Shown: piece after piece, positions 1-39,049 of the stretch
Layout: each line of letters begins with the position of its first letter
Position numbering within the stretch: position 1 is the first letter of the stretch
Source of the DNA: a virus
DNA length: 39,049 nucleotides
Reading direction: 5' to 3' (one strand)
IMG/VR virus record: IMGVR_UViG_3300034156_000028
Span: 1-39,049 of that record
Program-made: the position numbers and the translations under genes
The notes under the pieces: model-generated
Told to the model about the DNA's origin: nothing
The model's input: only the letters and a program-made list of their open reading frames with translations
The model's database searches: none

Positions 1-127
1 CACCAACCCACCCCCCGGAACCAGTGAATCATGCATAGTAATCCATGGTGACACGAAAACATGTGAATATATGATCACATGATCATATGATACTGAGTAT
101 CATTAGGGTGGTAGGATTGTTGATTAT
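1..127. repeat. 127-bp terminal direct repeat, left copy (circular closure overlap)
   Basis: These bases are identical to the last 127 bases of the window, which makes the unique unit 38,922 bp and the molecule circular or terminally redundant. The length equals a widely used assembly k-mer, so a circular-graph overlap is more likely than a biological terminal repeat, although a short true repeat is not excluded. The copy contains two dyads (69-88 and 87-103) and a C-rich stretch at its start. No coding sequence is convincing here. Confidence 0.95.
69..103. promoter_or_regulatory. Two adjacent dyads, candidate operator or origin element
   Basis: The arms ATATGATCA (69-77) and TGATCATAT (80-88) are perfectly inverted around a 2-nt centre. 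They run into a second perfect dyad, ATGATAC (87-93) and GTATCAT (97-103), around a 3-nt centre. Such symmetric AT-rich sites typically bind dimeric regulators. The nearest candidate binders are the small minus-strand protein at 327-527 and the XRE-type protein at 11900-12172, which is inference only. Confidence 0.55.
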
Positions 128-205
128 GAAACAGTGTATGGAGTTATGCTCATCTTGAGTATATATCTATCGGAACTCACGCTACATATCAACTGTTCCA
201 AATGG

Positions 206-253
206 AACAATGACACATAGTAACAATGACACATAGTAACAATGACACATAGT
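206..253. repeat. Three perfect tandem copies of a 16-bp unit
   Basis: The unit AACAATGACACATAGT occurs at 206-221, 222-237 and 238-253 without mismatches and without gaps. It lies in non-coding DNA about 100 bp from the dyads. Short perfect tandem repeats in a phage intergenic region resemble iterons or terminase-recognition repeats. The sequence alone cannot tell these apart. Confidence 0.9.
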
Positions 254-326
254 ACAAGTGTAGGCCAGTGACCACTAACCAGTGTCATCATAGTTTCACC
301 TGTTGAAACAGAACATGACACTAACA

Positions 327-527
327 TTACAATAAAGAAAGCTTAACACCGCGCAACCACGTCCAATGGCCCTCGGTACTAAGCCCCAGGATTCTGTAAA
401 CGTGCATCTCTGAGTATCCATAATTAAAAAGATCGATAGCGATTCTAGCTATTTCTTCCTCATTACGGCGAAACTTCGAATCACTCCAGGTGTAGTAGTC
501 ATGCCCGAACACATGCATGGGTTTCAT
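327..527 (-). CDS. Small 66-aa protein, possibly helix-turn-helix-like
   Basis: I do not recognise this protein. It is short and charged, and its C-terminal half (GYSEMHVYRILGLS then WTWLRG) has the rhythm of a helix-turn-helix, with a turn-like LGLS before an aromatic helix; this is a weak inference. The ATG at 527 is preceded by a GGGAG ribosome binding site, and a TTGACA promoter with a 17-nt spacer (549-577) reads into it. That support is stronger than for the overlapping shadow ORF at 124-327. Its promoter lies back to back with the promoter of the pentapeptide gene, so it could be a local regulator. Confidence 0.55.
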   Translation of the reverse strand: MKPMHVFGHDYYTWSDSKFRRNEEEIARIAIDLFNYGYSEMHVYRILGLSTEGHWTWLRGVKLSLL

Positions 528-548
528 TATGGGTTGCTCCCTTCTATC

Positions 549-577
549 ATCTTAAGGCAATACGATTCCTTTGTCAA
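549..577 (-). promoter_or_regulatory. Sigma70-type promoter for the 66-aa gene
   Basis: On the minus strand there is TTGACA (plus positions 572-577), a 17-nt spacer and TAAGAT (549-554). Transcription would start near 542, leaving a leader of about 15 nt with a GGGAG site before the ATG at 527. A plus-strand promoter starts only 15 bp away at 593, forming a divergent pair. Confidence 0.6.
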
Positions 578-592
578 TAATCAAAACAATTG

Positions 593-621
593 TTGACACA
601 AAAGGAATCACGTGTTACATT
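593..621 (+). promoter_or_regulatory. Sigma70-type promoter for the pentapeptide-repeat gene
   Basis: TTGACA at 593-598, a 17-nt spacer and TACATT at 616-621. Transcription would begin near 628, just upstream of the TAAGGATGG ribosome binding site and the ATG at 640. This argues that the longer reading frame opening at 571 is not the true start. Confidence 0.6.
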
Positions 622-639
622 TCTTGTAAGGATGGTGAA

Positions 640-960
640 ATGAAAATGACTAGGGAAAAATTGTCAGTGACTTTAACCGATCATAAGATATGGTTAAACA
701 ATTCCAATAATGGTAAGATGGCTGACCTCTCGGGGGCTGACCTCTCGGGGGCTGACCTCTACGGGTCTGACCTCTACGGGGCTGACTTATCCGGGCCTGA
801 CCTCTCCGAGGCCAACCTATACCGCGCTAACCTCTCCGGGGCTGACCTATCCAGGGCCAACCTATACAGGGCCAACCTATCCAGGGCTGACCTCTCCGGG
901 GCTGACATCTCCATGGCCAACCTATACCGCGCCAACCTATCCGAGGCCAAAATGGGATAA
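640..960 (+). CDS. Pentapeptide-repeat protein
   Basis: A 106-aa protein made almost entirely of pentapeptide repeats. After a 27-residue lead there are 15 consecutive A(D/N)LXX units (about residues 28-102) and a short AKMG end. Repeats of this kind fold as a right-handed quadrilateral beta-helix, and 15 units give almost four coils. Family members such as Qnr and MfpA mimic DNA and bind gyrase, but most are uncharacterised and this one is shorter. The ATG at 640 is chosen because it follows TAAGGATGG and the promoter at 593-621. The DNA is itself a degenerate 15-bp repeat, which also opens a spurious second frame (710-973). Confidence 0.85.
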
Positions 961-1063
961 TGGTAAGGTTTAACTAGTGCTCATAAGAAATCCATTTTTT
1001 ATCACATAATAATAGGCGGAGCTGTATAGGCTCTGAGACAATTTTACAAGGGGGACATTAACC

Positions 1064-1426
1064 ATGTCTGTTATCAACGCAAAGCCGGAAACGGTTACTT
1101 TTAACGGGGAAAACTACACCCGAAGCGACCTTATTCCCGCCCCTCAGGCGGTAACCAAAGAGCGAAAAGGGGCCTGGGTGATTGGGGAAAAATACCTTAT
1201 TAGGACGGTAACCATGATCGACATCGGAATCCTGGTACACGTTGACGATCACGAACTTGTCCTCTCTCAGGCGTCATGGATTGCTGACACAAACCGATTT
1301 GCCACGGCCCTTGAGACTGGAAACCTGAAAGAGGTTGAGCCGTTTCCAGACGAGGCAATCGTAGGACGTGGCGCTATTGTTGACGCTTCCGTATGGTCTC
1401 ATGATCTGCCAAGAACCCAAAAATGA
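1064..1426 (+). CDS. Conserved-type phage protein, 120 aa, unknown function
   Basis: Starts at ATG 1064 after an AAGGGGG ribosome binding site. The central part (EKYLIRTVTM ... ELVLSQASWIAD ... EVEPFP) and the end (VGRGAIVDA ... DLPRTQK) match, from memory, a small family common in phages and prophages whose role I do not know. In that recollection the family is often followed by a glycine-rich low-complexity ORF. Here the stop overlaps the next start in an ATGA junction at 1423-1426, and the next ORF is an extreme low-complexity array, so the two are probably translated together. No transmembrane segment or catalytic motif is visible. Confidence 0.75.
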   Translation: MSVINAKPETVTFNGENYTRSDLIPAPQAVTKERKGAWVIGEKYLIRTVTMIDIGILVHVDDHELVLSQASWIADTNRFATALETGNLKEVEPFPDEAIVGRGAIVDASVWSHDLPRTQK

Positions 1427-1683
1427 CAGCCGCCATTGCTAAAGCCGGTATTGACCGGTCGTGGTCGTGGTCGTGGTCGTGGTCGAGGTCGTGGTCGTGG
1501 TCGTGGTCGTGGTCGAGGTCGGGGTCGTGGTCGAGGTCGTGGTCGAGGTCGGGGTCGTGGTCGAGGTCGGGGTCGGGGTCGAGGTCGAGGTCGAGGTCGT
1601 GGTCGTGGTCGAGGTCGTGGTCGAGGTCGTGGTCGTGGTCGGGGTCGTGGTCGGGGTCGTGGTCGGGGTCGGGCACATCATGA
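1423..1683 (+). CDS. Low-complexity ORF coupled to the 120-aa gene (frame uncertain)
   Basis: This frame starts in an ATGA overlap with the preceding gene. It reads MTAAIAKAGIDR followed by 36 dipeptides Ser-Trp, Ser-Arg or Ser-Gly, then ends in another ATGA that opens a second MTAAIAKAGLDR copy at 1680. No frame of the array has a stop, so the true frame is not certain. The frame from TTG 1436 encodes MLKPVLTG and then (Arg-Gly)n, and all variation between repeat units is silent in that frame only. An Arg-Gly polymer would be a basic nucleic-acid-binding type tract, while the Ser-X frame would be aromatic and basic. Function is unknown. Confidence 0.4.
   Translation: MTAAIAKAGIDRSWSWSWSWSRSWSWSWSWSRSGSWSRSWSRSGSWSRSGSGSRSRSRSWSWSRSWSRSWSWSGSWSGSWSGSGTS
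1457..1672 (+). repeat. 36-unit GGTCGN hexanucleotide array
   Basis: The array is 216 bp of uninterrupted hexamers GGTCGN. The last base is T in 18 units, A in 10 and G in 8, and never C. Every other position is invariant. A unit of six bases cannot shift the reading frame, so copy-number change by slippage would alter product length only. N falls in the wobble position of Arg codons in one plus-strand frame (GGT CGN, Gly-Arg). In the other two plus-strand frames it changes amino acids. Confidence 0.97.
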
Positions 1684-1770
1684 CAGCAGCCATTGCTAAA
1701 GCCGGTCTTGACCGGTAGCGGTCTTGGTCTGGGTCTGGGTCTGGATAACATAATATCATTTTCCACTTAA
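1680..1770 (+). repeat. Second, degenerate copy of the array-bearing module
   Basis: Positions 1680-1716 repeat 1423-1459 with two mismatches over 37 bp, 257 bp apart. As in the first copy, an array of GGT-led hexamers follows: GGTAGC, GGTCTT and three GGTCTG (1714-1743). The ATG frame stops after MTAAIAKAGLDR at 1718. The Gly-X frame from TTG 1693 continues through Gly-Ser and Gly-Leu dipeptides to a stop at 1770. The module therefore looks duplicated, with a large expansion in only one copy. Confidence 0.85.
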
Positions 1771-1800
1771 ACCCATAGGTTAGGACCCTATGGGTTTTTT
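1769..1800 (+). terminator. Rho-independent terminator after the array
   Basis: A 10-bp perfect stem, AAACCCATAG (1769-1778) with CTATGGGTTT (1788-1797), a 9-nt loop and a run of T. It closes the transcription unit containing the 120-aa gene and the hexamer array. Confidence 0.9.
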
Positions 1801-1814
1801 ATTGCTTTTTACAC

Positions 1815-1843
1815 TTGACAAAACTATCCATTGGTACGATGAT
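1815..1843 (+). promoter_or_regulatory. Sigma70-type promoter for two tiny genes
   Basis: TTGACA at 1815-1820, a 17-nt spacer and GATGAT at 1838-1843 (four of six consensus bases). It lies directly after the terminator at 1769-1800 and before the AAGGAG at 1851-1856 of the 32-aa membrane peptide. Confidence 0.6.
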
Positions 1844-1865
1844 TACAGTCAAGGAGAACGTGATT

Positions 1866-1964
1866 ATGGGTTTATTCATTACGATCTTGTTTATTACAGT
1901 TCCATTGTGTTATTACGCATTTATTGTGTATCTAATCTATCTTGAGATCAATGACAAGGAGTGA
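1866..1964 (+). CDS. 32-aa single-pass membrane peptide
   Basis: A very short ORF preceded by AAGGAG (1851-1856) and its own promoter. Residues 3-26 (from LFITILFI to FIVYLIYL) are almost entirely hydrophobic, followed by an acidic EINDKE tail, so it should insert as one transmembrane helix. The final codons contain the AAGGAG that serves the next ORF at 1973. Function is unknown; small phage membrane peptides of this kind can affect lysis timing or superinfection, but nothing here shows that. Confidence 0.5.
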   Translation: MGLFITILFITVPLCYYAFIVYLIYLEINDKE

Positions 1965-1972
1965 TAAGTATC

Positions 1973-2101
1973 ATGAAATCATACGAACAAAGACTAGCAG
2001 ACATTAGCCTAGCCCTTGACGGCTGGTGGTCATTGAACGAGGAAGCCCTAGAGATGGGGTTCACCGTGGATCTTCCGGGCTGGTGGTTTGATTTGTTTTG
2101 A
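1973..2101 (+). CDS. 42-aa acidic tryptophan-rich peptide, unknown
   Basis: Starts at ATG 1973, 9 bp after the stop of the 32-aa peptide, using the AAGGAG that overlaps the upstream gene's end. It has two Trp-Trp pairs (DGWWSL and PGWWFDLF) and is acidic overall. I do not recognise it. The terminator at 2126-2157 follows, so it is the last gene of a two-gene unit. Confidence 0.45.
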   Translation: MKSYEQRLADISLALDGWWSLNEEALEMGFTVDLPGWWFDLF

Positions 2102-2125
2102 CCAACATCCTACAAGTAATCATAA

Positions 2126-2157
2126 AAAAGCCACGGCGCAAACCGTGGCTTTTGTTT
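2126..2157. terminator. Bidirectional terminator between convergent units
   Basis: An 11-bp perfect stem, AAAAGCCACGG (2126-2136) with CCGTGGCTTTT (2143-2153), with an A run on one side and a T run on the other, so it can stop transcription from both directions. It separates the plus-strand accessory unit (ending 2101) from the leftward amidoligase operon (ending 2172). Confidence 0.9.
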
Positions 2158-2171
2158 TGTCCTGATACCAG

Positions 2172-2279
2172 CTATGGAGCCAGGATCTTGAAGATAACCG
2201 CAACGCTCCCCATAATAGCAAGTAGCGCAGCTGTTACAACGAAAAAGGAAATGAACCAAAGAGCGTCCTTTAGGTTCAT
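2172..2279 (-). CDS. 35-aa membrane peptide at the end of the amidoligase operon
   Basis: Starts at ATG 2279 in an ATGA overlap with the stop of the 104-aa gene and ends at TAG 2172-2174. After MNLKDALWF the segment up to VAVIFKIL is continuously hydrophobic and should form one transmembrane helix. It is translationally coupled to the three genes upstream and is followed by the terminator at 2126-2157, so it looks like a genuine fourth operon member. Function is unknown; a membrane anchor for the operon's product or enzyme is one possibility. Confidence 0.55.
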   Translation of the reverse strand: MNLKDALWFISFFVVTAALLAIMGSVAVIFKILAP

Positions 2280-2590
2280 TTAGCCGCATCCAGTTTAAAA
2301 CTTTCCATCTGAAGAAATCCTTGTGCCCATTTGGTTGATTCCATTCGCTTGAAAGTCAGTCCATAATAGCCCGATACTGCGTTAAGCCTAGACCACGTTA
2401 GAGGGGTGTTATATCCTTCTGTTGACAGGTGTATTTCTGAGGAATAAGCATTCCTCCACGCAATGGTGTAACCGTGAAGAGACCATACCACCTTTCCATT
2501 AAATCTGTTAATGTAGATCTTATCCCTTTCGGAAAGATGGATAACTCCCTGGACAAAACAGTCAAGACACTCGGCGATATTCTTTCTCAT
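2276..2590 (-). CDS. 104-aa protein, third gene of the amidoligase operon
   Basis: Starts at ATG 2590 in an ATGA overlap with the amidotransferase stop. The middle (KVVWSLHGYTIAWRN ... HLSTEGYNTPLTWSRLNAV) looks like paired beta strands followed by a short helix. From memory this pattern resembles small phage proteins of unknown function with a TTRSRLN-like signature, but I would not name the family. No catalytic motif is evident. Tight coupling on both sides suggests it works with the ligase and amidotransferase. Confidence 0.8.
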   Translation of the reverse strand: MRKNIAECLDCFVQGVIHLSERDKIYINRFNGKVVWSLHGYTIAWRNAYSSEIHLSTEGYNTPLTWSRLNAVSGYYGLTFKRMESTKWAQGFLQMESFKLDAAK

Positions 2591-3516
2591 ACTTTGACTT
2601 CCTTCCCAAGTGCATCGGTAACATAGTCGATCATTTCAGTGTGGCCAGTTGACAGAGTTAGAATGTGCAATTCTCCCGAATCTGTGTCAATCCAGAACTC
2701 TTCTTTGCCATATTCTAGCATACTGGAGCCCTGCCGGTAGATAGTCCCGTCCGAACCATAGACCATCATGTAGTCTGGTAGTCTTTTCATACTACCAGAC
2801 CCGGACACAGGAACGGCAGTCTCGCCATAATCATCACGATCATCATGATCAAAGTCTAGATGATTGTACGGCTTGCCCTTGTAAACTGTGACATTTTTCC
2901 AACCGGCTGACCCATATTTACCGTAGTAATCCGAGTAGTCAAAATCTGCATAGCTGTCATTTGACCAAAAACATCCCCCATGGTCTTTCCAGACTCCAGC
3001 CTTAAGGAAAGAGCCGTCCGCATACAGGAGGGCGAACCTTGAACCGCTGGAGGTCTCGTCCATGAAATACTGTGTAAAGCGCTTGTCCTGTAAGTCGATC
3101 TTGGACAAGAAGCACCTGACATAATTGGCTGTATCCGAGTAAACAGTGTCTGATGGTACGCTCGTCAAAATCCCGTTATGAGCAAACGCCGCTTTTGTCT
3201 TACCAGACAGTAACAGGATTTCCTTTGAATCCCTTGTAACCGGGAATGGATGGGTCATAGCTTGACCCTTTCCTCCGTGCGTGGCAATCCTGAAATGGAA
3301 GACCCAGCTCATCGATTTCCATTGATCAGCATGATCGAGAATCGATTGATAGGCCTTCTGGAAGCTTTCTTCCTTCAGGTATCCCTTGTTCCAGTTGACG
3401 TCTTTTCCAGTGGCATACATGAATCCGAAACCATCGAAGTTCGAGTCCCAGCAATTTTGCATTTCGGCCATTGTTGGGAATGGTTGGCCTTTAGGTTTAA
3501 TAGCAATTACGCACAT
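2587..3516 (-). CDS. Class II glutamine amidotransferase (Ntn hydrolase)
   Basis: 309 aa, beginning Met-Cys, so Cys2 becomes the N-terminal nucleophile after Met removal, as in class II (GatII) amidotransferases. Further family motifs follow: DGFGF (28-32), HFRIATHG (74-81), HPFPV (89-93), AHNGI (112-116) and SDT (127-129). Such domains hydrolyse glutamine and pass ammonia to a partner. The C-terminal half is Asp/Tyr-rich and unrecognised. A GAGGAG-type site precedes the start, 39 bp after the amidoligase stop. No synthase domain is fused, so the amidoligase encoded just upstream is the obvious partner; this pairing is known from phages and bacteria (Iyer, Aravind and colleagues). Confidence 0.9.
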   Translation of the reverse strand: MCVIAIKPKGQPFPTMAEMQNCWDSNFDGFGFMYATGKDVNWNKGYLKEESFQKAYQSILDHADQWKSMSWVFHFRIATHGGKGQAMTHPFPVTRDSKEILLLSGKTKAAFAHNGILTSVPSDTVYSDTANYVRCFLSKIDLQDKRFTQYFMDETSSGSRFALLYADGSFLKAGVWKDHGGCFWSNDSYADFDYSDYYGKYGSAGWKNVTVYKGKPYNHLDFDHDDRDDYGETAVPVSGSGSMKRLPDYMMVYGSDGTIYRQGSSMLEYGKEEFWIDTDSGELHILTLSTGHTEMIDYVTDALGKEVKV

Positions 3517-3555
3517 AAAAACTCCTCTATATTAAAACATTCTAAACCAAAAGGT

Positions 3556-5193
3556 CTAGATCTCGCCGGACTCATCCACGCTGTCGTTTTCAGGGTCTCT
3601 CTTGCGAGACTCCCAGTACTCGGCAATTTCCTTGAATCCAAAATACTTAATTATGGTCAAAAACCCCATAGATTTTACAGACTCCCAGTCTTCGGTATGG
3701 CAAATATGGGCCATAGTGTGGGCAAGTTGAGCCGAGGCAAGCCACGTATCATATCGGAGGGTTCCGCGAATGAACCGGATCTCGATAGTGTGCTCATTGG
3801 TAATGTTCACCATGCGATAACGGTCATAGTTCACGTTCATGTTTCCAAGTTTCAGGGCGTTTTCTTGCAAGTTTCGCCGTTGAGTTGAGTCAAAGTAGCA
3901 TTTTGCCCATTGGTTGAAAGAGTCCCTAGTCCTTCTGGAGAAGGTAAAAAACTTGTCTTTGAACTTTTCCGTAAGATACACAAGCTTACTTACTCCCTCT
4001 TTTCCCAAAAATGACCGGGTGAGATGGAAGTGAAGACCACAATCGCCGTTATCATGGGAGGTGTACCCTGCGCTGATGAGCCTTCGGAAAAGCCCCTCCC
4101 AGTCCAGTTTGACCAGTTCTGCGTATGTATGCGGATGGGTTACAATCTCGACTCCATCGTCATTGAGAGATCCGTCATGTTTCATATAGAGCCTGGACTC
4201 ATCCGGGTTAAAGTTCGAGATGATAGACGCTCCACCATCCCCGCCCTCGATCTCCAGCTCCATCCCTAAAAAGCATTCATCCGCATTCCCATAGTACAGG
4301 AACTTTTTAGGGTTCCATGAGTGATCATGGATTATGGAATCATTAAAGCAACGCTCGCAATAGTGATAGCCCCAGCGACTTTGAGAATCACCTCTTAGGA
4401 TGAAATCTCCGCAAGATTCGCATGATACATAATTTGGAGCGCAATTAGGACACAGTCTTTCGAAATTGTTACATTCATGGTCTTGTGAGTAATACCTCTC
4501 CCCGCAATCTCGGCACGTTCTAAACGCCTCTCTTTGACATGTCTCGCAAAAATGGCTTCCGTCATGCTCAAAACCGTTGTCATAATGACTACTTTGGCAA
4601 TGGTGGCACTCGACAACAGCCATGTTAGGATCTGGGACAAACGGCTCCCATTTTTCATAGTTAAAAGCAAATTGAGAATCGATAGTGACTTTGTAGTGTT
4701 TCATTCCCTTTGGCGGGCACACTCCGACAAAGTACCTGTATTTGTTTGGTCCATCTATGTTGCTAGGATCTTTAAACAGCCAAACACGGTCCTCATTTGT
4801 CCATTTGATATCACTCGGTAACCTCGGCACATTGGCGTATCGCGAGCCACAAAACCATGGCGCTTCCTGGAAACAATCCCAATAGACACCCTCTAATCCA
4901 TCGACAACAAACCTCCAAGATCTTATAGGATCCGTGGAGGCCCTTCCAATCTCATCAGTAACATCGATAAAGTGATTCAAGTCTTCTTGATTCCAGTACC
5001 ACAGCGACCCATTTAAATCGATGTCACACTGTGTGTTAGCGGTGTCAGGATGACTCGCCTTAAACGGTAATCCGTTCAACACCTCAAGCATAGGCCTCGA
5101 CCATCCGAGGTGGTACTCTAGAGTCCGATCATTTTCAGGCGGAGGGCACTCCCACCTGTAAGTGTGGCCAGCAATAAAACACGGGATACTCAT
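3556..5193 (-). CDS. Zinc-ribbon amidoligase (COOH-NH2 ligase type)
   Basis: 545 aa from ATG 5193, preferred over ATG 5211 because AAAGGAG is correctly spaced only for 5193. The N-terminal 190 residues are unrecognised. Residues 196-282 carry six CxxC pairs (196/199, 216/219, 227/230, 248/251, 258/261, 279/282), suggesting about three zinc ribbons. The C-terminal half has the amidoligase pattern: GMELEIE (310-316), KHDGS (338-342), GVEIVTHP (347-354), CGLHFH (385-390) and TIEIRFIRGT (469-478). This fold, related to glutamine synthetase, joins a carboxylate to an amine using ATP. The substrate is unknown. First gene of the leftward operon with its own promoter at 5225-5252. Confidence 0.85.
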   Translation of the reverse strand: MSIPCFIAGHTYRWECPPPENDRTLEYHLGWSRPMLEVLNGLPFKASHPDTANTQCDIDLNGSLWYWNQEDLNHFIDVTDEIGRASTDPIRSWRFVVDGLEGVYWDCFQEAPWFCGSRYANVPRLPSDIKWTNEDRVWLFKDPSNIDGPNKYRYFVGVCPPKGMKHYKVTIDSQFAFNYEKWEPFVPDPNMAVVECHHCQSSHYDNGFEHDGSHFCETCQREAFRTCRDCGERYYSQDHECNNFERLCPNCAPNYVSCESCGDFILRGDSQSRWGYHYCERCFNDSIIHDHSWNPKKFLYYGNADECFLGMELEIEGGDGGASIISNFNPDESRLYMKHDGSLNDDGVEIVTHPHTYAELVKLDWEGLFRRLISAGYTSHDNGDCGLHFHLTRSFLGKEGVSKLVYLTEKFKDKFFTFSRRTRDSFNQWAKCYFDSTQRRNLQENALKLGNMNVNYDRYRMVNITNEHTIEIRFIRGTLRYDTWLASAQLAHTMAHICHTEDWESVKSMGFLTIIKYFGFKEIAEYWESRKRDPENDSVDESGEI

Positions 5194-5224
5194 CTTTTTC
5201 TCCTTTGGCATTTAGCCAGCGTTT

Positions 5225-5252
5225 ATTCTACTCAATAGCGATCATTTGTCAA
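5225..5252 (-). promoter_or_regulatory. Strong sigma70-type promoter for the amidoligase operon
   Basis: On the minus strand there is TTGACA (plus 5247-5252), a 16-nt spacer and TAGAAT (5225-5230, five of six consensus bases). Transcription would start near 5218, which leaves room for the AAAGGAG before ATG 5193. It borders the DnaA-box region, so the operon may be transcribed early and sense origin activity. Confidence 0.75.
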
Positions 5253-5455
5253 GTGTTTATATAGAAGTAAGTTATCCACAAGCAATTGGGGAAATGTGCA
5301 TAAGTTTGTGGATAACTATTGACACTTTTCCACAGCCTGTGAATACTGTTGATAACCGGTATGGGATAGCATACGTTTTATCCACAGGTTGTGGATAACA
5401 GAGTCGGATAGTACAAAACATCCATTATGTCCAAAACATCCATTGCATCCAAACT
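5253..5455. other. Putative replication origin with five perfect DnaA boxes
   Basis: Perfect TTATNCACA boxes lie at 5272-5280 (+), 5295-5303 (-, N=G), 5307-5315 (-), 5378-5386 (+) and 5390-5398 (-), with a near match TTTTCCACA at 5326-5334. A 13-bp direct repeat, CAAAACATCCATT, follows at 5414-5426 and 5432-5444. The region has no gene and separates the divergent amidoligase and replication units. This is the layout of an oriC-like or plasmid-like origin opened by host DnaA. Replication origin is the best reading; a DnaA-responsive promoter region is the alternative. Confidence 0.8.
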
Positions 5456-5545
5456 ACTGTAAGGAGTCCAAGTTTCACTGTAAGGAGTCATCATTGATTC
5501 CTATTGACAGTTGCATAAACGTATGATAGATTGACTGTAAGGAGT
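5456..5545 (+). repeat. Three perfect copies of a 12-mer that doubles as a ribosome binding site
   Basis: ACTGTAAGGAGT occurs at 5456-5467, 5477-5488 and 5534-5545. Only the third copy sits at the right distance before a start codon (ATG 5552). The first two precede no recognisable gene and lie upstream of the promoter at 5504-5532. A related CACTGTAAGGAG occurs near 17041 and GTGTAAGGAGT at 18190-18200. The spare copies may be recombination debris or sites for a regulator. Confidence 0.8.
5504..5532 (+). promoter_or_regulatory. Sigma70-type promoter for the rightward early operon
   Basis: TTGACA at 5504-5509, a 17-nt spacer and TAGATT at 5527-5532 (four of six). Transcription would start near 5539, next to the AAGGAGT that serves ATG 5552. 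It is the first promoter after the origin and probably drives the cluster of small overlapping genes from 5552 on. Confidence 0.65.
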
Positions 5546-5551
5546 GAAGAA

Positions 5552-5752
5552 ATGAAAGATGACGGGGGAGCGGCGTTTCCCAGTGATGCAAGTTGGGTTG
5601 AAAAGCATAATGTTGGTATGTCCCTTCGCGATTACTTCTCTGGACAGGCGTTGAAAGATTGCCCAGTTAATCGCTATGAGTTCGAAGAATCAGCTGAATG
5701 GTGTTACAAGATGGCCTCGGCCATGCTCTCCGAACGGGCAAAGGGGGAGTGA
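5552..5752 (+). CDS. 66-aa early phage protein of a widespread small family
   Basis: Start ATG 5552 is chosen because AAGGAGTGAAGAA precedes it; the TTG at 5531 overlaps the promoter. The order GGAAFP ... GMSLRDYFSGQAL ... CYKMASAMLSER resembles, from memory, a very common family of small phage proteins of unknown function in early operons. It is acidic and soluble with no transmembrane segment. The stop overlaps the next start (TGATG at 5750-5754), so the operon is translationally coupled from its first gene. Confidence 0.8.
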   Translation: MKDDGGAAFPSDASWVEKHNVGMSLRDYFSGQALKDCPVNRYEFEESAEWCYKMASAMLSERAKGE

Positions 5753-5952
5753 TGCCAACAGATAAGGAATATTTTATGGCTCTCAGAAAAGCATCGATTG
5801 CTCATAATCGTAGTAATCAAATGACCGATAGAAAGAAGATGATTGAGGTGATTGCAGATGTTTTGGCTTATGAGCCCATAATGTCGGCAAATGACAAGGC
5901 TATGAATATCGCCGACCGTCTCATTGAAGCGGGGTTTGGTAGGGTTAAATGA
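5752..5952 (+). CDS. 66-aa hypothetical early protein
   Basis: Start ATG 5752 is preferred over the upstream opening at 5698 because GGGGGAG lies just before it and it forms a TGATG junction with the previous gene. The sequence is helical, with a C-terminal EVIADVLAYEPIMS ... DRLIEAGF pattern, and has no catalytic motif that I recognise. Its stop overlaps the next start in an ATGA junction. Function is unknown. Confidence 0.7.
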   Translation: MPTDKEYFMALRKASIAHNRSNQMTDRKKMIEVIADVLAYEPIMSANDKAMNIADRLIEAGFGRVK

Positions 5953-6062
5953 AACTAATCCTATCCGTGATCATTGTATTATTACTACAGTCCTGTGTCG
6001 TTGCCACATGGACTGTAAACGTACCTGGTGGACGGTACGTGACAACTTTTAGCATATTCTAA
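5949..6062 (+). CDS. 37-aa small lipoprotein
   Basis: Starts at ATG 5949 in an ATGA overlap with the preceding stop. The first 15 residues form a signal peptide (MKLILSVIIVLLLQS) ending at a lipobox Leu-Gln-Ser-Cys (C16), so signal peptidase II could release a lipidated peptide of 22 residues. Small phage lipoproteins made early, such as T5 Llp, block receptors against superinfection; that role here is only a suggestion. A spanin is encoded elsewhere, so an Rz1 role is less likely. Confidence 0.6.
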   Translation: MKLILSVIIVLLLQSCVVATWTVNVPGGRYVTTFSIF

Positions 6063-6073
6063 GGAGATTATTT

Positions 6074-6154
6074 ATGGAATTGATTCTTTTTCTGATTGCC
6101 ATGTTTTCATATTGTTTAGGACTCATCATTGGGTATACAATTGGAAAGGATTGA
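6074..6154 (+). CDS. 26-aa single-pass membrane peptide
   Basis: A tiny ORF with TAAGGAG about ten bases before ATG 6074. Nearly every residue from 2 to 24 is hydrophobic or small (LILFLIAMFSYCLGLIIGYT), ending GKD, which fits one transmembrane helix. It follows the 37-aa lipoprotein by 11 bp, so the two envelope peptides are probably co-expressed early. Function is unknown. Confidence 0.5.
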   Translation: MELILFLIAMFSYCLGLIIGYTIGKD

Positions 6155-6159
6155 AATAT

Positions 6160-6453
6160 ATGAATCTACAACAAATTGACCAAGATCTTGAATCCCGTGC
6201 CAAGGTTATTGCAGATGCATTTGACGACCTGTTTGTCCATATCCATTCTGTTCATAAACATCTTGACGAGCTGTATGAAACAGACTCAGACCCTATTCAG
6301 ACCAGGAATCTGTGCTCCTGGCTGTACAAAGCTGAAGGACTCTTGACTGATAAGGTTCTACAGATTCCTGATGAGCTGCTTCACCTTCGCAAGGACTGGC
6401 AGCTCAAGATGGGAACATGGGATGACAAAACTAAGGAGTGGAAGTATGACTAG
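6160..6453 (+). CDS. 97-aa helical hypothetical protein
   Basis: ATG 6160 is chosen over the opening at 6112 because it follows GGAAAGGA and lies right after the 26-aa peptide. The protein is predicted to be mostly helical and acidic (HSVHKHLDELYETD ... LLHLRKDWQLK). I recognise no family. Its end overlaps the start of the next gene by 8 bp. Confidence 0.7.
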   Translation: MNLQQIDQDLESRAKVIADAFDDLFVHIHSVHKHLDELYETDSDPIQTRNLCSWLYKAEGLLTDKVLQIPDELLHLRKDWQLKMGTWDDKTKEWKYD

Positions 6454-6700
6454 GTACAAACATAAAGACAGCCGGGGTGTATTTTCCCATCCCGAACAGC
6501 ATCCACGGGGAGATTATGTCCTCTACACCGACCACGCCGCCGAGATGCGGGAGGTGTTGGGGTCTCTCCCTATGATTAGAAAGGCTCTAGGTGAATCAAT
6601 GGTTCAGTCATTAGACCAAAGAAATAGAAATTATCTTGCCCTGGTAACTATTGATGCCATTATCGACAAATACCGGCATTATTTGGATAAGGGGGAGTGA
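6446..6700 (+). CDS. 84-aa hypothetical early protein
   Basis: ATG 6446 follows TAAGGAGTGGAAG inside the end of the previous gene; the longer opening at 6371 would overlap that gene extensively. The N-terminus (TRYKHKDSRGVFSHPEQHPRG) looks disordered and basic, and the rest is helical. The segment YVLYTDHAAEMREVL resembles small phage proteins described only as hypothetical. No enzyme motif is visible. Confidence 0.65.
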   Translation: MTRYKHKDSRGVFSHPEQHPRGDYVLYTDHAAEMREVLGSLPMIRKALGESMVQSLDQRNRNYLALVTIDAIIDKYRHYLDKGE

Positions 6701-6702
6701 TT

Positions 6703-6897
6703 ATGGATGAAATGTTACAATGGTATTGCGATACCAGATTATCTGGAAACTCGCTTGTTGAGGCAAGTGAGACAATGACGGGATTTGAGTTTGTTTTGAA
6801 GTCTGATAAGGATGAACGCAAGCCATATTATGTTCGCGTTTCTTACGGTGAAATGCTTGCGGCATTCTTTGAAGAAACAAAAAGGGTGATGTCATGA
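6703..6897 (+). CDS. 64-aa hypothetical early protein
   Basis: ATG 6703 has GGGGGAG five bases upstream; the GTG at 6697 lies within that site and is unlikely. The protein is small and mixed alpha/beta (FEFVLKSDKDERKPYYVRVSY). No known domain is recognised. It ends in an ATGA overlap with the next gene, so it belongs to the same coupled operon. Confidence 0.65.
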   Translation: MDEMLQWYCDTRLSGNSLVEASETMTGFEFVLKSDKDERKPYYVRVSYGEMLAAFFEETKRVMS

Positions 6898-7175
6898 CCT
6901 ACACAATCGACGATATTAAACGGCTGATTCCCGATGTAGAAACCAATACGAAATGGGGTGAATTGCGAACTATGCTCCTCTCCACACGCGCCCGTCTTGA
7001 GGTGGCGGTTGAGGCGTTGGAAGCTGTGAACAAGATTGATGACGACGGAAACAAAAAGTGGGAAAACTCTACTGTCAACGACCCTCAATATTGGATGGAT
7101 GAATGGTGCGAAGATATGTTGGCCTCCAGCAAGATAGCCCGCGAGGCCCTCGCCGAGATCAAGGAGATAAAATAA
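6894..7175 (+). CDS. 93-aa hypothetical early protein
   Basis: Starts at ATG 6894 in an ATGA overlap. It has a helical pattern (RTMLLSTRARLEVAVEALEAVNKI ... DMLASSKIAREALAEIKEI) with a Trp-rich, acidic middle (DPQYWMDEWCED). From memory, small phage proteins with such a paired helix are common, but I cannot name a function. The next gene begins immediately after its stop. Confidence 0.75.
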   Translation: MTYTIDDIKRLIPDVETNTKWGELRTMLLSTRARLEVAVEALEAVNKIDDDGNKKWENSTVNDPQYWMDEWCEDMLASSKIAREALAEIKEIK

Positions 7176-7832
7176 ATGAAACAAGACTCAACGTTCTTTG
7201 GACCTACAAATAGGGATGGCTTTAGAATGAAAGATGATTTGAAGACTCGACTGGTGGAAGCGTTGAAACGAGAACACGCTGATCATCGGTCAGCTCTTAG
7301 TGTTGCCTGTTTTGATTGTTGCGTCTGCCGACTCATCGCCGAAGCCGAGGCCATGCCTGAGGGCGTGGGGAGCGGGCGGGTGATGTCCCAAGTTGAAGTG
7401 GTTGTCGAGAACAGCCGTGGGCATATCAGCCTGTGCGAGTGTGCGACTTGCCAAGCCCTCCGTTCCGCTCCCGCCATCCACGCGCCGAGTGTCAGTGTAC
7501 CAACGGTGGAGGAGATGCTTAAGGCCTTTGAGGGTCCTGTTATGACATCGGAATGGGATATGGATTCAACGGCGGCATGGAGGTCTGGGATGATTGCTGT
7601 CCACACCCTCCTAACCTCTCGCCTCGCCAAACCCGCGCAAAGTGAGGGTGAAGTGATGAGTGATTACTACGTTTGCAACTGGTGCCAAGAGGAGATTCCT
7701 GCTGAAAACATTGGCTATGACTTTTGCTTGGATAAGGACTATTGCCCTTTGTGCAAATCTACTGACGTTGAATATTTTAAGGGAGATGAAGAAGAACAAA
7801 CAGAAGTTAATACAAAGGATGAGAAAAGGTGA
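7176..7832 (+). CDS. 218-aa cysteine-rich protein with C-terminal zinc ribbon
   Basis: Starts at ATG 7176 with AAGGAG upstream in the end of the previous gene. Cysteines cluster in three places: CFDCCVC (about 45-51), CECATC in the middle, and a C-terminal CNWC ... CPLC pair that looks like a zinc ribbon. Between them are helical stretches (PTVEEMLKAFEG and TAAWRSGMIAVHTLL). It may be a modular product, since ATG 7656 could serve as an internal start for the zinc-ribbon part. Function is unknown; zinc ribbons in small phage proteins often bind nucleic acid or protein. Confidence 0.65.
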   Translation: MKQDSTFFGPTNRDGFRMKDDLKTRLVEALKREHADHRSALSVACFDCCVCRLIAEAEAMPEGVGSGRVMSQVEVVVENSRGHISLCECATCQALRSAPAIHAPSVSVPTVEEMLKAFEGPVMTSEWDMDSTAAWRSGMIAVHTLLTSRLAKPAQSEGEVMSDYYVCNWCQEEIPAENIGYDFCLDKDYCPLCKSTDVEYFKGDEEEQTEVNTKDEKR

Positions 7833-8266
7833 ACTTCACTCCAATCTACAAGAAGCATACGGACAACTCACTGTTGTACGCCCATCGCCCTTACAGTCCA
7901 CAGAGCTACTCAAAAGTGATCCGCGACAAACAGGGAATTGAGATTGATCCTGAGTATGAACAAAGCGTAATCCTAGAACATAGGGTTGACACCAATCGTT
8001 GGCCCAAACAGCCTGAGGCTACAAGGATATTAGGTCATCTGCCATTGGCGATGTCTCCTGCAAAGAAAGCGTATGTGTTCATCCGTGGTGAGCTAATCAT
8101 TTATCCATCCCTTAGCTTATCCTATAAGGCAAACCCGTGGGCCGCAGCGTGTATCAAAGGCAACACTCACAATACCCCAGCTCGCTGGATAATGAAGGAA
8201 TCGGAGTTTGAGTCTTCTGAAGGGAGGATCTTCGACTATGTGGCCTATGAATGGATCGAGACTTGA
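7829..8266 (+). CDS. 145-aa hypothetical protein
   Basis: Starts at GTG 7829 in a GTGA overlap with the preceding stop and after GAGAAAAGG. It contains a Pro-rich N-terminus followed by a beta-rich region (YVFIRGELIIYPSLSLSYK) and ends acidic. I do not recognise a domain. It is the last of the coupled small genes; a 67-bp gap carrying TAAGGAG then leads to the primase-helicase. Confidence 0.7.
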   Translation: MNFTPIYKKHTDNSLLYAHRPYSPQSYSKVIRDKQGIEIDPEYEQSVILEHRVDTNRWPKQPEATRILGHLPLAMSPAKKAYVFIRGELIIYPSLSLSYKANPWAAACIKGNTHNTPARWIMKESEFESSEGRIFDYVAYEWIET

Positions 8267-8333
8267 CTTCCAGTCCTCCAGGATCTAAACTGTTCATTGA
8301 TTTTTCGACTCAAGTAGACGCTAAGGAGCCTGT

Positions 8334-10880
8334 ATGATTGGCAAGATCCAGAGGATTAAGGATGCGGCATCTAGAGATATTAGAGCTTTTCTGAGGGCGT
8401 TGTATGATTGCGACATCCCTAAGCCGGGATCAGAATGGAAGATGGGCAACGTTAAAGGAGCCGGTGGAGACTCGCTTACCATTTGGTCGGATGGAAAATG
8501 GAAGGACTTCGCCACTGGAGAATCTGGAGATTTGATCGACCTTGCCCAAGCGGCCTGGGGCTGCACAAAGGAGACTCTGTATGATCGTTTGGAGACTATG
8601 CTTGGGATTGACAATGTGGATTTTAGACATCCTCATCCTGTTGATAGACAAGATGACAGACTCGAAACTATTGAAATTGACAAACAGATGGAAGACTTGT
8701 CTTTTCAGAGTTCGATATTCTTTGAGGAAGCAATGGGGAAGGTGTTACCTATCTCGAAAGTTGATAGTAAATCACCAGCTTTTCAGGTCCCGACAGCGAT
8801 ATCCCAGGTAGAAGATCTTCCGCCATGGATTCCAGCACCTGAATCTGATCCATGGTCCACAGGAGCCATAAGGGGTCCATCAAAGACACTGTCCTACGTT
8901 TGGCCGTACCACAATAAAGAGGGAGAGATTCAGTTCTGGGTTGGGCGCTTCGAACACGCATCAGGAAAGCGCTTCTCTGTGGCTTACTACTCTAAACAGG
9001 GCTGGATCAACAAGAAGCCAAAACTTGAATCCTTCCCGCTATTGGACATTCACCACTTCTGGCGACTTAAAGACACAGACCTTGATACTATTGTGGTTCT
9101 GGTCGAGGGCGAGAAAGCGGCGACACTTGGCAACAAGTTGGGTTTATCTGGGTTCTGGTTTACCACTTGGCACGGGGGGGCGGCTGGAACTCGAAAGCAG
9201 GACTTCATGACTCTGAAGGACCGAAGAATCCTTTTGTGGCCAGATAACGATCAGCCCGGGAAAGAGGCGATGCAGGGTATCTACTCGGTCCTTCATGGAA
9301 ACGCCTTCATGCACCTGTTGGATATCCCAAAGGACTGGGCGATTAAGGACGACGTGGTTGACATTATTGACCGATTCGGCTCCGAGTATGTTCACGCATT
9401 CTTGATCAATGGCTCTACAAAGATCACTGACGACATCAAGCACGACATTCCAGATGAGCACCGTGAGCCAAATCAGTTAGGAAGTATGTACCGACTAATT
9501 GACAAGTTCGGGTCTAACCTGAAGTCATCCATCGAGCGCCAGTCAAACGGGGCTGATGGATGGTATGTGTTCAAGGATGGGTGGTGGCAAAACGACAAAG
9601 GGGGCGTTGAGATTTATGGATATATCCGAAAAGTGGTTGAAACAATTTGGCAAGACTGCATCGCAAACGATCCGAAGCGCATTGAGCTTTATGCTAATGC
9701 AGCCAAGAATCACAGGCATATGGTTGGCATCATGGAAGGAGCTTCGACCCTTCCTGATGTTGCAGTTAGTGAAAACGATTTTGACCCTTCTCCAGATCAC
9801 ATTGCTGTTGCTAATGGGCTACTTGATCTGCGAACTGGTGAACTCACCCCGCTAAAACGGGAGCACCTTGTTTCAAAGATCATCCCGTTTCCCTATGACA
9901 AAGAAGCCAAGGCTCCCAAGTTTATGGAGTTTATGTACCAGATCATGATGGGAGATAAGGGACTCGTAACATTTCTTCAAGACTACTTTGGGTATGCGCT
10001 AACCGGGAATCCTCCTGACCGTATTTTCCCAATATTCCATGGAAGCGGAAAGAACGGTAAGTCTACTCTAATCAACATCATCGCAGCCGTCATGGGAGAC
10101 TACCACGTGGCAGCGCGTACAGAATCAATCATGGCCAGCGACAAGCCAGACAAGATTGGTGAGGACATTATTCCGCTCCGGGGCGCAAGGCTTGCCACAC
10201 TTCAAGAATCTGAAAGAGGACAGAAAATAAATGAAGCAAAGATCAAAGCTCTTACTGGCAGAGACAGACTTCGGTGCCGGTACCTCCACTCTAACACTTG
10301 GCTTGAGTGGACAAACACCGCCAAACTTATTCTATCGACTAACTACAGACCTAAGATTTCTGGCACTGACAAAGGTATCTGGGATCGAGTTGCGCTTGTC
10401 CCCTTTTCATTCAGAGTCGGGTCTGGCCTTGATGACTCTGACCTTACACGAAAGATCATTCAAACGGAAGCTGGTGGCGTACTTGCGTGGATGGTTGAAG
10501 GTGCAATCCGATACTACAAAAATGGAAAGAAGATCATTAGACCTGGACAGGTGGTCGAGCATACTAAATCCTATCACGACGACGAAAACATCATGGGGAG
10601 CTTCTGCGATGAGGCACTGGCTTTTGGCCCGCACCTTCGAATAGGGGCAAGTGAGCTGTACTTACTCTACAAGCGCTGGATGGATAGCCGTGGAGATACC
10701 GGGATAAAGTCTAGCAGAAACTTCAAAGAAGAGATTGGGCCGTATCTTGAGGATCTGCAAGTAAAAAGAAGCGACCGCTCTTCATCTGGTTTTTCATATA
10801 TAGGAGTTGGCAAGATGGAGAACTGGGTTCATGAGCGCTTCGACGGCCTTGAGTACCAGGATACTGATGTAGAGTATTGA
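8334..10880 (+). CDS. Primase-helicase (TOPRIM plus D5-like SF3 helicase)
   Basis: 848 aa, preceded by TAAGGAG. An N-terminal segment (DGKWKDFATGESGDLIDL, about 45-65) resembles the zinc-binding or entry part of primase-like proteins. A TOPRIM-type region follows (VLVEGEKAA near 257-264, then LLWPDNDQPG near 301-310). The C-terminal half is a D5/P4-type superfamily 3 helicase with Walker A GSGKNGKST (570-578), an acidic LQESERG motif and the LSTNYRP sensor. It would prime and unwind DNA at the nearby DnaA-box origin. No DNA polymerase gene is present, so it must hand over to the host replisome. It is the longest plus-strand gene and looks intact. Confidence 0.93.
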   Translation: MIGKIQRIKDAASRDIRAFLRALYDCDIPKPGSEWKMGNVKGAGGDSLTIWSDGKWKDFATGESGDLIDLAQAAWGCTKETLYDRLETMLGIDNVDFRHPHPVDRQDDRLETIEIDKQMEDLSFQSSIFFEEAMGKVLPISKVDSKSPAFQVPTAISQVEDLPPWIPAPESDPWSTGAIRGPSKTLSYVWPYHNKEGEIQFWVGRFEHASGKRFSVAYYSKQGWINKKPKLESFPLLDIHHFWRLKDTDLDTIVVLVEGEKAATLGNKLGLSGFWFTTWHGGAAGTRKQDFMTLKDRRILLWPDNDQPGKEAMQGIYSVLHGNAFMHLLDIPKDWAIKDDVVDIIDRFGSEYVHAFLINGSTKITDDIKHDIPDEHREPNQLGSMYRLIDKFGSNLKSSIERQSNGADGWYVFKDGWWQNDKGGVEIYGYIRKVVETIWQDCIANDPKRIELYANAAKNHRHMVGIMEGASTLPDVAVSENDFDPSPDHIAVANGLLDLRTGELTPLKREHLVSKIIPFPYDKEAKAPKFMEFMYQIMMGDKGLVTFLQDYFGYALTGNPPDRIFPIFHGSGKNGKSTLINIIAAVMGDYHVAARTESIMASDKPDKIGEDIIPLRGARLATLQESERGQKINEAKIKALTGRDRLRCRYLHSNTWLEWTNTAKLILSTNYRPKISGTDKGIWDRVALVPFSFRVGSGLDDSDLTRKIIQTEAGGVLAWMVEGAIRYYKNGKKIIRPGQVVEHTKSYHDDENIMGSFCDEALAFGPHLRIGASELYLLYKRWMDSRGDTGIKSSRNFKEEIGPYLEDLQVKRSDRSSSGFSYIGVGKMENWVHERFDGLEYQDTDVEY

Positions 10881-10883
10881 CAT

Positions 10884-10913
10884 TTGACAGACAATTGATT
10901 AGGATACTATTAG
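10884..10913 (+). promoter_or_regulatory. Sigma70-type promoter after the primase-helicase
   Basis: TTGACA at 10884-10889, an 18-nt spacer and TATTAG at 10908-10913 (four of six). It lies just past the primase-helicase stop and before AAAGGAGG at 10918-10925, so it can drive the second part of the replication block independently. Confidence 0.55.
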
Positions 10914-10930
10914 AACTAAAGGAGGTTCAA

Positions 10931-11272
10931 TTGTCTGTATACAGCAACAAGGAAAAGAAGTTCATGACCAAGTACTTGCTGGATCTGATTGATGATCCAC
11001 AGGTGTCTATGGCTACAATTCCCCGTAAAGACGGACTGCCGGAGCTTGCGCTTCTCAAGCAAGAAGTGTTCACGGATCTTGTAGGTGAGCGCGATCAGCT
11101 TAAAAAGTGGGCGTGGCTATGTTGCCAGGGAATCATTGAGCTGGATGTCAATTCATCCAAGCTTGGAGATAATATTAGAGGATTGATGCTCATGGCAGCC
11201 GATGCTGGAGCGAGGTTCTTTGGTATGGAAGACAAGGAAGTGGCGGCAGAAACGGAGGCTGTAAATGAGTGA
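10931..11272 (+). CDS. 113-aa hypothetical protein with TTG start
   Basis: TTG 10931 is chosen because AAAGGAGG ends five bases before it; the opening at 10877 lies upstream of the promoter at 10884-10913. The protein is helical, with an N-terminal SNKEKKFMTKYLLDLI segment and an acidic tail (DKEVAAETEAVNE). I recognise no domain. Its end overlaps the next start by 8 bp. Confidence 0.65.
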   Translation: MSVYSNKEKKFMTKYLLDLIDDPQVSMATIPRKDGLPELALLKQEVFTDLVGERDQLKKWAWLCCQGIIELDVNSSKLGDNIRGLMLMAADAGARFFGMEDKEVAAETEAVNE

Positions 11273-11675
11273 CCAGCAAACCATGGCAGACATTCTTGCA
11301 GCTAAGGCTATCGAGCGAGATGAAGCAAGATCCAAGTCTATGAACAACGCAATGAAGCAAGACGCCATACTTCGGGACCGTCTTGCAAAGAAAATCGCGC
11401 AAGCTACCATTGTTAAAAATGGAGCGTTTTGGTGGGTTCCAGCATTCTTCAGGTCCAGGCTTAATGCAGAGGATAAGATCGCAAAACTCAACAGAAGCGT
11501 ACTGGATTACGCTGAGTTCTGCAAGCGCCAATCAGACGACATGAGGGTTCTGTTCCAGATATGTCTGGACAACGTTCCATCCACGAACACAGAGTTCGAG
11601 GCTCTGAGAAAGAGGCTCGACCCGGCAGGAGTATTCCAGGGCCGTGGTATCGTTGTGACAAGAGAAGAGGAATAA
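11265..11675 (+). CDS. 136-aa helical, basic hypothetical protein
   Basis: ATG 11265 lies inside the last codons of the previous gene. The protein is rich in Lys, Arg and Glu with long helices, and a coiled coil is plausible over the first 60 residues. A Trp-rich segment (GAFWWVPAFFRSRL) follows. It has no catalytic motif that I recognise. The next gene starts directly after its stop. Confidence 0.7.
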   Translation: MSDQQTMADILAAKAIERDEARSKSMNNAMKQDAILRDRLAKKIAQATIVKNGAFWWVPAFFRSRLNAEDKIAKLNRSVLDYAEFCKRQSDDMRVLFQICLDNVPSTNTEFEALRKRLDPAGVFQGRGIVVTREEE

Positions 11676-11903
11676 ATGACATCAAAATGCGATAAATGCG
11701 GACAGACTAGAAACCTAGAAGTTGTGAGGCTTGAAGCCGGAAGAAAGAAGCTGGTAAGGGTCTGTGAAGATTGCCTGATTCACGCCAAGGAACTGAGCCG
11801 AGAGATGCTTATGACTGAGAAGCAGAACACTGCCAACATCAAGGCTAAGTTCGAGCATCTGACCAGGGGTTGGCATATCGACAACCATAGGAGCGATTTG
11901 TGA
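11676..11903 (+). CDS. 75-aa zinc-finger-like protein
   Basis: It begins CDKCG and carries CEDC about 25 residues later, so two CxxC pairs can hold one zinc ion. The rest is a charged helix (AKELSREMLMTEKQNTANIK). Small treble-clef or ribbon proteins like this occur in phage replication and regulatory clusters, often without known function. Its start abuts the previous stop with GAAGAGGA in front, and its end overlaps the next GTG start. Confidence 0.75.
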   Translation: MTSKCDKCGQTRNLEVVRLEAGRKKLVRVCEDCLIHAKELSREMLMTEKQNTANIKAKFEHLTRGWHIDNHRSDL

Positions 11904-12172
11904 AATCTACACCAGAACACAAGGTGATCTACCCAAACCTCTTGCGACAGAAGCGCAAGTATCTGCACATGAGCGTACAAGAGATGGCGCGTACCATCGG
12001 AGTTTCCGAGGCCGCGATCTACCGATGGGAGTCTGGCACTGGATATTGCAGACCTCGCGCCATCCGGCACCGTGTATTCAAAGCCTACGGAACAACTCCG
12101 GTTGAGGCGTACCCCACGTGCTGGGAGGTCCTGTTTGGTGACACCGGAGAGGATTTGCTGGAGGGAAAGTGA
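11900..12172 (+). CDS. XRE-type helix-turn-helix regulator
   Basis: 90 aa from GTG 11900 (TAGGAG upstream). The core LRQKRKYLHMSVQEMARTIG then VSEAAIYRWESG is a clear Cro/CI-like helix-turn-helix (about residues 11-45), with the recognition helix at VSEAAIYRWE. A short acidic tail follows. No repressor-type dimerisation or autoproteolysis domain is present, and no integrase is found, so a role as a middle-gene regulator is more likely than lysogeny. Candidate operators include the dyads at 69-103, which is inference only. It overlaps the helicase start by 4 bp. Confidence 0.85.
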   Translation: MKSTPEHKVIYPNLLRQKRKYLHMSVQEMARTIGVSEAAIYRWESGTGYCRPRAIRHRVFKAYGTTPVEAYPTCWEVLFGDTGEDLLEGK

Positions 12173-13632
12173 AAACTCAACTCTTTGAGTTTCAGGATCA
12201 ATCAGCGGGCAGGGTCTTGGAGCGCCTGAGAAAGGACGGTTTTCACCTTCTTGAGGCGGGAATGGGCACGGGAAAGTCGATCATGTCGCTTGCGATTCGA
12301 GAAGTTGTTCAGGACGCAAAATGCGAGGTTGACTTAACTGTGATCCTTGCTCCCAAGACCCTGTTGTCAAACTGGGTCAGGGAGCTTGAGAAGCATTGTG
12401 ATACCGTTCCATTCTACGTGATCTGGGATTCGCAGAAGGCAAAGTCAGACTACTACAAAGATGAGATTGCAATGCTTGCCAAAGATGGCGGGATATTTCT
12501 AGTCAACATTGAAGCCTTTGGCCGTAGAAACGAGGCCCTGGAGCTTGTCATGCGCCAAATGCTCAAGAAAAGGATCTTCATGATCCTGGATGAGTCCAGC
12601 CGAGTCAAAGACCAGGGGGCGCACAGGACCCAGTACATTGCCCAGACGTTTGATGGAGTGAAGTTCAAGCTTGGGATGACGGGAACGTTCAACGCCAATA
12701 CGCCCCTTGATGTCTATGGTCAGTTCATGGTTCTTGGTGGGGCTCATAGAAACGGCAAGTCTATTGCTGCGCGATTCTGGGAATCTAGGGGATTTAGGAC
12801 GTGGCACCTGTTTCGCAAGTTCTTTGCCGTCCTGCAAGACATTTACGTCCAGGGCGGGAGGATTGTCAAGGATGGCCGAGTGGTTGGATTTCGCAAGCTC
12901 GATCAGCTTGCCGGTATGATTGCTCCCTATATTACGGTCATCAAGAAAGAAGACGTTCTAGACCTTCCTGACAAAGTGTTCGAGAAGCTTTATGTTGACC
13001 TGAACGAGGAAGAATCCAGGGCCTATGATGACCTCAAGCGCAAGATGATGACCATCTTGTCATCTGGCGAGATTGTGGCAGTTGATCAAAAGATAAGTCT
13101 GTATCAGAAGTTCCGGCAGCTCTGTGGCGGCTGGATTGCACCAGACATGGCGGTAACTAGCGTACCGTCAAAGCTCAAAGCATTAACCGATTACATGGAG
13201 GGAAGTAATGAGCAATTCGTCATCTTTGCTGTGTACACACACGAGATCGATCAGATCGTATCAGTCTTGGGAAGTGAAGCTAGACAATACGATGGACGTG
13301 TCCCAGTTGGAAACCGTCAAGCAATCGTTGACGACTTCAATTCAAAAAGAATTAGATACATTGTGGTACAACCTCTCGCGGGAGCCTTTGGGCTCAATCT
13401 ACAAACTGAGTGCAACAATGTCGTATATTACTCAAGACCTAACAGCCCAGAAGTAATGGAGCAAAGCCAGGACCGAATCCACAGGATCGGACAGACAAAG
13501 ACTTGTTTCTATCTTGACATTGTGGCCAAGGATAGGATTGATGAGAAGGTGATCGAGGCTCTCGATGCTCACCAGGACCTTTCAAAGCTGTTCAGTCAGA
13601 TTTCTGCTAAGAACATGGCAGAATATGTTTGA
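12169..13632 (+). CDS. SNF2-like superfamily 2 helicase
   Basis: 487 aa from GTG 12169. Motif I is EAGMGTGKS (29-37) and motif II is ILDESSRVK (DESS, 141-144); motif III is GMTGTFN (169-175), and motif VI QDRIHRIGQ (434-442) is close to the SNF2 consensus. No accessory DNA-binding domain is fused, as usual for compact phage SNF2-like proteins. It probably remodels or translocates along DNA during replication, recombination or removal of bound host proteins. It is coupled to the XRE-type regulator upstream. Confidence 0.92.
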   Translation: MKTQLFEFQDQSAGRVLERLRKDGFHLLEAGMGTGKSIMSLAIREVVQDAKCEVDLTVILAPKTLLSNWVRELEKHCDTVPFYVIWDSQKAKSDYYKDEIAMLAKDGGIFLVNIEAFGRRNEALELVMRQMLKKRIFMILDESSRVKDQGAHRTQYIAQTFDGVKFKLGMTGTFNANTPLDVYGQFMVLGGAHRNGKSIAARFWESRGFRTWHLFRKFFAVLQDIYVQGGRIVKDGRVVGFRKLDQLAGMIAPYITVIKKEDVLDLPDKVFEKLYVDLNEEESRAYDDLKRKMMTILSSGEIVAVDQKISLYQKFRQLCGGWIAPDMAVTSVPSKLKALTDYMEGSNEQFVIFAVYTHEIDQIVSVLGSEARQYDGRVPVGNRQAIVDDFNSKRIRYIVVQPLAGAFGLNLQTECNNVVYYSRPNSPEVMEQSQDRIHRIGQTKTCFYLDIVAKDRIDEKVIEALDAHQDLSKLFSQISAKNMAEYV

Positions 13633-13657
13633 CATTAGTTTGTACAAGTGATAGTAT
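13629..13657 (+). promoter_or_regulatory. Sigma70-type promoter after the SNF2-like helicase
   Basis: TTGACA at 13629-13634 overlaps the helicase stop. It is followed by a 17-nt spacer and TAGTAT at 13652-13657. ACAAGGAG and the ATG at 13676 follow, so this promoter would drive the SSB-like and nuclease genes. Confidence 0.65.
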
Positions 13658-13675
13658 TGAGACAAGGAGATTGAT

Positions 13676-13888
13676 ATGGAAAGCGTCATGGATATATTTG
13701 TGACGGAGCGCATTGAGTCTGGTGATCACATTTTTTGTTGTGGAAGCAACAAACACGGAGAATTTGTGAAGTTCATGAGTGGATACATGTTAATGAACTG
13801 CATTAACTTCGCATTCCCGGCCGTGCCCGTTGGTAAGGTTTATGTCCTAGATCCCGCAACGACAGTAAAAATTGGAAGGTGGAACTAA
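13676..13888 (+). CDS. 70-aa hypothetical protein
   Basis: Starts at ATG 13676 with AAGGAG and a dedicated promoter just upstream. The composition is mixed, with beta-like segments (DHIFCCGSNKHGEFVKF and VGKVYVLDPATTVKIG). No known domain is recognised. The gene ends right before the ribosome binding site of the next one. Confidence 0.65.
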   Translation: MESVMDIFVTERIESGDHIFCCGSNKHGEFVKFMSGYMLMNCINFAFPAVPVGKVYVLDPATTVKIGRWN

Positions 13889-13889
13889 C

Positions 13890-14444
13890 ATGAAAGAAGA
13901 ACTGGAAAAGCTGGTCAAATCGGCTGACTACCTGGGCCATGACTATGACGAGGATCGAGATGGTCACGCTACCATGACACTGATCGCCTCGCTTGGTACA
14001 AACTATCCTATTGCCATTTTGAAGGAAGCTGTCAAGTGCTATCAAACTCAGCTTGACGACATCATGAACCTGGACATTCCGAACATGCTTTTGGAAATCG
14101 GGATGGCCAGCGTGACAACTGATGACGGATTGAAGGTTGGTCTCAAGACTGAGTATAATGCACAGGTTCTTGACCCGGATAGTCTGTGTGACTGGATGGA
14201 TTCTAATGGAGGGGGACATCTATGGAAAAATAGCTTGAAGTTCGATAAGGGAGAAGAGATCGAAACAGTTGTTTCACTGGCTGAGGAACTGGGGTTGTCG
14301 TTTGAGCAGAAAAATGAGATTCACCCGCAAACACTCAAGAAGTTCATCAAGGACTATGTTGACGGGGAAGGGTCTGTTTCCGACATCCCAGAGTCTGCGG
14401 CCAGGGTGTCTACGTTCACACACGCTGTTATTAAAAGGAGTTAA
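13890..14444 (+). CDS. 184-aa protein beside the SSB-like gene
   Basis: ATG 13890 is chosen because GGAAGGTGG precedes it; the TTG at 13872 lies in that site. An N-terminal helical part is followed by a region (MASVTTDDGLKVGLKT ... LCDWMDSNGGGHL ... EIHPQTLKKFIKDYVDGEG) that I recall from uncharacterised phage proteins encoded next to single-strand binding proteins. That memory is not a firm assignment. Its position directly before the SSB-like gene suggests a replication or recombination accessory role. Confidence 0.75.
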   Translation: MKEELEKLVKSADYLGHDYDEDRDGHATMTLIASLGTNYPIAILKEAVKCYQTQLDDIMNLDIPNMLLEIGMASVTTDDGLKVGLKTEYNAQVLDPDSLCDWMDSNGGGHLWKNSLKFDKGEEIETVVSLAEELGLSFEQKNEIHPQTLKKFIKDYVDGEGSVSDIPESAARVSTFTHAVIKRS

Positions 14445-14447
14445 GTA

Positions 14448-15224
14448 ATGAGTGATACTGCCGTTGCCATTGTTGGCGACAAGGATTTGGATTTTGCATT
14501 TGGATCTGTAGGTTTTGGAGAGTTCTGGACTCAGATGAGCTTCCCCTACCTTTCCATCATTGCCAAGACAAGTGACATGGCCGTAGAGGGGTCGCAAACC
14601 TACGTTGAAGGCGCTAAGCCTGGAATGTTCATCAATTCCAAGACCAAGCGCCTGTACGGGAAGACGATCCAGGTGGTCATTCTGGAGTACTGCACCCGCT
14701 TCAAGGAGTTCACCCGCAAGGCAAACGGTCAGAATGACCAGTTTGTCCGAGTTGTTCCGGCTGAAGAAATTGCCACCTATTCGGGTAACCAGCTCAAGGA
14801 GTACACCAAGAACTTCTTGCCCAATGGGAACAACTTGGTCGAAGTTAAGGACATGTACGTCTACCTTCCACAGTTCAAGGAAGACGGAGTCCTGGTGTTT
14901 GAGCACTCCAAGGGCTCGTTCCGACACGTTCGCTACTGGGGAACTGAGGTTGTTAAGACCGGTCTTCCTTACCCGGCTTGTATCTGGGAAGTGTCCACGG
15001 GACTTATCTCCAAGGCTGAGTACCCGTACTTCACCATTGGCACCGATGACGTTACCCTGGTGAAGAAGCTTGGAAAGATCACTGAGTTGATTCCTGATTC
15101 CGTTCATGAGGTCAAGGATCATTTCGATTTCGTCCAGGCCATTCGAGCCCAGGAAAAGACTGGCGGCATGAAGCTGGTAACCCCGGCGCATGAAACCGTG
15201 GAAGACGACTCGATTCCGTACTAA
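14448..15224 (+). CDS. SSB-like protein with acidic C-terminal tip
   Basis: 258 aa, preceded by AAAAGGAG. The body is beta-rich (for example GKTIQVVILEYCTRFKEF and VYLPQFKEDGVLVFEH), compatible with an OB-like fold, though I cannot confirm that by eye. The last residues EDDSIPY closely match the DDDIPF tip of bacterial SSB, which recruits replication and repair partners. Placement between the helicases and the nuclease fits a single-strand DNA-binding role. It is longer than bacterial SSB and lacks its obvious N-terminal signature, so it may belong to a phage-specific family. Confidence 0.65.
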   Translation: MSDTAVAIVGDKDLDFAFGSVGFGEFWTQMSFPYLSIIAKTSDMAVEGSQTYVEGAKPGMFINSKTKRLYGKTIQVVILEYCTRFKEFTRKANGQNDQFVRVVPAEEIATYSGNQLKEYTKNFLPNGNNLVEVKDMYVYLPQFKEDGVLVFEHSKGSFRHVRYWGTEVVKTGLPYPACIWEVSTGLISKAEYPYFTIGTDDVTLVKKLGKITELIPDSVHEVKDHFDFVQAIRAQEKTGGMKLVTPAHETVEDDSIPY

Positions 15225-15235
15225 GGAGAAGTGAG

Positions 15236-15472
15236 ATGAGCAAGAACTTGAATAAGTTTTTCAGGGACCGTCAGGTTGATAACACCTCCCTGGATAACAG
15301 GCTTCGCACAGTTCAGCGCGGAAGCTTGACCCGTATCGACTTTGACGATGACGAAGATGAAGACGGGGTAGAAGCCAAAGAACCAGAAGTCGTGGCTCTC
15401 CCCGAAGAAACCGAGGCTGAATCGACCGAGACGGTACAGGAAGAAGCGCCTGTAGAAGAGACTAAGGAATAA
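15236..15472 (+). CDS. 78-aa highly acidic protein
   Basis: ATG 15236 follows CTAAGGAGAAG. The first 30 residues are mixed and mildly basic, and the remainder is strongly acidic (DDDEDEDG and many Glu). A disordered acidic tail like this can mimic DNA or bind basic proteins. It directly follows the SSB-like gene and is the last gene before a structured non-coding stretch. The function is not known. Confidence 0.7.
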   Translation: MSKNLNKFFRDRQVDNTSLDNRLRTVQRGSLTRIDFDDDEDEDGVEAKEPEVVALPEETEAESTETVQEEAPVEETKE

Positions 15473-15591
15473 GATTCCATGACAAGTAGCCGTAATCCAC
15501 TGCGGTTATGGACTTTACGCTGATTGATCGTGACAGTGTGGATACACGATCCGATTTGCACCCGTAAGGTGCTTTTTTAACTGGAGAAACA
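15473..15591 (+). ncRNA. Structured intergenic segment ending in a terminator-like hairpin
   Basis: A 119-nt gap within an otherwise tightly packed operon. It contains a weak hairpin around 15492-15507 and a perfect 7-bp stem, GATCGTG (15526-15532) with CACGATC (15545-15551). A third hairpin follows, GCACC (15558-15562) with GGTGC (15568-15572) and then TTTTTT. Three stems in a row ending in a T run could be a small RNA released by termination, or an attenuator before the nuclease gene. I see no tRNA features such as a GTTCRA T-loop. Confidence 0.4.
15558..15578 (+). terminator. Rho-independent terminator-like hairpin before the nuclease
   Basis: GCACC, loop CGTAA, GGTGC, then six T. The stem is only 5 bp, so termination may be partial. 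The downstream CTGGAG still provides a ribosome binding site for the nuclease gene at 15592. Confidence 0.65.
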
Positions 15592-16038
15592 ATGAACGAT
15601 ATATCCATAAGAAACAAACATGAACAAAAGTTCCAGGATAGACTGATTGCCGACATCAAAGCATTGAGAGGGTCTGCAATCCACCTGGAACCAATCGGTC
15701 ACTCAGGGTTCCCGGACTTGCTGGTGACCTTTGGCGATAGGTATAGACTTGTCGAGCTGAAGTCCGTTGAGAATGCTCATAAGCAGAAGTTTCACACACT
15801 GTTTGAGGAAGGGCAGCTTAGCTGGCACCAGAAGTGGTATGATGACGGGAATGAGCCCGTGATTACTATGATTGAGGTCAGATCCACCGGCGAGACGATT
15901 TGGTTTGTAGCAGCTGGTAAGGCCTGCCTAATCTATTTTGATTGGACTCTGGCTATGGTAAGGGAATGTTCTGATGGATGTACGTCACCGAGACTTTTAT
16001 GCCATAAGCTGAAGGGAGAGATCATTGACCACTCTTAA
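15592..16038 (+). CDS. VRR-NUC-type PD-(D/E)xK nuclease
   Basis: 148 aa from ATG 15592 (CTGGAG upstream). The catalytic pattern is GFPD (39-42), then LVELKS with E55 and K57, then a Gln-x-x-Trp helix (QLSW, 75-78), typical of the VRR-NUC branch of restriction-like nucleases. Phage members of this family are thought to resolve or trim branched DNA such as Holliday junctions before packaging. It is probably intact because all three catalytic elements are present. Its end overlaps the next gene by 14 bp. Confidence 0.88.
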   Translation: MNDISIRNKHEQKFQDRLIADIKALRGSAIHLEPIGHSGFPDLLVTFGDRYRLVELKSVENAHKQKFHTLFEEGQLSWHQKWYDDGNEPVITMIEVRSTGETIWFVAAGKACLIYFDWTLAMVRECSDGCTSPRLLCHKLKGEIIDHS

Positions 16039-16426
16039 GCGTAGATCCACGTTCCTGAAGATCATTGAAGAGAACGTAGGAAAGCCATGTCCTTGTTGTC
16101 TGGAGATTCAGGAGTTTGAACGCCAGAACGCTGGAGGACTTCATGATACGCTCAAGATGTTCCAGAAGGTGTTTGGAGTGTCTGTGATCACTATGGATTC
16201 AGTGGTTGCCTTCCGTATCGTTCCGGTTCCTAAGGCCATCGAGAAGCGAGGTGAGGACTTCTTCTACAATCCTAAGAACTTGTTCCCGTCGTGCTGTCAT
16301 GAGTGCCGGGAAGAATACCAGAAGCTGTGGCTCTACCATGCGGGAAGGGTAAGCTTCATTGAAGAATTGGTTTCCTCTGATACCGGAGGAAAGAAGATCA
16401 AAGTTATTGGAGGGAGAATTAGATGA
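16025..16426 (+). CDS. 133-aa cysteine-rich protein, possible zinc-binding or HNH-like
   Basis: TTG 16025 follows AGGGAGAG inside the end of the nuclease gene. It has CPCC near residue 22 and CCHECREEY near residue 93 (SCCHEC), so two Cys pairs could hold a structural zinc ion. The phrase YNPKNLFPSCCHEC recalls HNH-type nucleases, where an Asn-Leu-x-Pro-x-Cys step follows the active site, but no clear catalytic His-His pair is seen. I therefore leave the function open. Confidence 0.6.
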   Translation: MTTLKRRSTFLKIIEENVGKPCPCCLEIQEFERQNAGGLHDTLKMFQKVFGVSVITMDSVVAFRIVPVPKAIEKRGEDFFYNPKNLFPSCCHECREEYQKLWLYHAGRVSFIEELVSSDTGGKKIKVIGGRIR

Positions 16427-16614
16427 GAAGATTTCGTATTGACCCTGTACACAGAACAAGAACCTACTGGGAGTTGTCAGAGTATGTGCATGGGTTTATT
16501 TTTGGATACTGGGAACGTGTTGGTGGATATTTTGACACCGAACAAGAGGCTAGGGATCGAGTAGAGGAATTGTTGAAAGAGAAAACAATCTATATCAATG
16601 GAGATGAAGAATGA
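16423..16614 (+). CDS. 63-aa hypothetical protein
   Basis: Starts at ATG 16423 in an ATGA overlap with the upstream gene. It is compact, with an N-terminal beta pattern (RRFRIDPVHRTRTYWELS) and a C-terminal charged helix (DTEQEARDRVEELLKEK). I recognise no domain. It ends in an ATGA overlap with the next gene, so it is translationally coupled on both sides. Confidence 0.7.
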   Translation: MRRFRIDPVHRTRTYWELSEYVHGFIFGYWERVGGYFDTEQEARDRVEELLKEKTIYINGDEE

Positions 16615-16823
16615 AATGGTACACATTTCACAACGTTCCGTTGTTCTTGACTGAAGAGAGCGTCAAACTTCTTCGTCAGGTTGAGGCTTGTGAGCCTATG
16701 GATGGAATGTCGCAGCTCTTGAAACCGCGCGCCGAGACGATCACAGAATCTCAGATTCAGAGCTGGCTGGATACGGTAAAGAACGGTGAGATCAACATGA
16801 GCAAGCTCTTCGAGTACATGTAA
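16611..16823 (+). CDS. 70-aa hypothetical protein
   Basis: Starts at ATG 16611 in an ATGA overlap. It is a small helical protein (TEESVKLLRQVEACEPMDG ... SQIQSWLDTVKNGEI) with no known motif. Its stop overlaps the start of the four-TM membrane protein in a TAATG junction. Confidence 0.65.
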   Translation: MKWYTFHNVPLFLTEESVKLLRQVEACEPMDGMSQLLKPRAETITESQIQSWLDTVKNGEINMSKLFEYM

Positions 16824-17695
16824 TGAGTGACCAGACGACGCCAACACTGAATAATTGGATTGCCTCTGCAAAGAAGAATAACGGAACTCTGCCCACACCG
16901 GGCCAGTTGGCTGGATGGGCGAAGGTTGGAATTGACGATGCGGTCAAGGCATTGGATATGTACAAAGATCCAGGAAAAGAGTACACGACAGACAAACATG
17001 TACAGGAAACTCCAAAATCTGTACATGTCAAGTCGCGAGTCACTGTAAGGAGAGTGGTTGACTTCATGTTGGACGGCGGGTCGCTCATCGTGGCCCTGGT
17101 TGTTGACATCGTGATGAACGTTGTGGGGTTCTCAATTCTAGCATTTGACGACTGGAGCCGGGTTGGATTCGTTGCCAGTGCGTTCGTGGTGGTCCTGTTC
17201 GCATTGCGGGCATGGATCAAAGGAAAGTGGCATGGCAAGGCCCTGTGGGCCATGTTTGCCCTAATTGCGGCATTCCTGGATATCAGCCTGTCGGTTGCAA
17301 GTTCTCACCAGCAAAGCATGGTTGTGGTGTATGATGCATCCAAAGACGATGTACTGATCAAATTAAAGGAGAAAGCTGATGAGGACCAAAAGTATCTTCA
17401 AGCCTTACGGGACAAACAAATTGAAAAGGGAGAGGGCTACAAGAGCCAAATTGACTTGGCCGTGGCTCAATCAAACGCCAGCACGGACAGCGTTAAGAGT
17501 TATCACCACGTCGAATCATTCGAGCGCGGATACCTACATTCAGCAGACATTTTTACAGCCATCCCAGACGCGGCACTATCGGGAAACGAAGGTAGGATCA
17601 TTGGGATGGTATTCTTCGGGATCTTCTTCATCGCACTTCAGCTAACCATTGTCGCGTCTGCTACAAATGGCATGAAGAAGATTAAGGACGAATGA
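16823..17695 (+). CDS. Four-TM membrane protein with a central coiled coil
   Basis: 290 aa, starting in a TAATG overlap. The first 80 residues are soluble. Then three hydrophobic segments appear (SLIVALVVDIVMNVVGF, VASAFVVVLFAL, ALWAMFALIAAFLDI), a charged helical region that may form a coiled coil (about 175-220), and a fourth hydrophobic segment near the end (GMVFFGIFFIALQLTIVAS). It closes the rightward block and overlaps the convergent gene at 17682 by 14 bp. I do not recognise the family. Inner-membrane superinfection exclusion or membrane tethering of replication are possibilities only. Confidence 0.8.
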   Translation: MSDQTTPTLNNWIASAKKNNGTLPTPGQLAGWAKVGIDDAVKALDMYKDPGKEYTTDKHVQETPKSVHVKSRVTVRRVVDFMLDGGSLIVALVVDIVMNVVGFSILAFDDWSRVGFVASAFVVVLFALRAWIKGKWHGKALWAMFALIAAFLDISLSVASSHQQSMVVVYDASKDDVLIKLKEKADEDQKYLQALRDKQIEKGEGYKSQIDLAVAQSNASTDSVKSYHHVESFERGYLHSADIFTAIPDAALSGNEGRIIGMVFFGIFFIALQLTIVASATNGMKKIKDE

Positions 17696-18158
17696 TAGTG
17701 TTGGCAGAAATGGTGATAGTGATGGTATCAGCGCCAGCAGCTCCGGTTCCGCCAATGACAAATCCAAGGAACTCTGGCGGGCTGTTCACGGCGGCGCAAA
17801 CCGCTGTTGAACCAGCAGTTCCACCAAGGATCGAAGGGGCCATAGTTGGAGGGAGGGTCCCAAACACCGCGCTTCCACCAACAACACTCGCCAGAGTATC
17901 GTTGCTGCCCGTTGGAGCGAATGTAACGGTAGCGGCCCCGTTGTAGGAGTAGGTTACAGAGAGATTTCTAGCATTTGATGGAAGGGCAAAAACGGGGTTG
18001 TTTGCAGTAAACTGGGTGTTGGTGAGAGACAGCTGAGCGCTCCACCCGTGACCTTGATCACCAGAAGTCCCAGTGTAATTGTATGAGTTCTGGACTCCAG
18101 AACCGCCAAGATCAGCACCTACGCCAACTGGCGCAAGGTAGTAAAGCTTATTTGCCAT
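17682..18158 (-). CDS. 158-aa beta-rich Gly/Thr-rich protein, possibly virion-associated
   Basis: Starts at ATG 18158 behind GGAGGGATTAACCC, with its own TTGACA promoter at 18189-18217. The composition (Gly, Ala, Thr, Ser, Asn; few charges) and alternating pattern (ARNLSVTYSYNGAATVTFAP ... ADTITITIS) indicate a beta-sandwich or beta-helix, typical of decoration or fibre proteins. It is separated from the main virion operon by a plus-strand gene. The gene overlaps the convergent membrane-protein gene by 14 bp, and no terminator separates them. Confidence 0.7.
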   Translation of the reverse strand: MANKLYYLAPVGVGADLGGSGVQNSYNYTGTSGDQGHGWSAQLSLTNTQFTANNPVFALPSNARNLSVTYSYNGAATVTFAPTGSNDTLASVVGGSAVFGTLPPTMAPSILGGTAGSTAVCAAVNSPPEFLGFVIGGTGAAGADTITITISANTIIRP

Positions 18159-18188
18159 GGGTTAATCCCTCCAATATGTCCATATTAC

Positions 18189-18217
18189 AGTGTAAGGAGT
18201 AATGCCTTGTATGTCAA
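18189..18217 (-). promoter_or_regulatory. Sigma70-type promoter for the beta-rich gene at 17682
   Basis: On the minus strand there is TTGACA (plus 18212-18217), a 17-nt spacer and TACACT (18189-18194, four of six). The -35 element lies inside the first codons of the divergent gene starting at 18207, so the two transcription starts may interfere. Confidence 0.6.
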
Positions 18218-18788
18218 GATCTTAATGCTTTTGATTCTAACAATTCCGGTCTGTGCCCAAGGGTACAAAATGAGTACTGAGGAGCGCCTAGCCATGGAGT
18301 ATGTATATGGAAGATCCCTCACCGTAAGGATAGTAAGGGACGTTGTCATAACCATGGACACTCATGACGATAGGATGTCAGAGTATGACAGGGGAAACGG
18401 AAAGATCGAGATCGCTTCAAATCATATTACAACAGCAAGAACAAGCCTTGCCATCGTCCATGAATCGGCTCACTGGGTTCAGGACAAGGTCCTGCATCGT
18501 AAATACGGATGGGGTTTTGCACAACCACCAGAGAGATACACATTTGTTATCGCAAAGCTTAACAGCCAGCAAGGTCTAGAGGCTGAGGCGGAAATAGCCA
18601 GAACTCTAGGACTTTGGTATATTCAGTCTAAGGACTTTCTAATATATGTTCGTGGACCAGTAGTGTTTCTTACTGAATCTAAAAGGATTTTTGCCACTGA
18701 CTGTTATGACAACAGAATGGCTCTTTGGGGCTACATGACTAGTTATCTGCATGTAGCCCCGCCATACAATTGGGATGACGGCCTATGA
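18207..18788 (+). CDS. Exported HExxH putative zinc metallopeptidase
   Basis: 193 aa from TTG 18207, six bases after TAAGGAGT; the nearer ATG 18202 gives only a seven-residue peptide. Residues 1-17 form a signal peptide (VKILMLLILTIPVCA, then Q), so the product should be exported. AIVHESAHWVQD carries HESAH at 85-89, the HExxH zinc-protease signature, and EAEAE (125-129) could supply the third ligand. It is the only plus-strand gene within the leftward virion and lysis block, which suggests independent acquisition. Target unknown: envelope protein, peptidoglycan-linked protein or host surface receptor. I cannot place it in a named family. Confidence 0.7.
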   Translation: MYVKILMLLILTIPVCAQGYKMSTEERLAMEYVYGRSLTVRIVRDVVITMDTHDDRMSEYDRGNGKIEIASNHITTARTSLAIVHESAHWVQDKVLHRKYGWGFAQPPERYTFVIAKLNSQQGLEAEAEIARTLGLWYIQSKDFLIYVRGPVVFLTESKRIFATDCYDNRMALWGYMTSYLHVAPPYNWDDGL

Positions 18789-19640
18789 TCTGCTTGTCAT
18801 TAGGCTTGTCTGAATCTCGCTCCCGCTGAGGAAAACTGTAAGGAACACCGACCCAGATGATGGATGTCCGATAAAGCGTTCTGTTGAAAAGTCTGGAACG
18901 TAGCGACCCTTGATAAGTTGATTATGCAACATTCCGCCCTTGTAGCCAGCCGTGTAGAAAGCTTTGATGGTTTTCACATACGGCTGGTTTTTTTGGTCAA
19001 TATAGATTCTCTCGATTCCAGGATCGATGGAGGATACGTGTTTATGCCCCATCCAGTAGATGTCTGCATCGTTGGAATACACGGCGCGATTGAAGTCAAT
19101 CATGCCCTTGGTGACTGGGGAAGCTCCTCCGACGCCATGGTGATACCAGATCTTGAGGCGGCGAGTGCTTCGGTTGTCTCCGTGCTGGAAGTCCATAAGG
19201 ATGTAGCCAGTATACCCCATGTGATGGATTGGTGGAAGTTTCTTGTCTCGCTTTTGGTTCATAAGCATAATAAGCCAAGCAACGGGGTCAATGGAGTGGT
19301 ACTTCACCGTTGCCGATTCATGGTTACCAACCCCAATTCCATCGATGATGTTGATGTAAGGAGTCAAGAACTCAAGAGCGTTCTCAACCACTTCATTAAT
19401 CACAGCCTGACCCTCTGACAGGTCGTTTGCCTTGACGTAACGCTTCATGTCACCCGGAAGGATAAGGTCAAATACATCTCCATCAACATAGACCCTGCAT
19501 CCGGTGGCAAGAGCTTCGTCAAGATCCTGCTTGAGCTTCTTTCTGTTGTGGTCAGCGGCCTCAAGGTGCCAGTCTGACATGAAACAGAAGCGAAAATCCT
19601 TGCTCTTTGAATAGTCAAAGTCCTGGATAAGAATCTGCAT
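18783..19640 (-). CDS. Calcineurin-like metallophosphoesterase
   Basis: 285 aa. The metal-binding motifs appear in order: CFMSDWHLE (Asp-x-His, near residue 22), DGDVFDL (near 54), GVGNHES (near 103), YHHG (near 166) and MGHKH (near 198). These hold two metal ions in the calcineurin-like fold, whose members cleave nucleic acids, nucleotides or phosphoproteins. It is last in the leftward lysis cluster, directly after the spanin genes, and its end overlaps the plus-strand HExxH gene by 6 bp. The substrate cannot be told from sequence. Confidence 0.88.
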   Translation of the reverse strand: MQILIQDFDYSKSKDFRFCFMSDWHLEAADHNRKKLKQDLDEALATGCRVYVDGDVFDLILPGDMKRYVKANDLSEGQAVINEVVENALEFLTPYINIIDGIGVGNHESATVKYHSIDPVAWLIMLMNQKRDKKLPPIHHMGYTGYILMDFQHGDNRSTRRLKIWYHHGVGGASPVTKGMIDFNRAVYSNDADIYWMGHKHVSSIDPGIERIYIDQKNQPYVKTIKAFYTAGYKGGMLHNQLIKGRYVPDFSTERFIGHPSSGSVFLTVFLSGSEIQTSLMTSRS

Positions 19641-19652
19641 GAGTACTCCTTT

Positions 19653-20003
19653 CTACTTTTTGAAGATAAAGACAGCCTCAATGACTGCTATGGTAATGGC
19701 CACAATCGATGTTGGCAACAGGATGTTATTTATCAGGCCAGTAAAGGATAATGAGTCGCTTAATTTTGTCAATTGTTGCCCCTGCTCCAATAAGGATTGA
19801 CCTTGCTTGGTTATTGTTATCAAGGAGTCGTTGTTGAGCTTCGTTAAGCTGTCGATTTGACTCTGTAAGTCGTCCAAGCTCGACAGCGCTTGCTGCTTTG
19901 GAGTCTGTGTAAGCACTCCAGAAGACGAATCCAAGGATTGCGCCTGACAGGACAGCGCCAGCAAGGCCAGAATAAACGTAAAGACGAATCTTTTTCCACA
20001 CAT
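19653..20003 (-). CDS. Putative unimolecular spanin (lipoprotein with C-terminal TM)
   Basis: 116 aa from ATG 20003 behind AAAGGAGATACG. The N-terminus (MCGKRFVFTFILALLALS then Cys19) is a lipoprotein signal, although Ala at -3 is not ideal for a lipobox. Residues 30-85 are Gln/Ser/Leu-rich and helical. A C-terminal hydrophobic segment (LLPTSIVAITIAVIEAVFIF) is a transmembrane helix. An outer-membrane lipid anchor plus an inner-membrane helix is the layout of u-spanins such as T1 gp11, which fuse inner and outer membranes at lysis. A second spanin-like frame starts two bases downstream. Confidence 0.7.
   Translation of the reverse strand: MCGKRFVFTFILALLALSCQAQSLDSSSGVLTQTPKQQALSSLDDLQSQIDSLTKLNNDSLITITKQGQSLLEQGQQLTKLSDSLSFTGLINNILLPTSIVAITIAVIEAVFIFKK
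19726..20001 (-). CDS. Putative inner-membrane spanin, nested in a second frame
   Basis: 91 aa from GTG 20001, two bases inside the ATG of the lipoprotein frame and sharing its AAAGGAG site. The N-terminus (MWKKIRLY) is followed by a transmembrane helix (VYSGLAGAVLSGAILGFVFW) and a periplasmic coiled-coil-like region (ELGRLTESNRQLNEAQQRLL), the layout of an Rz-type i-spanin. It lies wholly inside the other frame, recalling Rz/Rz1 gene pairs. Which frame is translated, or whether both are, cannot be decided from sequence; both encode plausible lysis proteins over 276 nt. Confidence 0.55.
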   Translation of the reverse strand: MWKKIRLYVYSGLAGAVLSGAILGFVFWSAYTDSKAASAVELGRLTESNRQLNEAQQRLLDNNNQARSILIGAGATIDKIKRLIILYWPDK

Positions 20004-20014
20004 CGTATCTCCTT

Positions 20015-20191
20015 TTAGGTCTTTGTGATCGCCTGGGTAATGAATACCGAGGTTGCACCGGCAAGCCATGATGCCGTAAGTTGAAAGTTATCTGGGTGAA
20101 GGAAGCTCATTGCACATGCCATAAGGCAGCAAAACACTCCAAATGCGCGTTTAGATGAAATATCGCCTCTGGGGCCGCGAAACAGGCTCAT
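20015..20191 (-). CDS. Putative two-TM holin
   Basis: 58 aa, starting at ATG 20191 in an ATGA overlap with the endolysin stop and ending at TAA 20015-20017. A basic N-terminus (MSLFRGPRGDISSKR) is followed by two hydrophobic segments (AFGVFCCLMACAMSF and LTASWLAGATSVFITQAI) joined by a short turn (LHPDNFQ). This size and layout match small class II holins, which let endolysin reach the peptidoglycan. Its position between endolysin and spanin supports the call. Confidence 0.7.
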   Translation of the reverse strand: MSLFRGPRGDISSKRAFGVFCCLMACAMSFLHPDNFQLTASWLAGATSVFITQAITKT

Positions 20192-20577
20192 GATAGCTCC
20201 ACGTGATTAGGGTCCCATCCGACACCGTATTTGTTTAGAGGCTTGAATCTCACGCCGCTTGTTAGCCCAACGGACTCAACGATGGAAGCATACGCAAGCC
20301 ATCTGGCGGCACCGTCCTCAGTGTTTGGATCTGGCCAGTATGGGTTTCCTTTGGCATTGGCAAAGGTCTGGTCGAATGCGTTTCCGCTTTGATGATAGGA
20401 CTTTTTAATGTACCCGTCGCATTTGCTTTTACCGGACCTGAATGCTGCGTTCTGTTCTTCCGCAGTTCTCAGGGTTGAGGTGACAACAACAGGAACTCCG
20501 GCTTCATCGAAAAGCTTCTTCTGTGCCCAGTATTTTTCTTGACACGCTGGGCTAAGGTCTTCGATTCTGTTGCTCAT
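20188..20577 (-). CDS. Endolysin, M15-type L,D- or D,D-peptidase
   Basis: 129 aa; ATG 20577 is preferred because it forms an ATGA junction with the preceding gene. The zinc site of the M15 (VanY/T5 endolysin) family is clear: SYHQSGNAFD with His62 and Asp69, and WDPNHVEL with His125. STLRTAEEQNAAF (34-46) is the usual substrate-site helix of this family. Such enzymes cut peptide cross-links or stem peptides in peptidoglycan. It has no signal peptide, so it depends on the holin encoded next. Confidence 0.93.
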   Translation of the reverse strand: MSNRIEDLSPACQEKYWAQKKLFDEAGVPVVVTSTLRTAEEQNAAFRSGKSKCDGYIKKSYHQSGNAFDQTFANAKGNPYWPDPNTEDGAARWLAYASIVESVGLTSGVRFKPLNKYGVGWDPNHVELS

Positions 20578-21065
20578 TTCCATTTTCCTATTGCAAACCA
20601 TCCACAATTGCTGCTGGAAAACCCCGACGTTGAGGACCCTAATATAAGATATGTCTTAAGAATCGTAAATTGCTGAACATTTCCAACGGCAATGTCAACA
20701 GAAAACATAAACGATGAATTGAGGGCGCTTATTGTTGCGAACACTTTATAGGACGTGTCTATGAAGCTGATTGGAAGAGTGATATTAACGGCTCCACTAG
20801 CTCCAGAAGTGTCTTCCCCATACTGAATCATCGTCCCGTCGCTGAACTGAAGGGCCGTGCCGTTGGAATTGGTGGTTGTCTTAAAGATGCTTCCAGATGA
20901 CGATGTTGGAAACGCTCCAAGAAGGCTTCCATTCCCCGGGTTCTGATTCAGGACCGTATTTAATGAAGCCGTTAATGACGAGAAAGCCTTCCTGACTTCT
21001 GTCATAATATCCGAGGTCTTGGCATCCTCCGACCACGTTGGGACGGGGGTTTCTATGTTGGCCAT
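20574..21065 (-). CDS. Tail fibre or tail-tip protein
   Basis: 163 aa. The C-terminal half has the pattern of phage fibre knobs: FSDGTMIQYGE, then NITLPISFIDTSYKVFATIS, then CGWFAIGKW at the end. This motif order (GxxIQxG ... LPxxF ... WxAIGxW) is common at receptor-binding tips. The N-terminal 60 residues are helical and may join the fibre to the tail. It overlaps the endolysin start by 4 bp and starts one base inside the end of the upstream gene. A similar but shorter fibre-like ORF lies at 21557. Confidence 0.8.
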   Translation of the reverse strand: MANIETPVPTWSEDAKTSDIMTEVRKAFSSLTASLNTVLNQNPGNGSLLGAFPTSSSGSIFKTTTNSNGTALQFSDGTMIQYGEDTSGASGAVNITLPISFIDTSYKVFATISALNSSFMFSVDIAVGNVQQFTILKTYLILGSSTSGFSSSNCGWFAIGKWK

Positions 21066-21292
21066 TAGATTGCCCTCGTTTTCAACTGCCTATCCTGCGA
21101 CTCAAGTATGATGACTCTACCGTTCAAATCTTCCACCTTTTTCTCGGTTGTGTCAACCCTTCCCAAGATTTGCTCTGTGAGAAGGGTGTTCTTTTTAAGC
21201 TCCCATAGGATCATGAAGATGCCCACTAAAATAGACCCGGAGAGAGTAAGGACCGCGCAGATGGCAAGAATTGTGGACGGATCTAGTTTCAT
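21065..21292 (-). CDS. 75-aa membrane protein with coiled coil
   Basis: Starts at ATG 21292 behind AAGGAGATAACCC. Residues 8-30 are hydrophobic (ILAICAVLTLSGSILVGIFMILW), followed by a charged heptad-like helix (TEQILGRVDTTEKKVEDL). This resembles XhlA-type haemolysin or holin-accessory proteins in layout, though no exact match is claimed. It lies between tail-tip genes and the lysis genes, so it may assist lysis or tail assembly. Confidence 0.6.
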   Translation of the reverse strand: MKLDPSTILAICAVLTLSGSILVGIFMILWELKKNTLLTEQILGRVDTTEKKVEDLNGRVIILESQDRQLKTRAI

Positions 21293-21303
21293 GGGTTATC
21301 TCC

Positions 21304-21555
21304 TTATTTTGGCGTTCCTCCAGGTTTTCCGCCGTGAGGCGTAGAGCCTGGAGTTACTGAGGGGGGCGACATGCCAGATTGACCGGACGGGGCGTTACCG
21401 GCAAGCTTCTTCCCTGAGTACATAGACTGTGCCATGTTGGCAATCTGAGGATCAAAGATTCCTTGCTTGAATGGAGCCTTGGGAATCTTGAAACTTGTGT
21501 CTACAGGAGTTGGTTGTGGTTCTGGCTGGACTAGGTTCTGAATGACATCGCTCAT
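21304..21555 (-). CDS. 83-aa Pro/Gly-rich protein, unknown
   Basis: Low-complexity, Pro-, Gly- and Ser-rich, with no hydrophobic segment (for example GQSGMSPPSVTPGSTPHGG). It begins one base after the stop of the fibre-like gene at 21557. It is likely disordered and could be a small structural or linker protein of the virion. I recognise no family. Confidence 0.6.
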   Translation of the reverse strand: MSDVIQNLVQPEPQPTPVDTSFKIPKAPFKQGIFDPQIANMAQSMYSGKKLAGNAPSGQSGMSPPSVTPGSTPHGGKPGGTPK

Positions 21556-21556
21556 A

Positions 21557-21919
21557 TTAGAACCACGTCCCGCCAGCTTGCCAGTGAATGTTTCCGGTTG
21601 CTCCAGTAACTGTTGCGGTGGGCTTCAGTGACATTGCTGTAGCTGAAACAGCCGTCAGGCCGCATCCGCTAGGGGTGGATGAGACAACGCTTGCCGTAAC
21701 CGATGGCGCGGCGGCAAATGGAACCGGAAAGGTAACGTCGATGGTGGCCGAAGAAGTAAAAAGACCTCCGGTTGCAGTGCTCATAGTTGTGGAGGGCGCA
21801 ACCCCATACATGAGCATTCCTCCGTTAGAAAACAGGAAGTATGCCGGATTGGTGTAAGGGCTTGCCTGATAGATCGTTGGTTCGTTGGTCGGTAATCCTG
21901 TGGGGGGTGGATTTGCCAT
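21557..21919 (-). CDS. 120-aa fibre-tip-like protein
   Basis: Starts at ATG 21919 behind AAGGAGATTTATC. The N-terminal 30 residues are Pro-rich. The rest is beta-rich with FSNGGMLMYGVA, then ATIDVTFPVPFAAAPSVTASV, and ends WQAGGTWF, echoing the GxxIQxG ... LPxxF ... WxAIGxW pattern of the 163-aa fibre at 20574. The two proteins may be related tip domains that diverged after duplication, or two parts of one tail tip. Confidence 0.7.
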   Translation of the reverse strand: MANPPPTGLPTNEPTIYQASPYTNPAYFLFSNGGMLMYGVAPSTTMSTATGGLFTSSATIDVTFPVPFAAAPSVTASVVSSTPSGCGLTAVSATAMSLKPTATVTGATGNIHWQAGGTWF

Positions 21920-21945
21920 GATAAATCTCCTTATAAACTTCTAAT

Positions 21946-24357
21946 TTATTGAGGCAACGCCTCAAGAATCGTACCCTGATCAAGTCCAAGCTGATGCACT
22001 TGAGATGCGTCAATCTTGGTGCTATTCTGAATGAGCTTTGCCAGCCAAATACGCTTTTGTTCAATGGGGCCAGAGTTCCACTGAATGTCATCAAGCTGTC
22101 TGATCGCTTGCTTGATGTCTGCCCCGCTGTTGTTCTGAGCCATAATCATAGCAAGCTGACCGCGTGTTGAGGCATACCCAGGGTTTAGAACAGAAGCTCC
22201 AAAAGCGCCTACAAGGGGATTGGTCTGAAGAACGGAATCAACATTCAGTCCACGCAGTTGCTGGACCGTCTTGTATGATGTCACAAAGTTCTTTCTCTGG
22301 GATTCGTCAGGGAAGATGAGATTAGCCATGACTTCCGGGTTAAAACCCTGAGACGAGGCCATAACCTCGTTCAGAAAGGCGTTCTGATCAATCCCATTCT
22401 GGGACAGAAATCCGCCATTGGTACGATCTAGCTGATCATATAATTGACTAACCCTTGCTTGAACAACCTTGCCATATTGGCCCATCTGTGAAAGCATTTG
22501 CTGGGCCTGTGGCTGCTGAGGTTCCATCTGTTGCTGTTGACCCATAGAAGCGCCTTGGGGCGCTCCTTGCTGTGGCAGACCCTGAGTCTGTGGTTGCTGA
22601 GATGGCGGCGGGGCTGGCGGGGCTCCCGCTCCCGCCATTGCGCCGCCCATGGCTACTCCTGGGATTGCGGCAGCATTGACGGGAACGTTGGGGATCTGGA
22701 CCTGTGGAATATTATACGGGTCTGGCATCTGACCGCCACGGGCAAAGTTGCGAATGGCTTCAATCTTCTGCCCAAGCGGTGTTTCTGCGGCACCGGTTTC
22801 CGTGCCTCCACCAAGGGCTTGATTCATCCGAAGTCCGGCTCTTCCTCCAAGCTTATTGACAAGGTTAGAAAGTCCTCGGTTCGCCATTCCTCCGATTAGG
22901 GCTCCAGCCGCCATTCCTGGAACATTTGAGATGTCGCCCTGAGATCCTACAGCTCCACCGACGAGAGCTCCTGGAGCGGCCCCCATTAGATTCTGCATGG
23001 CAAGACTCATGCCGGTTTGAGACCCGGGCAGCGCGGCGGGGCTCATGGTTGTAGCTTCGATCCGCTTGGTCGCCCGGTAGATCGCATTGTCGTGATAGAA
23101 CTTGTTCACGTCCTCAATGCTATGCATCCCTGGAGGAAACTGAATTGGATGTTCGCCCTTAACCGCTTCCTTCATGGCCAAATCTTCAAGCTTTGTATGT
23201 GCAAGGTCTGCAATCATGCTTGAGGTCTGAACGTCTGGGGCCTGACCGAAGCGGAACTGGTTTGCATCATTTGCCGTGGCATTGAACAGATTCTTGGCAA
23301 AGTTTGGGTCTGCTTCATTGTGAGCGTTTGAATAAATGCTTCCAACTTGAGCCGGGTCAGCCAATTTGTTCGCATACTCATCCAGGGCCTCGTCGGCGTT
23401 AGGGTGAAGCCTTGAGAAAGAGGCCCAGTTTGGGTCTGACTTCACCCAATCCTGGAACTTGGTGCTACCAATTGCAGGAAGTGGTGTATTTGTCTCATTA
23501 AGAACTTTTGAGGTATTATTGTAGAACTGTTTAACCTGATCGTGAAGGTCGTCAAGGTCGGAAAGGTTACCGATCTTGTGCTCGGCGATAGAGTTTGCTT
23601 GATTCTGGATCGCCTGTTCTGCGGAATGAGCCTTTCCGACACTGCCCTTCTCCCAGTTTGGTCCTTCGTTGATGAACTGACGAACGGCGCGGGTTGTGGT
23701 TCCAAGGGTCCCGCCAACGGCTTGGTCGGCAGAAGTTTCCTTGAGTCTTTGAGCAAGGTGTTCCGGTGCCATTCCGCCCTGTCCGGTCTGAGGGTCGCCA
23801 AAGATTCCTTTAAGGGCCTTGCTGCCAGCTCCGAGAGCGCCGCCGATTCCTCCGCCTAAGGCAGAGGAAATGCCAACGTCCTTGACTCCGGTTAGGGCGG
23901 CTTGACCGGGATCTTGACCCTCTTCAACTGCATTAGAACCGCCAATAACAGCTCTTGGAACGGCCTGTTCAGCGGCTTGCCCTGCCCCTCGGAGAACATT
24001 GGTTCCGAGATTTGTCTTGCCACCACCGGCCAGAAACTTGCTAAGCTCCGAAAGCTTCTCTCCGGCCCCTGTAGCTCCAATAGCCTTTGCGGCTCCGCCA
24101 ACTCCTTTGGCAATGGCTCCTCCAGGGATAAACATTGATCCAACAAGTCCCACTCCTGAACCAATATCAGATGGCCTGAGACCGAATATTCCGGTAGGAT
24201 CATTGTTCCGGTTAATATCCTTGTTCCAAGATCCTTGACCAAAGATAGAGTTTGTAAGGTATTCTGGCAATCCAAGCAAGAGAGTGTTCCCGGCAGAAGA
24301 TACGCCTGTTCCAATCTGGCCAAGGATGTCCGGTTTTGGAGTGTTTGGATCTGACAT
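21946..24357 (-). CDS. 803-aa virion protein, putative DNA-ejection protein
   Basis: A long, mostly helical protein with Gly/Ala-rich hydrophobic stretches (GSGVGLVGSMFIPGGAIAKG and VAMGGAMAGAGAPPAP) and a Gln/Pro linker (QQQQMEPQQPQAQQ). Large proteins with such amphipathic Gly/Ala-rich segments in the tail block of podoviruses are typically internal ejection proteins that form a DNA conduit. Assignment rests on size, position and composition. It overlaps the stop of the upstream 356-aa gene in a TGATG junction. Confidence 0.65.
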   Translation of the reverse strand: MSDPNTPKPDILGQIGTGVSSAGNTLLLGLPEYLTNSIFGQGSWNKDINRNNDPTGIFGLRPSDIGSGVGLVGSMFIPGGAIAKGVGGAAKAIGATGAGEKLSELSKFLAGGGKTNLGTNVLRGAGQAAEQAVPRAVIGGSNAVEEGQDPGQAALTGVKDVGISSALGGGIGGALGAGSKALKGIFGDPQTGQGGMAPEHLAQRLKETSADQAVGGTLGTTTRAVRQFINEGPNWEKGSVGKAHSAEQAIQNQANSIAEHKIGNLSDLDDLHDQVKQFYNNTSKVLNETNTPLPAIGSTKFQDWVKSDPNWASFSRLHPNADEALDEYANKLADPAQVGSIYSNAHNEADPNFAKNLFNATANDANQFRFGQAPDVQTSSMIADLAHTKLEDLAMKEAVKGEHPIQFPPGMHSIEDVNKFYHDNAIYRATKRIEATTMSPAALPGSQTGMSLAMQNLMGAAPGALVGGAVGSQGDISNVPGMAAGALIGGMANRGLSNLVNKLGGRAGLRMNQALGGGTETGAAETPLGQKIEAIRNFARGGQMPDPYNIPQVQIPNVPVNAAAIPGVAMGGAMAGAGAPPAPPPSQQPQTQGLPQQGAPQGASMGQQQQMEPQQPQAQQMLSQMGQYGKVVQARVSQLYDQLDRTNGGFLSQNGIDQNAFLNEVMASSQGFNPEVMANLIFPDESQRKNFVTSYKTVQQLRGLNVDSVLQTNPLVGAFGASVLNPGYASTRGQLAMIMAQNNSGADIKQAIRQLDDIQWNSGPIEQKRIWLAKLIQNSTKIDASQVHQLGLDQGTILEALPQ

Positions 24358-25427
24358 CAGAACATTCCAAGGATGGTGTTAGTAAGCTGTCGCTGTTGAG
24401 CGGCTTCCATATTTGGATCGATCTTTGTGTTGGCAACGCCACCCGGCTGGAGAGCGCTGCCAACAATGCTCTTAACATCTGGCTGTCCATTTGGAAGTCT
24501 CATTGCTTGAACCGAACCCGGGGGATACCCAACTCCAGAGCCTCCACTGCCCATACCCATACCTCCAAGAAGTTGTTTGATGTAACCAAACTTGTTCCCC
24601 ATCATTTCTCGATTCTTTTCCACCTCGGTGGCAGCGTTGAACGGTGTCATTTGCTGATTCTTGGCAATATCAACGCCAGCAGAGAAGGGTTGCATAGTCT
24701 GCTCATATCCCTGCCTGTTGCCAGATGGGCCGTATGTTCCAATGAGTTGTTGTTCGTTGATACCATAGTCCCTGGCAATGTTTCTAAGGTTCTGGATCTG
24801 CTCGTTCTGGATCTGGTTTTTCTGGAGTTCCTTAGCATAATCCTGCTTTTGCTGCATGTAAAATGCGTTCTGGTCACCAGTTCCGCCAGCGGCTGACAAG
24901 CCGCGAGACAGTCCGCCAAACAACTTTCCTCCAACATTTCCAGCGGCCCCGAGAAGTCCACCAAGCCAATCACCGATTCCATCCATATCGGATCTCTGCT
25001 TTGGGGCCGCCTCCTCGGACTGAATGACGCCCTTAGTTTCTGGTTCATTGGTAGCAAATGCTGCGGGATTAAAAGTTCCGTGAGTGGTTGGGTTTGTTGC
25101 TAGAGCGGCAGGGGCGCTTGCGCCAGACTTATCCGATTTTGGGGTCGGGGCCGGAGTTGACTCGGGCTGTGGGTCTGCGGCAATAAGGCCGGAGGTCCCA
25201 TGTCTGGTAATTGCATCCTTCAATGCATCAACGTTCTCCTGGCTAACCCTTGCATGTCCACTTCCAGGAGCAATAACCTGCGGCTTCTTCGGATATGAAG
25301 ATGTTGGACTTTGAGTCTGTAAAACCTTATCCAGTGGCGTTGGATAACTGGATGTTGGGCTTACGGTTTGATCAAGAGTTTCTGTATTCTGGGGAAATCC
25401 AGCCTCGTTGTATCTAATTTTAGCCAT
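24357..25427 (-). CDS. 356-aa virion protein, putative ejection protein
   Basis: Starts at ATG 25427 behind AAGGAGACACGAA. It is Gly/Ser/Pro-rich with disordered N-terminal repeats (SPTSSYPTPLDKVLQTQ then a second SPTSSYP) and a glycine-rich middle (GGLLGAAGNVGGKLFGGL). No enzyme motif is visible. Its position between two similar virion proteins suggests an internal virion or ejection role. Confidence 0.6.
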   Translation of the reverse strand: MAKIRYNEAGFPQNTETLDQTVSPTSSYPTPLDKVLQTQSPTSSYPKKPQVIAPGSGHARVSQENVDALKDAITRHGTSGLIAADPQPESTPAPTPKSDKSGASAPAALATNPTTHGTFNPAAFATNEPETKGVIQSEEAAPKQRSDMDGIGDWLGGLLGAAGNVGGKLFGGLSRGLSAAGGTGDQNAFYMQQKQDYAKELQKNQIQNEQIQNLRNIARDYGINEQQLIGTYGPSGNRQGYEQTMQPFSAGVDIAKNQQMTPFNAATEVEKNREMMGNKFGYIKQLLGGMGMGSGGSGVGYPPGSVQAMRLPNGQPDVKSIVGSALQPGGVANTKIDPNMEAAQQRQLTNTILGMF

Positions 25428-25438
25428 TTCGTGTCTCC

Positions 25439-26041
25439 TTACAATAGTCCGCCAGTGATCCCGCCGAGAAGGTTGTTCTGGTTCTGCTTCTGATTTGTGG
25501 CGTTTTGCTGCTGGACAGCGCCATTACCTGCGATGGTGTTGTTAGCAGTGTTTTGAGCGTTGAGTCCGGTGTTTTGCTGATTAATTCCTTGCTGGGACTG
25601 ACCCTGGGCAGAGGTCTGCTGCTGGTTCATGAGGTTGTTCTGTGCATTCTGAGTATTCTCTGTGAAAGAGTTTGCGGCTTGAGCCCCGCCGGAGAGTGCG
25701 GCTTGACCAGCGTTTAGACCGCTACCCCTGGCAGAATTAACCGCGCTGTTTGTAGCCATTCCAGCATTTGCGGCTCCAGTGTTCTGAGCAGTTCCAAGGG
25801 TTGAGTTATAGGCGGAAGTAGGATCGTCAAGCCACTTATTCCAAAAATCTGAAGCAGATTTTGTGCTGGAAGTTCCTTGGTCATAAGTTCCCTGGGCGTT
25901 AGTAATAATGCCATATGCATTATTCTTCGCCTCGTCCTGAGTAGAGTTAGCCCTACTTTGCGCATCTCTGGATGTCTTCCCGGTTACGTCGTTCCAAACG
26001 CCTCCAACAGCATCTCCGATATCGCTTACTATACTTCCCAT
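25439..26041 (-). CDS. 200-aa Asn/Gln/Ala-rich virion protein
   Basis: Starts at ATG 26041 behind AGGGGGAAATC. The first 15 residues (MGSIVSDIGDAVGGV) are amphipathic. The rest is strongly enriched in Asn, Gln, Ala and Thr (for example QQQTSAQGQSQQGINQQ) and probably forms long helices. Such proteins often appear as the first of a set of podovirus ejection proteins. The low complexity makes any homology call unsafe. Confidence 0.6.
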   Translation of the reverse strand: MGSIVSDIGDAVGGVWNDVTGKTSRDAQSRANSTQDEAKNNAYGIITNAQGTYDQGTSSTKSASDFWNKWLDDPTSAYNSTLGTAQNTGAANAGMATNSAVNSARGSGLNAGQAALSGGAQAANSFTENTQNAQNNLMNQQQTSAQGQSQQGINQQNTGLNAQNTANNTIAGNGAVQQQNATNQKQNQNNLLGGITGGLL

Positions 26042-26391
26042 GATTTCCCCCTATAAGGGTTTTGATAACCCGACATAATCTCTCGAACAAGTGCCGGGTC
26101 AACTTCATCCTTGCCTGAGAGGAAGAAGTCTTCGCCCAACACTTCGCGGACTCTGATAGAAAAATCCAGACGCTCTTTAACCGAAAGAAATGGACATCTG
26201 GACTGGACCCAGAAAATGAATCTATTTCCGTCTTCAAGCATCTTGTCCCATCCGTCAGCAACGTCGATGATTTCAGGATGGTCATCGAGCCAGTCGATTC
26301 CTTCTTGGCAGGGAGATTTGTGTTTGATAAAGTCTCTGGCGTTAACCAATCTATTGACTCCTTGCGGCACTTGGAAGCGCCTGATTCTCAT
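26029..26391 (-). CDS. 120-aa hypothetical protein in the tail block
   Basis: ATG 26391 lies inside the 3' end of the 998-aa gene (41 bp overlap), and the end overlaps the next gene by 13 bp, which is typical of compressed phage operons. It is charged and helical (EVDPALVREIMSGYQNP), with one Cys pair region (KSPCQEG ... RCPF). I recognise no domain. Confidence 0.65.
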   Translation of the reverse strand: MRIRRFQVPQGVNRLVNARDFIKHKSPCQEGIDWLDDHPEIIDVADGWDKMLEDGNRFIFWVQSRCPFLSVKERLDFSIRVREVLGEDFFLSGKDEVDPALVREIMSGYQNPYRGKSWEV

Positions 26392-29347
26392 CGGCCCAAT
26401 GATACTGAAGATCGTAGATCCTCATATCTGTCGAGCACTGAAACTGCACGGACGCCGCCAAGAATCTTTGCTTCCATGGCTGGGTCCTAAGAACAGGAAT
26501 AAACCCGCCACCAAGAAACATTGTTGGTGTCAATTTGAAGGTCTGAACATAGGGCTGTTGGTGCAGCCCGTCCTGATCGTACCCTCTAACCGTTACCACA
26601 ACATTTGTTGCGCTCTTGTCCTCATTATAGATGGAAAATGTGATCGCTGACAAGACCATGCGCCTATTTTGATCAGGGCCAATGTAACTGGTTTGGTAAT
26701 TGAATGGGTATACCGTTTCCGTGGTAGAAATGCCGTTTGAGGTAGTTGTTCCAAGTGCTCCGGTGTTGTAATAGGCATACCTCCACCAGTTCACAGAGTT
26801 TCCAAAAACGTTTCCATTAATCGTGTCGTAGATCCTCATGTTGGATTCACTGCCATCTGGAATCATGAGACTTGATCTTGGAATGGCAGACCACACACCG
26901 TCAACATACTGAACGATGAACGTAGATGTGATAATCGTCAATGTGTTGTTGAACGCATTGAAGCTCCCGTTCTGGATAGCCCCCATCCCGTCGAGTCTCT
27001 TGAACTTCGATAGGGAATATCCGCCGTCAAACGCCCAGATAGAATTATCGAATTGGGAGTAGAAGAATGCATACTGGAAGCTGGTAGTTAGATAGATTAG
27101 TCCGTCACCCCTGCATAGTGAAGTAATGGGAACGCTAACGCCGCCATTATTCACTACAAGCTTGAAAATGCTCTTGCCATCGAAGATGTATGGCTGACTA
27201 AAGAGAACAAATCCAATCGAGTTTATCTGCAACTCATTCCCAATGATATACCCATCCCACTCTGATGTTAAGGTCGTTCCTTGATATCCAGATGTAATAT
27301 ATGTCTTTTGGAATGCCTGAGAAGTTGCAAGGGAGTTGGTCCCAAGGGTGTATCCCTGATATCTGGTCCCAACTGGAATTGGAACCAGAGATGTGTTCGA
27401 GATATATGTAGCAACGGCATACTGATTGTATATCTTGTCTGAAGGGCCGGTTGTCAATGTAACGGATGATTTAAGTGGATTATTATATTGGCTTGAGCCC
27501 CAAACTGTAAGGAGATTGTTTGCGCTTACACCGGTCCCCATATATCCGCAAACACTATACTCAGTATTAGAAGAATCATGAGCTGGGTGAAGAAAGCTTC
27601 CAACTGGTGCCATTGCCCCTATAGCTGTAGATCCATCGTATGAGAAAAACGAACCGCCTAGATCAATGCTGTTGGCCGAGGCAGAGGATCCGGCAATCCA
27701 CTGTATGTTCATTGAATACCAAGCAGATGATCCAAAACCTGTAAATGAACCGTTTGGAAACACGTATCCACCGGAATGATAGTCGTTTGATCCAAGAGTT
27801 AACTTTTTTTGGGATACATTCAAGACACTCATTCCTGATATTGTATTAATCTTATACAGGTTAGAGGTTATCTTCTGAATTGGACGGATTGGACTTGTAG
27901 AAATTGATGCAAAATAATAAATACCAGCATATCTCCACATGATTGTAGACCAGTCTGGGTTGAGTTGCGGTCCAAATGATATATCAATTTCCCCAAAGGT
28001 TGATATAGGGACTCCCATTGTAGCCTCTGGAAGCTGGTTTCCACCATAAGAATAGCCACTGGTTATTGAATATGGACAACCAACTGATAAAAATTGAGGT
28101 GTTGCAGTTGCGGCTGTTCCGGCGCACATATTAAGCCTGAACTCAAAAGGGTTTTTGCTTCCATAGTCACTCTCAGAAGACCAGGACAGCCTTCCGTATC
28201 CCTGTATCTGATTCGATACCCCGCCGGATCTTCCAAAGAACATTCCAGAACTCTCGGAGGTTCCTATACCACTATTAGGGTCCGCATAATGAGTCCAATA
28301 AGTTGACATTGCTGTGCCGTTGACAAGTGTCGCGTCAACATAAGCATAAGAAGAACATGGCTGCTTAGTTGATAAGTTTGGAGACGCTATAGTAGTGTTT
28401 GAGCTTGGCGCTGAAGTGTACGTGGACGTGAATGTCTGATAACCAAAAGACATGCAAAATTGATTGCTTGCCGTTCCTGTGACAGAGTTTCCTGTGGCAA
28501 TAATCCTATTATACCCATTCTTACACTGCATGTGGGCATAGTTTAGTGTATAATAATTTTTTGTAGTTCCACCAGATATGACCATTACAGAGGATTGAGA
28601 TGCTGAAATATTACCAGGAGTTACCATGAAATAGTCATTAAGATTCCACATTTTAAATGCCAGTACTGACACTCCGTTTCTGAAGTTATTTGTACCACCG
28701 GTTATCTGAGCAACTCCAGCAGTTGAATAGATGTTTGTAACGTTTGTTGATGCGCAAATATATTGAGGAGACGCCCATGTGAATGACCTTCCAAGACATT
28801 GCCTAACAAGACAAACTGGCGCTCCATTAGAAGTTCCTGCGGCAAGTGTATATGTTACAGTGTTAACTACCGCTCCTGTGGAAATAGAGACTTCATCTAT
28901 CGTAATGATAAGTGGTTTGTTTACAACATTCTGAATAATCTTAAGCCCTATGGGGTTGCCATCAGACATAATCATGTCATCGTATGACCCTACAGAATAA
29001 ACAGACTCTATTCCATGCGCCGGGATGTTGTCAATTAACTTTCCATCCAGGTATACTGCGTTCTTTGGAGCTCCAGCAACTGAATCGCTACCATTGGGAC
29101 GAAGCTCGATCAAGTTTCCGCCTTCGGTTAAATAACTGTATGCAGGACTGTTTGAATTGTTTTGAACAATCTGATGCTGGGTCGCAACGCCGCCTTCAAA
29201 GTTGTAGCCCGTATTGCTGATAAGCTGGGAGTTGACAATAGAATCTCCATTCGCGTCTTTCTCGAATCCGAAAACATTCTCGGCAACTGGATCTAGATTG
29301 ATATTGGCCTTAAGTGGAATCTTGGTGACGGTTGAGGTGTTGTTCAT
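26351..29347 (-). CDS. 998-aa beta-rich tail protein (tail hub, stopper or spike)
   Basis: The longest minus-strand gene. It is Ser/Thr/Asn/Tyr-rich and beta-patterned throughout, and starts in a TAATG overlap with the adaptor gene. The C-terminal 250 residues (LDGMGAIQNGSFNAFNNTL ... WKQRFLAASVQFQC) resemble, from memory, tail-completion or gp10-like stopper proteins of podoviruses. The long middle looks like repeated beta blades or a spike-like stack. Given its place directly after the head-tail adaptor, a nozzle or tail-hub component is favoured over a receptor spike, with moderate confidence. Confidence 0.65.
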   Translation of the reverse strand: MNNTSTVTKIPLKANINLDPVAENVFGFEKDANGDSIVNSQLISNTGYNFEGGVATQHQIVQNNSNSPAYSYLTEGGNLIELRPNGSDSVAGAPKNAVYLDGKLIDNIPAHGIESVYSVGSYDDMIMSDGNPIGLKIIQNVVNKPLIITIDEVSISTGAVVNTVTYTLAAGTSNGAPVCLVRQCLGRSFTWASPQYICASTNVTNIYSTAGVAQITGGTNNFRNGVSVLAFKMWNLNDYFMVTPGNISASQSSVMVISGGTTKNYYTLNYAHMQCKNGYNRIIATGNSVTGTASNQFCMSFGYQTFTSTYTSAPSSNTTIASPNLSTKQPCSSYAYVDATLVNGTAMSTYWTHYADPNSGIGTSESSGMFFGRSGGVSNQIQGYGRLSWSSESDYGSKNPFEFRLNMCAGTAATATPQFLSVGCPYSITSGYSYGGNQLPEATMGVPISTFGEIDISFGPQLNPDWSTIMWRYAGIYYFASISTSPIRPIQKITSNLYKINTISGMSVLNVSQKKLTLGSNDYHSGGYVFPNGSFTGFGSSAWYSMNIQWIAGSSASANSIDLGGSFFSYDGSTAIGAMAPVGSFLHPAHDSSNTEYSVCGYMGTGVSANNLLTVWGSSQYNNPLKSSVTLTTGPSDKIYNQYAVATYISNTSLVPIPVGTRYQGYTLGTNSLATSQAFQKTYITSGYQGTTLTSEWDGYIIGNELQINSIGFVLFSQPYIFDGKSIFKLVVNNGGVSVPITSLCRGDGLIYLTTSFQYAFFYSQFDNSIWAFDGGYSLSKFKRLDGMGAIQNGSFNAFNNTLTIITSTFIVQYVDGVWSAIPRSSLMIPDGSESNMRIYDTINGNVFGNSVNWWRYAYYNTGALGTTTSNGISTTETVYPFNYQTSYIGPDQNRRMVLSAITFSIYNEDKSATNVVVTVRGYDQDGLHQQPYVQTFKLTPTMFLGGGFIPVLRTQPWKQRFLAASVQFQCSTDMRIYDLQYHWADENQALPSAARSQ

Positions 29348-30849
29348 TAGTAATCAATCCCCAACATTCCACCTGGAGAACCGTTGGATCTATTGTTGCT
29401 GATTCTTTCAGGATAGTAGTCATCTCGCCGAGATTGGTCAAGGAACCGCTGATACAGCCTATCGTATCTCTCTTTGATGATTGTTCCCCCGTTTGCATCG
29501 GACTGCTTGCGTTTGATGTCCATGGCAATCTGGTAGCTCATCAGCTCATATGCTAGATTATTTGGATAGTTTAGTACAAGGTCTGGGATCGTGCTGTACA
29601 CATACAGCTGTTGGGACTCAAGACTGAATACGGGAATGTAGTTCTGAGACGGGTCGTTGATAAGTGCAACGTCAGAAGCGATGAGTTCTGTTGAATATAG
29701 AACTGGTGTTGCGATTGTAGTATAATCTAACGTGAGTCTGTAGAGAGAGCTAGAAATAACAACATAGAGATACGATCCGCTGGCCGTGGCTGCCGTAACC
29801 GTTCCAATGGACGCAAAGCTGACATTGTTCACAAACAAGTGATTGACCGAGTCTACCCAGTACGGAACTGAGTTTACAAATCCGTAATACTTGATGCTTG
29901 CCGGGGGCGTAAATGGTGAGGTTACTGCGACTCCCGTGATTGAGGCAGGAGTTGCTGGAACCGCAGCGGATTTTGTGACGGTGCTGTCAACAAAGTATAT
30001 CGTGTTCGAATAAACTTCCATAAACGTGACGGTTCCACTGACGGTCATCTGAACCGGAGTCATTAAGGCGGGAGCTGCCGGATTAAAAATGGAACCATAG
30101 ATATTTCCAGCCTGAATCCAGTAGAAGACTCCCTTGTAGTAAATTGGGTTGGACAGAACGGCTGCCGATGTCAGAATTGGAGTAACTACCCCTGTTGAGT
30201 TGGAGATGAAATTGATCCCGGTTCCTTGCTGAATCACGGCAAGACTGTTGTAAGATCCTGGGGCCGGATTGACATCCTGATTAAACGGAGATGGCAGCGG
30301 ACCTGGAATGTAGCAGAGGGCTGAGATGTTGTTCTGCTGGAAGTCGGTGAGCCCGCTTTGGAAGATCTGGGTCTGGTTTGGAAAATACAGGATGGGCGGG
30401 ATCGGGTAATAGGCAATCCTGACCTGGAATGTTGCCGAGTTCCACAGACCTCCGATGATCCAAAGCTGGTTGCCCTGGAACCTGTAAAGGGGGGTTGATG
30501 GGTTCGAGGCTCTGTTGTCCTTTGAGAAAAGCTGCATCCGCTGCCAGCTTCCGTTATAGTTGTAGTCCAAGAACGCCAGCTTGTAGTAGTCATTTGGAAG
30601 GGTGACTAGATATTCATTGGTATTCAGTGGGGCGTTGGATGGATTTGCGCCAACGGACAAAATGGAGAGTGTGACAAAGTAATCTGTTGAGCTGTCGGTG
30701 AGGGTTTCATAAAGGTCTTTCCACGATTCATTCAAAGAGCTAACCAGATCGTCATAAGTGGGGAAGTTTGCTCCAACAACGTCAGCCAAGCCTTTAGCAT
30801 GGTTAACGATTGAGTTGCAGGAGGCTGATAACTGATTGACGATGGCCAT
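29347..30849 (-). CDS. Head-tail adaptor with a beta-rich insertion
   Basis: 500 aa behind AAGGAGC. The first 165 residues (SSLNESWKDLYETL ... LPNDYYKLAFLDY ... LYRFQGNQLWIIGG) and the last 85 (YPNNLAYELMSYQIAMDIKR ... RYDRLYQRFLDQSRRDD) read as one adaptor domain like those that sit under podovirus portals. Between them, about 170-410, lie repeated short beta motifs (FYWIQAGNIYGSIFN, YWVDSVNHLFV, GSYLYVVISSSLYRL) resembling propeller blades. This looks like an insertion into a conserved adaptor. No frameshift is visible. Confidence 0.75.
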   Translation of the reverse strand: MAIVNQLSASCNSIVNHAKGLADVVGANFPTYDDLVSSLNESWKDLYETLTDSSTDYFVTLSILSVGANPSNAPLNTNEYLVTLPNDYYKLAFLDYNYNGSWQRMQLFSKDNRASNPSTPLYRFQGNQLWIIGGLWNSATFQVRIAYYPIPPILYFPNQTQIFQSGLTDFQQNNISALCYIPGPLPSPFNQDVNPAPGSYNSLAVIQQGTGINFISNSTGVVTPILTSAAVLSNPIYYKGVFYWIQAGNIYGSIFNPAAPALMTPVQMTVSGTVTFMEVYSNTIYFVDSTVTKSAAVPATPASITGVAVTSPFTPPASIKYYGFVNSVPYWVDSVNHLFVNNVSFASIGTVTAATASGSYLYVVISSSLYRLTLDYTTIATPVLYSTELIASDVALINDPSQNYIPVFSLESQQLYVYSTIPDLVLNYPNNLAYELMSYQIAMDIKRKQSDANGGTIIKERYDRLYQRFLDQSRRDDYYPERISNNRSNGSPGGMLGIDY

Positions 30850-30863
30850 TGGTTAGCTCCTTG

Positions 30864-30891
30864 AAAAAATGCTCCGAAGACTGTCGGAGCA
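30864..30891 (-). terminator. Strong terminator after the major capsid gene
   Basis: On the minus strand there is an 8-bp stem, TGCTCCGA and TCGGAGCA, with a 6-nt loop and six T. It lies in the only sizeable gap of the virion operon, between the capsid stop and the adaptor's ribosome binding site. It would boost capsid over tail gene expression, as in many phages. Confidence 0.88.
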
Positions 30892-30906
30892 AGCAGTTCT
30901 TACTTA

Positions 30907-32640
30907 TTAATAGAGACGGATACAAACATAGTGAGCGGGGTTGTGAACAGCAAGGTTTCCAAACAGGCTGATGATCACCTGGGCTCCCGGCCCCTCGGAA
31001 AGGGTTGGGGCGGGTTGAACGGTCAGGAAGTCGTCAATCACAAGACGGGTCACAAGATCGGGGCCTTCGCCCATCTGGGTAACGTCGGGAGTGCCGGGTT
31101 CGTTTCCGGGAACTCCGTCAGAGGTGATGCGTTCAACGTTGCTCAGGGCGGCAAACTCAGTGGAACTTTCATCGGCAATCCAGCAGATACCCTGGGGGAT
31201 ATAGGGGCTGTCAAGCACCCGGTCAAGCCAAGTGGTCATGAACTGGAAGTTGATGTCAGACAATCCCTTCTGGACAGAGGTCTTGCTTTTCGAGTTCTCA
31301 ATGTTCTGGAAGTAGGTGGTCTTGTTGGTGGACACGCCGCCAAGCTCATTCATGATGAACTTCAGGTCAACGTCGTTGAGAAGAATCACAAGATCCTTAT
31401 TCCGGGCACCGTTGCGACGGGAAAGGCGAGTTCCTTCAAGAATGGCGTCAGAGAGGTTCACGCCGGAAGTGTTGAAGAAATACGCGCCAGCAAGACGGTC
31501 GGGGGCGGGAGCTCTGACCAGGGAGCAGAAGGCCGCGTTGAGGTAAGTGGTCCAAGCGGTCTGCATGTTGAGCGCTCCGGTACCGTTGGGGTTCCAGGTG
31601 CCAAGAACGGCGCGGTTGCCAAGCCAGGGATTCCACTGAGCAAGGCCGAAGGGGAAGCTGGGTCCATTGGAGTCAAAAGCGCCAACCAGAACCATCCAGC
31701 TACCAGCCTGGATTGCAAAGCTGATGGTAGCAATGTTGACCGGGGTGGCGGGGCTGTAAGGGGTGGCAGAGGCGGGACCGACGGAGACAAAAGTAACCTG
31801 AGTGCCGTTGATGCCAACTACGTTGAAGTAGTAGGAAGCGTTAGCGCCAAGTCCGTCAGCCGGAGTCCCGGTGGTGGTGGGAAGGGTGAACTGAACCACG
31901 GAGCCGATATCGATACCGATGATATCTGAGTACTTCTCGAACTGGAACACAAAGGCGTTGAAAGAGCCAGAGCCGAAGGTAACGAGGCCCGTTGTAGCGC
32001 CGATGGTGATACCAGTGTTGGTGGTCAGGGTGTTGGAAGCCCAGGTTCCAAGCTGGATAAATCCAGCGTAGGGGCCGCTTCCGCTGCCGGTAGGGGTGCC
32101 AACGCCAGCAGTTACCGCGCCGATGTTGGTCGACACGGTGGCATAGGCGCTGTTGGTCAAGGTAGCGTTGTTTGTGGTATTGGCCAGTCCGTAGCCATAC
32201 ATACCGCCAGCAATAGCCTGTTCACCGTAGCCGTAGCCGTAGATGGCTTTGGCAAAGGTCTTGCGAAGAGCTTCGGTTCCAGCGAAGAACTTGTTCTCGA
32301 GGGCCTTGATGTAAGCGCCTTTGAAGTTCTGGGTAGACAGAAGCTCAAGATTGGTGATGTTGAACACGCTGAAGATGCGGCCCGGGGGCACGATCCACTC
32401 GGCGTTCCTAGACTGGGACTGGTTGTTGGCGATGGTAGCCGCGATAGCCGCGCTGCCAGAGACGTTACCGCCACGGCCATACATAGCCGCAAAACGATAC
32501 GCCTGTCCGCCAATCCTGGTCTTTTGCATCAACTCTGCAAAGGGGTCGTTTCTGACAAGCAAGTTCTCAAACTTCCTGTCGGTATACCAGTATTTGGCGA
32601 AGTTAATCACCTGCTGGTCTGCACTAATCCATTGGGCCAT
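30907..32640 (-). CDS. Major capsid protein
   Basis: 577 aa behind GGAGGTACT. Placement after the scaffold-like gene and before a strong terminator fits the coat protein, as do the N-terminal pattern (FENLLVRNDPFAELM ... PPGRIFSVFNI) and the C-terminal region (LVILLNDVDLKFIMNELGG ... AQVIISLFGNLAVHNPAHYV). Residues about 140-330 are Gly/Thr-rich and beta-patterned, beginning near two GYGYG motifs, and look like an inserted surface domain. The total exceeds the usual 300-450 residues of HK97-fold coats, consistent with an insertion. Confidence 0.88.
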   Translation of the reverse strand: MAQWISADQQVINFAKYWYTDRKFENLLVRNDPFAELMQKTRIGGQAYRFAAMYGRGGNVSGSAAIAATIANNQSQSRNAEWIVPPGRIFSVFNITNLELLSTQNFKGAYIKALENKFFAGTEALRKTFAKAIYGYGYGEQAIAGGMYGYGLANTTNNATLTNSAYATVSTNIGAVTAGVGTPTGSGSGPYAGFIQLGTWASNTLTTNTGITIGATTGLVTFGSGSFNAFVFQFEKYSDIIGIDIGSVVQFTLPTTTGTPADGLGANASYYFNVVGINGTQVTFVSVGPASATPYSPATPVNIATISFAIQAGSWMVLVGAFDSNGPSFPFGLAQWNPWLGNRAVLGTWNPNGTGALNMQTAWTTYLNAAFCSLVRAPAPDRLAGAYFFNTSGVNLSDAILEGTRLSRRNGARNKDLVILLNDVDLKFIMNELGGVSTNKTTYFQNIENSKSKTSVQKGLSDINFQFMTTWLDRVLDSPYIPQGICWIADESSTEFAALSNVERITSDGVPGNEPGTPDVTQMGEGPDLVTRLVIDDFLTVQPAPTLSEGPGAQVIISLFGNLAVHNPAHYVCIRLY

Positions 32641-32660
32641 AATAGTACCTCCTATCTGCC

Positions 32661-33329
32661 CTATTTATGAGCTTTAGGAGCCGATGAAGACCCCTTCTTA
32701 GCATTCTTGAAGAACTCGGCACTGCCAACGACAGGCTCTTTCTCAACTACTTTCTTAACCTCTTTCGAGGCTTTTTCGACACCTTTTGCAACAGCCCTGG
32801 GTTCTCCCTCGGCTTTTACCTCAACGGAAGCTGCTGGCTTCTCGTTCGGAACGGTCCCAGATCCAACGTCAGACCCTGCGGCGGCTGGAGATAACATATC
32901 TCCAAGAGAGGCTCTCATAGATTCATGGGTCTTGGTCAGGTGGTTGTGAACGTGACCCATGAACTCATCTTCCTTGTCGGGGCCGACATTCATTTCCTGC
33001 ATCTTCGAGTGCAAGGCTGGCCAAAAATCATCAGGGCCTTCTTTTCCGCCTAGGTGCTTGTGGGCCTCGCCAAGCTTGCTGATCAATTCGCCCAGTTTGC
33101 CTTCATGACGGGATCGCAAACCGGAGACTTGATGTTTGGTGTACCCATCTTTCAGTTCTTTAAAGTGGCCTTCGTGACGGGAGATGTGACCGTCATGTTC
33201 ATTGAGTTTCTGGGCCATTTGCTCCAAAATAGGTGAAAGCTCTGCGGTGAAACGGTCAAGATGGGCCTGAATCTCACTGGCGTCCTGTCTGGCGTCGGGA
33301 TGGGCCTTAGTATCTCTGTCTTCTTCCAT
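32661..33329 (-). CDS. Putative scaffolding protein
   Basis: 222 aa; ATG 33329 is chosen because AGGAGCTTAGT precedes it, and the frame continuing upstream to 33524 is only a Pro/His-rich shadow of the portal gene. The protein is charged and helical with many Glu, Lys and His (HISRHEGHFKELKDGYTKHQ) and ends in a Lys-rich tail (KKGSSSAPKAHK). The position between portal and capsid, the coiled-coil character and the basic C-terminus match phage scaffolds, which bind coat protein through a basic C-terminal helix. Confidence 0.78.
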   Translation of the reverse strand: MEEDRDTKAHPDARQDASEIQAHLDRFTAELSPILEQMAQKLNEHDGHISRHEGHFKELKDGYTKHQVSGLRSRHEGKLGELISKLGEAHKHLGGKEGPDDFWPALHSKMQEMNVGPDKEDEFMGHVHNHLTKTHESMRASLGDMLSPAAAGSDVGSGTVPNEKPAASVEVKAEGEPRAVAKGVEKASKEVKKVVEKEPVVGSAEFFKNAKKGSSSAPKAHK

Positions 33330-33330
33330 A

Positions 33331-35097
33331 CTAAGCTCCTTGTGGCGGGGGACCGCCTGATTTCTGTTGACCGGCAACGCCGGGTGGTGGCTGGTTTGGC
33401 TGTCCTGGTTGCGGGGGTGGTGCGGTTGGCGGTGGTGGCTGAAGAGCGGTAAAGTTAGACTGGAGAACGTCAAGGAAGGTAGACAGGTTATCCAAAACCT
33501 CATCATCCTCACCGGCTGCAGCACATTGCAGCAGTTCGCTTACGGCTAGCTGAAACAGGTCGGATAGGTCGGTTACCTGATAGAAATCGCTCTTTCCATC
33601 TTTGACAACGCGCTCAATGATCCACCTATTGTAGTCCTGTGCCGAGGTGAGAACGCTATAGGCGTCCTCAAGGTCTGGCATTTCAAGGTACTGGGTGGCC
33701 ATTCCGACCGACATTAGCCCGCCTTGAACTAGTTGCTGGATCTGGTCCTGCTTTGTCTTTGGATCCCTGGAAAGGGATGAGGTTGCCGAAATATCAATCG
33801 TGAGAAGCTCAAGCTGTTTCTTAACTTCTCCCATGGTGACTTTCTTTTTGCCTTTAGAGGGAAGTTCAAAGGTCTCGGAAAAGCATTTGATGGCCTTTCT
33901 AGCCAAATCACACTGCATCCTGAGGTAATTGATCAAAATAACGTTCTGACGGTTTGAGAAGATGTTGTTGAGTGTGTCAATGGCGTACCCGGATTGAACG
34001 CTCTGGGGTCTTTCTCCAAGGGCTTGCATATCGGAAACTCCTGGCTGCTTGAACACCTGATCGATGAAGAAGTTGAGGAGCTGGAGGTAGGATGGGTCAA
34101 TCGGTGCCGGGGTGACGATAGAAATCGGAGGAGCTCCCTGGATGGGAGAGTATTCATAGACATACCCAATGTCGCTCTTGATCATTGAAGGCTTAATCGT
34201 GTTTCCGCCGGTGGACTTAGGGACAAGAACAAAGTTGGCCGGAGTAAGGGCTACAGCGCCACCGATTTTACGGCAGATGTCGTTGATCTGGAGCTGAATG
34301 GTATAAACGTCGTCCACAAGGGAAGTGGAAAACCCGCCTTTAAGGGGGCGGTTGAAGTAGATTTCTGAGACGTTTGGCTCATCGAAGTTGATCTTGGTCT
34401 TCTTGATTTCGTACTGATCCATGAACTCGGAACGATACCCTTCCTCAAGATCGTACGCAACTCGGTAAGTACATGTGTCAAACATGTTCTTTTCATACCG
34501 TTGTTTAAACCGTTTCTTGAATCCTGTAGGGTCTCCGTCTTCTTTTAGCCTGTTTGCCAGGGCGCAGATCGGGTAGTGGTCAAGTCTGATGTGATAGTGC
34601 TTCATCTGTCCATACTGGTACTCGGAATGGGAGTAGAAGAACTCCCATGGCCGGAGTTTCATAAAGCAGTTGTCAATGTCGTTTACCCACCAGTATCCAG
34701 CCTCGAAGATGGCGGCATAGCGCAAAACCTCAGGAGACTCGGTATAGACGTTCTCCTTATCAAACAGGGCGTCCATATAGCGCTGAACGTCCCTTGCGGC
34801 CTTTCTGGTGTCAAACTTGCCGTTGACTGGGTTAAAGAAGGGGCGGGTCTTGAGCTGGCTCATTGTTGAGCAGATCGTGTTTACAGCAGACTTGGTGGCG
34901 TTAATGATTGGCGGCGGACGGTCAATGTTGTCATCCACAGAGTAGTAGAAGCCAAGCGGCTGGGAAACTGGATTGCGAATGTCCTCACCCTTGAACGAAT
35001 CGTAGAACTGGCGGTAGTTTCTGCGGTATTTGGCGTCCCTGGCCGAAAGCTGAGACTCTAGGAAGAGGATTCCTTTGAACCATGACTCCGTATTCAT
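33331..35097 (-). CDS. Portal protein
   Basis: 588 aa. The N-terminal region (RRNYRQFYDSFKGEDIRNP ... NATKSAVNTICSTMSQLKTRP) is typical of podovirus portals. So are the middle (YFNRPLKGGFSTSLVDDVYTIQLQINDI), the GERPQSVQSGYAIDTL segment and a Pro/Gln-rich tail. It forms the dodecameric DNA entry ring at one capsid vertex and docks the terminase. It starts in a TAATG overlap with the 89-aa gene, and its stop lies two bases before the scaffold start. Confidence 0.9.
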   Translation of the reverse strand: MNTESWFKGILFLESQLSARDAKYRRNYRQFYDSFKGEDIRNPVSQPLGFYYSVDDNIDRPPPIINATKSAVNTICSTMSQLKTRPFFNPVNGKFDTRKAARDVQRYMDALFDKENVYTESPEVLRYAAIFEAGYWWVNDIDNCFMKLRPWEFFYSHSEYQYGQMKHYHIRLDHYPICALANRLKEDGDPTGFKKRFKQRYEKNMFDTCTYRVAYDLEEGYRSEFMDQYEIKKTKINFDEPNVSEIYFNRPLKGGFSTSLVDDVYTIQLQINDICRKIGGAVALTPANFVLVPKSTGGNTIKPSMIKSDIGYVYEYSPIQGAPPISIVTPAPIDPSYLQLLNFFIDQVFKQPGVSDMQALGERPQSVQSGYAIDTLNNIFSNRQNVILINYLRMQCDLARKAIKCFSETFELPSKGKKKVTMGEVKKQLELLTIDISATSSLSRDPKTKQDQIQQLVQGGLMSVGMATQYLEMPDLEDAYSVLTSAQDYNRWIIERVVKDGKSDFYQVTDLSDLFQLAVSELLQCAAAGEDDEVLDNLSTFLDVLQSNFTALQPPPPTAPPPQPGQPNQPPPGVAGQQKSGGPPPQGA

Positions 35098-35366
35098 TAG
35101 AAGCTGTCCTTGAAGGACAGGCCAACTCCATTGCTGGAGGTTTCGGTCAAGCTTCCTGTGAGTGTTCTGGTTACACGGAAAATGGTGCCGTTGGGGTAAG
35201 CAATTTCAAGAGAAAGTCCGGTTTCACAGTCACGGATCATCTCTTTTACAAGGTCTTCAGTGATTCCTTGGGCAATGATAGAATCTCTATCTCGACGCTT
35301 TTTCAGGTCGTCAAGATAGAGTTTTTCGAGATTTTGTACATTTTTAAGCGTTGACCATAATCCCAT
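35097..35366 (-). CDS. 89-aa protein between terminase and portal
   Basis: ATG 35366 follows GTGGAGAT closely. The N-terminal half is a charged helix (VQNLEKLYLDDLKKRRDRDS) and the C-terminal half is beta-rich (LSLEIAYPNGTIFRVTRTL). I recognise no domain. Its position suggests a packaging or head-assembly accessory. A hairpin at 35375-35394 and a possible -35 element lie directly in front. Confidence 0.65.
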   Translation of the reverse strand: MGLWSTLKNVQNLEKLYLDDLKKRRDRDSIIAQGITEDLVKEMIRDCETGLSLEIAYPNGTIFRVTRTLTGSLTETSSNGVGLSFKDSF

Positions 35367-35374
35367 ATCTCCAC

Positions 35375-35394
35375 TATCTCAAAAAAGTGAGATA
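35375..35394. promoter_or_regulatory. Hairpin with overlapping possible promoter between terminase and portal genes
   Basis: TATCTCA (35375-35381) pairs with TGAGATA (35388-35394) around a six-base A-rich loop. On the minus strand a TTGACA (plus 35397-35402) precedes it, with GATAGT 18 nt downstream (plus 35373-35378). If used, transcription would begin almost at the ATG at 35366, giving a nearly leaderless message. It may instead be an attenuator or mRNA processing site. Confidence 0.4.
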
Positions 35395-35420
35395 TTTGTC
35401 AAGCCTATATATTAGAAAAC

Positions 35421-37286
35421 TTATGTTCTTGGTCTATAGGGCCATGGTCCGCTGCGGGCAGCATAAATCACTGCTGGAAGCATGTCTGCGTGATAGGTAT
35501 CATCATCAAGCTCCCGGGTCAGTCTGTCATTGTCGTCCCTTAGAAAGACGGTTTTCAGGCCCTCATCCTCAAGTGGAGACATTCCATCTTTTACTTTGGG
35601 GATCTTAAGTAAATTACGTCTGACATCATCCTGGGCCATGTCTACACCGGCTTGTTTGTCGTGCTTCATGGCGGAATAGATGTTGAGGCCAGTAGATAGG
35701 GAAAGGTCGTGGGAGGCTCGTCCGTCAGAGCTGTCGGCGAAGATGTAGATATCCTCCATGACAGACTGCGGGATCCCGCTGAACATTGGATCGGTCTTTA
35801 CGAACTCGATACCAGCTTCGATACCAGCTCTAAGCGTTTCAAGACCCTCTCTGGATGCTTTGTACTGATACACGACAAAGATCTCCGGTTTTGACTCGCT
35901 GTAGCACAGGATAACAAAAGCGTCCGAGTCGGAATACCCGTAGTCAAGGCCTCCCACAAAGCGTATGTCGGTACGTGGTTGAGTATTGACCCATTTCGTG
36001 AAATCTTCAGGATCATAGTAGTTTTCCTCCTTGAAACGTAAAACCAGGGCATCATCGTCATAGGCAATCTTGCCCATATACTCACGAAGGTACAGCGGGT
36101 CGTGCTCAGATAGTCCCTTGTCTGCCCTGATCTTGGCAAGAACTGTGTCATGGTCTGGAATGAACGGGTTGTGAGTCAGATTCCAGTTGAGCTTTTGAGC
36201 TCCTGGATCGTTTTCCCATACATTCTCCCAAAAAGTACCTCGAACTCGTGGGCCGGTTCCTCCAAGGAAGAGTCTACCCTTGTAGTCCAAGAGCATGGGC
36301 TCGATGATGTCTCGGACGAGGTATGGGAGTGCTTTTTGGCTCTGCGACTCGTCAATGATCACCAGATGCCACTTCCCGCCCCGTAGCTTCTCCCTCTCGT
36401 CAGAGGTGGAGTTTCCTGTGAACTTGATCATGGAGCCATTAGACAGGCGGATAATGCCGTCTGCTTGCTTTTTCTCAGCAATTGGCAAGTCTAGCTCGTC
36501 CAGGAGCTTGAGAACTCCGTGCCAGTAGAGGGCTGTGACGGTTTCATGGGTAAGGCCCACAATAAGGACTCGGTGATCGGGCTGAATGACCTCGTTTGCA
36601 GCAAGAAGGATCAAGCCCTCTGTCTTTCCGGCTCGTCGGCCAGCCATTGCGTAGATCCTGGGCGCTTTAGAGAGCATCATAAGCTGCTGGTACTCATGTC
36701 CGCGCTTGAAAACACGATATTGCTGGAAGTCGATGTGCTCTGCAAGCATCTTGGCGTTAGATTTCTCCATTTCCTTCATGACTTCAGGGGTCATCCAGTG
36801 CTTGCGGAAGTGATCCTTGGCTGTTTTCTCGCCTGAAGAGAGGTCGTTGAAGAAATCTTGGGCGGCTTCACTGATTTTCCCGATGTTTGCAAGAACCGAC
36901 TGTTCGATTCCTCGGTTAATGAGGCTGGAAACGGGGGCGTTCTTCTTGATTCCAACGATTGGGTCCATAATGGCGTTTAAATCGCTGTCTGGCTTGGTTG
37001 GTGCTTGGATATCAGTTTCACTGGAGAGCCCGTTTAAACCGATCTGGCGAAGCTCCAGCACCTTTTGTGCTGTATATGAGTCACCGGCATCGGCCTCATC
37101 CTGCTTTTTCTTGATAAAGGACCTAAGAGAGATGCTTCCAGCTTCGCCATAGGCTGTTCCAGAGTCTGTGTTCATGGGGCTGGACTCTCCAGTTGGCTTT
37201 CGCCTGTTGGGAGTGATCTTCTCGGGACGAACGATCCGGCCTTCTGCGTCTTTGGAGGATTCACCTGATAGGGAGATTTTAGGCAT
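35421..37286 (-). CDS. terL: Terminase large subunit
   Basis: 621 aa. ATPase motifs: Walker A AGRRAGKT (215-222) and Walker B VIIDE (309-313). Nuclease motifs: GLDYG with Asp448, FADSSD with Asp518, and YHADML with Asp601. These cut and pump DNA into the prohead through the portal. About 210 residues precede Walker A, more than usual, and are mostly charged helix (residues 1-70 look disordered). No separate small terminase is obvious, so this extension may contribute DNA recognition, which is inference. It overlaps the YopX-like gene by 8 bp. Confidence 0.93.
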   Translation of the reverse strand: MPKISLSGESSKDAEGRIVRPEKITPNRRKPTGESSPMNTDSGTAYGEAGSISLRSFIKKKQDEADAGDSYTAQKVLELRQIGLNGLSSETDIQAPTKPDSDLNAIMDPIVGIKKNAPVSSLINRGIEQSVLANIGKISEAAQDFFNDLSSGEKTAKDHFRKHWMTPEVMKEMEKSNAKMLAEHIDFQQYRVFKRGHEYQQLMMLSKAPRIYAMAGRRAGKTEGLILLAANEVIQPDHRVLIVGLTHETVTALYWHGVLKLLDELDLPIAEKKQADGIIRLSNGSMIKFTGNSTSDEREKLRGGKWHLVIIDESQSQKALPYLVRDIIEPMLLDYKGRLFLGGTGPRVRGTFWENVWENDPGAQKLNWNLTHNPFIPDHDTVLAKIRADKGLSEHDPLYLREYMGKIAYDDDALVLRFKEENYYDPEDFTKWVNTQPRTDIRFVGGLDYGYSDSDAFVILCYSESKPEIFVVYQYKASREGLETLRAGIEAGIEFVKTDPMFSGIPQSVMEDIYIFADSSDGRASHDLSLSTGLNIYSAMKHDKQAGVDMAQDDVRRNLLKIPKVKDGMSPLEDEGLKTVFLRDDNDRLTRELDDDTYHADMLPAVIYAARSGPWPYRPRT

Positions 37287-37593
37287 TTCTACCGGTCACT
37301 TCTGCGTGTTTTGTAACTAGACTTGCAAGTGAGTCTTCGTCTTCGTTGGCATCATAGTCTGCGTCTTCGGAGATCGAATAAACGATATGGATAGGTGTGT
37401 GTGGGAATAATGGAAAATAGATAATGTCTCCATCGTAAACCTCTTTTCCATTTTTATCAAAAGTTCCAGTGAATTGTCTTGTGTTTCTAAGCTCTTCACC
37501 AGAAACCATATTCCAAAAGTCTCCACCGTCTTCAGGTGTCCAATAAATATCTCGACCTTTGTAGTCCGTAGCTCTGAACTTAATATTTCTCAT
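37279..37593 (-). CDS. YopX-like protein
   Basis: 104 aa behind GGAGGATC. The beginning (MRNIKFRATD), RQFTGTFDKNGKEVYDGDII and the following beta strand match the YopX domain, a small beta barrel common in phages of many hosts with no settled function. It lies between the first gene of the leftward operon and the terminase. Residues 75-95 are an acidic insert (EDADYDANEDEDS). It is coupled to both neighbours by overlaps. Confidence 0.85.
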   Translation of the reverse strand: MRNIKFRATDYKGRDIYWTPEDGGDFWNMVSGEELRNTRQFTGTFDKNGKEVYDGDIIYFPLFPHTPIHIVYSISEDADYDANEDEDSLASLVTKHAEVTGRNA

Positions 37594-38297
37594 TTACTAG
37601 ATCCTCCAAATGGATATGGTGTTGGGATATTCATGTCAACGTCTTCGTTTCCAATAGACTTCTCATATACTGATCTTTCATGAAAAATGATAAGGTCGTT
37701 CTCATGATGAACTGGATCAAGGTCAAGGCTGTAGGTTTTAGAACTGCTGGCGATAGCTGGTAGATTGTCCTTAACAAGGTGATAAACGATAAAAGCCTTG
37801 TTCTTTACGGTGAACTTTCGACCCGACTCCTGAAGATAGTAGAACTTTCCAGTGTTGATGTTTTTCTTGATGATGGCGTTCTTGTGCCAGCACGTAATAA
37901 GAGAGTTCTCAATATCAACTGTAAAGCGGTTCATGTAGCGCGGGCAGCTGTTATAGATGTCCTCATATGTTGCATTTACTGGAAGCGCGTCCTCGTAGGT
38001 CTTTGCTGCGCGGGTCTTTCTGCGCTCGGCAGATCGGATTATCTTCTGCTTCTCCCAGAAGTTTTCAAACTCATATTCAGCCTCTGCGCAGGCGCGCATT
38101 CTGGTTGTGTGGCGAAGATTCTGCTTTTCCTTTGCAAGGTCGTAGCTGTTGTCTGACTTGAACTCAGTGTTGGTCAGGGCTTTTTCTACAGCGAGATCCA
38201 CATATTCTTTGATGTACTTCTTCTTGGCATGCTGTTTCGAGTTTGCCCCGATTACTTTCCTATACCGAACAATCGCCTCATACTCTTTTGGCGTCAT
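37590..38297 (-). CDS. 235-aa basic protein, first gene of the virion operon
   Basis: Starts at ATG 38297 behind AAAGGGGG, with a near-consensus promoter just upstream. The N-terminal half is basic and helical (KKKYIKEYVDLAVEKALTN ... RRKTRAAKTYEDALP) and the C-terminal half is beta-rich (FYYLQESGRKFTVKNKAFIVYHL). I do not recognise it. Its position directly before the terminase makes a DNA-binding packaging subunit (small terminase) one possibility; a nuclease or regulator is equally open. Confidence 0.75.
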   Translation of the reverse strand: MTPKEYEAIVRYRKVIGANSKQHAKKKYIKEYVDLAVEKALTNTEFKSDNSYDLAKEKQNLRHTTRMRACAEAEYEFENFWEKQKIIRSAERRKTRAAKTYEDALPVNATYEDIYNSCPRYMNRFTVDIENSLITCWHKNAIIKKNINTGKFYYLQESGRKFTVKNKAFIVYHLVKDNLPAIASSSKTYSLDLDPVHHENDLIIFHERSVYEKSIGNEDVDMNIPTPYPFGGSSK

Positions 38298-38317
38298 TTA
38301 TACCCCCTTTACCATGA

Positions 38318-38346
38318 ATCATACGATTTTCGCTGTATTTTGTCAA
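38318..38346 (-). promoter_or_regulatory. Near-consensus sigma70 promoter for the leftward virion operon
   Basis: On the minus strand there is a perfect TTGACA (plus 38341-38346), a 17-nt spacer and TATGAT (38318-38323, five of six). Transcription would start near 38311 with a 14-nt leader before ATG 38297. It is the strongest promoter I see in the window and sits at the head of about 19 kb of packaging, head, tail and lysis genes. Confidence 0.85.
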
Positions 38347-38467
38347 CTGGTATATCGAAAATGTTTACATTCTATTAAAAACGGGTAACATACACTGGGC
38401 TTGTTTTAGATGTAAATATATTACTTATATGGATTTATACTGATTTCCTAGAGTGAAAATGCAAGCC

Positions 38468-38618
38468 GTGTAGTCAATGTAAGGTCCTGCAATCTTACCT
38501 ATATAGGGTATTATTGAATATAATATACTACCATAATGGTAAGGTATGATGGCCGAAAGGGAAAGAATTGAAAACGTCAAGTTTAGTGAAGGTTTACAGG
38601 ACATTACATTGACTACAC
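38468..38618. repeat. 22-bp inverted repeat with 107-nt interior
   Basis: Arms at 38468-38489 and 38597-38618 are inverted copies with a single mismatch (a G opposite A at 38483/38603). The interior holds a TATAAT, several short inverted repeats (CTTACC near 38494 with GGTAAG near 38538, and ACCATAATGGT) and a CCGAAAGG tetraloop-like motif. No target-site duplication is seen, which argues against a mobile element. It would fold into one long stem with an internal branch, in DNA or RNA form. Confidence 0.9.
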
Positions 38619-38716
38619 TACTACATTCTATTTGTGTTTTGGAACTTGTCTCGGTTGGAGATCTCCCCCATTCAGGCATCCGTCCAACCTGCCCGCGGTC
38701 AGTCAGTTTGTGCTGA
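38546..38716 (+). CDS. Possible 56-aa ORF overlapping the inverted repeat
   Basis: ATG 38546 or ATG 38549 follows GGTAAGG, with TATAAT about 25 bases upstream. The product would begin MMAERERIENVKFSEG and continue with a helical segment (ITLTTLLHSICVLEL). The ribosome binding site is weak and too close to the first ATG. The frame runs through the right arm of the inverted repeat, so coding and structure compete here. I list it as a low-confidence alternative to non-coding DNA. Confidence 0.2.
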   Translation: MMAERERIENVKFSEGLQDITLTTLLHSICVLELVSVGDLPHSGIRPTCPRSVSLC

Positions 38717-38922
38717 TGGGAGTGAAGCTTCCAACTTGTAAGAGATCCTTACACGTTCACCTATCTACTTCAGGCGTATAGAATTACTCGCAATCCATGC
38801 TCCACAATGACAAACAACCATAGGAACACTTGTTCGTGTAACTAGGAATAGAAAGGGACATTTTATGATTGGGACGGTGATGCAGGTAGCCCCCCGTCAC
38901 ACAAACTCTGTGAACCGACTCG

Positions 38923-39049
38923 CACCAACCCACCCCCCGGAACCAGTGAATCATGCATAGTAATCCATGGTGACACGAAAACATGTGAATATATGATCAC
39001 ATGATCATATGATACTGAGTATCATTAGGGTGGTAGGATTGTTGATTAT
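38923..39049. repeat. 127-bp terminal direct repeat, right copy
   Basis: Identical to 1-127. Joining the two copies continues the sequence without a break, so features here and at the left end are one locus. Confidence 0.95.

Follow-up and report, generated by a model that had tools for sequence, protein, structure and literature searches.

Phage genomes contain pairs of amidoligase and amidotransferase genes that are usually recorded phage by phage as incidental "auxiliary" genes. Such a pair is found, followed by two small genes, in the 39,049-nt stretch of viral DNA analyzed here (hereafter, the window). The initial annotation treated the four genes as one compact operon for amide-bond formation. 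Two questions are thus raised by this locus: which of the four genes belong together and on what the encoded enzymes may act.

Layout of the operon

The ORF list and the sequence confirm the coordinates of the four ORFs, all of which lie on the minus strand. The locus contains the following features:

2126..2153, no strand assigned: bidirectional intrinsic-terminator-like hairpin at the operon end
2172..2279, minus strand: ORF for a 35-aa single-span hydrophobic peptide, ATGA-coupled, hydropathy maximum 2.58
2276..2590, minus strand: 104-aa protein, divergent relative of phrog_554 and Pfam Kyano_Gp96, ATGA-coupled
2587..3516, minus strand: class II (Ntn) glutamine amidotransferase/amidohydrolase, 309 aa, putative Cys2 nucleophile
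3556..5193, minus strand: zinc-ribbon amidoligase, 545 aa, assigned from profiles, predicted fold, invariant residues, and CxxC positions
5225..5252, minus strand: promoter-like TTGACA-16-TAGAAT, sigma-70-like, 11 of 12 positions matched
5272..5398, no strand assigned: DnaA-box cluster, probable replication origin adjoining the operon, with four perfect TTATCCACA and three one-mismatch copies

The amidoligase frame opens at 5211, which would give a 551-aa product; an ATG at 5193 gives 545 aa. The latter start is preferred because an AAGGAG Shine-Dalgarno sequence is located just 5′ of this ATG, in agreement with the length annotated initially. A 551-codon frame with homology is well beyond chance. 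The ATGA overlaps ascribed to the small genes can be read directly from the sequence, at 2587–2590 (amidotransferase/104-aa gene) and 2276–2279 (104-aa/35-aa gene).

The operon had been credited with its own promoter, and a candidate is indeed present at 5252–5225 on the minus strand, although promoter-like sites are only slightly in excess in the region (11 compared to a shuffle mean of 7.1). Together with the terminator-like hairpin at 2126–2153, it provides the operon with plausible ends of its own. The 39-kb window contains five TTATNCACA boxes, compared to an expected count of 1.1, and every one of them falls within the 127 bases of 5272–5398, upstream of the operon; the one-mismatch DnaA-box copies in the cluster are TTATGCACA, TTTTCCACA, and TTATCAACA. 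The cumulative GC skew of the window has its minimum near 5 kb. The proposed position of the operon next to a replication origin is thus well supported. A 127-base direct repeat common to both window ends suggests a complete, circularly assembled genome. The terminase encoded in the window matches only distant Vibrio phages (22%).

The first gene encodes a zinc-ribbon amidoligase with a predicted glutamine synthetase–type core

The 545-aa protein consists of an orphan N-terminal part (residues 1 to about 190), a zinc part (196 to 282), and a core (about 303 to 530) of the glutamine synthetase (GS)/GCS type. When the profile search proposed in the initial annotation was performed, the protein matched phrog_16683 (E = 8.9e-49) and phrog_2443, "amidoligase enzyme" (E = 3.8e-10), and fell just below the cutoff of Pfam Amidoligase_2 (PF12224; E = 3.3e-4, 21.1 bits, gathering threshold 22). 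The same Pfam family was matched by 56 of 58 aligned members of the subfamily at E up to 1e-3, the best value being 3.4e-15. Scans of viral_contigs with single proteins as queries returned no matches because the proteins are too divergent, and PDB sequence searches of the same kind returned none either.

In an AlphaFold2 model, most of the core has a pLDDT above 90. Comparison of the model with known structures yielded Z scores of 10 to 12.8 for YbdK/GCS2, plant GCL, and GS taken together, with Z = 12.8 (3.8 to 4.6 Å over 215 to 219 residues) for YbdK/1tt4 (GCS2) and Z = 10 to 11.6 for GS. The core is therefore predicted to adopt the GS/GCS fold. Foldseek matches to the Pup ligase/depupylase PafA/Dop were weak only (E = 3e-3 to 6e-2). 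Ten positions are invariant in the alignment of 58 divergent members (G310, E312, E314, D340, E349, G386, H388, N463, E471, and R473), and H390 is kept in at least 90% of the sequences. The motifs GMELEIE, KHDGS, CGLHFH, and TIEIRF, noted initially as the core of the enzyme, are present and hold these invariant positions. Such a pattern would be expected of a GS-type metal/ATP site, the equivalence to GS ligands being drawn from the motifs.

The zinc part, encoded 5′ of the catalytic core, contains six CxxC motifs and resembles zinc ribbons and LIM domains. A LIM Pfam match was obtained for 2 of the 58 members (best E = 5.9e-9) and not for the window protein, and the profile of the zinc part matched LIM chains of paxillin and CRP at E = 1e-4 to 3e-4 (one value being 1.4e-4). 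Cysteine spacing alone could be the source of this similarity. For the N-terminal part described as unexplained in the initial annotation (about 190 to 195 residues), no relatives were found in viral loci, and the model is mostly unconfident there, with a pLDDT below 50 for residues 1 to 125.

The second gene encodes a predicted Ntn-type amidotransferase

The 309-aa protein contains a catalytic domain (residues 1 to 195) followed by an orphan C-terminal tail, for which no relative was found among viral loci. The match to Pfam GATase_4 is below threshold (E = 2.2e-4, 20.7 bits, gathering threshold 23); this family was matched by 20 of 57 members at E up to 1e-3. The class II assignment made initially is also borne out at the level of predicted fold. 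Residues 1 to 190 were modeled by AlphaFold2 with a pLDDT mostly above 90, and comparison of the model with EgtC, GlmS, GFAT, and PurF gave Z scores of 11 to 14.8 overall (EgtC, 14.8; GlmS, 14.4; PurF, 11 to 12). The second enzyme is thus predicted to have the Ntn fold of the GlmS/EgtC type.

The protein starts with MC, and the cysteine named earlier as the N-terminal nucleophile, C2, is invariant in all 57 aligned sequences, as are N26, G29, H74, R76, H113, N114, G115, D128, S185, and N186. The RxxT and HNG motifs are kept, and the invariant set includes the residues of the putative glutamine site: R76, H113-N114-G115 (the HNG oxyanion hole), and D128.

The two genes form a near-obligate pair in a fixed order

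Relatives were gathered from phage records, viral contigs, and one genome per species, and loci were found through motifs of this amidoligase/amidotransferase subfamily. In 103 of 111 dereplicated evaluable loci, an amidotransferase gene lies downstream of the amidoligase gene within 2 kb on the same strand; this number pools amidoligase- and GATase-anchored loci, the latter half having needed only the GATase. The distance is within 150 bp in 90 of the pooled loci and within 30 bp, or the genes overlap, in 66; eight amidoligase loci have no amidotransferase nearby. Cleaner, one-sided counts give an amidotransferase downstream in 53 of 61 amidoligase-anchored loci and an amidoligase upstream in 66 of 70 amidotransferase-anchored loci. 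Reversed order is seen only in 2/56 and 4/67. In bacterial genomes, the pair is present in 73 of 75 loci (not dereplicated). Its hosts are mostly Ruminococcus and other Oscillospiraceae, some genomes carry several copies, and the loci are often near resolvases and integrases. Across very divergent phages and bacterial mobile elements, the pairing is thus near-obligate and order-fixed. Distances of the two proteins co-vary, modestly (r = 0.25; 0/1000 permutations).

The next most common neighbors are the large terminase TerL (19 of 114 loci) and SSB (14 of 114), and no conserved third gene was found among the neighbor clusters of the 114 loci. The recurrent WhiB, SSB, TerL, integrase, and resolvase neighbors are generic.

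One locus (L216:1674-3845) contains a single ORF with both domains in frame. The second domain retains its own GGAGG and ATG, and neighbors have a stop codon at about the same place. A lost stop or an assembly indel being equally likely, the fusion was not taken as proof of cooperation.

The small genes lie outside the conserved core

The 104-aa protein matches phrog_554 at E = 1.1e-4 and PF23790 (Kyano_Gp96) at E = 0.004 (17.7 bits, threshold 27). It can be aligned to the products of genes upstream of the amidoligases in three loci, L103, L106, and L124, and these products themselves match phrog_554 at 5e-12 to 4e-11. The three loci represent one other lineage where a phrog_554 relative is found beside the pair. 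The 35-aa ORF is a candidate gene recognized by its coupling and hydrophobicity, and no relatives were found in viral loci.

A small membrane peptide was also considered as a third component of the system. In raw counts for Ruminococcus, small membrane ORFs occupied 19 of 41 gaps separating the pair, compared to 3 of 33 control gaps. This signal vanished upon dereplication: the values were 3/171 module slots versus 44/675 control slots in viral loci and 2/38 versus 2/139 in genomes. Such a peptide was therefore not retained as a general feature of the system.

Relatives of phrog_554 are seen beside the pair in a single further lineage, the 35-aa peptide has no relatives in viral loci, and there is no excess of small membrane ORFs. 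Both small genes are therefore lineage-specific additions that are co-transcribed with the pair but lie outside the conserved core. The view of the four genes as one unit is not borne out by the neighborhood survey, in which the small genes and the pair do not travel together. What stands of the compact amide-forming operon is its first two genes, supported by profiles, folds, and adjacency.

Relation to known systems

Amidoligase-amidotransferase pairs were said at the outset to be known from phage genomes, and annotated examples exist in several groups. Mycobacterium phage Marvin (gp105-gp106) and its relatives, with the annotation "glutamine amidotransferase domain protein," likewise have a zinc-ribbon amidoligase directly followed by a class II amidotransferase. 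The Marvin proteins share domains with those of the window at about 31 and 27% identity but differ in the N- and C-terminal parts, and no 104-aa or 35-aa gene was found at the Marvin pair. In OM43 phages MEP401/402, an amidoligase (PF12224) and a GATase are adjacent in the same order as in the window and have been described as a pair with no known role (PMC10580990); identity to the window proteins is about 24 and 29%, and the zinc ribbons align poorly. LUZ24-like phages tf and UFV-P2 encode Amidoligase_2 and class II amidotransferase proteins in the early region (PMC3517423, PMC3890496). There, however, an HNH gene separates the two, and the neighborhood includes genes for ATP-grasp, COOH-NH2 ligase, and GGCT proteins, which were not seen in the window operon. 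In Phage-ZRK32, the two genes are likewise annotated as neighboring or adjacent (PMC10945688).

Outside phages, the window amidoligase shares its predicted catalytic fold and ExE/His/ExR-type conserved positions with YbdK/GCS2 and GS but has only 9 to 16% identity to them, a zinc-ribbon N-terminal part, and a phage/mobile-element context. The amidotransferase shares the predicted Ntn fold and N-terminal Cys with EgtC and the GlmS glutaminase domain (Z = 14.4 to 14.8), from which it differs in being free-standing with an orphan C-terminal tail (13 to 14% identity). The window pair, at about 30% identity, is thus a divergent representative of a recognized phage module, with an orphan N-terminal part. 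The present analysis adds how strong and how fixed in order the pairing is and that it extends to bacterial mobile elements; it also provides fold-level support and places the small genes outside the core.

Possible function of the pair

The explanation that we favor, and to which we assign about even chances, is that the first two genes form one functional unit in which glutamine-derived ammonia amidates a carboxylate of a pre-existing macromolecule. The class II amidotransferase would use its N-terminal Cys (Cys2, after removal of Met) to take ammonia from glutamine and pass it to the amidoligase. The GS-like amidoligase would use ATP to activate the carboxylate as an acyl-phosphate, whose reaction with ammonia would yield a primary amide. 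Elsewhere, LIM zinc domains are protein-binding modules, and the probable role of the LIM-like ribbons that precede the core is to dock a protein or another macromolecule; it is this LIM-like part that speaks for a macromolecular substrate. Since neither a conserved third gene nor pathway genes accompany the pair, the substrate would probably be a molecule that the cell already contains, whether a cell-wall peptide or a protein of the host or phage, and not one made by a phage pathway.

The main rival, doubtful in our judgment, gives the second enzyme a different role. In ergothioneine synthesis, the GCS-fold EgtA ligates and the Ntn hydrolase EgtC cleaves a γ-glutamyl bond; by analogy, the amidoligase may link an amine to glutamate (through its γ position) or to a different amino acid, and its Ntn partner may hydrolyze the γ-glutamyl bond. 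By sequence, an amidotransferase and an EgtC-like hydrolase are indistinguishable, and the conserved residues would recognize the γ-glutamyl group in glutamine or in a conjugate. The top structural matches, YbdK/plant GCL for the ligase and EgtC, including an EgtC-substrate complex, for its partner, are those that an EgtA/EgtC-like pair would give. However, the Z scores of the GlmS and GFAT glutaminase domains differ from that of EgtC by less than 1, and the fold therefore cannot decide between a glutaminase and an EgtC-like hydrolase. Some other phages additionally have γ-glutamylcyclotransferase and glutathione synthase–like or ATP-grasp genes (PMC10945688, PMC3890496), but in the clusters examined, neither a cyclotransferase nor an ergothioneine gene is a recurrent neighbor of this subfamily.

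A specific-substrate version of amidation by the pair, amidation of the cell wall that blocks superinfection, appears rather unlikely. Wall modification of this kind was suggested for phiEco32, an idea credited to Iyer et al. 2009 in PMC10580990 and PMC11318856. The occurrence of the pair in phages, prophages, and other mobile elements is in line with it, and MurT/GatD, as outlined in PMC3267633, set a precedent for a ligase and an amidotransferase, of different folds, acting on the wall. Yet wall-specific genes are not among the recurrent neighbors of the pair, a comparison with PADLOC anti-phage defense profiles gave no match (E up to 0.1) for any of the four operon proteins, and the dereplicated loci have no excess of small membrane ORFs. 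A role in auxiliary nitrogen metabolism, by which the pair would aid nitrogen assimilation into amino acids during infection, was proposed for Phage-ZRK32, a phage with amidoligase and amidotransferase genes that promoted growth; in the passages of PMC10945688 concerned, the growth effect is reported for the phage, with no individual gene shown as tested. Zinc/LIM-like domains, strong sequence divergence, and the occurrence of multiple copies in one genome on mobile elements would better fit manipulation of a host or competitor than bulk metabolism, and we regard the nitrogen role as highly improbable. No direct test of the pair genes was found in the passages of the literature that propose wall or nitrogen roles. 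Hypermodification of DNA or nucleotides was considered and rejected, there being no kinase, synthase, or modification gene among the recurrent neighbors examined.

Returning to macromolecule amidation, the near-inseparable, fixed-order pair lacks a conserved third partner; the two proteins are therefore best purified and assayed as a unit, and the substrate is narrowed to the contents of the cell. Its identification would explain a widespread phage enzyme pair that has so far gone unexplained. A broader proposal, which we put forward as unlikely, is that a self-contained macromolecule-amidation system of two proteins is common to phages and the mobile elements of gut bacteria; in it, the LIM-like zinc module would direct the GS-fold ligase to its target, a host protein, and the dedicated glutaminase would supply ammonia. 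If true, this would represent a general, previously undescribed phage-borne post-translational modification.

Exceptions to and variants of the amidoligase/amidotransferase pairing

The amidoligase of Clostridioides phage AR1086-1 is an exception to the pairing of amidoligase and amidotransferase genes:

L004:7737-8849 (L, stretches collected around relatives of the pair), AR1086-1 amidoligase

This protein is without zinc ribbons, and no neighbouring amidotransferase was found for it. Close relatives are carried by C. difficile plasmids (H53-H55). Four class II amidotransferase genes stand in tandem at L164:5310-8481, and no amidoligase was found in the fetched stretch that holds them.

Some genomes of Ruminococcus flavefaciens and its relatives (L170-L249) contain several amidoligase/amidotransferase copies. 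A single-span membrane ORF of 47 to 67 aa often lies between the two genes in these loci, and a 94-aa ORF is located upstream in 55 of 78. This arrangement is limited to the lineage; examples are the following:

L175:7093-7272
L179:1785-1943

Repeats and replication signals in the window

571-960, pentapeptide-repeat protein gene (Pfam E 4e-34)
1457-1673, tandem GGTCGTGGTCGT array (periods of 12, 18, and 30 bases; matches of about 90 to 93%)
5272-5546, DnaA-box cluster (four perfect boxes and three with one mismatch) and adjoining repeats

The pentapeptide-repeat gene precedes the GGTCGTGGTCGT array, in which several reading frames are open. An exact direct repeat of 127 bases is present at both window ends (1-127 and 38923-39049), which suggests that the assembly is complete and either circular or terminally redundant.

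Shortly past the DnaA boxes of this 39-kb phage window lie three ACTGTAAGGAGT repeats (5456-5546). Beyond the boxes, GC skew of the plus strand is positive nearly up to the window end, even though it is the minus strand that carries the late genes. This pattern would fit replication that runs mainly in one direction.
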